The notes under the pieces: model-generated
The model's input: the letters and a program-made list of their open reading frames with translations, nothing else
Told to the model about the DNA's origin: nothing
Database searches by the model: none
Source: a virus
Reading direction: 5' to 3' (one strand)
Length of the DNA stretch: 43,163 bases
IMG/VR virus record: IMGVR_UViG_3300025646_000093
Coordinates: 1-43,163 of that record
Shown: positions 1-43,163 of the stretch, in pieces
Position numbering within the stretch: the first letter of the stretch is position 1
How the letters are laid out: each line of letters starts with the position of its first letter
Translations under genes and position numbers: made by a program

Positions 1-1330
1 CAGATCCCATTAAGATAAAATCTACATCATACTGCTCAGTATTTGTTAAAAGATCATATCCGCTGGATAAATCTGAAAGCGATGATGTTAAAGATTCGTT
101 CTCATCTAAACTAGTGCCACCATCATAATTTTTTCCTCCACTTAAACTGTATGTTTGTGATCCTAAGCACTTAAATACAGTTCCATTTTCGGTGTTAGTA
201 TTCCAATCTTTAGTTGCACCTAAAGAGAATGTTGATGATGTAGTAAATCCACAAGTTACAACACCAACTGGTTGTGTTCCACCAAAGATTAGTGATGATC
301 CTTCTGCAATATATTTTGACCAGTAAGAAGAACTACCTGCAGCATAAACAGCATTTTTTGCCTTGGATAGTGATACGTGCTTCTCTAAAACAGTACCTGC
401 ATTTGCTGTTAAATCTCCATTCCCATCAATAACAACAACATGAAGTTCATCAAATCTACTTCCTCTAGAGGTTGCAAATCTTGAAGTTCCTGGTCTTGGT
501 GCTAAAGTATTCCATGCAATAGATCCATTATCCAGAGTGATGCTTTGAGCATCATACCAGTCTGGAGAAGAAGCAAACGCAGTTGTTGCTATTCCAACAC
601 CAGATCCATTTTCATGGATAATAACTGTTCCTGTGGATTTAAATCTATAAACTCCTTCAGGTTCGTAATCAACGTTGGTTTCTGTTCCAGATGCTGTTAC
701 ATAACTGAGAACTTTTACATCAATAGTGCTAGCACCAATTCCAGTAACAATACCCTTAACAAAACCATCTAAAACTGAAGTTGATCCAGTTCCAGCACTT
801 ACAGTGCCATTGATCGAATGAGTTACGCCATGACCAACAACTACTCCAGTTGTATCAATTCCACTTAAAATTTGATCTGCTTTTCCGTCAATAATCGCAA
901 CTTTTAATCCATTTCCCCATGAACCTGGATTTCTTGCTGCAACTACTACGTTTGATATTGGAGTTTCATCATAACCTTTGTTTACATAATCATCATAACT
1001 CTTGATTTTTATACTGGTTGAAACACCAGATGTTCCCATATTTGCATTAGATAAACTAGTTCCATCTGATCTTAATACCAGCAGATTGCCACCATAAGCT
1101 AAGTATGAAGAAGCTGTAAACCAGGTCTCATAATGAGTTGCTGTATTTCTTGGTTGCCCAAAATTTGCTAATAGTTCTTGCTCATTTTGAACTAAAACTG
1201 CACTTTCAACTGGTCCTTTTTCAAAAGGTGCTACAATTGCTGCTACGGAGTTTGAAGTTGGATCGACTCTTCCAACAGTTACATCAACCTCTCTTACAAT
1301 AACTCCAGGAGATGCTAAATTTAAAGGCAT
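1..1330 (-). CDS. gp18: Tail sheath protein gp18, N-terminal part (runs off the left edge)
   Basis: The reading frame opens with ATG at 1330 behind a good ribosome site (AGGAG, about 8 nt upstream) and stays open to the window edge, giving about 443 residues. The start MPLNLASPGVIVREVDVT is typical of T4-like sheath proteins, and so is the place directly after the large terminase. Sheath subunits polymerise around the tail tube on the baseplate and contract on infection. T4 gp18 has 659 residues, so roughly the last third is missing. A late-promoter-like octamer sits 35 nt upstream. Identification rests on the N-terminal motif and synteny; the C-terminal domains cannot be checked here. Confidence 0.9.
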   Translation of the reverse strand, partial: MPLNLASPGVIVREVDVTVGRVDPTSNSVAAIVAPFEKGPVESAVLVQNEQELLANFGQPRNTATHYETWFTASSYLAYGGNLLVLRSDGTSLSNANMGTSGVSTSIKIKSYDDYVNKGYDETPISNVVVAARNPGSWGNGLKVAIIDGKADQILSGIDTTGVVVGHGVTHSINGTVSAGTGSTSVLDGFVKGIVTGIGASTIDVKVLSYVTASGTETNVDYEPEGVYRFKSTGTVIIHENGSGVGIATTAFASSPDWYDAQSITLDNGSIAWNTLAPRPGTSRFATSRGSRFDELHVVVIDGNGDLTANAGTVLEKHVSLSKAKNAVYAAGSSSYWSKYIAEGSSLIFGGTQPVGVVTCGFTTSSTFSLGATKDWNTNTENGTVFKCLGSQTYSLSGGKNYDGGTSLDENESLTSSLSDLSSGYDLLTNTEQYDVDFILMGS

Positions 1331-1364
1331 CTTCTTGTCTCCTATTCCAGAAATATTCTAAAAT

Positions 1365-1372
1365 TATTTATT
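1365..1372 (-). promoter_or_regulatory. Late-promoter-like octamer before gp18
   Basis: On the minus strand this reads AATAAATA, one base from the T4 late consensus TATAAATA. It lies in the short gap before the sheath gene, 35 nt from its ATG. Its spacing matches the other late-like octamers in this window. Confidence 0.55.
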
Positions 1373-1410
1373 AAAAAGACTATTTCTGATGGGGAAATAA
1401 CCCACGAACA

Positions 1411-1653
1411 TTACCAATCTGGATATTCATTTTCATTAAAGGAAATTTTCTTTTTACGCACATTTTTTCTGGATTTTTTTATTCTTTTTATCGTACATTC
1501 TTTACATTCATATGAATATGATGATGGTAGAGAACCTCTATCTCTATATGAAATGTAAAAATCATCTAGTAAATTTTTTATATCACCACAAGATCTACAT
1601 TTTCTTTCTAAAAATAATAAGTGTTCTAAATCTACTTGATCATCTAAATCCAT
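1411..1653 (-). CDS. Small zinc-ribbon protein between terminase and sheath genes
   Basis: This 80-residue protein starts directly after the terminase stop codon. It has two CxxC pairs, C19-R-S-C22 and C50-K-E-C53, followed by a very basic tail rich in Lys and Arg. This is the pattern of the small zinc-binding ribbon often fused to endonuclease VII/HNH-type phage nucleases, but no catalytic HNH residues are present. DNA or RNA binding is therefore inferred, not nuclease activity. T4 has no gene between 17 and 18, so this is an insertion in the core order. It could be a stand-alone regulator or the remnant of a homing nuclease. Confidence 0.7.
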   Translation of the reverse strand: MDLDDQVDLEHLLFLERKCRSCGDIKNLLDDFYISYRDRGSLPSSYSYECKECTIKRIKKSRKNVRKKKISFNENEYPDW

Positions 1654-3327
1654 TTACATGTAATCCCACATATAACTTCTATCACCATACTCATCTAAAT
1701 GCCAAGTATCGCCATTATTATCTACAAATGCTGAACTATCTTCCAATCCTGTTGATATAAAACCAAAAGGAGACATATCTGCTTCTATCTGCTCTTCTTG
1801 CTCCTCATAAATTCTTTTACGAATATCATCATTTGTCATCTCCTTAAAATATGGTTGTGCCACCAACCATGAAAAAATTACGAGACACATCATTAAATCA
1901 TCGTTACAACCTTCCTCTGCCATGAAAGTGCTACTTCTTTGAATAAAAGTAGTCATCTCACTAATGATATCATAATCATTTGTTAGTAATTTATCATCTT
2001 CTATCAAAGTTCTTAAGTTAGAACATCCTAACTTTTTAACTGCGGCAGTCATTCGAATACCAAGATATGATTTTTTGCCACTAAATCCAGTACCAACAAT
2101 TTGCCCAGCTCTTCCTCTCTGAGAACACATTAATATGTTATCATACTCCAAATCATAATGTAAGATATTTGCTATCTGATCACCAATATCATTAATTTCT
2201 ACTAAAATCCAAGCATGATTATATGCTTTTGCAACTGGTTCTATAACGCTTGGAAAAAGCATAGGTTTTATTTCATTATTTCTATATTTTGCAACTACTT
2301 TATAAGGAAATGAAGTTATGTCCACAATAACAAATGCCGAATAATCATTTCCTATACCGCGAGCAACGTCAACAGTAATCATATAATTATGCTCTGATAT
2401 TGGATCCTCATAAATATCCAATCCTTTATTTCTTTTTATTGGATCATCATAAACTAAATTTCTTAATTTTGCTGGATTAATGAGTGTATCTACAGATCCT
2501 AAAAATTCACATTCAAACTCAACTTTAAATTGCTGCTCAGAAGTATTTGCAATTGTTGATGCCTTCCACTTCTCATCTCTTCCGGGAACTTCCGACCAGT
2601 GAACTTCAGTTGGAACATATTCGTTTTTACCCCTTTCCGCATCATGCCACTTGCGATAAAAATGGTTCATACCGCGTGGGGTAGAAACAATAATTACCTT
2701 TGTACTTTGACCAGATGAAATTGTTGGATATGTTGATGCAAAGAAATCGTCCGCAATATGATTTGGAATGAACGCAAATTCGTCTAAGAAGATAATATTA
2801 TAGGAACCTCCACGAACCGCAGAGGCGCTTGTAGAGGCAGCTATTATCTTAGATCCATTCTCTAGTTCTAAACTACCTCTGTTCCACTGTAGAACGCCTT
2901 GCTGCATCCACTTAGGTAAGTTTTCATATGCTAGTTGTAGGCGCTGCAGGAGGTCTCTGGCAGTTGATGCTTTGTTTGCCAGAATTGCAATATTTACATT
3001 ATCGTTAAAAACCGCATAATGTAGTAGGTATGAAACACAAGTAGTAGATTTACCCGTCTGACGGGGCATTTTGCAAATATTAAATCTATTACTATGGAAG
3101 TTTCTAATTAACTTCTCTTGAAATGGATACATTTCAAATGGCACAAGACCATGATCAAGAGAAACAATCTTGATATAATTTCTTGCAAAATAAACAGGAT
3201 CTTCCTTGCACTTAAAAAACTCTACTATTTGTTCTTGAGTCCACGAAAATGATGTATTTGCTCTCTTTAAATTTGGATTAGAAAGATAAGCATCACTTTG
3301 TTTTAATTGAATATCCTGAATGGTCAT
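1654..3327 (-). CDS. gp17: Terminase large subunit gp17 (packaging ATPase and nuclease)
   Basis: This 557-residue protein is the DNA-packaging motor that cuts concatemers and pumps DNA into the prohead. The ATPase half has a Walker A loop PRQTGKST (88-95), a Walker B strand with DE acid pair (IIFLDEF, about 178-184) and the coupling motif STPRG (215-219). The nuclease half shows the RNase H-like acids: D320 in TVDVARG, E377 in VEIND, and the DD pair near 476 (NDDLMM). All motor and nuclease residues therefore look intact. T4 gp17 has 610 residues. The small terminase gene is not adjacent as in T4; three genes separate the pair. Confidence 0.95.
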   Translation of the reverse strand: MTIQDIQLKQSDAYLSNPNLKRANTSFSWTQEQIVEFFKCKEDPVYFARNYIKIVSLDHGLVPFEMYPFQEKLIRNFHSNRFNICKMPRQTGKSTTCVSYLLHYAVFNDNVNIAILANKASTARDLLQRLQLAYENLPKWMQQGVLQWNRGSLELENGSKIIAASTSASAVRGGSYNIIFLDEFAFIPNHIADDFFASTYPTISSGQSTKVIIVSTPRGMNHFYRKWHDAERGKNEYVPTEVHWSEVPGRDEKWKASTIANTSEQQFKVEFECEFLGSVDTLINPAKLRNLVYDDPIKRNKGLDIYEDPISEHNYMITVDVARGIGNDYSAFVIVDITSFPYKVVAKYRNNEIKPMLFPSVIEPVAKAYNHAWILVEINDIGDQIANILHYDLEYDNILMCSQRGRAGQIVGTGFSGKKSYLGIRMTAAVKKLGCSNLRTLIEDDKLLTNDYDIISEMTTFIQRSSTFMAEEGCNDDLMMCLVIFSWLVAQPYFKEMTNDDIRKRIYEEQEEQIEADMSPFGFISTGLEDSSAFVDNNGDTWHLDEYGDRSYMWDYM

Positions 3328-3331
3328 AATT

Positions 3332-4666
3332 TTATGTTAAATCGTAAAAACCAATCGCCCCAGTAATATCTGCAGAACCACTAAGAGATCTTGCGGCAAC
3401 TGTGTATATATCACTCACACCTGCTTGAGTTACTCCCAACTGTAGATCCCAGTTATATCCTTGGTCTGCTGTGATTATTCCACCTGCCTGATTTGAACCA
3501 TAAACGTATCTTAGATTTACAATATCACCACCAGTCATAGTGGATGCAGTAATATCATATTCTACGTTTTCTGTCTCTGAATTTGGGATTGATGTAAATG
3601 CAGCACCAGTTAGAGTTCCATTTTTAATTAATGCTACCTCATATGATGCATTATTGTTAAGTGGAAATGCTAGAATTTGCTGTGGAATTACTATTGCAAA
3701 TTCTCTTCCTGGTTTTAATCTGATGGATACTAAAGGTTCAAATGAAGTACCAACTTCTGTACCCTCAGTTCTTCTTGCAACATTTTCTGCTTTCTTTCTC
3801 TCATACCCACCATTAGATAATACATTAGCGCAAATCTGCTTCATTAATGAAGATGAAGTTGTAATTCCAATATTCTCAATTTCATAACGAATAGGAAGAG
3901 TTGCGGATGTCATATAGACACTATCAGTACGATTTGCATGATTAAATTGATGTGCGGTAATAAAATTACCATCAATAGCAAATCCAACTCTTACGGAACC
4001 AACACCTAACCACTCATACTCAGAGAAAAGAATTTGTGCTTTTGTTAAATCTAACGAAACACCACTAGGATTGTCTGTACTAATTCCAGTTCCGTCTAAT
4101 CGGTCTACATTCCATTCAGATTGGGGAACAGTGATTGTTGTTAAAGTTCCAGATACTGAAGTTCTTTTGATGATATTAATTTGAGAACCAATCTGTTCTA
4201 AAAATATACCATTTGTAGATGATCCGTATCCAACTCTTTGAACTAAATTCTCTTTTGGTGGATTTAGAACAAATGTTTGCAATACCTGAAGAGATTTTCC
4301 TGGTTGATATGAAAATGCTCTCTTACTTTGACGAACCAATCTACAATTAGCAGTAGTTCCAATCCCAAGAGTTGCGGAACTTTGTGCTGTAATAAATCCT
4401 ACTGTAGAACCAGAACCAACCACAACGTCATCAAAATCTGAATTTTGATAGTAAACATGAGAAGAGTCAAACAACGTTACTGGATTGGAAACTTTTACTC
4501 TTCCAAATAAATCTGTAGAAAAACTACCGGATCCAGAAATTCCTGAAGATGATGAAGAAGAATTGCAATCACAAATATTTCCAAATCTATCCGCTCTCAT
4601 GAAAACTTCAAAGAGAGATCTTTCTTGGTTTAGATAATCTTGATTAGTTTTATTCCACTGAGCCAT
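3332..4666 (-). CDS. Putative virion structural protein between gp16 and gp17
   Basis: The protein has 444 residues and starts MAQWNKTNQDYLN behind a GGGAG ribosome site. A Ser/Gly-rich linker (about 35-50, including a run of six serines) follows a short head. The rest is rich in beta-type sequence with hydrophobic alternation and many Gly, Ser, Thr and Asn, as in phage decoration or fibre-type proteins. I recognise the protein type from T4-like cyanophages, where it is usually called a virion structural protein, but its place in the particle is unknown. It sits in a three-gene insertion between the two terminase subunits. No signal peptide, membrane segment or catalytic motif is evident. Confidence 0.65.
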   Translation of the reverse strand: MAQWNKTNQDYLNQERSLFEVFMRADRFGNICDCNSSSSSSGISGSGSFSTDLFGRVKVSNPVTLFDSSHVYYQNSDFDDVVVGSGSTVGFITAQSSATLGIGTTANCRLVRQSKRAFSYQPGKSLQVLQTFVLNPPKENLVQRVGYGSSTNGIFLEQIGSQINIIKRTSVSGTLTTITVPQSEWNVDRLDGTGISTDNPSGVSLDLTKAQILFSEYEWLGVGSVRVGFAIDGNFITAHQFNHANRTDSVYMTSATLPIRYEIENIGITTSSSLMKQICANVLSNGGYERKKAENVARRTEGTEVGTSFEPLVSIRLKPGREFAIVIPQQILAFPLNNNASYEVALIKNGTLTGAAFTSIPNSETENVEYDITASTMTGGDIVNLRYVYGSNQAGGIITADQGYNWDLQLGVTQAGVSDIYTVAARSLSGSADITGAIGFYDLT

Positions 4667-4669
4667 TAA

Positions 4670-4972
4670 TCACTCCCAACTTAATCTTTCTGGTCTATAT
4701 CTTTGAGCACTTTTAATTTTTGAGGGTTCTTTTCCCGGATAAATGTTATGAATAATTGCCCCAGGATATTCTTTTAAAAGTTCTTCTGCAAGTTCACTCT
4801 TACTCATCATTTGACCTTCTACTTCTAAACGATAAAGTTTACCTTCCCAAACTACATCGGCAAAGAATGACTCACTTGCTTGTTCTGGTTGTGAACCCCC
4901 TACATTTAGAGTTCCATTAAAATCACCATTAATGGTGATACTTTCTTTTAAAAATTCTTGAAAACTTTTCAT
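4670..4972 (-). CDS. Conserved cyanophage protein with MKSFQEFLKE head, unknown function
   Basis: About 100 residues if translation starts at the ATG at 4972. A GTG four codons earlier (4984) would extend it, but the ATG begins the recurrent cyanophage head motif MKSF-x-EFL-x-E, which makes it the better start. The middle is acidic and glycine-containing (NGTLNVGGSQPEQASE), followed by a compact alpha/beta stretch (VVWEGKLYRLEVEGQMMSK) and a basic tail. The gene starts 5 nt after the stop of the upstream multidomain protein and is probably translationally coupled to it. The same EFL head occurs on many T4-like cyanophage particle proteins, which suggests, but does not prove, a virion role. 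Confidence 0.7.
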   Translation of the reverse strand: MKSFQEFLKESITINGDFNGTLNVGGSQPEQASESFFADVVWEGKLYRLEVEGQMMSKSELAEELLKEYPGAIIHNIYPGKEPSKIKSAQRYRPERLSWE

Positions 4973-4977
4973 TTTTA

Positions 4978-6330
4978 TCACCACTTAACTTTGTTTGCCC
5001 AATATGCAGCGGACATTGGTCCTCGTGCAATATTTTTTGCGTGTCTGGTCTTAAATCTATTGCGACGACTTGCATACTCTTCGGACTCTCCTTTTTTCTT
5101 TGGAGATCCTTTGACTCCTCTTTGACCAAAGCGAATAATTTTTTCTTTGCCACCAGAACATGCCTTAACAACATGAGACTTACCCGTGAGCGAGTCGCCC
5201 ACGGGATCAGACTTTGGGGAGTTGCACTTCATCTTTGACTTTTCAACCCTTTCCATAAAATACTGGAATGATTTTCCTTCAGAAACAGACTGCTGTTTAA
5301 TTCCTTTCCAAACTCCATTACCATCAATAATTGGTTTCATATGATCTGGACCAATTATATCCACAACATTAGCAAACGTATTTCCATTTGCATCTTCAAT
5401 AGATACAGACTCTTTGCGAATATCTGGAAGTTTTGCTCCAGTTGCTCTTGGTTCTTTACCTTTTGGATATGCTGGTTTTCCACCACCAAGTCCAGATTTT
5501 GGTTTTAATTTTGGTTCATTAGAAACACTTTCTGCCTTCATTTCACCACTATCTACATAATCTGCAGCACTATCTAGATAATCTGCCGCCTTTGTAATTT
5601 TAGATTGAACCCATGCTTCAATATTTCCTTCTCCCTTCATTTTTTTCTTCAATCTATTTGCTGCAGAAATAATCGTTGAAATTTCTGAGCGTGCCATAGA
5701 ATGCTCATGATCCTTCTCTTCGTTTGCTGGATGGGGAGCATTTGGATCATAAGAATTTGATGCTAAAGCAACTGGTGTTGAGAACATATCCCAATATTTT
5801 GGACCGTATTTGCAAGCACTTCTAGTTTCTTCTTTTTGGCATTTTGGGCAATACCTTACCATTTCAACTTGCTCTGGAACACAATTTGGAACTTCGCGCC
5901 CATTCTTCATTTTTGTTCCTTTAGCGACTTTACCAGGCCAACACTTACTAGCACCTACATTCTTACGTGCTTGTTTTAAACCCTCTTCAATATCAAGTGT
6001 TTTTGGATATCCTTTTTCTCCTGGTTTTTTGGGGGGTTTACCTGCCTTTCTGCGGGCATGAATATTTGCCCAAAGACCTTTTCCTTCAGTAACATCTTTA
6101 AATTTCTGATGTTCTTTTTTTGCAGATGCTTCCATTTTTTTAAGTCTTGTGTAGTAATCTGGTATTTCGTCCAAATGTTGAAGTGCTATTTCTCTAGCAA
6201 GTTCATGATCTTTTGTATGTTCGTGCTCTATGGGTTCTCCCATATCTAACTGTTTCTGTACAAAAGAAACCTCAAGACGATGCTTTTTGGCAATCTCCTC
6301 AACAGTTTTAACTGGTTTTATCTTACCCAC
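4978..6330 (-). CDS. Mosaic protein with DUF5661-like head and several small phage domains
   Basis: This 450-residue protein appears to start at GTG 6330; no in-frame ATG lies between gp16 and this point, and the next ATG would cut into the first domain. Residues about 8-70 (VEEIAKKHRL...HELAREIALQHLDEIPDYYTRL) resemble the DUF5661 family. A second module around 85-120 has the LWxNIHxRRKAGKPPxKPG signature. Next come a Cys-containing stretch (CPKCQKEETRSACKYG), a helical module near 235-275, and a basic C-terminal module (RNRFKTRHAKN...YWANKVKW). Each of these occurs as a separate small domain in other phage proteins, so this looks like an accretion of modules. Function unknown; it lies between the two terminase genes. 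Confidence 0.7.
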   Translation of the reverse strand: MGKIKPVKTVEEIAKKHRLEVSFVQKQLDMGEPIEHEHTKDHELAREIALQHLDEIPDYYTRLKKMEASAKKEHQKFKDVTEGKGLWANIHARRKAGKPPKKPGEKGYPKTLDIEEGLKQARKNVGASKCWPGKVAKGTKMKNGREVPNCVPEQVEMVRYCPKCQKEETRSACKYGPKYWDMFSTPVALASNSYDPNAPHPANEEKDHEHSMARSEISTIISAANRLKKKMKGEGNIEAWVQSKITKAADYLDSAADYVDSGEMKAESVSNEPKLKPKSGLGGGKPAYPKGKEPRATGAKLPDIRKESVSIEDANGNTFANVVDIIGPDHMKPIIDGNGVWKGIKQQSVSEGKSFQYFMERVEKSKMKCNSPKSDPVGDSLTGKSHVVKACSGGKEKIIRFGQRGVKGSPKKKGESEEYASRRNRFKTRHAKNIARGPMSAAYWANKVKW

Positions 6331-6343
6331 AGATAAATTTTCT

Positions 6344-6766
6344 TTACTCTTTATTATTTAGAAAACCTTGCTTTAATAGTTTAGATAATTCCGCAGTAGA
6401 ACCAACAAATAAGGCATTATTTGTTACGTTGTTAGTAGTTCTTGTTGTTTCTTCCTCAACATCCTTTAATTTTTTCTGCAAGTCTATCAATTTATCTGTA
6501 GTATCAGCAACGTTTTTAATAAGTTGTCCAGCAACTTCATATGCTCTTGGACTTCCACCCTCACCGGCAAGTTCCATAATCCCATTAATTGCTTCTTGCC
6601 CCTTCTCAATTAAAGAATACAAATTTGCCCTTGTGTACTCATAATCTTTTTTTATGTCATTTTCTTCAGTTTTAACGATCTCAACATCACAATTTTTTAG
6701 GTCACTTTCAACAATTTCACTACTAATGTTTAGTGCTTGATCTAATTTATCGTAATTATTTTTCAT
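6344..6766 (-). CDS. gp16: Terminase small subunit gp16
   Basis: This 140-residue protein carries the typical core YEYTRANLYSLIEKGQEAI followed by PRAYEVAGQLIKNVADTTDKLIDLQ, a long predicted coiled coil shared by T4-like small terminases. The protein forms a ring that recognises viral DNA and stimulates the gp17 ATPase. The N-terminal 45 residues are acidic. T4 gp16 has 164 residues. The gene lies directly after gp15, as expected, but is parted from gp17 by about 3 kb carrying three genes. Start is the first ATG after the gp15 stop. Confidence 0.88.
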   Translation of the reverse strand: MKNNYDKLDQALNISSEIVESDLKNCDVEIVKTEENDIKKDYEYTRANLYSLIEKGQEAINGIMELAGEGGSPRAYEVAGQLIKNVADTTDKLIDLQKKLKDVEEETTRTTNNVTNNALFVGSTAELSKLLKQGFLNNKE

Positions 6767-6771
6767 ATCAT

Positions 6772-7569
6772 TTAAATATCAGTTTGTTGAGTGGGGCTAT
6801 ATGTTTTACTATCATCAAAATATTCCCAAGAACCATCAAATCCAAAATCATCATCGGGTTCTGCATTTATTGGATCTGGTTGAACAGTGTATCTCATTTC
6901 TCTTTTCGCTGAAGATATATCCATATTTGTATGAGTGTCAACCTGAACTTTACGGATTAATCCATCAGTTGTAGATGCAACAGGACCAAACATATATGTT
7001 TTTGCCGTAAATTGTAATGTGTAAATCAGAGCTCTTCTTGAAGAGAAATCACCTTCATAGTCATCTTGAAAAGAAATATTATCTAAAACAACTGGAATAT
7101 CTCTTTTTTCCCCTATGGAGTCTACTAAATCTACACTTAAATTAAATGATGGTTGAAAGTAAGGTAAAATTTGCTCTATAATCTGCAAAGCATCATCATT
7201 CAATTTACTTAAAATATTTAATTCAAAACCAATATTATATGGTACTGGCAAATAAACTTTTTTTAAATTATTACCATCAGAAGCTTTAAAAGTTTGAGTT
7301 ACTCCTGATTTTCTAGATGGATCATATTGTATTGAATTCATTTCAAACGACATTCTAGGTAATGTAATCTGAACTGGTTTATTTAAATTTGCCTGCTGTT
7401 CTATTCGTGCCAAAAATTTCTGAGAAGGACCATAAGAGATAGGAACTCTTATTTCACTATAAGTATCTCCATCGGCATCTTTGTGCTTTATATACATTTG
7501 ATTAAACAAAGTTCCAAATGAAACTATTGTTTTTCTTATAATTTCGTGATAGTAATAAGTTCCTAACAT
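6772..7569 (-). CDS. gp15: Tail sheath stabiliser / tail completion protein gp15
   Basis: The 265-residue protein starts MLGTYYYHEIIRKTIVSFGTLFNQMYIK, the signature head of T4 gp15, and is close to the T4 length of 272. In T4 it caps the tail and joins it to the neck through gp13/gp14. The ATG overlaps the gp14 stop codon by one base (TAATG), so translation is probably coupled. Gene order 13-14-15-16 is conserved around it. Confidence 0.92.
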   Translation of the reverse strand: MLGTYYYHEIIRKTIVSFGTLFNQMYIKHKDADGDTYSEIRVPISYGPSQKFLARIEQQANLNKPVQITLPRMSFEMNSIQYDPSRKSGVTQTFKASDGNNLKKVYLPVPYNIGFELNILSKLNDDALQIIEQILPYFQPSFNLSVDLVDSIGEKRDIPVVLDNISFQDDYEGDFSSRRALIYTLQFTAKTYMFGPVASTTDGLIRKVQVDTHTNMDISSAKREMRYTVQPDPINAEPDDDFGFDGSWEYFDDSKTYSPTQQTDI

Positions 7570-8969
7570 TAGTAATTACCGAATGGATTTGACTCTGTGA
7601 AATCTAGAATTAGATCAGCTTCCTCTTCTATTTCATCATTTTGTTCATATTTATCAGCAAATTCAGTTCCAGAAGTTAATTGTAATGTATATCTGGCAGA
7701 AGATGCTGTTCCAACTATCGTTTCTCCTGGAATAAACGATCCGTCAATTACACCAACCGTTAAGATATTTGTATCTTTATCCCAAGATTTAACTCTAGAT
7801 GTTGTTCCGGATTCTGATCCTCTTATAATTTCATTAAATGAATATGTTCCTATTCCAGTTGATAATGGCGGAGGAGCAATTGTTATTGATGGAGCATCTG
7901 TATAACCAATACCAGCATCGCGGATCAATACTTGAGTTATAGATCCAGAAGATCCAACCACAGAAATTCCTGTAGCAGTAACACCAGCGCCAACAGATGG
8001 ACCACTGAAAGTTACTAAAGGAGGTCTTACATAACCCTCACCATAAGTAACAATACCAACAACTCCTACGCCATAAGAACCTTGAACTATTTCTGCTGTT
8101 GCAGCAGCACCAACACCACTACCATTCGAATATATTATTACTTCCGGTGTAGAAGTGTACCCAGATCCTGGATTAATTAATAATATTTCTTTTATTGAGC
8201 ATATTCCACCTTTACATGTTGTGATTGCTACCCCAGAAGCATCTATCCCACCAACTGGTGCTGCAGTAAATCCTACAGTAGGAATACCAGTATATCCGTT
8301 CCCATCATTATTTAAAAATACTCTTCTAACATACCCACTTGAAATTCCAGCGGTTGCCGTTGCAGTCTGCCCAAATGAGAATAATTGTAAAGATGTGATA
8401 TATCCTTGTTGCTGTAAAGTACCATCTATTTCATCAACAACAGTACTAATATCAGAAAACCCTCCAATTTCATCTTCATATTCAAACAATTCACATTTTA
8501 ATTCGTAAATATAAGTTTTTCCTAATTGATAAAATGGTTGCTCATGCTCAACAAATTTAACTTCAAATAGTCTTTGACCAAGAGGGAAATAAATGATATC
8601 TCCTTCTCTAGGTCTTGTTGTTAAAACTATTTCATTCTCATCCATTCCCTCTAAAAACGGAGAAATAAAATCTTCAAATCTTTCTTTTGAAATTATTAAT
8701 GTTAATTCATCTCTCAAACTCATTCCAAATTTAGTTAGAATATCACCAGAACCACCATAACCTTCGAAATTATTAACATATGCTTCTATCGAAAAATTAT
8801 CATCAAATCTTGATGATGTAACTTCTCTAAAAATAGTATCTTTTCTAACAAATTTTCTGGGTATGTAAAGAACTTCAACACCATATATTTTTAGGTGCTC
8901 GTTTATTAATTCTTGTACTAATCTTTGTTCTCCTGGGGAACCTTGTAGAAAAAACGGATTTAATGCCAT
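7569..8969 (-). CDS. gp14: Neck protein gp14 with inserted GxGY repeats
   Basis: The N-terminal part (MALNPFFLQGSPGEQRLVQELINEHLKIYGVEVLYIPRK) and the C-terminal end (DLILDFTESNPFGNY) are typical of T4-like gp14, which forms the head-tail connector neck. At 466 residues it is far longer than T4 gp14 (256). The extra length is a middle block of about four tandem degenerate repeats with the core GxGYTxxPxVxI (NDGNGYTGIPTVGF, NPGSGYTSTPEVII, TYGEGYVRPPLVTF, DAGIGYTDAPSITI). The same repeat occurs in gp8, gp7 and the 2,361-residue protein. It may add a decorative beta domain at the neck. Confidence 0.9.
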   Translation of the reverse strand: MALNPFFLQGSPGEQRLVQELINEHLKIYGVEVLYIPRKFVRKDTIFREVTSSRFDDNFSIEAYVNNFEGYGGSGDILTKFGMSLRDELTLIISKERFEDFISPFLEGMDENEIVLTTRPREGDIIYFPLGQRLFEVKFVEHEQPFYQLGKTYIYELKCELFEYEDEIGGFSDISTVVDEIDGTLQQQGYITSLQLFSFGQTATATAGISSGYVRRVFLNNDGNGYTGIPTVGFTAAPVGGIDASGVAITTCKGGICSIKEILLINPGSGYTSTPEVIIYSNGSGVGAAATAEIVQGSYGVGVVGIVTYGEGYVRPPLVTFSGPSVGAGVTATGISVVGSSGSITQVLIRDAGIGYTDAPSITIAPPPLSTGIGTYSFNEIIRGSESGTTSRVKSWDKDTNILTVGVIDGSFIPGETIVGTASSARYTLQLTSGTEFADKYEQNDEIEEEADLILDFTESNPFGNY

Positions 8970-8970
8970 A

Positions 8971-9816
8971 TCATCCTATCAAGTCTAGTGGAGGAAGTTC
9001 ATATTCTGAAGTCATTCTTTCTTGAATATCTGCTAACTCTTTTTCAGCATCTTCATATATTTCTCTACCGTTTAATTCTATTCCACCAGGAAGTTTAACA
9101 CCCCTAAATTTGATTAGATTTTGTCCCCACTGGCGTTTAATCAAAGCAGTTAAGTACTTTTTAAGGAAACTATCGTTATATACTTTAGTAAAATCATTTG
9201 GATCTAATATTCTGTAACAATCTATAACAAGAAAATCGTTAGCATTAGTTCCTTCCCAGTTAAAATCTAAATATAATCTATTTTGCCTTTTATTAAATCT
9301 AATTTGCTTATCTGTGGTAAGTAAAAAATCAATATCTTCAAGATATCCCTTTACCATAGAATACTGAAGAAGATCTATAGAATTAAAATAATATAAATCA
9401 TTTAAAAATAGTTGATATTTAATACTAAACATTCCAGATGATATTGTGCTAGCATTAAACTTAAATATTTTTTCTACCCCTACTACCGAGTCTGGAACTT
9501 GTATATAATTTGAAGACTCGTAGAAATTAAAAGTTTTTGAAACACCATTTATATTGGATGATGATGTAGATGTTACTATTCCAGGTCCTGTTGGTGCCTT
9601 TGCATTTGCAGAACCTCTATCAATATCTTCCTGCGTTAATTGATATTTTAAATACATTCTCTCAACACCATCAAAATGCCTTTCATGAAAATACTGTAAG
9701 GCATCATCTACGGCATCATCAATTTGATCATCATCTACGTTTATTTCTAAAATAGGAGCTCCAAGTTTTCTTAGACAATAATCTATTAATTGTTGCCTTG
9801 ATGCTGGTTTAGCCAT
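8971..9816 (-). CDS. gp13: Neck protein gp13
   Basis: This 281-residue protein opens with MAKPASRQQLIDYCLRKLGAP followed by an acidic DDDQIDDAVDDALQYFHERHFDG helix, the hallmark of T4-like gp13. It assembles with gp14 at the head-tail junction. T4 gp13 has 309 residues. The start at 9816 lies 5 nt after the stop of the 112-residue upstream gene, and the stop lies just before gp14. Confidence 0.92.
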   Translation of the reverse strand: MAKPASRQQLIDYCLRKLGAPILEINVDDDQIDDAVDDALQYFHERHFDGVERMYLKYQLTQEDIDRGSANAKAPTGPGIVTSTSSSNINGVSKTFNFYESSNYIQVPDSVVGVEKIFKFNASTISSGMFSIKYQLFLNDLYYFNSIDLLQYSMVKGYLEDIDFLLTTDKQIRFNKRQNRLYLDFNWEGTNANDFLVIDCYRILDPNDFTKVYNDSFLKKYLTALIKRQWGQNLIKFRGVKLPGGIELNGREIYEDAEKELADIQERMTSEYELPPLDLIG

Positions 9817-9821
9817 ATTAA

Positions 9822-10160
9822 TTACCTGGTAACTCCTTCTCTAACTAAAACCATACCCTCAACAACTCTTGTTGTTGAATCACTAGTAGTAAGTAATACA
9901 TCATACACATATCTTCCAGGTTTCAACGCTGAAGTTATGCTGGATCCTAAACTAAGTCTAACTTGCCCAGTTTCTGAATTAACTATTGATGTTGTAAACG
10001 TAGTAACACCAGTGCTTCCAGACCATTTTCTCATTTGCGAATCAACATTTGATGAACTTAAATCGAGTGCAGAATTAGTTGCACTATCCTCTAGAAAAAA
10101 ATCTTGAGAGAAAGAAGATCCAGAATTAATAATGAGATTACTTACATATATTGAGGCCAT
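9822..10160 (-). CDS. BppU-like beta-domain structural protein
   Basis: A 112-residue all-beta protein: VSNLIINSGSSFSQDFFLED..., a Trp-containing RKWSGSTG turn, then LKPGRYVYDVLLTTSDSTTRVVEGMVLVREGVTR. The pattern (ligand-free beta strands, GRYxYDV, closing EGxVxVxxxVTR) matches the short baseplate-upper-protein/BppU-like domain found in many phage tail proteins. T4-like cyanophages carry it at this position ahead of gp13. A tail or neck accessory role is inferred. A late-promoter-like octamer CATAAATA lies about 30 nt upstream. Confidence 0.75.
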   Translation of the reverse strand: MASIYVSNLIINSGSSFSQDFFLEDSATNSALDLSSSNVDSQMRKWSGSTGVTTFTTSIVNSETGQVRLSLGSSITSALKPGRYVYDVLLTTSDSTTRVVEGMVLVREGVTR

Positions 10161-10190
10161 TTATTTTAATATTATAAGTAATATATGAAG

Positions 10191-10198
10191 TATTTATG
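10191..10198 (-). promoter_or_regulatory. Late-promoter-like octamer before the neck operon
   Basis: Minus-strand CATAAATA, one base from TATAAATA. It overlaps the end of the upstream 62-residue gene and sits about 30 nt before the gene that leads into gp13-gp14-gp15-gp16. Confidence 0.5.
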
Positions 10199-10382
10199 TT
10201 TCATTTGTAGAAATAAAATCTAAAGAAGATAAAACTTCTTGTTGTTTTAAATATAATTTAAAATATGACTTTGCAATATTTTTTAATTGTTCAATATCAT
10301 CAATACCATCTATTTCTGTAGATGCTTTAAAATATTCAAAATTTTTAGACAAATTTTCTAATTCAATTTTATCAGGATCCAT
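10194..10382 (-). CDS. Small acidic helical protein, unknown function
   Basis: A 62-residue, mostly helical, acidic protein (MDPDKIELENLSKNFEYFKASTE). Its ATG lies 11 nt inside the end of the upstream 66-residue gene, with an AGGAG ribosome site in that coding sequence, so the pair is translationally coupled. I do not recognise a family. Its place between the giant tail protein and the neck genes suggests a particle or assembly role, but this is inference only. Confidence 0.7.
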   Translation of the reverse strand: MDPDKIELENLSKNFEYFKASTEIDGIDDIEQLKNIAKSYFKLYLKQQEVLSSLDFISTNET

Positions 10383-10572
10383 TTAATAACTCCTTAAGTA
10401 AAGTCTTTATTTCTGATAATTCTTTTTTTAAATTATCAATCTCATTTTTTTGTTTTAATTTTTCATCTCTCATTCTAATATAGTTATTATATTCAATATT
10501 GTCTGTATTCAATATTGCTCCAGTTTTTTCATCTCGATATAAATTTTTATGTCCTTCTATTGGTATCATCAT
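10372..10572 (-). CDS. Conserved small cyanophage protein with C-terminal coiled coil
   Basis: A protein of 65-66 residues starting M(M)IPIEGHKNLYRDEKTGAILNTD. Two ATGs in a row overlap the upstream stop codon (ATGATGA), so either may start it. The head motif IPxxGHxNLYRDxxTGAIxNxD is widely conserved in T4-like cyanophages at this position. The second half is a heptad-like coiled coil (EIDNLKKELSEIKTLLKELL). Function unknown; a small tail or chaperone-like protein is possible. Confidence 0.78.
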   Translation of the reverse strand: MMIPIEGHKNLYRDEKTGAILNTDNIEYNNYIRMRDEKLKQKNEIDNLKKELSEIKTLLKELLNGS

Positions 10573-13500
10573 GCTAATGCAATTGCCCTAATATCTTTGA
10601 ATTTTAAAGGTCTTGCTTCATTTGTTCCACTCATAACTATCTTAATAACAAATCCAACAAATTGACCAAGATTATCTGCAGTAAATTCATATTCGGAATA
10701 TTCACCTTCTGGAGTAGATCCGACAAAAAAGTCTGAAGTTCCATCATTAAAAGATGTATCTATAACGGTATCTCCAATACCATCACCATTTATATCAGTT
10801 AAATTGCTATAACCTGGGAAAAATTCATAAGATTGATCAACTTCACTAGAATCTGCTCGTATTAATTTATACAATACTCTAAAATCATTAGACGAAGAAG
10901 TATAACAATTAGTTATAACTTTTAACGATGATGCTGGTTTTACTAAATTTATTTGATTGGAAATATAAACAGATGCATGGGGATCATTTATTAATAAATT
11001 AGATCTACTATCCGAAACGTAATTTAAAATAGGTTTATTTAATTTGTTTCTAATTAAAGCAATAGTTGATCCTTCAACAACGTCTATTACAGGAGAAACA
11101 TTCGGATCTCTAGTTCTTAATGATAAAGAAATAATCATGGATTTTAATCTAGTAGTTGCTGTAATATTATTAACTTCATTAATTCTAGACGCAATTAATC
11201 TTGGGGAATCAAAATCGTTCTTAGAATTTAGAGATAAAGGAAGAAGACCTTGATCTTCGAAAGAAATCTCTGTTCCCGATACGCTAGTTCCAGAAATAGT
11301 TCTTATTGAACTATTTAAAGAAGTTCCTGGAGGAGTCAAAATATTAAATTTAGGTATGATTGAGTTATATTGATAATTTTGTGTTATTTTACAGTTCGAT
11401 CCCCCAAAAGTTTTTTCTTCAACAAAAGTAGAATTTGAATAATCTTCTCTAGAAAATTTCAAATAATAACTATCTGAAGTCTCAAGAGATTTTAAATATT
11501 CCGAATTTGGTTTAGAATGAGTAGTATTAATCTTATTCAAAGAGACATTATTACATTCATATTTGTAAACCATATCCCCAGCAAAATGATTTCTAATTAT
11601 AGATCCATTAACACCTCTCGCAGAAATTTGTAGATCATTCGCATTAACTGAGCTATATGCAATAATTTCATTATTAATTAAAACATATCCTGTATTAAAT
11701 CCAACAACAGCAGAACCATCAAAAGTATTAAATGTTGATGTGCTGGCAACAGAAATTGTATTAGATGATGACGTTATATCAGAAACTAATTCCTCTGGAG
11801 ATGTGTCTGGGAAAACTCCACTAATTGTAATATAATTATTGGAATCGTGCATACCATGATTGTAATGATCAACTTTAAATGTGGTTCCAGAATATAAATC
11901 ATTTAAAATTCTTGGATTTACTGAAATAAAAGTTCCTGCTAAAGAAACTTGATTATTATTTTCATCAAAATAAGATAATCCATCTCCCAATTGAATAGTT
12001 TTTCCTGGTACATTTGTTAGTAATAAAGTATCAATTCCGTTTAAGTTGGAAACAGATATTAATGCACCATATCCTTCTGGGTTGTACCCTGTTGCAATCC
12101 CTAATAAGTCTCCTTTAGCATATCCACTTCCAGAATTAACAATAACAACTTCACTAAGTTTTCCACTAGCAAAAGATAAATCTGCAGTAGCACCATATTC
12201 GCTAGGACCAAATCCAGATACAGTATATAATGGAACACCATAATAAACTCCATCCGAATACCCTATTCCAACGTTTGTTGTTGTTATTCCAGATATTTTT
12301 CCTGCAGATTTTTCAATAAATCCATAGTTTCCATTCGAGAATTGTATCTTTTTACCAAAAGAATAGAAATCATTTAAATATGAGGTGGAAATACCTACAA
12401 CATATTTTTGAGGTAAGGCAGTGATTGGATTTGATACCAATTTTTCGTTATTTGTATCATAAAACTCTGATGATGAAGTATTAGAAAGAATTGGATTGGT
12501 AAAGAATACGGTTCCTGCAGAAACAAATTGTGCTTTATATAATTTAAATTTCAAATCTTGTGTTAAAGAGGGTGAAGGAATTGCTCCATTTTGTGGTTTG
12601 TATAAATTTCCTCCAATAAATTGATTTGAATATATTATTTGCTGGGAATTCGGATAATTTTGAGTTTCTACTGTAGGCTCATTTGATAATGCAGTCCAAA
12701 CTGAATATGATGATGAGGATGGGCAATAAATTCGTATACAATACTGTTTATTTGGTTCTAAGTAAAGTGGTGAGGATAATTTAATATTAGTTGCACTTTC
12801 ACCATCATTAGAAGTATTGATTTGAGAAGGTAATAACTGTACCCTAGCAAAATCTTGCAATAACTTATTAGTTGGAGTTCCACCAAGATCAACTTCCCCT
12901 ATTTCGATAGTAACTTTTTCACTATTATCTTTTTGGTAGAAAAATAAATCTATTGAAGTTAAAAATCCTCCAGAATTGTCAACCTTAAATGTTTGTGATA
13001 AGTAACTTTTTGATACTAAAGAAGAAGATTTATTAAGAACAGGTCTTCTAATAATACTATTATTGGAAAAATTTGAATTTTCTGTCAGATAAAGTACAGA
13101 TTCGCATGAATTAGAATTTAATGGTATTGCCGATGTTAATGATGAACTCGAAGTTGTTTCTAACTTAAATGTCTTGTCTCCAACACTAAAAGTAGTTGAT
13201 GGTAATAAAGATGAGAAAGGATTTCTAACGAAAAGTGATCCAATTAAATCACCATAATTATCAGAGACTAAATTTTGCAAATCTACAGTACATTGTGCGC
13301 CACTAGATCTTCCGACTAAAACCATATTATATGAAACATATCCATAAAATCTACCATCAGAATTATCTGATAATGAATAAGTGTCTATGTTTAAAACGGA
13401 TGTTGATTGCGAATAATCTGAAAGTATTTCTGTAATTTGATATGGATTAATTGAATACGTTTCTGATGGTGAATTATATGGTCCATATTTATGATTTGGT

Positions 13501-16500
13501 GTACATAATCTGGCGGAAAATACCTTTACATTACCATTATATCCATCTATTGTTTCTCCGATACTGAAAATACCAGATATCATAGATATTTTTAGTAATT
13601 TTGGAATTATATCAATTGAAGATGATCCATCAAAATATGAAGTATACTTTGATAATGGAAATAAGTTTGATCCGAGAAATTCTACATTTCTAGATCTCAT
13701 CCTATTGCCAAATTCACCGCTTAAAAATAGATTATTTAAATAACCATTTTTCCATTCGCTCTGAGTTCTTATAACTTTTCCTTTGCTATAATTTATTGTT
13801 TTAATCCACGAATCTGTTGATGGGCGAAGTCTAACTGTACCATTATAATCACTTAACCCATGTGGATTAATATTTTCTGATGTAGTTGCAAATGGTTGTG
13901 ATATATCACCCCATTCAATTTCGGAATAATTTAAAGTGACTAAATCACCTGTTTTTTTTGTATTTGAATCGAGTAAATCTAAATCTTGAGAATAGTCTGA
14001 ATTTTCTAAATTTATATTTGAACCTGGTAATATTTGAGATTTGAAAGAATTAATAGAAACGTCAGTCGTCATTTCACCATTTTCGGAATCTATTGAAACT
14101 TTTGTATCTGGATTTTTATAGTCTACTAAATTAGAATTTATAAAACTATCTGCAAAAAAACCACACTTATATTTTGCTAATCCTAAACCTTGATTATCGA
14201 TAATTTGTAAAGATTTAATATCTAATTCTAACAAACTTAATGAAGCAAAATTTTCAAGATTTTTAATCCTATTTTCCAGGGTTCCAATATCTTTCATCGT
14301 ATATCTCTTATTTTCAATCAAAGAAACTTTAATATCATTTACATCATAAACGTATGCTGGAATTTCAATTTTGGCAATATCCATAGCATCATCTAAAGAA
14401 AATGGTTCTTGTGGATTTGATGATGATGATCCTGTAATTAATTGGAAATTGCCATTTTTATTTAAAATTAATTTATCTATTCTTGGCACATAATATGAAT
14501 AAGAAATTGTTGAAGACTCATTTGGAGATGCAACTATTTGAATGTTTGATTGTGATGTTGAAAAATTTCTAGAAGAGAAATCAAACGGGGAAAGAGACTC
14601 TGATACAAATTTAGATACTCTAGGTCTAAAGTCCAATAAATCTGAGCATCTATAAGAGTTTTTTAATACTGGAACATCATTTTTAAAATTGGATGAATTG
14701 TAACTATTTGCAGTATATAAATCACCAGAATCTGATTCCGAAACATCATAATAATCAAAGATAATCAATAATTTTTTTGCGGGAGAATTTGATCCAAAAT
14801 TTCTAACTATTTTTGAATAATCATAAAATTGATCTTTTTGACCTTTATCTAAAGTAAAATCATTTGTTCGATTTATATAAACCCCGGGGACAATAGATTG
14901 TACTGAAATCGATAATTTTGATTCTTCAAAATTTACTATGTCATCGGATTGAAATTTATTGGAATTTAAATACACAAAATAAACATTAGTTGATTGTATA
15001 TTTACTATTTGTCCAACTGCTTCACTTGAAGACCCATATATTTTTTCTCCTACAATCGCACCAGACACTGATTCTGATGGAAAAATTAATTTATCTAAAA
15101 TTGGAGGATTTGAATTCGAAGATTCATATATCCCTAAAATTTTAGATACATCAGGAACATTTAAACATATTTCATCATCTTCAATTCTAGTTCCATAATA
15201 GCGACTAGTTGTCAATCCACTAATTCCATTTGAAATTCCTAAAGAAGTTTTAGAAACTAATAACTGTTGGCTTCTTTTATAAATCTTTGTTTTATTTCTA
15301 ATAGAATTTTTTGTTATTGTGCAAATAACTGAAACATTTCCAGATTGAGACTTTTTAAGTCCAGAAAATATTATATTTTGTCCATTATTAATAATTTCAA
15401 CTTTATCGGAAGATAGATTTTCTATAGTTCCATCTCCATAAAAAATTGAATATCTTCCTGGAGAAAATGGCTCAAAATATCCACTACTTATATCAAAATC
15501 ACTAGAAACGGACAGTGAAAGAGTTCCAAGACTTGAGGTACTTTTTTCTGATATTTGTTTTGTAACTGTTATTGATGATGAAGATAAATTTACAGAAGAA
15601 ACATTTTTATTTGGCAAATTTATATATAAACTTGACTTATTATTATTCTTAATAATTGATTCTCCCAAATAAAATTGTGTAGTTACTTCAGATGATGTAG
15701 GAAGACCGCCATCACAAACATTAGAAACTGAAGTAACACCAACTACATTCATACTAAGACCATCATCACTTACCGATACAACTCTATTGTAAGTTTCCGT
15801 AGAAAATCCTGGTCTTTGGTATCTAATAATAGAATCTGGTTTTATTCCAATAAAAGTTTTTCCTGGAGAACTAATTGTACTAATTCCGGATACCTCCGGT
15901 TGAATAGTTATAGTATCAGATACTGAAAAATTTAAGGGAATATTTTTTTGTAAAAATGCATCTGCGGAAAAATCTGTAGACAATCCACTTAAAGAAACAT
16001 CTGTTGAAGATTGATAAACTGACTTTATGTCTTTTGGACCATAAATTTTAATATCTTCTACTGCTCTTACTAAATTTTTATTGTTATCAAAGATAATCTG
16101 CTCATTTTTTAAAAAAGAACCGGAAGTTTGATATAAAAATATACTATTTCCATTATTTGGATTTTCTGCAACATACCCAGAAGCACCACTACTTAATCCC
16201 CTAACAAAGGAGGATATTGTTACTTCTTCGGAAACATTTGTATTAACAGTTATGTTTGTATATGTTTGCAAATCATATACAAATAGATTCCACTTACTTG
16301 AATTATTTTCATATAAATTATCGCTTAAACTGAAAGAATATACCCTGGCTTTTCCTATGGTTGTTCCTGCACCTGAAGTATTACTAGACTTTCTATTATT
16401 AAAAAATTTAATTTGATAATTATTATTTAATCCAATAGCTGGAGACCCAGAAACATTATTGAGAACTATTAAATTTCCCATTTCAAACAAAACTGGAGAA

Positions 16501-17654
16501 ACAGGAACAGAATCCACAACTCTGGTTTTTCTAGCATCTAATATGGAAGTTGAAGATTTTTCTATGTCGTTTCCATTTACATATGCCTTTCCTGAAGAAA
16601 CTTTAACACAAATTAACTCTTCATTAGGAGTGTTCCCTTGTTCTGTTATTTCATTTTGCTTAAAAATACCTTTTTGATCTGTTAAATTATTTAAAGAATC
16701 TTCAACTGTAACCGAAAATGGAGTTAAAGAAAAATTTCCAGATTGCTCATATGTTCTTTTTGCTAGATACTCTTTTATTAGTGAGTAATCTGTGGTTTCT
16801 TTTATTTTTTTAACACTACCATTAGTAATTCTTAATATCTCTATAAAATTAGTGTCTCTATAATCAGTTAAAAGTTGTTTGGACAGATTAGTTTTTAGTC
16901 TAAATCTATCTGCTCCTGGAGCCGAATAATTTGTAAATCCTTTTGCGTTGTCATAAAGTGAAGATTCGTCAAACGAAGTTATAAATTCTTCACTTATAGA
17001 CAGACCAACTCTATATGATGGAGTATTTCCATACTGATCTAATATAATTGTATCTTGATCAACAGTAACAAATAATCCACGAATAAAATAAATTCCCGGA
17101 GAAATTGAAACTGCAGAACCTATAGCAGTTGAATTTGTATCAACTAATGATGCAATTGTATTACCAGAAGATATAGTGGTATTTCCATAAACAACGTTAT
17201 CTAAAGTAGTTAAAGTTTCCCCATCAATAAAACTAAAATCCTCATTATTTGAATTGGAATTTAAATACTTTACATATAAAGTTGTCACATTCTCTAGTGA
17301 TTCATTTCTTGATATAACATTTTGAACTACTGCGGTAACTTGAGAAATGTCTCCAATTAATTTTTTTCCAATTAATTCTTTATAATAAAATTCTACATCT
17401 AGACCCAAGTGAATTGGATTTATTTTAACTGCATAATAATTTGGATCGTAAGAAACTTCTCCAGGAACAACAACAGATCCATCTTTAAAAATACTCTTAC
17501 CAAGTGAAGAAATTTGTTCTTGTAATATTGATTGTAAAGTAGTCAACTCCCTTGCTTGAACTGGATAACCAGGTTTAAACAAAACTTTGTAAAAGTTTTT
17601 AGATGCATCAAAATCATCAAAATATGGTGATACGTTTAGGTTTGTTTTTGCCAT
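10569..17654 (-). CDS. Giant DUF4815-type baseplate/tail structural protein (2,361 aa)
   Basis: The N-terminal part (MAKTNLNVSPYFDDFDASKNFYKVLFKPGYPVQARELTTLQSILQ...) is the DUF4815 family head found in T4-like cyanophage virion proteins. The body is beta-rich with many Ser, Asn and Gly. It includes GxGY repeats near residues 1,800-1,870 (TTTNVGIGYSDGVYYG, IVNSGSGYAKGDLLG) and one STxxF...IxYSSVNANDL...ARGVNG module near 2,000. The C-terminus ends with a compact domain (EYEFTADNLGQFVGFVIKIVMSGTN...FKDIRAIALA). It occupies the slot between gp8 and gp13 where T4 has genes 9, 10, 11, 12 and wac. A baseplate-periphery or fibre-attachment role is inferred from position. It has no signal peptide or enzyme motif that I can see. 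Confidence 0.8.
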   Translation of the reverse strand: MAKTNLNVSPYFDDFDASKNFYKVLFKPGYPVQARELTTLQSILQEQISSLGKSIFKDGSVVVPGEVSYDPNYYAVKINPIHLGLDVEFYYKELIGKKLIGDISQVTAVVQNVISRNESLENVTTLYVKYLNSNSNNEDFSFIDGETLTTLDNVVYGNTTISSGNTIASLVDTNSTAIGSAVSISPGIYFIRGLFVTVDQDTIILDQYGNTPSYRVGLSISEEFITSFDESSLYDNAKGFTNYSAPGADRFRLKTNLSKQLLTDYRDTNFIEILRITNGSVKKIKETTDYSLIKEYLAKRTYEQSGNFSLTPFSVTVEDSLNNLTDQKGIFKQNEITEQGNTPNEELICVKVSSGKAYVNGNDIEKSSTSILDARKTRVVDSVPVSPVLFEMGNLIVLNNVSGSPAIGLNNNYQIKFFNNRKSSNTSGAGTTIGKARVYSFSLSDNLYENNSSKWNLFVYDLQTYTNITVNTNVSEEVTISSFVRGLSSGASGYVAENPNNGNSIFLYQTSGSFLKNEQIIFDNNKNLVRAVEDIKIYGPKDIKSVYQSSTDVSLSGLSTDFSADAFLQKNIPLNFSVSDTITIQPEVSGISTISSPGKTFIGIKPDSIIRYQRPGFSTETYNRVVSVSDDGLSMNVVGVTSVSNVCDGGLPTSSEVTTQFYLGESIIKNNNKSSLYINLPNKNVSSVNLSSSSITVTKQISEKSTSSLGTLSLSVSSDFDISSGYFEPFSPGRYSIFYGDGTIENLSSDKVEIINNGQNIIFSGLKKSQSGNVSVICTITKNSIRNKTKIYKRSQQLLVSKTSLGISNGISGLTTSRYYGTRIEDDEICLNVPDVSKILGIYESSNSNPPILDKLIFPSESVSGAIVGEKIYGSSSEAVGQIVNIQSTNVYFVYLNSNKFQSDDIVNFEESKLSISVQSIVPGVYINRTNDFTLDKGQKDQFYDYSKIVRNFGSNSPAKKLLIIFDYYDVSESDSGDLYTANSYNSSNFKNDVPVLKNSYRCSDLLDFRPRVSKFVSESLSPFDFSSRNFSTSQSNIQIVASPNESSTISYSYYVPRIDKLILNKNGNFQLITGSSSSNPQEPFSLDDAMDIAKIEIPAYVYDVNDIKVSLIENKRYTMKDIGTLENRIKNLENFASLSLLELDIKSLQIIDNQGLGLAKYKCGFFADSFINSNLVDYKNPDTKVSIDSENGEMTTDVSINSFKSQILPGSNINLENSDYSQDLDLLDSNTKKTGDLVTLNYSEIEWGDISQPFATTSENINPHGLSDYNGTVRLRPSTDSWIKTINYSKGKVIRTQSEWKNGYLNNLFLSGEFGNRMRSRNVEFLGSNLFPLSKYTSYFDGSSSIDIIPKLLKISMISGIFSIGETIDGYNGNVKVFSARLCTPNHKYGPYNSPSETYSINPYQITEILSDYSQSTSVLNIDTYSLSDNSDGRFYGYVSYNMVLVGRSSGAQCTVDLQNLVSDNYGDLIGSLFVRNPFSSLLPSTTFSVGDKTFKLETTSSSSLTSAIPLNSNSCESVLYLTENSNFSNNSIIRRPVLNKSSSLVSKSYLSQTFKVDNSGGFLTSIDLFFYQKDNSEKVTIEIGEVDLGGTPTNKLLQDFARVQLLPSQINTSNDGESATNIKLSSPLYLEPNKQYCIRIYCPSSSSYSVWTALSNEPTVETQNYPNSQQIIYSNQFIGGNLYKPQNGAIPSPSLTQDLKFKLYKAQFVSAGTVFFTNPILSNTSSSEFYDTNNEKLVSNPITALPQKYVVGISTSYLNDFYSFGKKIQFSNGNYGFIEKSAGKISGITTTNVGIGYSDGVYYGVPLYTVSGFGPSEYGATADLSFASGKLSEVVIVNSGSGYAKGDLLGIATGYNPEGYGALISVSNLNGIDTLLLTNVPGKTIQLGDGLSYFDENNNQVSLAGTFISVNPRILNDLYSGTTFKVDHYNHGMHDSNNYITISGVFPDTSPEELVSDITSSSNTISVASTSTFNTFDGSAVVGFNTGYVLINNEIIAYSSVNANDLQISARGVNGSIIRNHFAGDMVYKYECNNVSLNKINTTHSKPNSEYLKSLETSDSYYLKFSREDYSNSTFVEEKTFGGSNCKITQNYQYNSIIPKFNILTPPGTSLNSSIRTISGTSVSGTEISFEDQGLLPLSLNSKNDFDSPRLIASRINEVNNITATTRLKSMIISLSLRTRDPNVSPVIDVVEGSTIALIRNKLNKPILNYVSDSRSNLLINDPHASVYISNQINLVKPASSLKVITNCYTSSSNDFRVLYKLIRADSSEVDQSYEFFPGYSNLTDINGDGIGDTVIDTSFNDGTSDFFVGSTPEGEYSEYEFTADNLGQFVGFVIKIVMSGTNEARPLKFKDIRAIALA

Positions 17655-17660
17655 TTTAAG

Positions 17661-19223
17661 TTAAAATTCCAGTACGATTTTAATGTCTTCTTTTTGCTTT
17701 GGATTTCTATTGACTACGGGTCTGCTATCAATATACAATACATCCCCTGATCTTCTATTTATTTGTGGTTGTGAAATTCCATTAACAAACGTTGAATTTA
17801 AATTAATAGAATTATTATTTGCTAAAATTAAAACACTTCCTTGAAAAGTCGAGTCTATTGAAGCACTAAACCCGGAAGAAGTAGTTACTAAACTACCAGA
17901 AGGTGAAAATTCTATAGGAGTTCCTTGAGTAAAAACTGTTTTAGAGTCTTTTTGATCATAAGATAAAGTATTGTAATACAAAGATCTATCTGTAAAATAT
18001 TTTAATACCTTTGTTTCATCGTCGTAAGAGGCAATATAACCAACTGCAGTTCCTACACCACTTATGGATTGGTAAATCGTTTCTCCAGGAACTGCTACTT
18101 CCGGTAAGGAAACACTATTTTCATTTAATTTTAATGAATATAAGTTAGAAAATGTACTATTAGTAAAAATTGAAGTTGCACTTCCTATAGTGGTTGGGTT
18201 TTTAATAATTCCTATCTGAGCAAATTTTATATCTGTTGGAAAATCTTTTGTGGAATCATCAAATCTGGCGTATGCAAGAATTCTTTCGCACCCCAATTCC
18301 TTATAAACATCAAATCCATGACCTCTAGATGGAGGAATTATCGGTATTAAGTGAGCAAAAGATGTTGCCCCTTGATTTATTGGAGATAAATCAACTCTAC
18401 CATAAGTATAATTTTTTCCTCCATTTGAAACTAGAACATCAGATATTCTACCACCAACTACATCAACAATTACTTTGGCACCTTCACCATCACCTACTAT
18501 ATCTAAAACTTCTGTTGTTGAGTTATATCCTGTACCGGGATTTTCTATATAAACTTTTTTTATTTGGTTATCATTTATTAAAGAATCTCCACTAGTTCGA
18601 ATTGCTTTTACATCTGGATCAGTTGATATTTCCCAATCTGGAGGAACTGGTATATATTCAATAGAATCAAATTTAATTATATCACTCGGAGATACTGTAA
18701 ACATATATTTCCAAATATATCCATCGCCGCTTTCACCAGCTCTAGATGGCTCTAAGTCTATAAAAGAAGGTTCATCCTGTGAAGGATTTCCTAATCTATT
18801 TAAAGAAGAAGAACCATTATCTATGCATACATATACTCTGTAATCTTTATTAACTACGTAGTAATCTGAATCATACAACCTATATGAGTTTGTTTTCGGT
18901 GAAGGATTTTGTACAGAATAATCATGTCTGTACATTTCATATATTGTGTTTTTTTCCCATGAAACTTTTCTTATTAGTCTTCTTACGTTATCAGAAGTTA
19001 TTCTTTTACCAAATAAAATAGTATCTTTAACATGCTCCAAATAATTAAAACTATCTTCTGGGGTTGGGATAGAATTATCCCAATTGGAAACTCTACCAAA
19101 TCCATTTTCTGATGGATTTACTAATCCTAAAAATATGTAATAAGAATTATTTGGATCTCTAATAGAATCCAAAAAATTTTTTGAGTTCAATACTCTAAAT
19201 TGGTCAGTGACTATTGCTGCCAT
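17661..19223 (-). CDS. gp8: Baseplate wedge protein gp8
   Basis: The 520-residue protein has the gp8 signature: MAAIVTDQFRVLNSKNFLDSI, then YYIFLGLVNPS, a Trp-Asp-Asn (WDNSIPTPED) turn, RRLIRKVSWEKNTIYEMYRHDY and GYIWKYMFTVSPSDIIKF. T4 gp8 has 334 residues; the surplus here is a C-terminal beta-rich extension with degenerate GxGY repeats (IENPGTGYNSTTEVLDIVG, VSNGGKNYTYGRVDLS). In the T4 baseplate, gp8 is part of the wedge together with gp6, gp7, gp10, gp11, gp25 and gp53. It follows gp7 and has its own late-like octamer 26 nt upstream. Confidence 0.9.
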   Translation of the reverse strand: MAAIVTDQFRVLNSKNFLDSIRDPNNSYYIFLGLVNPSENGFGRVSNWDNSIPTPEDSFNYLEHVKDTILFGKRITSDNVRRLIRKVSWEKNTIYEMYRHDYSVQNPSPKTNSYRLYDSDYYVVNKDYRVYVCIDNGSSSLNRLGNPSQDEPSFIDLEPSRAGESGDGYIWKYMFTVSPSDIIKFDSIEYIPVPPDWEISTDPDVKAIRTSGDSLINDNQIKKVYIENPGTGYNSTTEVLDIVGDGEGAKVIVDVVGGRISDVLVSNGGKNYTYGRVDLSPINQGATSFAHLIPIIPPSRGHGFDVYKELGCERILAYARFDDSTKDFPTDIKFAQIGIIKNPTTIGSATSIFTNSTFSNLYSLKLNENSVSLPEVAVPGETIYQSISGVGTAVGYIASYDDETKVLKYFTDRSLYYNTLSYDQKDSKTVFTQGTPIEFSPSGSLVTTSSGFSASIDSTFQGSVLILANNNSINLNSTFVNGISQPQINRRSGDVLYIDSRPVVNRNPKQKEDIKIVLEF

Positions 19224-19248
19224 TTATTATTTTACACCATTTTACCTA

Positions 19249-19256
19249 TATTTATA
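19249..19256 (-). promoter_or_regulatory. Late promoter before gp8 (exact TATAAATA)
   Basis: Minus-strand TATAAATA, identical to the T4 late consensus, located in the 36-nt gap between the gp7 stop and the gp8 start. It would let gp8 and the following tail genes be transcribed without reading through the 12.7-kb gp7 gene. Confidence 0.7.
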
Positions 19257-19259
19257 AAT

Positions 19260-22200
19260 CTATTCTGCCAAAAATACTTTTAATAATGCACCAAGTTCTC
19301 TTAACCCATATCCACGCCTTTGTATTGTTGGATAAGTTGTTAAACCAGAAGAAGCAGTATATCCATCCAGTTGTATTGATAATGGTGTTGAAGATCTATT
19401 CAAGTTGCTAAATCTTCCCCAAGAAAATCTTCCTTTAATTTCAGATCCAGAAGTATTAATTCCCGAATAATTTAAATCATCTAAAACATTACATATTAAT
19501 TCACCTCTTAAATTTAAATCTACAATACTGTGAATTTCGTAAATGTTATCACAATAGGTCGTTCCTATGGAAATAACACTAGATCCATCCGAATTTATAG
19601 ATGTAACCCCATTACCAACATGCGTATCGAAAACATAAATTGGATATCCAACCTTTAAAGTATCAATATCGGAATTTTGGTTATATTCAGTAAAAAATTT
19701 AATCGCTAAATTAGTTCCAATTCCATCACAAGTAGTAATTCCAGTAATTATTCCAGAAAAACCTTCAACAAATCGAACATTTTTTATTTCTTCATGACCA
19801 AATGGTGGTATGGGAGCAATAATTTGAGGAATATTATCAGTTGTATAACCATATCCCGGATTAATTATATCAAATGGTGATGTAATTGTTCCTGCAGAAG
19901 AAACTGTGGCATATATAATTGCTTCTGTACTAATTCCTGGAGTTGAATTCATTTTCAATAGTATACTATTTCCAATTCCAACATATCCACTACCACCATC
20001 AGAAATATTAATATCGGAAATAGTAGAATCAGAAGAAACAGTTGCTGTCAACGCTGCAGAAACTTGAGTAACTGGATCTATGATAAAGGCATCAAATGAA
20101 GAAATTATTGATGCTGAATTATCTTCTTCATAATTAAAAAACTCTGCATTATCTACAAATATTTCAGTATCTGAAGAATTTACTGTTTTTATTATATTTG
20201 CAGTTGGGAACACTAAAGATTCTAAACTGTCTCTGTCTTTAAATTGTGTTATTTGATTTGTTACAATATCTGTTTTTTGTGGAATTATGTTTATAGGTTT
20301 TAAATTAGTGTCATCAATTCCTTGACCAAAATAAATTCCAGTTTCAAAAGTGTCGGAAGATGTAATATATGATATTACTCTTGGATCTTGATCTACTGAT
20401 AATGGTAATGAATTATTTTTCTTAATTTGTACAGTATCCCCTGGTTTAATTTTTGGATAAACTGATAATTCTACACTGTCCACTCCTGCAGTTCCCCTAT
20501 AAAAGAATATAGAGATATTATCTTCATATTTGGGAGGTTCATTAAACTTTATAGTAGTTCCTCCACTGTAAGTGTAAGAAACTCCAGGTTCTTGCATAAC
20601 TCCATTAACAAAAATGAGTAATATTGTTGAAAAATCTATTATTGAAGCTGCTGGATCAGTTTTACTACGTTCAAAACTTAATAACACATTATCTTTTACT
20701 AAAGGAAATCTTGTTCTTACTCCATTTTGTAATGATTTTATACTATCAACAAAATCAAATTCTCCAACTTGCCATGAAGAAAATGTATCAAATTTAATTT
20801 CTGTAACTGTAAACACTATTGGTTCTACTGGACTCGAAAGACCACTAGCTGTTGTTAAACCAGAAACAGTTAAAACATCTCCAAGTTCAAAATTATATCC
20901 TGGTTTGGTAATTTTGAAATCACTAACGTAATATGATCTAGATTCTATACCACTTACTCTTTCTGATGGTGAAACTTCTATAGTTATTGAAAGACCTATT
21001 CCAGTTTCGGAAGTGCTTCCAATAGAAGGTCTATAAATTCCAGTTACTGGTAAATTTTGATACGTAGGATCTGAAATTGATACTGATGGATTAGAATACC
21101 CACTACCACCATTAACAATATTAAATTCTGTTATTGATCCTCCAGATCCAACATAAGCAATAATAGTTGCTGCAGACCCAACATGAGAACCATCAGTAAC
21201 AGCAACAGAAACTGAACTATAATATCCAGATCCTCTAAACTCGTCACCAAAATCAAATCCAAATGACGTTGTTAGTGATTCTGTATTAGTAGTTAGTTTT
21301 GATATAACTATGGAGTCAGTAAGTATTTCAGTTACCAAAGTATCAAATTGCAAGATATTTGTTTCATTTGGTACTTTTAAATTGACATGTTGTGGAATTA
21401 AACTTACATCATCGACATATTTGTTCAAGATGTTCATAACTTTTTGATTTACTTTAATACTATTAGTATTAATTCCAGATATTATGTCTGTAGATACCCC
21501 AATAACTCCAGTTGCTGCTAAACCAACTATAATTGAAGTTGTAAATCCAATATGACTAATAGAACCTCCAGATCCAACCTTAACATCTAAAACATCGGAA
21601 GGAACACCAAAAAGAGGAGCATAACCGTATCCACCAGTATATGCTAATGAAACCAGTACTCCACCTTTTGGTAAATCATTTTGATTTACATCATAGTCAA
21701 CCGTAAATGATTCTGATGTGTTTGGTAAAGTTATTCCTTTAAATCTTACGCTGGAAATTCCATCATTAGTTAAAAGTTCATAATTATTTCCAGTGTTGTT
21801 ATTGACATCTGGTGTTTGGAAAATATCATTAATTAAAAGAATACTGTTTCCGGGTTGGGCATCAGAAATTAGGTTCCCCTCAGTATAAAGTGTAAATGTT
21901 CTACCAATACCACTAAATTGTAAAGATATATCATCATAAATTCTATTAATACTATAATCTTTTTTCAAATAAACTCTTCCATTAAAAGTAGATTTTGGTA
22001 ATGGGAGATAATTATCTGCAAACAAAGCATTATTTCCTTTTCCATCTGGTGCTTCTGAGAACCATATTTTGTTACCAACAATATTATATGAACCTCTATA
22101 GATTCTTACATTAGCTCCATCAGTATGCTCACTCTCATAAGAACCAAGAGCACCTCTATTAACTCTACATAGGGGAAAAGTTCCGATACCATTAATTGGT

Positions 22201-25200
22201 CCAGTTTGCGTTGTTCCCAAACCAACACCAATAACAGTCATATACTCGTCATCAATTTTAAGAATATCAATTGGTTGAATTGATGATATTCCAGATAAAG
22301 AAATAAATGATGTGCCAGTGCTAACAACTCCATTAAGGTTTCCACTTAAAGTTTTTGATAGTGGGGTATATGTTAATGGAGATTGAAGAACACCATTAAC
22401 AGTTAAAATAGTTTTTTCAAGTTTTTTCTTCATTTCAAACTTATGAACATTTCCCGATCCATAGTTTGTAAAAGTAAATGCTATTCCACTTTTAGTTCCA
22501 GTTATTGTAAAATTATTCTCATCTATTTTTTTAGCATAAACTATAGATGGACATAAATCGGTTACAATTCCAACTTGATATGACTCTCTAAAAGTAGTAG
22601 CAGTTGAAACGTTATTAAAAGTTACTGAATAATTTAAATTATCTGAATAATAAACTGTATCATTCGAATCTGGAATAATTTCTGAAGATGTTATAGAATT
22701 AATGCCTATAGAAGTTATTGTTCCATATTGGACATTACCATCTATAGAAAATATTCCGGATCCAAGTTCCAATATTGTGGTATTTGCTATTCCGGTAATA
22801 ATATTAGAATTGGTAGATACACTTCCAACAAAATAACTATAAGTTTGCCCTATACTGATAATTTTTGAATCATCAGGTATGTTTACTCCATAAAATACAT
22901 TAGGATCTGTAAATATTATTCCTTCGGTCGAAGCTATTCCAGTTATTGTTTCAAATCCAACTATAGAATCTCCAATAAAAGTAGTTCCACCAACAACTGT
23001 GGTACTTATTCCTATTGAACTTGCGGCAACACCTACCAAAGTTGATCCAGGAGAATATATTAATTCTTCATTATCTTCAAAAAAGTGATTTCTTATAGTA
23101 AACGTTCCGGTAGAAAAATTAAATTGATTTGTATTTTTAGGATTAAATTTCTTTTCAAATATAGGGAGTCTATTCCAATTTAAATCAAAATCTAATCTAT
23201 CTTTTCCATAATTATTAATAGATCCATATTTATTGATGTATATTCTTTCTCTGGATGGACCATATGATAAAATTTCGGGAATATTAAACTCATCATTTTC
23301 CGAATAAAAAATATTATGAACTGATTGAACTAAAAGTTCACTAGAACTGAAATCGGGATCTGGATGGAACAAAATATTTACAAGAGACCCATCATTTTGA
23401 GTAGAAAAAGTTCCTAATCCTACGGAAGTTCCAACTGTAATAAAAGGATCGCTTTGTAATTTAGTAGTTACTTGGTCGCTAATAACCAAAGTTTGATAAA
23501 TTGATACGGTTGATCCGATAGAAACTCTTATTAATGACTTTAAAGAAGATTCTACAGAGCTATCAAAAGTTTTAATTGTAGTTATACCCGTTATATTTAA
23601 ATATTCACTTTCAATTCTAACAGTTTTTTCCGACCCTTCTATTTGGTCTTCAACTAAAAATCTATAAGTTCCTATTCCTAAAGAAGTATTTCCAATTGCA
23701 CAAGTTTTTGTTTTTATAACAACATTATTATTTGTAGAGTTTGTAAAATTTAAACTTAAAATACCAGAGTCCTCTGTCAATCCAAAAGTTCCTATATATC
23801 CAGCAGAAAATCCACCAAGATACTGTGAAGAATCAAAATAAAATTCTGATAAATGAGTATTATTTCCAGTATATGTTCCAACAACTTCATAATAATTTAA
23901 AGAATAATCATCAGTGTTAATAATTAAAGAAGACGAATGTATTGTATGATATTCGCTAGATAAAGCTCTAAAAACTGACGTAGTAAATCCAACTTCATTT
24001 TTTATCGTTCTTGCTTCACTAAACAATCTAAGAAAACCATAATCTGTAATTCCAAATCCAGTGACATTAGGTAAAGTAAAATAATCCGCGTAAATTTTTA
24101 GATCATAGCTAGTGTTATATGGATCTGTGGGATTAAATTTTAAATAAGGATTTCCAACATTATTAAGATCACCTTCAAAATATCCAAGTTCAAAATTAGT
24201 GTAAATATTTGATTTATTTAAAGTATAAGTATTTTTAAAATCATTCAATATTACTAAATCCGATATTTGATAAGATTTTTCATCTTGCTCATCTTCTGTT
24301 ATGTTGTAAACTTGAACAGTGAATTTTGCATAGAATTGAGAAATATCATAATCAACTGCTTCCAAAAAGGTATCTTTATTAAATTCTGAACTAGAAAAAC
24401 TATTACTAATATCATCTATTTGTAAAACTCTATTTGATCTACACTCAATATAATTGCTTAGTTTTTTATTTAATAGTCTAATGTTTGAAGAAGAACCAGA
24501 AAAAGGTTCATAATCTAATGCTAAATCATAATTTTTTATAATATCAACCCTTTCTTGATTGTCTAAATTCAAAACAGTTGTTAAAGTTGATGATGTGCTA
24601 GCAATTGAAGTTTTAGATGTAGAAGTAAATCCTATTTCTCCAAAGTTTTTAGTTCCTATTGGGTGGACTAATTTATTAAGCGGTTCTGCATATTTGTCAT
24701 ATTCCACATTACTTTTTATAGAATATGATAAATTTTGATAATAATCATTATCTGGTAAAGATTGAGTATCATAATTTAACTTTCCAATATCATTTTCCCA
24801 TCCAATTATGGTTCTTCCTGTGGAAGAATAATTAAATCTAGCAGAATAATCAAAAACATCAGATAGAATTGCTTCAGAATTAGAAGATGTCCCTCTTATA
24901 ATATCAAAACGTTTAATATTATCTAAAGTATTTGAAACAGTAATTGAATTATATAATACTGTTTTAACTTCAATATCACTTGGAACGTTATTGAGATATA
25001 ATTTTTCTCCTTCTTCAAAAAGACTCTTAGTTTGTGTTATTTCAAATACCGGATAATTATTTTCATTTATTGCCGTACTATATGTTGTTTGACTTAAAAC
25101 AGGTATACCTGGATTGAAAGTATATGGAGATATGTCATATTTTAATACCGCATTTCCTGGATCATTAATAAATTCAACAACTCTGAAAAATCTATATCCG

Positions 25201-28200
25201 TGGTCTGAAGAATTAAATCCATCTCCAGGGAAAGTAACATTACCAAATTCATCTTCAGATGGTCCTTTTTGAACACCTTCAACAAAAATATAGTCTCCAG
25301 TAACAAACGGTTCAACAGTAAAACCATAAATTGGAGGAGTTCTAACACTAGCATGTACAATACCATTTATTACTGTCGTTATGCCTGTAATTGTAACACC
25401 ATTACTATTATTAGTTGTGTATAGTCTATGAACAGCAGAAGATAAATTTTTCGGTCTTGAGATTATGTTCACTGATCCGATAGAACTTCCATTTAAAGAT
25501 ATTCTAATTATTCCCAAATCAACTACTTTTCTTGATAAAGTATTAATTATAACATAATTTGGTAAGGATAAGTAATTTTTACCACCGTAAGAAACTCTAA
25601 TATCAGTTATTTCTTCATTATCTGACAATAATAATAATTTATTTAAATTTGCAACAGGTCTTAATGTGTTGTCCGATGGATAATCGAATCCATCATTTAA
25701 TATTTCAATAGATCTAAACTTTCCTATAGATTCGGATTGTACTGAAATAATTGCATTACTTCCAGCATAATTTCCAGAATATGAAGTATCAACACCCAAT
25801 ATTCTAGGTAATTGTAAATATCCTGTTCCACCATTCAATACTTTTATTGAGTTTATAGGACCAATAGCATTTTTAGAGTCTGTATGATATCTCATATCAA
25901 CAGTTTGACTGGAAGTATATGTTAAAGACTCTGGTATATTCTTTAAACTAACATAAAATGAAGTGCTTGAAGCTCCAGAAATAACATATTTTGATGAGTT
26001 ATACAAACTCTCTGTAAATATTATTTGATAATCTGTTACAGATTCATTTGAAAAAATTGGATACCCATCTTTAGTTAATGAATAATATAATGCTGGTATA
26101 GAATTATCATAATTAATTGTAAGATAACCATCAACTCCTACAGTACCTCCATTATTTACGTTAAATAATGAAGATGATCCAGTAGAAACAAAATTTTTGT
26201 TAAATTGTTTATCATAAAAAATTCCCAAATTATATCCAGTTAATGAAGAATCTGAAAGATCAAACGATAAATTATTATTTTTTATTACTATTAACTGTGG
26301 ATTAACTTTAGATAGTTCTTGTTCAGGTCCACCAACATCGGAGATACTCATTTCTTGTGCTGGGAAAGACACGGAATCGTCATAAGATTCGCACAATTTG
26401 ATAGTATTTCGATCAACTTTATTTACAAAATAAATACCCGTCGATATACCACCAGTTACATAATTTTCTGTATTATAAAAAACTTTTTGTCCATTATAAA
26501 AAGTATGGTCTAATATAGTAATCGTGTTTTTTGTTGTACTTATTCCCGCAGAACTAAATCCTACAGCATCAAATAACATAATATCGAAATTTTGGTTATA
26601 CTTCACTTTTAATGGTGATGAGGTAGTTATTCCTCCAGAATTTAATTGTGGAGTAATTTCTAAATTAATAGTATCTCCATTTTGTAGTCTATGTGGAGAA
26701 TCAGTTGTTATTTTTGTTGTTATTTTTGAACAAGTTCCTGTTATAATAGATTGACTTCTTTCAAATTTATAATCATATCTATTTGAACCATTAGATACAA
26801 AATATAACCCAGAAGTAGTAGTAGTCAATCCAACTTCAGTTACAATACCAATAAAATCTTTTGATTTTTTAATTACATATAATTCTTGACCTTCATTCAC
26901 ATCTGGTGGAATAGTAAATTCAGATGAATCAGAAGAATTGGAAACATTAAGAGATGCACTTCCTGATGTGGGACTAACTGACAAGTGAATTAAATCATTT
27001 GTTTCAAAAGGATGGTTTGGTAAGTATATACTTCTTGTTGGTATAGAAACCTTTTTGGAAGAATCTGCGTAATATTGAGTAAATAAAGTTTCTAATCCAT
27101 CGGCAGTTCCAACTCCAATAGAAATTTGTGGATTAAAATAAACGATAGATTTATTTTCAGAAGTGAAGTTTTTGGAATTTAAATTTATTTTAAATTTGCA
27201 TGGTATTTCAACTACCGTAGAAAATGCCGTATGGGATATTCCTGTTTGATTTCTTTGACACCTTAAAATATTATTTTCAAATATATTTAAAATATTAAAC
27301 TTCTCTTCTCCTATAGAAATGCTACTACCAATACTAATATTAGGTAATGGTCTATCCAAATAAATGTCAGTAGATACGCCAACAGAAGATGCGGAATCTA
27401 AATCTCTAAGTAAAACTGCAGAAGATACATCTACATTTATCTTATGATTTCCATTCAAATTTCTTATGGAAGATGTGCTTAAACCACTAATTTCAATATT
27501 ATCTTGGTCGGAAAAATTATGTGATGGTAGAATAGTGACTTCTATAGAAGAAGGATTATGCCAAGTAAACACAGCATTTTCATAAATTAAATATGATGTG
27601 TTTATATCGACTATTTTAGCATCGTTAAAAACACTAGAAATTATTGCTGAAGCACCAGAACCGTTAGTACTAGTATTATCAAAAATAATACTATCTCCAA
27701 CACTGTATCCTTGACCGGAATTTTGAACTTCTAAATTTTCTACTGCCCCAGTTTGGACAGATTTGATTTCACATCTTTGCTTTATACCATAATTTTTAGG
27801 TAGAAAATAATTTCCAGAATATCTTCTATTGACCCTATATGGAGCAGTATTTCTCAGGAACTTATTAGAATCTAAATCATCGTTTTGATCCAGTATAAAG
27901 TTATCATTTGGTTTTGATTTATAATAATTTCCAATAATATATGGAAATTCTGGAACTATTTCAGTTTGTGCTGCAGTAGTAACATCCAATTTTGTACTGC
28001 AAAAATAAGCATATATTCCATTTGGAAATTCTGGTGTTTTTGAAAATCTTCCGTTATACTCATCTAAATCACCAGAATCAGTGTATTGATAGTCATCAAC
28101 AAAAAATCCTGGAGGTAATTCATCTAAATTAGGTCTATTATATACTTTAGAAGGATCTAAAGTATATCCACTAATTAATCTAACAATAGATGATGAAAAA

Positions 28201-31200
28201 TTAGATGGATCTTCATACCCAAATGGGCCATATATTGGATTACCATCTTTTGCCCAACCAATTATTCTAGAGTGTAAAGTGTTTGGATTTGGATCTTTAA
28301 AAGAAACACCTTCTCTAGCAGAAAAATATCCATTTACACCGTATGTTAAACCTGTTTTTTCTTTATTTTCTAGGTAAAATTCTCCAGGATAACGATAATA
28401 ATCATTAACTACTAATGATCTTATAGTAGGAACTAAAACTGCTCCTTGACCTGGAGTAGATATATTAATAGTAGTAGATTCATCATATCCAATACCCGAA
28501 TTTAACACTACTACAGAATCAATCAAACCATCTACTACGTTAGCCCTCAATTTACACCCTATTCCTTTTCCAACTACTTCCAAATCTATAGATTTGTCAT
28601 AGTTAGAACCTTTGTTTTGAACTTGAACTGATAATACTTTTCCACCAATAATTAATGGTTTTAATTGAGCACCAAATCCTCTGTTTATCGTTATTAGAGG
28701 TTTAATATTCAAATTAAGTGCGGTAGACCCATAGTCAGATCCTCCATCATACAAATATGCTCCAGTAACACTTCCTCTTACTATTGGTGTTAATTTAATA
28801 TCTGAAGAAATTCCCGCATATTCTGCAGCAACTTCTACTGTTATTTTGGGGTATGAAAATGTATGATATCCATTTCCAACATAATTAATATTTACTGGTT
28901 TTCTTTTTATATAATCTATTCTGGTAATTTGACTTTCATTTTCATCTATTGCTCCACCATAAGAGAGTTGAAATTGATTTTCATTAATTTTTAAAACATA
29001 ATACTTATCAGAAGTTGTCAGACCAACAATACCCTCATTTTCATATGAATAATTAATTAAATCCCCATCATTAAAATTATGATCTTTAAAAGTTATAATA
29101 TTTGTTTGTGTCGATATTCCAGATGGGTTGACATTTAAAACTTTATATGTATACCCTTCCCCAGGATTAACAACTCTAACATAAGATAATACTTTAATAG
29201 GATCATATAATCTAAATTTATGAATTCCATAAGTATTTGCTGTTGTTAATCCAACAGTATTGACTCCAGAAGTAGCATCAGAAAATGTAGAGAATAGACT
29301 AATACTTGTGGAGTTTAGAATTTTGGCATAATAAATTCCACCATTCACCAAATATTCTCCACTATCTAAATTAGATCCCCCAAAAGATCCTATACCTATT
29401 CCCAAATTTCCGTTAGAATTATAAACTATTTTTTGATGCTCATCTAAGCCATGAGGTTCTTTAAATATAAAAGAATCATTTTGATAATTGACAGATCCGC
29501 CAAACTCTAAAGACTGAGCATTAAATGATATTTCTCTATATTGTTTCTTTACTATAGGATCAAAAACAGCATTTTTTCCATTTCCACCTTTAGCGGAAAT
29601 AGAAATAATTCTTTCAATACCATATTGCTGAGGATCAACTAATACATCAACAAAATTACCGCTTACTATTAAATTAACTTTTGCGGTCGATCCAATCCCA
29701 GTATTTGGGGCAGTGACCGAAACAGAAGGTGGATTAATAACATCATAATTAAATCCAGAATTAGAAACGTCAACGTTTTCTAATGGTCCATAATAAACTT
29801 TATCGGTAGATTTATAGTTAATAATGTCAACACCATCAATAAAAGATCCTATAATTCCCGGTTCTGTTTCTACATTTTTTTCAGACACAGGATTAATAGA
29901 GTTATCCAGAGGAATGGATTTTAATGAATTTGAAGGATTTAAAATTTGAGATGCGTGTTGAATAAGGACGAATTTATGCTCACCCAAATCAGTATTTTTG
30001 TCAAACCTTAAAAAGTCTTTTACTGGTAAAAAAGAAATAGCAGAATATAATCTTATTTTATTTTTTTGTGGTAAAACTTCAACATAAAATTCGGAATTAT
30101 TTTGCAGACCATTTATCGGAGATTCTGTTGTATAAAAATATTTTACAACATCACCAGTTAAAAATGGAACATCATTATCAAATGATAATACAGTATATTT
30201 TCCCCCTAAAACGCCATCAAAAAATTCTTCAGAATCCAGAGAATTTTTAATCTGCTTTGAAGACTCCTTAACATCTAGATTAATTTGTCTAGACGGTAAA
30301 GAGTTTGAAGCAATATACATGGTATTATCATAAATGTAAGTATTTTGAACATTTGATAATATGTTAGGATACTTTAGTGGAACAATAGAACTTGATGCGT
30401 ATTGATACTTTCTTCTTATTGCTATTTTTTGATATGGTAAAATACCTTCTATTGGAGTATCTAAAACTACTTGATTTTGGTCAATAGAATTAACAACAAC
30501 ATTTTGCAACACTACCATTTCAGTGTCTTTTAATAAAATGTCAACAAAATCATTTACCTTTAATGAAGTATCATCTGGATTTTCATAAAGATTTATTGCT
30601 GGAGATCCTAAAGAAAATGACTGAACATCATAACTAGATCTTATATTATAAATCAAAGAATTAAAAGCATACTCTTTTATAGTTTTATTTTCAACATCTG
30701 AACTAATATTGCTACCAAATTCTCCCATTTCAATTAGATCACCAGCCTTTAAAAGGTTGAATTTTTCTATATTTTCTACATCATATAAAGATGAAATAAC
30801 AGTAAATTCTACTTTTTTTGTAATATCTCCATTTTCGTATCCATAAACAATATAATCTTTAAAATATAAATCTTTTCCAGAGTTTATAGACCTTGAAATT
30901 CCACTACATCCATAGAATTGATTAACACTTTTACTTTGATATGTTATTTGCTGACCATCACATACAAATTCTCCAGAATCTTCAAATCCTATTGTAGAAT
31001 CAACTGTAATTGTAGAAGATCCAGAACTAACAAAGTCAGTTACTTTAGTTTTAGGTGTAATTTTGAAATTACCTTCAACTATATCATCATCACCATACCC
31101 ATAAAATAAGTGAATTTTATAAACAGTTTTATTATTTTTTGTTGATATATCTACCTTAGATACTGGTCCAGAAAAGGTATTGTCATTACTTTTTATTTGT

Positions 31201-31979
31201 TGCCCAACTAACTTGAAAGGATTTGCTCCATCAGTAATTAAGTCGCAAATAACTATATTTCTACGCAAATACTCTGCATCAGAAGGTTTTAATAAATAAT
31301 CCTCAAGATTTATGATTTTTGCATCCTCATTAAATAAAATCTTAAATAATATCTTTATCGATTCATCAGTTCCTTTTGTTCTATAAAAAGATTTTATATT
31401 AGAAATAAAATTGGAAATATTAAGATCTGGTGTAAATTCAAAATTTTCAAATCCAGGAGCAAAAAGATATTTTAATTTTGTATAAAATTCTTTTAAAAAT
31501 AAAGAACTTAAATTTGTAATAATTGACCCAGATAAATGAGAACTTGCTTCAGTAGAAGAAAAGATTAAATCTTCCGAATTATCCGTAAAAGAAGTTGCTC
31601 CAGAAAATCCGCGAGAACAGTTTAAAAATGTATTATTTTGAATCTCTTCATATGTAATTATTTCATCCCCAATCTTAAGTAGACCATATTTTGAAGGAAA
31701 TCCTCTTGTTGAAGAAACTGATATTGACTTAGAATTTGCAGTTATATCTTCAGTAAGATAAATGGTTTGGTTAATTAGTTTTTCATTTAAATAATCTAAA
31801 TTTAAATATTGATCTATATTTTCTATAATATCAATTGGTCCCCCTTCAAATTCTTGGGAGATGTAGTATTGACGCAAAAATTCCAAGAATTTTGGACTTT
31901 CTTCTAAAATAAATTCTGGTATTTGATTATCAATAATTTGATTTATTTTTATTCTTTTCTCAAAATTTGTCGATATCAT
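19260..31979 (-). CDS. gp7: Baseplate wedge initiator gp7, giant form (4,239 aa)
   Basis: The N-terminal 250 residues (FEKRIKINQIIDNQIPEFILEESPKFLEFLRQYY, FLKEFYTKLKYLFAPGF, FYRTKGTDESIKILFKILF) match the head of cyanophage gp7-type wedge proteins. It stands between gp6 and gp8. T4 gp7 has 1,032 residues, so this is about four times longer. The surplus is beta-rich modules: roughly 14 degenerate GxGY repeats; several STxxFxxxGxIxIxxEIITY...CSRGFSG modules (first near residues 75-150); a YHYH-like domain near 1,250 (WAKDGNPIYGPFGYEDP); and NGVxQxPxxxY repeats near 3,200 and 3,800. The C-terminus closes with YPTIQRRGYGLRELGALLK. The start ATG follows the gp6 stop by one base, with GAGG in the gp6 tail as ribosome site. 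Confidence 0.85.
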   Translation of the reverse strand: MISTNFEKRIKINQIIDNQIPEFILEESPKFLEFLRQYYISQEFEGGPIDIIENIDQYLNLDYLNEKLINQTIYLTEDITANSKSISVSSTRGFPSKYGLLKIGDEIITYEEIQNNTFLNCSRGFSGATSFTDNSEDLIFSSTEASSHLSGSIITNLSSLFLKEFYTKLKYLFAPGFENFEFTPDLNISNFISNIKSFYRTKGTDESIKILFKILFNEDAKIINLEDYLLKPSDAEYLRRNIVICDLITDGANPFKLVGQQIKSNDNTFSGPVSKVDISTKNNKTVYKIHLFYGYGDDDIVEGNFKITPKTKVTDFVSSGSSTITVDSTIGFEDSGEFVCDGQQITYQSKSVNQFYGCSGISRSINSGKDLYFKDYIVYGYENGDITKKVEFTVISSLYDVENIEKFNLLKAGDLIEMGEFGSNISSDVENKTIKEYAFNSLIYNIRSSYDVQSFSLGSPAINLYENPDDTSLKVNDFVDILLKDTEMVVLQNVVVNSIDQNQVVLDTPIEGILPYQKIAIRRKYQYASSSIVPLKYPNILSNVQNTYIYDNTMYIASNSLPSRQINLDVKESSKQIKNSLDSEEFFDGVLGGKYTVLSFDNDVPFLTGDVVKYFYTTESPINGLQNNSEFYVEVLPQKNKIRLYSAISFLPVKDFLRFDKNTDLGEHKFVLIQHASQILNPSNSLKSIPLDNSINPVSEKNVETEPGIIGSFIDGVDIINYKSTDKVYYGPLENVDVSNSGFNYDVINPPSVSVTAPNTGIGSTAKVNLIVSGNFVDVLVDPQQYGIERIISISAKGGNGKNAVFDPIVKKQYREISFNAQSLEFGGSVNYQNDSFIFKEPHGLDEHQKIVYNSNGNLGIGIGSFGGSNLDSGEYLVNGGIYYAKILNSTSISLFSTFSDATSGVNTVGLTTANTYGIHKFRLYDPIKVLSYVRVVNPGEGYTYKVLNVNPSGISTQTNIITFKDHNFNDGDLINYSYENEGIVGLTTSDKYYVLKINENQFQLSYGGAIDENESQITRIDYIKRKPVNINYVGNGYHTFSYPKITVEVAAEYAGISSDIKLTPIVRGSVTGAYLYDGGSDYGSTALNLNIKPLITINRGFGAQLKPLIIGGKVLSVQVQNKGSNYDKSIDLEVVGKGIGCKLRANVVDGLIDSVVVLNSGIGYDESTTINISTPGQGAVLVPTIRSLVVNDYYRYPGEFYLENKEKTGLTYGVNGYFSAREGVSFKDPNPNTLHSRIIGWAKDGNPIYGPFGYEDPSNFSSSIVRLISGYTLDPSKVYNRPNLDELPPGFFVDDYQYTDSGDLDEYNGRFSKTPEFPNGIYAYFCSTKLDVTTAAQTEIVPEFPYIIGNYYKSKPNDNFILDQNDDLDSNKFLRNTAPYRVNRRYSGNYFLPKNYGIKQRCEIKSVQTGAVENLEVQNSGQGYSVGDSIIFDNTSTNGSGASAIISSVFNDAKIVDINTSYLIYENAVFTWHNPSSIEVTILPSHNFSDQDNIEISGLSTSSIRNLNGNHKINVDVSSAVLLRDLDSASSVGVSTDIYLDRPLPNISIGSSISIGEEKFNILNIFENNILRCQRNQTGISHTAFSTVVEIPCKFKINLNSKNFTSENKSIVYFNPQISIGVGTADGLETLFTQYYADSSKKVSIPTRSIYLPNHPFETNDLIHLSVSPTSGSASLNVSNSSDSSEFTIPPDVNEGQELYVIKKSKDFIGIVTEVGLTTTTSGLYFVSNGSNRYDYKFERSQSIITGTCSKITTKITTDSPHRLQNGDTINLEITPQLNSGGITTSSPLKVKYNQNFDIMLFDAVGFSSAGISTTKNTITILDHTFYNGQKVFYNTENYVTGGISTGIYFVNKVDRNTIKLCESYDDSVSFPAQEMSISDVGGPEQELSKVNPQLIVIKNNNLSFDLSDSSLTGYNLGIFYDKQFNKNFVSTGSSSLFNVNNGGTVGVDGYLTINYDNSIPALYYSLTKDGYPIFSNESVTDYQIIFTESLYNSSKYVISGASSTSFYVSLKNIPESLTYTSSQTVDMRYHTDSKNAIGPINSIKVLNGGTGYLQLPRILGVDTSYSGNYAGSNAIISVQSESIGKFRSIEILNDGFDYPSDNTLRPVANLNKLLLLSDNEEITDIRVSYGGKNYLSLPNYVIINTLSRKVVDLGIIRISLNGSSIGSVNIISRPKNLSSAVHRLYTTNNSNGVTITGITTVINGIVHASVRTPPIYGFTVEPFVTGDYIFVEGVQKGPSEDEFGNVTFPGDGFNSSDHGYRFFRVVEFINDPGNAVLKYDISPYTFNPGIPVLSQTTYSTAINENNYPVFEITQTKSLFEEGEKLYLNNVPSDIEVKTVLYNSITVSNTLDNIKRFDIIRGTSSNSEAILSDVFDYSARFNYSSTGRTIIGWENDIGKLNYDTQSLPDNDYYQNLSYSIKSNVEYDKYAEPLNKLVHPIGTKNFGEIGFTSTSKTSIASTSSTLTTVLNLDNQERVDIIKNYDLALDYEPFSGSSSNIRLLNKKLSNYIECRSNRVLQIDDISNSFSSSEFNKDTFLEAVDYDISQFYAKFTVQVYNITEDEQDEKSYQISDLVILNDFKNTYTLNKSNIYTNFELGYFEGDLNNVGNPYLKFNPTDPYNTSYDLKIYADYFTLPNVTGFGITDYGFLRLFSEARTIKNEVGFTTSVFRALSSEYHTIHSSSLIINTDDYSLNYYEVVGTYTGNNTHLSEFYFDSSQYLGGFSAGYIGTFGLTEDSGILSLNFTNSTNNNVVIKTKTCAIGNTSLGIGTYRFLVEDQIEGSEKTVRIESEYLNITGITTIKTFDSSVESSLKSLIRVSIGSTVSIYQTLVISDQVTTKLQSDPFITVGTSVGLGTFSTQNDGSLVNILFHPDPDFSSSELLVQSVHNIFYSENDEFNIPEILSYGPSRERIYINKYGSINNYGKDRLDFDLNWNRLPIFEKKFNPKNTNQFNFSTGTFTIRNHFFEDNEELIYSPGSTLVGVAASSIGISTTVVGGTTFIGDSIVGFETITGIASTEGIIFTDPNVFYGVNIPDDSKIISIGQTYSYFVGSVSTNSNIITGIANTTILELGSGIFSIDGNVQYGTITSIGINSITSSEIIPDSNDTVYYSDNLNYSVTFNNVSTATTFRESYQVGIVTDLCPSIVYAKKIDENNFTITGTKSGIAFTFTNYGSGNVHKFEMKKKLEKTILTVNGVLQSPLTYTPLSKTLSGNLNGVVSTGTSFISLSGISSIQPIDILKIDDEYMTVIGVGLGTTQTGPINGIGTFPLCRVNRGALGSYESEHTDGANVRIYRGSYNIVGNKIWFSEAPDGKGNNALFADNYLPLPKSTFNGRVYLKKDYSINRIYDDISLQFSGIGRTFTLYTEGNLISDAQPGNSILLINDIFQTPDVNNNTGNNYELLTNDGISSVRFKGITLPNTSESFTVDYDVNQNDLPKGGVLVSLAYTGGYGYAPLFGVPSDVLDVKVGSGGSISHIGFTTSIIVGLAATGVIGVSTDIISGINTNSIKVNQKVMNILNKYVDDVSLIPQHVNLKVPNETNILQFDTLVTEILTDSIVISKLTTNTESLTTSFGFDFGDEFRGSGYYSSVSVAVTDGSHVGSAATIIAYVGSGGSITEFNIVNGGSGYSNPSVSISDPTYQNLPVTGIYRPSIGSTSETGIGLSITIEVSPSERVSGIESRSYYVSDFKITKPGYNFELGDVLTVSGLTTASGLSSPVEPIVFTVTEIKFDTFSSWQVGEFDFVDSIKSLQNGVRTRFPLVKDNVLLSFERSKTDPAASIIDFSTILLIFVNGVMQEPGVSYTYSGGTTIKFNEPPKYEDNISIFFYRGTAGVDSVELSVYPKIKPGDTVQIKKNNSLPLSVDQDPRVISYITSSDTFETGIYFGQGIDDTNLKPINIIPQKTDIVTNQITQFKDRDSLESLVFPTANIIKTVNSSDTEIFVDNAEFFNYEEDNSASIISSFDAFIIDPVTQVSAALTATVSSDSTISDINISDGGSGYVGIGNSILLKMNSTPGISTEAIIYATVSSAGTITSPFDIINPGYGYTTDNIPQIIAPIPPFGHEEIKNVRFVEGFSGIITGITTCDGIGTNLAIKFFTEYNQNSDIDTLKVGYPIYVFDTHVGNGVTSINSDGSSVISIGTTYCDNIYEIHSIVDLNLRGELICNVLDDLNYSGINTSGSEIKGRFSWGRFSNLNRSSTPLSIQLDGYTASSGLTTYPTIQRRGYGLRELGALLKVFLAE

Positions 31980-31980
31980 A

Positions 31981-33861
31981 TTACCTCGTTATTTTACCGT
32001 TTGAATAACTTGAAGTTACTGGGAAATCAATTCCTGAAATTTGCTCACCAGAAACAATAGTATCTCTTAGCATATTTATGTTACTTGCACTGGTGTTAAC
32101 ATCAAAAATAACATACAAATCATTTAGTGCGATTATATCATTAGACTCTGGGTATGCCTGAACTTCTATTATTCCATTATTTAAAACGGTAGAAGTTATA
32201 TTAATAGTGTTGATTAATATTTCCCCAGTTTTATAGTTAACAGTTCCGATAGATTTTTTAACAACCTGATATGTTTTTAAATCTTCTAAAGGTTTAACTA
32301 TAGTTAATTCTCCAATATCACTTGTTGATGCAACATCTACTAAGAAGCATGTTCCAACTTCCCCTAAGACAGTAAACCCCGTGCTTTTAATATTATATTT
32401 TCCAATTTCTTTATGGAATTGATTCCCGAAACATAACTCATACTGTGCAAAATTATTTAAAACGCAATTTAAATTACGTTTCATTTTAACCTTAGTAATA
32501 TTTGATGTTATGTTTGCATCAACATTATCAATTATTTGTACAACTTTACTATATCTAAATCTACCAGAATACTTAGAAGAATTTATAGATTTTGAATAAG
32601 ATTCTAATGAGGTTAATATTTTTTCTTTTAATTCAGAAGGATTTGAAATTTTATTTGAATTATAATATACTGAACTATCAATTTCAACGTAAAGAACTTT
32701 AAGATCCATTATATGATGGTTTATGCCAATTACGGAATATTTTTTTATATTCTTAAGTATTTGTGTCTTTGTAAAGTCCGATAACCTGAATGAATCTCTG
32801 GGTTTAATACTTATAAAAACATTTCCATATTGTGGAGGTTCCATGGTTTCTCCACCAATAACAGTTACTGCTTCTGCTTCTGGATAAACATACTTGACTA
32901 ATGCTTCATAATCAACTGAAGTAACGGCACGGTACTGTGAAGAATATAATCTTGGTGCAAAATACTTAATTGAATCTATAGTTTCTAAATCTCTACCGCT
33001 AGTAGCATTAGAAACTGTTGTGATTGCAATTGGACTTACTGGAGTTTGAATCTGATCTAAATTATTAGTTAAAATCCCAGAAAATGAAAATAATGATGGA
33101 CCGTTACCATCCTTACCATCAGTAATAATATAACTAATAGTAACAGTCGATCCAGGATCTAATTTTTTACCTAATATACCATCACCAAATATAACTTGAT
33201 ATGTATTGTCTTCTATTTCTTGTATTAAATAAATTTCTGAAGTGCTATCAAGCTCACTAATATTATCGACGACAGAATATTCAATACCATTTACTTTTAC
33301 AACAACAGTACTGGTATCAATATTGGAATTATTTAAAATAAATTTATAATCAAATGAGGAAATATCTGAAAATTGTTGTGTTATTAAATTTCCTTGATAT
33401 ATTTCTACATTTTCAAAAGAAGCTATTGCAGAATCTTGATCGACTGTGGTTATTATATTTGACGGTATTGAAAATATATACGAAGTATCATTTGTTGGAG
33501 CAACACATACTAAACCAGATTTTAATATAAGTTGAGTTGGTGCTGTGACTGGAGATCCTAAATCAACATCAAAAGATACAATTGCTCTTGCACATCTTCT
33601 AGATCTAGGAATATAACCTATATTTCTTGCGAGAGAAACTACATTTTCTCTTATAGTTGCAGAATCTAAAAAAGATTCATTAACAATCATATTAGCATTA
33701 AATGCTGTTATATAAGTGTTATATGCTAAAATATCTATTAAAACAGAAAAATTAGATCCCTCAAAGTCAAAATCCGTAAAATTAGAATTTTCTCTAAGGT
33801 AATCCTTTATTGATGTTTTAATTTGATCGAAATCTAAATTAGCAAATTTAGTAAAAGGCAT
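31981..33861 (-). CDS. gp6: Baseplate wedge protein gp6
   Basis: The 626-residue protein starts MPFTKFANLDFDQIKTSIKDYLRENSNFTDFDFEGSNFSVLIDILAYNTYI, the characteristic gp6 head, and carries the baseplate J-like core (SATIRENVVSLARNIGYIPRSRR; TSVDYEALVKYVYPEAEAVTVIGGE). T4 gp6 has 660 residues. gp6 dimers form the inner ring that holds the wedges together. It follows gp25 by one base and is followed directly by gp7, forming a gp25-gp6-gp7 operon. Confidence 0.94.
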   Translation of the reverse strand: MPFTKFANLDFDQIKTSIKDYLRENSNFTDFDFEGSNFSVLIDILAYNTYITAFNANMIVNESFLDSATIRENVVSLARNIGYIPRSRRCARAIVSFDVDLGSPVTAPTQLILKSGLVCVAPTNDTSYIFSIPSNIITTVDQDSAIASFENVEIYQGNLITQQFSDISSFDYKFILNNSNIDTSTVVVKVNGIEYSVVDNISELDSTSEIYLIQEIEDNTYQVIFGDGILGKKLDPGSTVTISYIITDGKDGNGPSLFSFSGILTNNLDQIQTPVSPIAITTVSNATSGRDLETIDSIKYFAPRLYSSQYRAVTSVDYEALVKYVYPEAEAVTVIGGETMEPPQYGNVFISIKPRDSFRLSDFTKTQILKNIKKYSVIGINHHIMDLKVLYVEIDSSVYYNSNKISNPSELKEKILTSLESYSKSINSSKYSGRFRYSKVVQIIDNVDANITSNITKVKMKRNLNCVLNNFAQYELCFGNQFHKEIGKYNIKSTGFTVLGEVGTCFLVDVASTSDIGELTIVKPLEDLKTYQVVKKSIGTVNYKTGEILINTINITSTVLNNGIIEVQAYPESNDIIALNDLYVIFDVNTSASNINMLRDTIVSGEQISGIDFPVTSSYSNGKITR

Positions 33862-33862
33862 T

Positions 33863-34264
33863 TTATCTGATTGCCTCTAAGATATAGGTGAATGTTTGTT
33901 TTGGGGTGTTTTCGCCAATAATACTAAAATATACGTTTATTTCAAATGAATTTAAATCAGGATATGGAGTCACTTCAACCTCTACATTTTCTACCCGAGG
34001 TTCAAAATTAGATATAGCAATATCAACGTAACTTTGAATAATAGAAGCAGTTCCAAAATCTACAAATTCAAATAAAGTAGGTTTTACTTGAGAACCAAAT
34101 AAAGGATTAAAAAATCTTTCAGATGGAATAGTCTGAATAATATTTTTTATAGACTTTTTAATTGCAGATTCATTTTTCAAAACGAGAATATCTTTAGTGA
34201 CTGGATGCATATCAAATGACAAACTAATGTCTTTAAATCCTTTTGATATTCTCGTTATTGCCAT
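33863..34264 (-). CDS. gp25: Baseplate wedge subunit gp25 (lysozyme-fold family)
   Basis: The 133-residue protein matches T4 gp25 in length (132) and motifs: FKDISLSFDMHPVTKDILVLKNESAIKKSIKNIIQTIPSERFFNPLFGSQV, with the central ERFFNPxFGS signature of the gp25/GPW family. gp25 sits in the inner baseplate and links to the sheath. A TATAAATA late promoter lies 28 nt upstream, making it the first gene of the gp25-gp6-gp7 operon. Confidence 0.95.
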   Translation of the reverse strand: MAITRISKGFKDISLSFDMHPVTKDILVLKNESAIKKSIKNIIQTIPSERFFNPLFGSQVKPTLFEFVDFGTASIIQSYVDIAISNFEPRVENVEVEVTPYPDLNSFEINVYFSIIGENTPKQTFTYILEAIR

Positions 34265-34291
34265 TAACGTATCAAGTTATATACTTTTTTT

Positions 34292-34299
34292 TATTTATA
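34292..34299 (-). promoter_or_regulatory. Late promoter before gp25 (exact TATAAATA)
   Basis: Minus-strand TATAAATA in the gap between the upstream 81-residue gene and gp25, directly after that gene's stop codon. Exact match to the T4 late consensus and the likely start of the baseplate operon. Confidence 0.72.
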
Positions 34300-34545
34300 C
34301 TATGACCATGGACTTCCGTAAATTGGTTCTGTTCCATACTCCCAATCATCATAATCATTATCATTTCTTATGATTTTATGATTTTTTTCTGATAATTTAA
34401 ATTTATTTTTTTCAATTTCATCATGCATGATTTCCTGAATTACTTTTTTCTTGTTTTCGGAAATTGAGTAATCAGTTACTAATTTTGTGGTCCCCCACAT
34501 GTTATACATGTAGTTTTGATCTCTATCAACGGGTAAGTTTGACAT
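34300..34545 (-). CDS. Small phage protein of unknown function (81 aa)
   Basis: A clear ATG start with an AACAGGAGC ribosome site. The protein is charged and mostly helical in the middle (SENKKKVIQEIMHDEIEKNKFKLSEKNHKI) with an acidic, aromatic tail (DNDYDDWEYGTEPIYGSPWS). I do not recognise a family. It lies between speD and the baseplate operon. The leader holds a 7-bp hairpin (CTGTTTT-TTAT-AAAACAG) whose 3' arm runs into the ribosome site, so start-site masking is possible. Confidence 0.7.
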   Translation of the reverse strand: MSNLPVDRDQNYMYNMWGTTKLVTDYSISENKKKVIQEIMHDEIEKNKFKLSEKNHKIIRNDNDYDDWEYGTEPIYGSPWS

Positions 34546-34552
34546 TTTAGCT

Positions 34553-34570
34553 CCTGTTTTATAAAAAACA
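34553..34570 (-). promoter_or_regulatory. Hairpin next to a ribosome site
   Basis: On the minus strand CTGTTTT pairs with AAAACAG across a 4-nt loop, and the last bases of the right arm are the first bases of the AGGAG ribosome site of the 81-residue gene. It could tune translation or protect a processed 5' end. No U-run follows, so it is not a classical terminator. Confidence 0.4.
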
Positions 34571-34612
34571 GAACTTTTTTTGGAAGGAGGTTGCTATCTC
34601 CCTTAAAACTAT

Positions 34613-34939
34613 TTAACGATAGAGATATCTTAACTTATAATTATCCGAATTTAGGTATTTTAGCAACTCTAATGCGATTAATTTTGGATTTCCTTCTCCA
34701 CAAGTATAAACGTCTATTGCTAAGCACCCATTTTCTGGCCAAGTATGGCACGAGACATGACTTTCTGCCAAAGAAATCACAATTGTACACCCTTGAGGTA
34801 GGAAACAGTGTGAAAAAACGTTCAAAATAGTCATTTTTGCCCGATTAATTCCATTAATCATGACTTTTTGAAGTGATTCTGCGTCATTTATCAGGTCATG
34901 ATTAACATCATACACCTCTAATAAGAGGTGATTGCCCAT
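34613..34939 (-). CDS. speD: S-adenosylmethionine decarboxylase proenzyme SpeD
   Basis: A small prokaryotic-type AdoMet decarboxylase that makes the aminopropyl donor for spermidine synthesis. The start MGNHLLLEVYDV places the family motif at once; a TTG five codons earlier (34954) is a less likely start. The self-cleavage site is intact: in LAESHVSCHTWPENG the chain would be cut before S60, which becomes the pyruvoyl cofactor. H65 and C80 (in VYTCGE) match the catalytic His and Cys of the family. Length (108 residues) is near the usual bacterial size. Known as an auxiliary metabolic gene of cyanophages; here it stands beside late baseplate genes with a late-like octamer 38 nt upstream. Confidence 0.93.
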   Translation of the reverse strand: MGNHLLLEVYDVNHDLINDAESLQKVMINGINRAKMTILNVFSHCFLPQGCTIVISLAESHVSCHTWPENGCLAIDVYTCGEGNPKLIALELLKYLNSDNYKLRYLYR

Positions 34940-34976
34940 AGAAAAGTGTTCCAATGCAAAAATACACCAAAAAAAT

Positions 34977-34984
34977 TATTTATT
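34977..34984 (-). promoter_or_regulatory. Late-promoter-like octamer before speD
   Basis: Minus-strand AATAAATA, one base from TATAAATA, overlapping the stop codon of the upstream 69-residue gene and about 38 nt before the speD ATG. It suggests that speD is expressed late with the virion genes. Confidence 0.5.
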
Positions 34985-35189
34985 CGCTAAAATTGGCGAT
35001 GTTTTTACGAGAAAAGGTGTGATTTTCTTGAATTCTTATGTCTTTATTGCGAAAAGTCCAACAAATACCTCCATCATCGAGAAAAACGACCCACTCTAGG
35101 TCATGTTCTTGAGATCTATCGATTAAAAAAAATGCCCAACCACTACCTTTGGGGGTAATAACTGGGATTGTAGGGTTTAATTGGATCAT
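34980..35189 (-). CDS. Conserved small phage protein (MIQLNPxIPVxTPKG family)
   Basis: A 69-residue protein beginning MIQLNPTIPVITPKGSGWAFFLIDRSQEHDLEWVVFLDDGGICWTFRNKDIRIQ. This head (IPVxTPKGxGxAxFLIDxxxEHxLxWVxFxDxxGxCWTxxNxDIR) is recognisable in many T4-like cyanophages and other aquatic phages. Function unknown. It is tightly packed, starting 2 nt after the preceding gene's stop codon. Confidence 0.8.
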   Translation of the reverse strand: MIQLNPTIPVITPKGSGWAFFLIDRSQEHDLEWVVFLDDGGICWTFRNKDIRIQENHTFSRKNIANFSE

Positions 35190-35191
35190 TA

Positions 35192-35347
35192 TCAGCCTTT
35201 TCCTTGACCTCTATACTTCTTACGAGCCTTATTGCGAGACGTAGCAGCATACTTAGTACCATCACCATCACCTTGCCGAGTTTTCTTCGGAGGACCTGGG
35301 ATATAAGTTGTACGCTTATTCAGACCGCCTTTTGCCTTAACTGCCAT
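35192..35347 (-). CDS. Tiny basic cyanophage protein (MAVKAKGGLNKR)
   Basis: A 51-residue, strongly basic protein: MAVKAKGGLNKRTTYIPGP, then PKKTRQG, KYAATSRNKARKKYRGQGKG. The head and the KYAATSRNKA motif are among the most constant small ORFs of T4-like cyanophages. The high Lys/Arg content suggests nucleic-acid binding, but the function is not known. It is packed between two other small genes with gaps of 2 nt each. Confidence 0.85.
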   Translation of the reverse strand: MAVKAKGGLNKRTTYIPGPPKKTRQGDGDGTKYAATSRNKARKKYRGQGKG

Positions 35348-35349
35348 GT

Positions 35350-35520
35350 TTAATCTCCTATAATTTCAGTTTCAATTTCAGATGGACTTGGAGAACCTGT
35401 CTTATAAAATTGGAAGGACAGATCCTCCATGATTTGAAAGTACTCTTCCTCTGTTAAATTAGAGTAGATTTTACGTCCTCTACAGAGAACATTGTACTTT
35501 TCGTCAGGTTTGTTAGACAT
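35350..35520 (-). CDS. Small conserved phage protein with LTEEEYFxIMEDL motif
   Basis: A 56-residue acidic protein starting at the ATG that overlaps the glycosyltransferase stop by one base (TGATG). An upstream extension of 17 codons in the same frame falls inside the glycosyltransferase gene and is unlikely. The sequence KYNVLCRGRKIYSNLTEEEYFQIMEDLSFQFY followed by GSPSPSEIETEI is a conserved small-protein pattern of cyanomyoviruses (RGRxIYxxLTEEEFFxIMEDL). Function unknown. Confidence 0.8.
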   Translation of the reverse strand: MSNKPDEKYNVLCRGRKIYSNLTEEEYFQIMEDLSFQFYKTGSPSPSEIETEIIGD

Positions 35521-36281
35521 CAAATAACTCTTGTTTTTTCGTGACCAACTCGTACCCGTGGATCGCACCAAATTTCAAAGCCAGCATCTTTTGCATCCAA
35601 ACAGAAACTGACATCTTCTCCACACATATCTTGAACCTCTCCAGATTCAAAAACTTGCATCTTAGGAGCAAACCAAGGATACTTCATTTCAGTGTGCTCA
35701 AATACTCCGTGCTTAATAAGCAACCAACCAAAACCAGTATAATCAACAGTAAATGGTTTGCGGCGCTTTGAGATTGTTTCGAGAGTTTCGTGGTTCATGA
35801 CACCACCATTACCACGGAAATCTTCTTCATCCAACCAGTGTGCAACTGAAGTAGTCATACCATCTTCGGTGCAATACCAACCAGCAGCAATATCTTTGTC
35901 CATCAGAATTAACTGATAGAATTTTTCGGTGTTGAATACAATATCAGAGTCAATCCATAATTGCCAATCATATTTAAGTTTTCCGTCCCAAGGAAGTTGG
36001 TCTGGTCCTCTAAGAACATTTGCCCCTAAGCATTTGCAACGGGCAAAATTAACCATCGAACTATAATCTTGAGAGATTTGAATGCTTGCCCCATTCTGCA
36101 CAAGATCGAAGCACATCTGCACGAAATTCTTCAAGAATGTGTAAGAAACTCCTCTTCCAGGTAAACAGAAAACAATTGATTTTCCACGGATAATTTCGCG
36201 TGCTTTGTCGTAATCGAATTCTTGTTCTGGGGCGCTTGATGAAATTGGGGTTTTTGCTTTTACGGTAAATCCTTTAGCCAT
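35520..36281 (-). CDS. GT-A-type glycosyltransferase
   Basis: A 253-residue protein with a nucleotide-sugar-binding fold: SIVFCLPGRGVSYTFLKNFVQM near 35-56, a conserved Arg/Asn stretch (MVNFARCKCLGANVL), and a DxD-type metal motif D111-S-D113 inside WQLWIDSDIVF. The C-terminal half has GEDVSFCLDAKDAGFEIWCDPRVRVGHEK, the acceptor-side signature of family 2-like transferases. Such genes are common in cyanophages and may glycosylate virion proteins or host surface sugars; the substrate cannot be told. Composition is intermediate between the AT-rich virion genes and the GC-rich block. No Shine-Dalgarno sequence precedes the start. Confidence 0.82.
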   Translation of the reverse strand: MAKGFTVKAKTPISSSAPEQEFDYDKAREIIRGKSIVFCLPGRGVSYTFLKNFVQMCFDLVQNGASIQISQDYSSMVNFARCKCLGANVLRGPDQLPWDGKLKYDWQLWIDSDIVFNTEKFYQLILMDKDIAAGWYCTEDGMTTSVAHWLDEEDFRGNGGVMNHETLETISKRRKPFTVDYTGFGWLLIKHGVFEHTEMKYPWFAPKMQVFESGEVQDMCGEDVSFCLDAKDAGFEIWCDPRVRVGHEKTRVI

Positions 36282-36304
36282 AATAGGAATAATTTTACTT
36301 CAGT

Positions 36305-36333
36305 ATCATACATCATTATGTATGTAATGTCAA
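36305..36333 (-). promoter_or_regulatory. Host-type promoter of the glycosyltransferase with hairpin spacer
   Basis: On the minus strand TTGACA (36328-36333) is followed by a 17-nt spacer and TATGAT (36305-36310), a near-consensus sigma-70-type promoter. The TTGACA contains the TGA stop of the upstream 57-residue gene. The spacer and -10 hold a perfect 7-bp hairpin (CATACAT-AATG-ATGTATG, 36307-36324). The leader would be about 20 nt with no Shine-Dalgarno sequence. Confidence 0.7.
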
Positions 36334-36503
36334 TCTGCGCTTTCTGCCAGAATTATTTCATTTCCATCTATTTTTAACTCTATTTCAGTATCTTCGTACC
36401 ATGAGAAGTCATTCACGATCCACTCAGGAATTGTAATATAGTACTCGCCGCTTACTGGATCTACTTGCAGGCGCTGGCAATTGTTTTCAAAATTCTTTTT
36501 CAT
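36330..36503 (-). CDS. Small protein with AbrB/SpoVT-like strand pattern
   Basis: A 57-residue protein, MKKNFENNCQRLQVDPVSGE then YYITIPEWIVNDFSWYEDTEIELKIDGNEIILAE. The pattern (ITIPxWIxxxxxWxxxTxIxxxIDGNxIIL) resembles a swapped-hairpin AbrB/MazE-type domain (xxIPxxIxxxLxxxxGxxVxxxVxxxxIxI). It also looks like a conserved cyanophage small ORF. DNA binding is an inference from fold pattern only. It is the last gene before the gene-free junction to the GC-rich block; its stop codon forms part of the next promoter. Confidence 0.7.
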   Translation of the reverse strand: MKKNFENNCQRLQVDPVSGEYYITIPEWIVNDFSWYEDTEIELKIDGNEIILAESAD

Positions 36504-36748
36504 CCCACTCTTATTGTGATTTTTTCTTTATATAGTATATTTCGGATTTATGTGCGACCTGTGAGAGAATTTTTATGGGGGGAATTTTTTTAGTCTGAGA
36601 GTATTATAAGTCTCATTTGGGTAACACTTTATAGATTAGGGGATCCATCGGTTTTAAGCCACGCGCCCGCCGCCATCACGATACCGTTATACAATAATAC
36701 TGCCCTGCGGCACGAACGAATAGGGGGGCTGTGCCGCCCCCCTCACTG
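36504..36748 (-). other. Gene-free junction between AT-rich and GC-rich zones
   Basis: I see no convincing gene here. The left two thirds are AT-rich and contain -10-like strings on the minus strand (TATACT near 36,535 and TATAAT near 36,612) without good -35 partners. Composition shifts sharply near 36,655. The right end carries a strong GC hairpin (36,722-36,743). A 15-codon minus-strand frame (36,629-36,676) is too short to support. Confidence 0.6.
36722..36743 (-). terminator. GC-rich hairpin after the first tiny gene
   Basis: AGGGGGGC pairs with GCCCCCCT over a 6-nt loop, starting 5 nt beyond the stop codon of the 63-residue gene. No U-run follows, so it is terminator-like rather than a classical intrinsic terminator. 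It is the last of the series of GC hairpins that end the tiny genes. Confidence 0.55.
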
Positions 36749-36940
36749 TCACTTCACGTCGCCCAGGGCGCTGTTGGTGGTGCTCATGCGGGTGCCGCGT
36801 GAGCCAGCAGCGCCGCCGTGAGTGCGAACGCGGGTGCTGCCGCCCTTGATCTGATTTGCCCAGCGGTTAGCACGGGTGCCATGGGCAACGGGCAGGCGGG
36901 TGATGGTGAACTGGATGCCGTCGATGGTGGTGGTGGTCAT
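36749..36940 (-). CDS. Tiny basic protein, first of the GC-rich cassette array
   Basis: A 63-residue protein (MTTTTIDGIQFTITRLPVAH then GTRANRWANQIKGG, ending in a Gly/Arg/Ser-rich tail). The start at 36940 follows a TTGACC-17-TATAAT promoter by about 25 nt; the frame is open further upstream but would cross that promoter. There is no Shine-Dalgarno sequence near the ATG. I do not recognise a family; a basic RG-rich tail could bind nucleic acid. It is the leftmost gene of the array and ends in a strong hairpin. Confidence 0.65.
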   Translation of the reverse strand: MTTTTIDGIQFTITRLPVAHGTRANRWANQIKGGSTRVRTHGGAAGSRGTRMSTTNSALGDVK

Positions 36941-36965
36941 CAGGTGCGGTGCGGTGTACTCCAGA

Positions 36966-37003
36966 ATTATACAGGGTCGGGGGTGGATGGTCAACCCACC
37001 CCC
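36966..37003 (-). promoter_or_regulatory. Fused hairpin and promoter (for the gene at 36,749-36,940)
   Basis: Minus strand: TTGACC (36989-36994), 17-nt spacer, TATAAT (36966-36971). The TTGACC lies in the loop of an 8-bp hairpin, GGGGGTGG / CCACCCCC (36979-37003), that begins just after the stop of the upstream gene. Confidence 0.75.
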
Positions 37004-37009
37004 AGCAGA

Positions 37010-37267
37010 TCAGATCGCCAGGGCGGCGGCAAGGCGATCACGCTTGCGGATCGCGGTGGGCACGATGAACCAGAGGTCGCGCTTGCCGTTGTCGCTGCGG
37101 GTGGCATCCAGGATGCCTGCCTTCTCAAGGTCAACCATCACGGCGTGGATGGTGCCCTTATGGCGGCGGGGGTCCATGCCCATGGCGCGAACCAGGTCGC
37201 TGCAGGTCATCGGGCCGTCGTTGATCAGGCGGGTGCGGATCGCGGTGCGGATGATGGAGGTGAGCAT
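37010..37267 (-). CDS. Winged-helix-like small DNA-binding protein
   Basis: An 85-residue protein with a helix-turn-helix pattern: MTCSDLVRAMGMDPRRHKGTIHAVMVDLEKAGILDA, then a wing-like KRDLWFIV strand pair. This matches the general layout of winged-helix (MarR/GntR-like) recognition domains. A role as an early transcription regulator is plausible because every neighbour has its own promoter. The start at 37267 lies about 25 nt after a TATAAT box, with no Shine-Dalgarno sequence. The specific family is not certain. Confidence 0.75.
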   Translation of the reverse strand: MLTSIIRTAIRTRLINDGPMTCSDLVRAMGMDPRRHKGTIHAVMVDLEKAGILDATRSDNGKRDLWFIVPTAIRKRDRLAAALAI

Positions 37268-37291
37268 CGGGTGCGGTGCGTTTGCTCTGGA

Positions 37292-37328
37292 ATTATACAG
37301 GGTCGGGGGGAAGGGGTCAACCCTCCCC
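37292..37328 (-). promoter_or_regulatory. Fused hairpin and promoter (for the winged-helix gene)
   Basis: Minus strand: TTGACC (37315-37320), 17-nt spacer, TATAAT (37292-37297). A GC hairpin with one bulge (GGGGAGGG against CCCTTCCCC, 37307-37328) places the TTGACC around its loop. Confidence 0.7.
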
Positions 37329-37335
37329 GTAGGGG

Positions 37336-37527
37336 TCAGTACCCCAACCAGGTCAGCAGTTCGCCAGCGTCGATGCCGCCGATGCCCCAGCGGTCAGCGG
37401 TGCCGTACTCCTGCAGGAACTCATTCATGCTGCCGTGGAGGTCGGCAGCATACAGGGCGTCATCATAGGTGACGCACCCACAGTCGTCAGCGATGTGCAG
37501 CAGTTGCTCGGTGAAGGTCTCAGGCAT
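37336..37527 (-). CDS. Tiny acidic protein, unknown function (63 aa)
   Basis: MPETFTEQLLHIADDCGCVTYDDALYAADLHGSMNEFLQEYG and an ending of GIDAGELLTWLGY. Acidic and mostly helical. The start at 37527 lies about 25 nt after TATAAT; a frame extension upstream would run through the promoter. A GGGAA string sits 4 nt before the ATG, a weak ribosome site. I do not recognise a family. The ending of paired acidic and leucine residues resembles small phage modulators, but no function can be assigned. Confidence 0.65.
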   Translation of the reverse strand: MPETFTEQLLHIADDCGCVTYDDALYAADLHGSMNEFLQEYGTADRWGIGGIDAGELLTWLGY

Positions 37528-37551
37528 GGTTCCCTTGCGGTGTGCTCCAGA

Positions 37552-37586
37552 ATTATACAGGATGGGGGGTCGTTTGCCAACCCCCC
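37552..37586 (-). promoter_or_regulatory. Fused hairpin and promoter (for the gene at 37,336-37,527)
   Basis: Minus strand: TTGGCA (37575-37580), 17-nt spacer, TATAAT (37552-37557). Hairpin GGGGGGT / ACCCCCC (37564-37586) carries most of the -35 hexamer in its loop. Confidence 0.75.
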
Positions 37587-37594
37587 CTGGGGGG

Positions 37595-37801
37595 TCAGAT
37601 CTGCTCTGCCATCTGCTCACGGATCATGGTGCGGATGGCGAAGGCGCTCTCACGGATGCTGCGGCAGGCGCTGGGTGCCATGCCGTTCTCACCGTTGCGG
37701 GCAGCAGTCTCCAGTTCGCCCCAGCGGATACCAGCGTCGATCAGAGCGTGGCAGATCTCATCAGCGATGGCAGGGGTCACGGTCAGGGTCAGGGTGGTCA
37801 T
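37595..37801 (-). CDS. Tiny helical protein, unknown function (68 aa)
   Basis: MTTLTLTVTPAIADEICHAL then DAGIRWGELETAARNGENGM and a second helix SIRESAFAIRTMIREQMAEQI. Two amphipathic helices follow a short beta-like head. The start at 37801 follows its TATAAT by about 25 nt with no Shine-Dalgarno sequence; codons upstream of it cover the promoter and are unlikely to be translated. Not recognised. Confidence 0.65.
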   Translation of the reverse strand: MTTLTLTVTPAIADEICHALIDAGIRWGELETAARNGENGMAPSACRSIRESAFAIRTMIREQMAEQI

Positions 37802-37826
37802 CAGGTCCGTGGCGGTTTGCTTTGGA

Positions 37827-37864
37827 ATTATACAGGGTGGGTGGGGCACCCGTCAAGGTGCCCC
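37827..37864 (-). promoter_or_regulatory. Fused hairpin and promoter, -35 exactly in the loop
   Basis: Minus strand: perfect 8-bp stem GGGGCACC / GGTGCCCC (37843-37864) with a 6-nt loop TTGACG, which is the -35 hexamer (37851-37856). An 18-nt spacer leads to TATAAT (37827-37832). It drives the 68-residue gene at 37,595-37,801. Confidence 0.78.
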
Positions 37865-37871
37865 GTAGGGG

Positions 37872-38036
37872 TCACCAGAGCAGGTCAGCGATTGCTTCCA
37901 GGCGCTGCTGGCGGGTTGCCAGTTCCTTCAGGATGGCCCGCTGCTCCTTGGCGGTGGGGTTGCCTTCCCACAGCCACTCCTCCAGTTGGAAGGAGGTCAG
38001 GTCGTCGAAGGCGGTGGCGATGGTTCCGTCCAGCAT
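37872..38036 (-). CDS. Tiny helical protein, unknown function (54 aa)
   Basis: MLDGTIATAFDDLTSFQLEE then WLWEGNPTAKEQRAILKELATRQQRLEAIADLLW. Mostly helical, with a C-terminal amphipathic helix. The start at 38036 lies about 25 nt after TATAAT; the frame is open upstream only because the promoter region happens to lack stops. No Shine-Dalgarno sequence. Not recognised. Confidence 0.65.
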   Translation of the reverse strand: MLDGTIATAFDDLTSFQLEEWLWEGNPTAKEQRAILKELATRQQRLEAIADLLW

Positions 38037-38060
38037 GGGGTGCGGTGCGTTTGCTTTGGA

Positions 38061-38096
38061 ATTATACAGGGTCGGGGGGCAGGAGGTCAACCCTCC
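38061..38096 (-). promoter_or_regulatory. Promoter whose -35 contains the upstream stop codon
   Basis: Minus strand: TTGACC (38085-38090), 18-nt spacer, TATAAT (38061-38066). The TGA inside TTGACC is the stop codon of the 59-residue gene upstream. A 5-bp hairpin GGAGG / CCTCC (38082-38096) encloses it. Confidence 0.72.
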
Positions 38097-38266
38097 CAGG
38101 TCGCCACGTCGTCGGCGTAGTGTTCGGCGTAGCGTGCTGCCCACCAGTACCCTTCGGCAGGGTTGATCTGTCCAGCGAAGCGATCCTGGGGGGCATACTC
38201 AGTCTTACGGGTCACCCACATGGTTTCGCGGGTCTGGAGGTCGGAGCACTGTGAGAAGATTGCCAT
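38087..38266 (-). CDS. Tiny Trp-rich protein, unknown function (59 aa)
   Basis: MAIFSQCSDLQTRETMWVTR, KTEYAPQDRFAGQINPAEGY, WWAARYAEHYADDVATWEG. Rich in aromatic residues. The ATG at 38266 lies about 25 nt after TACAAT; an in-frame ATG at 38353 lies inside the upstream gene and is rejected. The final GGT-TGA is shared with the next promoter's -35 element. Not recognised. Confidence 0.65.
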   Translation of the reverse strand: MAIFSQCSDLQTRETMWVTRKTEYAPQDRFAGQINPAEGYWWAARYAEHYADDVATWEG

Positions 38267-38290
38267 GGGGGGGGTGTCGGTTGCTTGGGT

Positions 38291-38296
38291 ATTGTA
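38291..38296 (-). promoter_or_regulatory. -10 box of the gene at 38,087-38,266
   Basis: Minus-strand TGCTACAAT: an extended -10 (TGC before TACAAT). It lies 6 nt beyond the stop codon of the upstream gene, so any -35 contact would fall inside that coding sequence. No clear TTGACA match and no GC hairpin here. Confidence 0.5.
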
Positions 38297-38301
38297 GCAG
38301 A

Positions 38302-38487
38302 TCAGAAGCGCACTGCCCAGTTCGGATCGGTCAGGCAGTTGATCCAGGCGCACCAGGTGCGGTTGCTGCTCACGCAGAACAGGTCGTTGCCCTGGCGCTG
38401 CTCAACCACCACCACGGGGTCGCCTGCCATCTGGTTTGCCAGGCGGTTCTTTGCCTTGGCAGAGATGGGGGTCAGGGTCACGGTCAT
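38302..38487 (-). CDS. Tiny basic protein, unknown function (61 aa)
   Basis: MTVTLTPISAKAKNRLANQM, AGDPVVVVEQRQGNDLFCVS, SNRTWCAWINCLTDPNWAVRF. A helix-like basic head, a beta-hairpin-like middle (PVVVVEQRQGNDLFCV) and a Cys/Trp-rich end. The start at 38487 lies about 22 nt after TACAAT. Not recognised; it has the shape of small phage proteins that bind host factors, which is speculation. Confidence 0.65.
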   Translation of the reverse strand: MTVTLTPISAKAKNRLANQMAGDPVVVVEQRQGNDLFCVSSNRTWCAWINCLTDPNWAVRF

Positions 38488-38508
38488 CGGTCGGTTGCGG
38501 TTGAGAGA

Positions 38509-38538
38509 ATTGTAGCACGGGGGGCGGGTGTGCCCCCC
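38509..38538 (-). promoter_or_regulatory. Hairpin and -10 box of the gene at 38,302-38,487
   Basis: Hairpin GGGGGGC / GCCCCCC with a 6-nt loop (38519-38538) lies between the upstream stop codon and a TACAAT -10 box (38509-38514, preceded by TGC). This member of the series lacks TTGACC in the loop. Confidence 0.6.
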
Positions 38539-38545
38539 TGGCGGA

Positions 38546-38770
38546 TCAAACCGCCACCCAGTAGGATTTGCCGCTGCGCTCCTGCTGCTCTGCCATGATG
38601 TAGTCGGCGCTGCCCGTGCTGCTGCGCCATCCCTGCATCTGGAAGTAGCAGTCCTCCAGGGTGGTGGCATAGGCAAGGGTGCGGGCGATCTTACCGCCCT
38701 TCACGAACGCCACCGCGAACGGGTAGCGGGTGGGGGAGAGGATCGTCTGCAGGGGGGTGGGGTCGGTCAT
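38546..38770 (-). CDS. Small protein, unknown function (74 aa)
   Basis: MTDPTPLQTILSPTRYPFAV, AFVKGGKIARTLAYATTLED, CYFQMQGWRSSTGSADYIMA, then EQQERSGKSYWVAV. A beta-alpha-beta layout is plausible (FAVAFVKGGKIARTLAYATTLEDCYFQM). The start at 38770 is about 25 nt after TATACT, in the shared leader TGATCTCAGTTCGC. No Shine-Dalgarno sequence. Not recognised. Confidence 0.65.
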   Translation of the reverse strand: MTDPTPLQTILSPTRYPFAVAFVKGGKIARTLAYATTLEDCYFQMQGWRSSTGSADYIMAEQQERSGKSYWVAV

Positions 38771-38793
38771 CGGTTCAGGTGCGAACTGAGATC

Positions 38794-38828
38794 AGTATAG
38801 CAGGTCAGGGGCAGGGGTCAACCTGCCC
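38794..38828 (-). promoter_or_regulatory. Fused hairpin and promoter, -35 exactly in the loop
   Basis: Minus strand: perfect 7-bp stem GGGCAGG / CCTGCCC (38809-38828) whose 6-nt loop is TTGACC, the -35 hexamer (38816-38821). A 16-nt spacer leads to the extended -10 TGC-TATACT (38794-38799). It drives the 74-residue gene. Confidence 0.78.
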
Positions 38829-38838
38829 ATTAGGGGGG

Positions 38839-39018
38839 TCAGCGGATCACCTTGACCACTTCGCCCTTGTGGCGGATCACGATAGAGGTGAAGGAGGGGT
38901 GGAACCCCTTGGCGCTGCGAACGGCACCTGCCAGGGAGGTGCAGTGGGTCATGCAGGATGCTGCATCGGGGGTGGAACCAGCAACAACGGTGAAGTCGCG
39001 GGTCTTGATGGTTGCCAT
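38839..39018 (-). CDS. Tiny protein with RHKGEVVKVIR end (59 aa)
   Basis: MATIKTRDFTVVAGSTPDAA, SCMTHCTSLAGAVRSAKGFH, then PSFTSIVIRHKGEVVKVIR. A beta-strand head, a central helix with two Cys, and a basic C-terminal beta-hairpin (SIVIRHKGEVVKVI). The start at 39018 lies about 25 nt after TATACT in the shared leader type. Not recognised. Confidence 0.65.
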   Translation of the reverse strand: MATIKTRDFTVVAGSTPDAASCMTHCTSLAGAVRSAKGFHPSFTSIVIRHKGEVVKVIR

Positions 39019-39042
39019 GGGGTTGGGTGGTGAACTTCGATC

Positions 39043-39085
39043 AGTATAGCAGGTCAGGGGGCAAAGGGGAGGGTCGGAACCCTCC
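39043..39085 (-). promoter_or_regulatory. Hairpin and extended -10 of the gene at 38,839-39,018
   Basis: Hairpin GGAGGGT / ACCCTCC with a 4-nt loop (39068-39085) follows the upstream stop codon; TGC-TATACT (39043-39048) follows. I see no -35 match at 16-18 nt, so the extended -10 may suffice. Confidence 0.6.
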
Positions 39086-39117
39086 GCTGTGCCGCCTAGC
39101 GGGTCGGCGCAGTGTGA

Positions 39118-39267
39118 TCAGAAATCGATGGCATCAAGTGTAGGGTCTGCGCTGTACTCATCACATTCGTCAACACTATCCCCCAGAACAAGAGAGTCAA
39201 GAATTTGCAAGATTTGTGCGCCGTTGTTGCCAGAGCGGAGGAGAGAAAGCGCAAGGTCGCGGGTCAT
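39118..39267 (-). CDS. Tiny conserved cyanophage protein (LLRSGNNGxQILxILD)
   Basis: A 49-residue protein: MTRDLALSLLRSGNNGAQIL, QILDSLVLGDSVDECDEYSA, DPTLDAIDF. The head (LALSLLRxGNNGxxILxILD) and the acidic tail ending in DAIDF occur as a recurring tiny ORF in marine T4-like cyanophages. Function unknown. The gene is less GC-rich than its neighbours (39,121-39,180 has 28 G/C in 60). The start at 39267 has no Shine-Dalgarno sequence. Confidence 0.72.
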   Translation of the reverse strand: MTRDLALSLLRSGNNGAQILQILDSLVLGDSVDECDEYSADPTLDAIDF

Positions 39268-39323
39268 CGTAGAGTTTGCAATTAGGTGGGGTGGCAGTCT
39301 TTAAGGCGCTGCCATTCCTTTGA

Positions 39324-39485
39324 TCATCGCTCCAGTTGCGCCAGCGATGAGGGGGCGATGTGGGAGGGCGATCCGCAGGAGCGGTAAAACTCAACCATCC
39401 GATCTGCCTCCTCCTTGGTTGTGAACCACTGTGAGCGCCACTCACACTGGTTGTAGGGAGTCTGGTAGCGAACTTCGAAGCGCAT
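39324..39485 (-). CDS. Tiny protein, unknown function (53 aa)
   Basis: MRFEVRYQTPYNQCEWRSQW, FTTKEEADRMVEFYRSCGSP, SHIAPSSLAQLER. A beta-hairpin-like head (FEVRYQTPYNQCEWRSQWF) and a helix (TKEEADRMVEFYRSCG). This is a familiar layout for small phage proteins. The start at 39485 follows TACACT by about 23 nt. The 56-nt gap to the next gene holds a weak hairpin (39,293-39,313). Confidence 0.65.
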   Translation of the reverse strand: MRFEVRYQTPYNQCEWRSQWFTTKEEADRMVEFYRSCGSPSHIAPSSLAQLER

Positions 39486-39507
39486 GGGGTTGGTTGCGAA
39501 CTTGATC

Positions 39508-39541
39508 AGTGTAGCATGGAAAGGGGGGCAGGAGCGCCCCC
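39508..39541 (-). promoter_or_regulatory. Hairpin and extended -10 of the gene at 39,324-39,485
   Basis: Hairpin GGGGGC / GCCCCC with a 6-nt loop (39524-39541), then TGC-TACACT (39508-39513) and the leader TGATCAAGTTCG. Same layout as its neighbours; no clear -35. Confidence 0.6.
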
Positions 39542-39548
39542 GCAGGGT

Positions 39549-39815
39549 TCAGAAATCGAACACGTCGCCGTTGATCTCTGCACGGTTGATCTCTGGATCG
39601 TTCCACATCACGCCATCAGGGGTTTGAGTGCTGCCGTGATCATAGAGCGCTTCCAGCAGTTCCTCATAACAGCAAACGTCATTCTGCTGGATGAAGTCTT
39701 GGATGCTCTCATCATTCTCAATCCAGAGCACAACATTCCAGGTTTTGTAGTTAGTCCAACCGTTGTAGGTAACATCCAGCAGGTTGGTTTGGTGAGTGCG
39801 GGTTGCGGTTGCCAT
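39549..39815 (-). CDS. NGWxNYxTWNVxLWI-type conserved phage protein
   Basis: An 88-residue protein with the motif YNGWTNYKTWNVVLWIENDESI near residues 17-38. This is the hallmark of a widespread phage family (NGWxNYETWNVxLWxxND, DUF7249-like; name from memory). It then has an acidic tail (NDPEINRAEINGDVFDF). Function unknown; the family is common in the early regions of cyanophages. The start at 39815 lies about 25 nt after TATACT, with the element TGAACACGTTCA in the leader. Confidence 0.8.
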   Translation of the reverse strand: MATATRTHQTNLLDVTYNGWTNYKTWNVVLWIENDESIQDFIQQNDVCCYEELLEALYDHGSTQTPDGVMWNDPEINRAEINGDVFDF

Positions 39816-39841
39816 GGTGTGGTGTGGTGTTGAACGTGTTC

Positions 39842-39877
39842 AGTATAGCACGGGAAGGGGGGGCAGTGGTGCCCCCC
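39842..39877 (-). promoter_or_regulatory. Hairpin and extended -10 of the gene at 39,549-39,815
   Basis: Perfect 8-bp hairpin GGGGGGCA / TGCCCCCC with a 4-nt loop (39858-39877), then TGC-TATACT (39842-39847), then TGAACACGTTCA in the leader. Confidence 0.65.
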
Positions 39878-39884
39878 GCAGGGT

Positions 39885-40067
39885 TCAGTACTCCTCCCCG
39901 TATGCGCAGCACAGGGAGAAATACTCCAGGGCAGCGTCGTCTTCATACTGGGCATAATAGTCTTCGGATGCCTGCTCCTCAGTCTCCAGGTAGAGGTCGA
40001 TCTCCTCTGAGGTCCAGCACTCGGGCAGTTCGTCGATCTGAGGGGCGTCAGTGAAGGCGTAGGTCAT
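39885..40067 (-). CDS. Tiny acidic protein, unknown function (60 aa)
   Basis: MTYAFTDAPQIDELPECWTS, EEIDLYLETEEQASEDYYAQ, YEDDAALEYFSLCCAYGEEY. Very acidic, with many Tyr and Glu: a possible DNA mimic or host-factor decoy, which is speculation. The start at 40067 lies about 26 nt after TATACT, in a leader with TGAACACGTTCA. Not recognised. Confidence 0.68.
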   Translation of the reverse strand: MTYAFTDAPQIDELPECWTSEEIDLYLETEEQASEDYYAQYEDDAALEYFSLCCAYGEEY

Positions 40068-40093
40068 GATCGGTTCAGGCGTTGAACGTGTTC

Positions 40094-40127
40094 AGTATAG
40101 CATGGGAAGGGGGCAGGGTGTGCCCCC
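40094..40127 (-). promoter_or_regulatory. Hairpin and extended -10 of the acidic gene
   Basis: Hairpin GGGGGCA / TGCCCCC with a 5-nt loop (40109-40127), then the extended -10 TGC-TATACT (40094-40099) and TGAACACGTTCA. Confidence 0.65.
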
Positions 40128-40138
40128 CCCCAGGGCGA

Positions 40139-40315
40139 TCAGATGGCGCTGGTGCCCTTGCTCACCCAGAGCGCCAGGCGCATGGTGCCTGCCTTGCTCA
40201 CCTGCTGGGCGGTGCGCCCCTGTGCCATGGCGGCGGTCTTCAGGCACTGGCGCTGGGCGTCAGTCATGCCCGTGATCACGTTGCGGGCGTTCTGGAGGAG
40301 TTGCTGCTGGGTCAT
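40139..40315 (-). CDS. Tiny helical protein, unknown function (58 aa)
   Basis: MTQQQLLQNARNVITGMTDA, QRQCLKTAAMAQGRTAQQVS, KAGTMRLALWVSKGTSAI. Two or three short helices, basic overall, with a helix-turn-helix-like spacing (TDAQRQCLKTAAMAQGRTAQQVSKAG). DNA binding is possible but not shown. The start at 40315 lies about 26 nt after TATACT in the leader with TGAACACGTTCA. Confidence 0.65.
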   Translation of the reverse strand: MTQQQLLQNARNVITGMTDAQRQCLKTAAMAQGRTAQQVSKAGTMRLALWVSKGTSAI

Positions 40316-40341
40316 GGTCGGTTCGGGTGTTGAACGTGTTC

Positions 40342-40376
40342 AGTATAGCATGGGGGTGGGGGTGCTGGGCACCCCC
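40342..40376 (-). promoter_or_regulatory. Hairpin and extended -10 of the gene at 40,139-40,315
   Basis: Perfect 8-bp hairpin GGGGGTGC / GCACCCCC with a 3-nt loop (40358-40376), then TGC-TATACT (40342-40347) and TGAACACGTTCA. Confidence 0.65.
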
Positions 40377-40383
40377 AGGGAGA

Positions 40384-40557
40384 TCAGGCGGTGATCTCCA
40401 TCCACTCCTGCTCGTTGCAGTAGATCACCACGGGAGCGCCGCCTAGTTCGATGCTCCAGTCGAAGGCAACGTCAACGGCGTGCTCCTCGCTGGTAAAAAA
40501 TTCGGCGTGGTCGATGCCAGTGCCCTTGGGGGCGGCGCTCCAGGAAGTGAAGGTCAT
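40384..40557 (-). CDS. Tiny acidic protein, unknown function (57 aa)
   Basis: MTFTSWSAAPKGTGIDHAEF, FTSEEHAVDVAFDWSIELGG, APVVIYCNEQEWMEITA. The layout is beta-helix-beta: SEEHAVDVAFDWSIELGG then PVVIYCNEQEWMEI. The start at 40557 lies about 24 nt after TATACT. Not recognised. Confidence 0.65.
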   Translation of the reverse strand: MTFTSWSAAPKGTGIDHAEFFTSEEHAVDVAFDWSIELGGAPVVIYCNEQEWMEITA

Positions 40558-40580
40558 CGGGTTGCTTGCGAACTGAGATC

Positions 40581-40586
40581 AGTATA
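40581..40586 (-). promoter_or_regulatory. -10 box of the gene at 40,384-40,557
   Basis: Minus-strand TATACT directly after the stop codon of the 38-residue gene, with the leader TGATCTCAGTTCGC. No separate hairpin lies in the 5-nt gap; a GGCGA / TCGCC hairpin sits inside the end of the upstream gene. Confidence 0.5.
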
Positions 40587-40591
40587 GAGGG

Positions 40592-40708
40592 TCAGCGGGC
40601 GATCAGGTCGCCTGCGGTGTACAGTGCCTGTGCTGTCACACCCCTGATGGGGCGGATCGGTTCCCAGAGCAGGCAGAGCAGCACCAGAGCGATCAGGGGG
40701 CGGAACAT
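40592..40708 (-). CDS. 38-residue membrane microprotein
   Basis: MFRPLIALVLLCLLWEPIRP then IRGVTAQALYTAGDLIAR. Residues 4-15 form a short hydrophobic helix, followed by a basic segment and an amphipathic tail, so a single-pass inner-membrane or signal-anchored peptide is likely. Small ORFs of this shape recur in cyanophages. The ATG is only 3 nt beyond the U-run of a strong intrinsic terminator, and I see no promoter in that space. Expression would therefore need read-through from the upstream gene. A role at the membrane (superinfection exclusion, lysis timing) is only speculation. Confidence 0.62.
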   Translation of the reverse strand: MFRPLIALVLLCLLWEPIRPIRGVTAQALYTAGDLIAR

Positions 40709-40711
40709 ACT

Positions 40712-40734
40712 AAAAAGGGGGGCAATCGCCCCCC
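40712..40734 (-). terminator. Intrinsic terminator directly before a microprotein gene
   Basis: Perfect 7-bp stem GGGGGGC / GCCCCCC with loop GATT, followed by TTTTT on the minus strand. It lies 6 nt after the stop of the KTSC-like gene. It is the clearest classical rho-independent terminator of the array. Confidence 0.85.
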
Positions 40735-40740
40735 AGGTTA

Positions 40741-40965
40741 TCACACAGTGGCAGGCACCTGGGTGAGTTGATCACCACGGATTGCCAGATTGATGAACTT
40801 ACCCACGGAGTCTTCGTTTTCGATCACCAGGTTGAGATCGGCAACGAAACCAGAAGGATCGGTCACGTTGTAGGTATAGTCACGCCCACCGTTGAAGGTA
40901 ACAGTCACTTGACCGTTTTGCACTTCGCTGATGTTTTCGATGGCGCTGGATTGGAACTTGAACAT
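40741..40965 (-). CDS. KTSC-like small protein
   Basis: A 74-residue protein: MFKFQSSAIENISEVQNGQV, TVTFNGGRDYTYNVTDPSGF, VADLNLVIENEDSVGKFINL, then AIRGDQLTQVPATV. The SSAIxxIxxxxxGxVTVTFxGGRDYTYNV stretch resembles the KTSC domain seen in small phage proteins and lysyl-tRNA-synthetase tails. Function unknown. The start at 40965 has a 70-nt leader, longer than its neighbours', with overlapping inverted repeats. A 33-codon frame extension into that leader is rejected because it crosses the promoter. Confidence 0.75.
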   Translation of the reverse strand: MFKFQSSAIENISEVQNGQVTVTFNGGRDYTYNVTDPSGFVADLNLVIENEDSVGKFINLAIRGDQLTQVPATV

Positions 40966-40979
40966 AATCAGAAAAAAAG

Positions 40980-41035
40980 GTAAAGGGTTGAGTGAAGTGT
41001 TTTGAGCGGGATGCTTCACCCCCGCTGATGTGATC
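40980..41035 (-). promoter_or_regulatory. Structured 5' leader of the KTSC-like gene
   Basis: On the minus strand AGCGGG can pair with CCCGCT, and GTGAAG with CTTCAC. The two hairpins overlap in sequence and cannot form fully at the same time. A U-run (TTTTTTT) follows about 15 nt later, near the start codon. This could be a switch or attenuator, but no known riboswitch class is recognisable. Confidence 0.35.
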
Positions 41036-41068
41036 AGTATGGCACGGATTGGGGGTGGGGTCAACCCC
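41036..41068 (-). promoter_or_regulatory. Promoter of the KTSC-like gene
   Basis: Minus strand: TTGACC (41059-41064), 17-nt spacer, CATACT (41036-41041, preceded by TGC). A short GGGG / CCCC hairpin (41057-41068) encloses the -35 region, as elsewhere in the array. Confidence 0.68.
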
Positions 41069-41090
41069 CTGTGTGCCAGTTGTCAGATCG

Positions 41091-41264
41091 TCACTCTTCT
41101 AGCAGTTCAGGGTAGTATTCTTCACACTCGGTGATCAATTCTTCATCAGAATAGCGTCCATAACCCTCGTCGAGGTAGTCATAACACAGTTGGGTCATTG
41201 TCTTGAGGTCCATGTCATCCAGCATCATCTGAATGAGAGCATCTTGCAGTTCAGAACGGTTCAT
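41091..41264 (-). CDS. Small acidic cyanophage protein (DMDLKTMTQLCYDYL)
   Basis: A 57-residue protein: MNRSELQDALIQMMLDDMDL, KTMTQLCYDYLDEGYGRYSD, EELITECEEYYPELLEE. The motif DDMDLKTxTQLCYDYLxExYxxYSxxEL and the acidic YYPELLEE end are conserved in cyanomyoviruses. Function unknown. The ATG overlaps the stop of the upstream gene by one base (TGATG), so this is the third gene of a translationally coupled trio. Its composition is lower in GC than the array to the left. Confidence 0.78.
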   Translation of the reverse strand: MNRSELQDALIQMMLDDMDLKTMTQLCYDYLDEGYGRYSDEELITECEEYYPELLEE

Positions 41265-41410
41265 CAGACTTCATCCCTCATTTCGGTGAGTTTATCATAC
41301 AGAAGCGGAATGTCTGCCTCTGTAAGTTCAGTCAGGTAATGCCAATCGCTAGTCTCAAGAATTGCCATCAGGGCATCAATCTCCTGATAGTTGAGGTGCG
41401 TGAGTGTCAT
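41264..41410 (-). CDS. Tiny helical protein, middle gene of a coupled trio (48 aa)
   Basis: MTLTHLNYQEIDALMAILET, SDWHYLTELTEADIPLLYDK, LTEMRDEV. Helical and acidic. Both ends overlap neighbours by one base (TGATG at each junction), so translation is likely coupled throughout the trio. Not recognised. Confidence 0.72.
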   Translation of the reverse strand: MTLTHLNYQEIDALMAILETSDWHYLTELTEADIPLLYDKLTEMRDEV

Positions 41411-41559
41411 CACAGGGTGTAGTTGCTGTTGAGCATTTGGATGAAGTTTGCGTAAATTTCATCACCCTCGATGAACTTGCTGCGATCAAACTCTTCGGGG
41501 ATAATGTCAAAGATCTCTTCATCAGCAGAGTCTTCGATCTCAAAGAAGTAAGTGTCCAT
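41410..41559 (-). CDS. Tiny acidic protein, first gene of a coupled trio (49 aa)
   Basis: MDTYFFEIEDSADEEIFDII, PEEFDRSKFIEGDEIYANFI, QMLNSNYTL. Strongly acidic with a beta-like head. It opens a three-gene operon (41,559 down to 41,091). Upstream lies a GGGGGGT / ACCCCCC hairpin (about 41,597-41,616) with a TTGCGA in its loop, but the matching -10 box is poor. Not recognised. Confidence 0.7.
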   Translation of the reverse strand: MDTYFFEIEDSADEEIFDIIPEEFDRSKFIEGDEIYANFIQMLNSNYTL

Positions 41560-41596
41560 GGGTGTGTCTCAGGAACAAACGTAGTTTTGCATGGGT

Positions 41597-41616
41597 GTGG
41601 GGGGTATCGCAACCCC
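41597..41616 (-). terminator. GC hairpin before the coupled trio
   Basis: GGGGGGT / ACCCCCC with loop TGCGAT, between the stop of the membrane-protein gene (41,632) and the trio. It has no U-run. Its loop again overlaps a TTG-type -35-like string, matching the fused layout of the GC-rich array. Confidence 0.5.
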
Positions 41617-41631
41617 CCTTGTGCCAGTTGC

Positions 41632-41964
41632 TCAGGCGTCCAGGGCACCCTGCTCGTTGAGCATACCCCAGGCGATGCCGTTGCTATACAAACCGATGTA
41701 ACGGTTGCCAACACTCAACCCAACGATTTCATCGCCAGGTTCACCGATCATGTTCACACCCAGGTAGAAGTATTTGGTGAACATTTCAGGAGTTTGGAAC
41801 TTCATGGTTTGGATCTTCTCCCAGAGAATAGTAGCAACCACATAGGCGATTGCGGCAACAGTGAGAACAAAACTCCGCACATCTTGGTAGAGTTTTTTGT
41901 AGTCAACCTCCTGCAGAATGTCGATCAGAGCATCAGCAGGGGGGAAGGATTTGGTGAGGTTCAT
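41632..41964 (-). CDS. Small membrane protein, unknown function (110 aa)
   Basis: Residues about 30-48 (RSFVLTVAAIAYVVATILW) form one clear transmembrane helix after an amphipathic head (MNLTKSFPPADALIDILQEV). The rest is soluble: a beta-rich domain with GVNMIGEPGDEIVGLSVGNRYIGLYSNGIAWGML. It may sit in the host inner or thylakoid membrane with the C-terminal domain on one side. I do not recognise a family. The 5' leader is about 50 nt, with its promoter at 42,018-42,046. Confidence 0.72.
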   Translation of the reverse strand: MNLTKSFPPADALIDILQEVDYKKLYQDVRSFVLTVAAIAYVVATILWEKIQTMKFQTPEMFTKYFYLGVNMIGEPGDEIVGLSVGNRYIGLYSNGIAWGMLNEQGALDA

Positions 41965-42017
41965 GTCAAGAATTGTGTGGGCGGGGGAATGTAGAGAAGT
42001 GTCCCAACCACGAGATC

Positions 42018-42046
42018 AGTATGGCACACCAGGGGCACCAGGGCAA
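42018..42046 (-). promoter_or_regulatory. Promoter of the small membrane-protein gene
   Basis: Minus strand: TTGCCC (42041-42046), 17-nt spacer, CATACT (42018-42023, preceded by TGC), followed by TGATCTCG, similar to the leaders in the array. Confidence 0.55.
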
Positions 42047-42092
42047 GGGGTTGCAACATTCCGTAACATCAGGGCATCTTATCAGTGCCATC

Positions 42093-42148
42093 AGGTATTC
42101 TAATGTGCCAGGGGCTTGACACATCTTGTAATCTTGACTAGAATACCT
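42093..42148. repeat. Perfect 10-bp inverted repeat around a promoter
   Basis: AGGTATTCTA (42093-42102) and TAGAATACCT (42139-42148) are exact inverted copies separated by 36 nt. The right arm contains the -10 box of the plus-strand promoter, so the pair looks like an operator. A direct repeat CTTGAC lies between the arms. Confidence 0.6.
42116..42144 (+). promoter_or_regulatory. Consensus plus-strand promoter with no gene behind it
   Basis: TTGACA (42116-42121), 17-nt spacer, TAGAAT (42139-42144). It is the only strong plus-strand promoter I noticed; no reading frame follows within 300 nt. A non-coding RNA or a promoter for replication priming is possible. Confidence 0.6.
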
Positions 42149-42168
42149 TTGCTAGGTTTGAAGATAAG

Positions 42169-42186
42169 AATATAAAGCTTTATATT
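42169..42186. repeat. 18-bp perfect AT-rich palindrome
   Basis: AATATAAAGCTTTATATT reads the same on both strands. It lies just downstream of the plus-strand promoter. It may be a binding site for a dimeric protein or the stem of an RNA hairpin. Confidence 0.6.
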
Positions 42187-42208
42187 ATACTTTAAAGAGA
42201 TGCGTTAG

Positions 42209-42227
42209 CATACCCCGAAGGGGTATG
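42209..42227. repeat. GC hairpin CATACCCC-GAA-GGGGTATG
   Basis: Perfect 8-bp stem with a GAA loop (TTC on the other strand). It could end or fold a small plus-strand RNA starting near 42,150, giving a transcript of about 80 nt; no U-run follows. Confidence 0.5.
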
Positions 42228-42302
42228 AGTTGATATACTATAAGCACGACAGATGGTGTGGGAAGGGGTGAGTGGGGTGAAGCACTATTCTTGCACATAA
42301 AG

Positions 42303-42331
42303 AAAAAGGCAGGGTCACCACTCCCTGCCTT
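42303..42331 (-). terminator. Intrinsic terminator of the tRNA transcript
   Basis: On the minus strand GGCAGGG pairs with CCCTGCC over an 8-nt loop, followed by TTTTT. It lies about 105 nt beyond the tRNA 3' end. Confidence 0.8.
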
Positions 42332-42435
42332 ATGATCTCCACTTACATCTTACCTTTATATAAACACCACGTACCTATGTGTATGATATAACGTTCTCTC
42401 GCGTGTATGGGTGGTGATTGTCTCAAACCACCCAA

Positions 42436-42520
42436 TAGGAGTAGGGAGACTTGAACTCCCACGGGCGTTATGCCCAACAGATTTTAAGTCTGGTGTGTCT
42501 ACCGATTCCACCATACTCCC
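42436..42520 (-). tRNA. tRNA-Leu (anticodon UAA)
   Basis: The minus strand folds into a class II tRNA of 85 nt. The acceptor stem is GGGAGTA with TACTCCT (a G-U pair at the first position). The anticodon arm is CAGACTTAAAATCTG with anticodon TAA, the long variable arm is TGGGCATAACGCCCG, and the T arm is GGGAGTTCAAGTCTCCC. The discriminator is A, and no CCA is encoded. It would read UUA and, by wobble, UUG codons, and UUA is frequent in the AT-rich virion genes. tRNA-Leu(UAA) is a common cyanophage tRNA. A consensus promoter sits just upstream. Confidence 0.93.
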
Positions 42521-42529
42521 ATGTTGTAT

Positions 42530-42558
42530 AGTATACGCTATCTCGTACATGATGTCAA
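42530..42558 (-). promoter_or_regulatory. Consensus promoter of tRNA-Leu with overlapping inverted repeat
   Basis: Minus strand: TTGACA (42553-42558), 17-nt spacer, TATACT (42530-42535); transcription would start only a few nt before the mature tRNA. The -35 box lies in GTCAACACGTTGAC, an inverted repeat with a 2-nt centre, which looks like an operator. Confidence 0.75.
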
Positions 42559-42669
42559 CGTGTTGACATTCTCGTAATGATAGTGTATACTATGATGTAT
42601 ACATGATCTCGTAGAGATGTGTATAAGATACGTGTGCATCTCGTACACATCTCGCACGCGATCTCGTAC
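42540..42669. repeat. Cluster of six ATCTCGTAC-like direct repeats
   Basis: ATCTCGTAC occurs exactly at 42540-42548, 42638-42646 and 42661-42669, and with one or two changes at 42568-42576, 42606-42614 and 42649-42657. All share the same orientation. Three GTATAC palindromes are interspersed. The cluster fills the gap between the tRNA promoter and the ArdA-like gene. Confidence 0.65.
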
Positions 42670-42670
42670 C

Positions 42671-43141
42671 TTACCAGGTGCTAGAGAATACGCAACCGTC
42701 TACAAACTCGTAGTCGTAACGTAATCCCTGGTCCCAGGTTGCCTGCCAATCAACAATCACGAACGAGGGAACATTCAGTCCATAGCAGTCAACGGTAAGT
42801 TGCTCTGCAAAGTCTGACTCGGAGTCATAACGCCCTTGGAATACATCTTCAAAGTGCTCAAGATCGCACTCTTCCCAGATTTCCAGGAATGCATTCACGG
42901 CATCGTCACCGTAGTTCTCACACAGGTCTTCGTAGGTTTCCTGATACTCCTCAGAGATTTCTGTGGGTTCAGGTTTGTTCAGAAGACCCTTTGCATCCAG
43001 CAGTTCAGTATAAAACTGAGTGTAGTGCAGTTTGCCGTCGCTCTCATAACCACATGCCCGAACGATTTCAGACATTTTGGCAGGCGGTTCTTGTGCCTGC
43101 ATCTCATCCACTTTAGAAACGAGTTCGGTGCCTTTGAGCAT
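42671..43141 (-). CDS. cyAbrB-like / ArdA-like fusion protein
   Basis: The 156-residue protein starts at ATG 43141; an in-frame start 7 codons upstream lacks the family head. Residues 1-52 (MLKGTELVSKVDEM, SEIVRACGYESDGK, YTQFYTELLDAKGL) match the conserved part of cyanobacterial AbrB regulators (LxGxxLLxKVxEL...SELVRACGYxS...NFTAFYEALLEAKG). Residues about 65-156 match the C-terminal domain of ArdA antirestriction proteins: FEDVFQGRYDSESDFAEQL, then a hydrophobic WQATWDQGLRYDYEFVDG and CVF. ArdA mimics B-form DNA and blocks type I restriction enzymes. The fusion could couple host-regulator interference with antirestriction; that is inference. Acidic, as expected for ArdA. It may continue an operon beyond the window. 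Confidence 0.78.
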   Translation of the reverse strand: MLKGTELVSKVDEMQAQEPPAKMSEIVRACGYESDGKLHYTQFYTELLDAKGLLNKPEPTEISEEYQETYEDLCENYGDDAVNAFLEIWEECDLEHFEDVFQGRYDSESDFAEQLTVDCYGLNVPSFVIVDWQATWDQGLRYDYEFVDGCVFSSTW

Positions 43142-43163
43142 GGGGTGATCCCTCAAGAACAAA

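Follow-up and report, generated by a model that had tools for sequence, protein, structure and literature searches.

A conserved plus-strand promoter and G-rich hairpin as a candidate non-coding RNA element of uncultured T4-like cyanophages

The window analyzed here is the whole of the 43,163-bp linear virus record IMGVR_UViG_3300025646_000093 and, judged by its matches, it is a fragment of a T4-like cyanophage. Its DNA matched mainly cyanophages, those of Synechococcus and others, and all 10 of the minus-strand frames tested matched PHROG families, including terminase, tail sheath, baseplate wedge and head-closure proteins. From about 36 kb on, the G+C content rises from about 30% to about 60%, in an island of small frames. 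This island (approximately 36,000–42,000) reaches up to 63% G+C beside the structural region of 30% G+C, and the sign of the GC skew flips there. It was originally predicted that everything in the window other than the promoter lies on the minus strand, which agrees with the ten frames tested; in the island at about 36–42 kb, long frames that may or may not be genes are present on both strands. The element described here lies to the right of the island, between a 110-aa minus-strand ORF and a minus-strand tRNA-Leu (UAA) gene, beyond which is an ArdA-like gene. The features of the locus are as follows.

41632–41964, minus strand: 110-aa ORF, the left neighbor, of unassigned function (no match in Pfam or PHROG)
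42018–42046, minus strand: divergent promoter-like site TTGCCC-17-CATACT upstream of ORF 41632–41964, read from the sequence
42093–42148, no strand assigned: exact 10-bp inverted repeat with arms 42093–42102 and 42139–42148, the second arm overlapping the −10 box
42111–42144, plus strand: promoter consisting of GGGGC, −35 box TTGACA (42116–42121), 17-nt spacer and −10 box TAGAAT (42139–42144), with 11 of 12 consensus matches
42169–42186, no strand assigned: 18-bp AT palindrome in the AT-rich leader (repeat search)
42209–42227, plus strand: GC hairpin CATACCCC-GAA-GGGGTATG in the leader (repeat search)
42253–42299, plus strand: near-invariant 47-nt G-rich core, a predicted RNA hairpin (conservation and folding)
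42306–42331, minus strand: terminator-like hairpin downstream of the tRNA, with no T tract after it in the plus-strand reading
42435–42521, minus strand: tRNA-Leu (UAA), convergent with the putative plus-strand transcript (tRNA search)
42671–43141, minus strand: ArdA-like anti-restriction protein, the right neighbor (phrog_36653, E 7.8e-16)

The Pfam ArdA score of the right neighbor was 19.1 bits, under the cut-off of 27. The divergent minus-strand promoter-like site, GTGCCATACT or a variant of it, recurs among relatives, as does the terminator-like hairpin GGCAGGGAGTGGTGNCCCTGCC at 42306–42331, which is found with stem and loop even in some relatives that have no tRNA. Beside the tRNA there are two near-consensus promoters (11/12 each) that lie side by side and point apart, at 42530–42558 on the minus strand and 42563–42591 on the plus strand; the pair sits within an imperfect inverted repeat, and the plus-strand one has no obvious gene.

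The TTGACA-17-TAGAAT promoter that had been predicted was confirmed at 42116–42144 on the plus strand, and the predicted transcription start is at about 42151. A single match of this kind proves little by itself, because promoter-like sites are frequent in this region: 11 were found in 38000–43163, compared to 3.1 in shuffled sequences (sd 1.9). Promoter conservation was evaluated by scoring the best plus-strand sigma-70-like site within 290 nt upstream of the core, at 57 core loci (the window and 56 contigs) that were reduced to 32 distinct loci by removing near copies on the basis of shared 12-mers. It was found that 27 of the 32 loci scored at least 10/12 (26 of 31 when the window, the only locus not picked by its core, is left out), whereas sites this good were found at 8 of the 32 loci when the minus strand was read and in 63 of 640 shuffled sequences. 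The spacer was 17 nt in all 27 of these promoters, and the distance from promoter to core was 121–163 nt in 24 of them, the others being L138 (86 nt) and L032 and L139 (248–249 nt). Hexamers resembling TTGACA and TATAAT and separated by 16–18 nt are thus conserved above chance, as in a sigma-70-type promoter. The five loci below 10/12 were L025, L028 and L039 (9), L133 (8) and L136 (7); L133 appears to be rearranged, and L039 and L136 are in a different context. The −10 box variants found among the loci (TAGAAT, TATAAT, TAGGAT, TAGACT and TAAAGT) are of a type that may preserve a promoter. A column profile of the hexamers overstates their conservation, because its loci were chosen by the hexamer pattern, a bias from which the count of 27 of 32 is free. 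In the DNA upstream of homologues of the 110-aa protein, both hexamers were kept and the spacer sequence differed.

With its surroundings (GGGGC before and C.TTG after), the promoter occurs in 79 viral contigs, of which several lack the core and have other gene contexts. The same type of promoter lies between gp55 and an annotated methylamine utilization gene in the marine T4-like cyanophages Syn19 (NC_015286.1, 120,622–120,672; L140:3501–3551) and S-SKS1 (NC_020851.1, 97,298–97,439; L141:3501–3642), where it opposes the annotated genes of the 7-kb region, faces uvsW and uvsY, and has no annotated gene on its own strand. The core was not found in these two 7-kb regions (best 13 mismatches).

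The 10-bp inverted repeat, the 18-bp AT palindrome and the GC hairpin, all named in the original prediction, are present at the places given there, and most related phages do not keep them. In a set of 29 promoter-bearing loci, which excludes L039, L133 and L136 as having no promoter of the form searched, the exact inverted repeat was kept in 3, an AT palindrome of at least 18 bp in 5, and a CCCCG.AGGGG hairpin in 12, with unrelated hairpins at about the same place elsewhere. Some perfect hairpin arm of at least 8 bp was present in the leader of 19 of the 29 loci, a count made without a chance control. The 10-bp inverted repeat is, on the sequence, probably incidental. The mean A+T content of the leader was 0.69. 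In alignment A1, which holds 27 of the 29 loci (L032 and L139 were omitted because their leaders are about 100 nt longer), the leader folded better than shuffles on both strands equally, with mean z values of −2.42 and −2.58 over the 27 rows, which fits palindromes and not a strand-specific RNA fold. The approximately 100 extra nt between promoter and core in L032 (12591–12800) and L139 contain a AGATAGGATTGAACTC-like stretch, which by eye resembles a remnant of the 3′ half of a minus-strand tRNA.

The most conserved element of the locus is the core at 42253–42299, which is outside the coordinates of the original prediction and was missed by it. Its consensus is ATGGTG-Y-GGG-N-AGGGGTGAG-Y-GGGGTGAAGCAC, followed by one or two variable bases and ATTCT-Y-GCAC. 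A search with the 110-aa neighbor protein gave 19 loci, and a G-rich stretch downstream of the promoter was nearly letter-identical among them: the core was present with 0 or 1 mismatch in 13 of the 19 and absent from 6 (best 14 mismatches), one of which, L018, covers just 180 nt upstream of the gene. A G-rich 30-mer was found in 46 viral contigs by an exact scan and in 56 by a relaxed scan, and a scan in which 12–24 nt of mid-core were left free gave 57 contigs, the same 56 and one having an extra G. The 30-mer patterns fix most core positions, and the free-middle scan and the protein-anchored set are checks without that bias. The core was present as a single copy in 12 of 12 records, including records of 205 kb and 177 kb and some fragments, and it occurs once in the window.

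The position of the core in these records is also regular. In all 9 records containing both, the phrog_1574 gene ends 5.8–6.9 kb left of the core; the corresponding distances are 6.0 kb for the window and 6.2 kb for L138. The remaining 3 of the 12 records have no phrog_1574, and in these the core falls within the first 6 kb of the contig. The predicted location at a module boundary therefore holds in one sense, in that the core keeps this distance from phrog_1574 and lies beyond the GC-rich island of small frames. In 10 of the 12 records, no more than 0.4 kb separates the core from an ArdA-like gene on its right, although the match in G002 is one of 19 aa at the contig end; G004 has an ArdA-like match only elsewhere, and G012, whose contig stops there, has none. 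In L138, a GP88-family gene is found to the right of the core in place of the ArdA-like gene. The neighbors of the core in L039 and L138 thus differ from those in the window, which argues against control of one particular neighbor.

No reading frame is kept in the core, because one-base indels in the variable bases between GCAC and ATTC shift the frame among loci and lead to a stop there in L038 and L050. Short frames across the core were for this reason rejected as coding, and the absence of a conserved frame is as expected of a small non-coding RNA of a phage. In Rfam, no family reached its gathering score at 41980–42700 except tRNA; weak matches on the minus strand, for example to Virus_CITE_4 at 42288–42364 (24.1 bits compared to the required 40), were taken as chance. 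A BLAST search of reference phages gave no significant match to the core (all matches had E 4, and the low-complexity filter may hide the G-rich part). An exact 22-mer of the core was found in none of 84,980 prokaryote species, and the core was absent at up to 3 mismatches from six cyanobacterial genomes, so that a host target or a host origin was rejected for the hosts searched.

Repeated sequences were also observed to the right of the core. The motif GCACATATTCTTGCAC of the 3′ arm, or a near copy, is found again downstream in L053 (2641–2657 and 2699–2715) and, by eye, in L025, L043, L059 and L157; with two such copies, either might pair with the hairpin's 5′ arm in competition with the other. 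Short repeats that vary by phage group (ATCTCGTA, CTCGTCGAGAT, GAATCTAGTT and CTGCGT) lie at 42528–42669 in the window, L053:2674–2869, L039:6704–6928 and L138:8679–8781. As candidate iterons, these repeats exist but are not the same between groups.

In the predicted structure of the core, arms at 42256–42264 and 42288–42296 form a stem in which GUGUGGGAA pairs with UUCUUGCAC, and an inner set of pairs joins 42268–42270 with 42283–42285 (GUG with CAC). The nine distinct cores of alignment A1 folded on the plus strand with −12.9 to −17.3 kcal/mol and z values of −2.27 to −4.6, and 0–8 of 300 shuffles folded equally well, whereas the same cores on the minus strand gave −2.3 to −5.1 kcal/mol and z values of −0.06 to −1.47. 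Strand-specific structure beyond that of shuffles was thus found in all nine distinct cores, although those of L135 and L138 reach their energy minimum in another register. In a longer RNA of the window, the main stem makes up about 45% of the ensemble, with competing stems present.

Alignment A2 consisted of 20 distinct rows from the 32 loci (the other 12 share the 51-nt core of L022), and 239 of its 240 pair cells were standard pairs, compared to 30–74% of cells when the alignment was slid by 1–3 columns. This count leans toward the fold, because the fold was derived from the same sequences, and it is no evidence of covariation, because the shuffle control reached the observed pair values in 500 of 500 cases. 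Three pairs of the stem vary on one side, with pairing kept in 8 cells and broken in 1, and none of the stem pairs in A2 was changed on both sides; compensatory change of the kind looked for in small non-coding RNAs was therefore not found among these relatives.

The G-rich sequence of the core was also evaluated as a possible quadruplex, and ViennaRNA with quadruplex energies favored the hairpin. The G4Hunter peak at the core was 1.96 on the plus strand. Position 40345 equals it, and no plus-strand site of the 43-kb window exceeds it; in G001, a record of 205 kb, it ranks second to a peak at 61259 (2.12). RNA duplexes with host regions for 16S, 6S and RNase P RNA were energetically no better than those of shuffles, 41–95 of 100 being as good; the loci used extended about 1.5 kb to either side of the RNA, and the 16S locus came from one of two genomes. 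A word common to the core and the 16S rRNA region, TGGGGTGAAG, was matched in 49 of 300 shuffles and was rejected. A 13-base word common with L242 was matched by 0 of 300 shuffles, in one of ten such comparisons; it is located past the 6S RNA, at a distance of about 365 nt and inside a long open frame of the host, and was taken as chance.

The extent of a transcript was evaluated from frames and terminators. The core ends about 149 nt past the predicted start, and an RNA of 70–90 nt, as had been proposed, would stop short of the conserved core. It had also been stated that no frame follows the promoter. There are in fact three plus-strand frames of at least 50 aa downstream, one of 51 aa at 42411–42566 that is antisense to the tRNA and two that run from 42836 (109 aa) and 42889 (75 aa) and are antisense to the ArdA-like gene, and we accepted none of them as a gene. 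No plus-strand terminator was found in the window from the leader to 400 nt past the core. Terminator-like sites on the plus strand were found in 12 of the 29 promoter-bearing loci (a count without a shuffle control), and no site was common to more than 2 of the 29, so that the element has no conserved intrinsic terminator of its own. The sites were before the core in five loci (L025, L032, L035, L135 and L139), in which the RNA would be cut before reaching it, and after the core in eight (L026, L030, L032, L043, L053, L063, L134 and L138).

The best reading of these observations, to which we give nearly even chances, is that the element is a new non-coding RNA of cyanophages that would be transcribed against its neighbors. 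The idea of an orphan plus-strand promoter serving a structured non-coding RNA is backed, at the level of sequence, by the conserved promoter, its spacing and the downstream hairpin. We infer from these features that the element is transcribed, where the transcript may end, and what its target and effect could be. The host RNA polymerase would presumably use the sigma-70-type promoter to make a short phage transcript that starts near 42151, passes through a variable leader, AT-rich and containing hairpins, and extends to the 47-nt G-rich hairpin. The hairpin and its G-rich apical loop would be the working part, with the loop as the likely contact surface, and its recognition could depend on its sequence, on base pairing with a C-rich RNA or on a protein, with an action in trans or genome-wide. 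The partner may be a protein or another RNA, since the host 16S, 6S and RNase P regions showed no pairing beyond that of shuffles.

Two kinds of known cyanophage RNA invite comparison. The antisense RNA CfrI of cyanophage S-PM2 is, in the part of PMC12197685 available, described as about 225 nt long and located between psbA and a homing endonuclease gene; the element resembles it in being a (predicted) non-coding RNA of a cyanophage and, compared by description, differs in its neighbors, which are tRNA-Leu, the ArdA-like gene and the 110-aa ORF. The wcaG, manA and PhotoRC-II motifs are conserved structured cyanophage RNAs that the available part of PMC2864571 describes with the genes they precede. 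The present element would likewise be a conserved structured RNA in cyanophages, but in the window no gene follows it, and none of the three motifs was found by Rfam at 41980–42700. In the portions available of PMC3016281, PMC9964418, PMC12197685, PMC2864571 and PMC3037559, the element is not mentioned.

Several other explanations were weighed against a non-coding RNA. The main rival is a transcription-primed replication origin similar to T4 oriF, which we consider unlikely. G-rich transcripts that form a hybrid or quadruplex prime replication in the case of ColE1 RNA II and mitochondrial CSB II, and the likeness of the element to these, compared by description, is its G-rich putative transcript. 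According to the available text of PMC3016281, T4 oriF and oriG are about 100 bp long and consist of a MotA-dependent middle promoter and an A+T-rich unwinding element, at which the RNA of an R-loop is the primer; oriE depends on an early promoter with iterons nearby, and a shift in nucleotide skew is found near oriE, oriF and oriG and not at every T4 origin. The element shares with oriF (at uvsY) and oriG a T4-like phage genome and a promoter followed by an A+T-rich stretch (the leader of 69% A+T), and it differs, so far as that text describes them, in its sigma-70-like site with a TTGACA box and its near-invariant G-rich hairpin, both known here from sequence alone. The strong plus-strand G4Hunter peak, the group-specific repeats to the right of the core, and a single copy at a fixed position with no conserved terminator also favor an origin. 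In contrast, T4 R-loops, as that source describes them, require no specific sequence, whereas the core is near-invariant and folds as a plus-strand hairpin, the structure that is also favored by ViennaRNA over a quadruplex. The G peak is moreover not unique, as additional G motifs of the R-loop type are present in the same genomes. The GC skew in G001 was negative almost throughout and made no clear turn at the core; the only positive 5-kb bin, at 60–65 kb, overlies the GC-rich island beside the core. The origin or priming site originally suggested has in its favor a layout resembling that of oriF and oriG, and the GC skew gave it no clear support. Contig ends were not clearly clustered at the core, with 6 on the right and 5 on the left within 1 kb among the 57 contigs (4.0 expected each) and 2 and 2 among the 29 contigs of at least 15 kb (0.9 expected), which speaks against an origin and led us to reject a genome terminus. 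In a more specific form, which we find rather improbable, the element would be the origin of a large uncultured group of T4-like cyanophages, at which RNA from an early, host-read promoter would, through its near-invariant G-rich segment, form a stable R-loop or hybrid quadruplex and prime the leading strand, as a sequence-specific version of T4 oriF with an adjoining group-specific repeat array.

Alternatively, the core might act as DNA, in packaging, in recombination or as the target of a DNA-binding protein, and the promoter would stand next to it for some other reason. A near-invariant primary sequence without two-sided covariation would fit this, as would the second copy of GCACATATTCTTGCAC 58 nt downstream in L053 (with similar distances by eye in others) and the three loci that retain the core without a recognizable promoter. 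The promoter nonetheless faces the core in 27 of the 32 loci, in 24 of them at the regular distance given above, and the predicted structure favors plus-strand RNA through G-U pairs that become A-C mismatches on the other strand, and we regard a DNA site as improbable. It is very unlikely that the promoter serves antisense transcription across tRNA-Leu and the ArdA-like gene, or transcription of a distant plus-strand gene, with the core as the leader. Such a transcript would indeed meet the tRNA and ArdA-like genes head-on, the same promoter type is antisense beside gp55 in the two marine phages, and a plus-strand frame starting with MxRGIIY, which appears GIY-YIG-like, was seen some 2 kb to the right in 5 of the 7 loci inspected; yet ARAGORN finds the tRNA in just 9 of 47 core loci, and the core persists in G004/L039 and L138 with no ArdA-like gene on its right. 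Promoter-like and palindromic sequence arising by chance in AT-rich DNA, without function, would agree with the frequent promoter-like matches in the region and with the poor conservation of the palindrome and inverted repeat. As an explanation of the whole element we give it hardly any credence, because promoter and core are conserved across 32 distinct loci, although we retain it for the 10-bp inverted repeat and, as the probable explanation, for the AT palindrome.

For cyanophage Syn9, a transcriptome study reportedly exists. The element was found without an earlier description in the literature found, Rfam or the reference phages. Were it an origin, it would provide a single defined place at which the initiation of replication in T4-like cyanophages could be tested. 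As an RNA, the reading that we favor, it would be a strongly sequence-constrained non-coding element common to many uncultured cyanophages, and it could offer a handle on how these phages act on their hosts.
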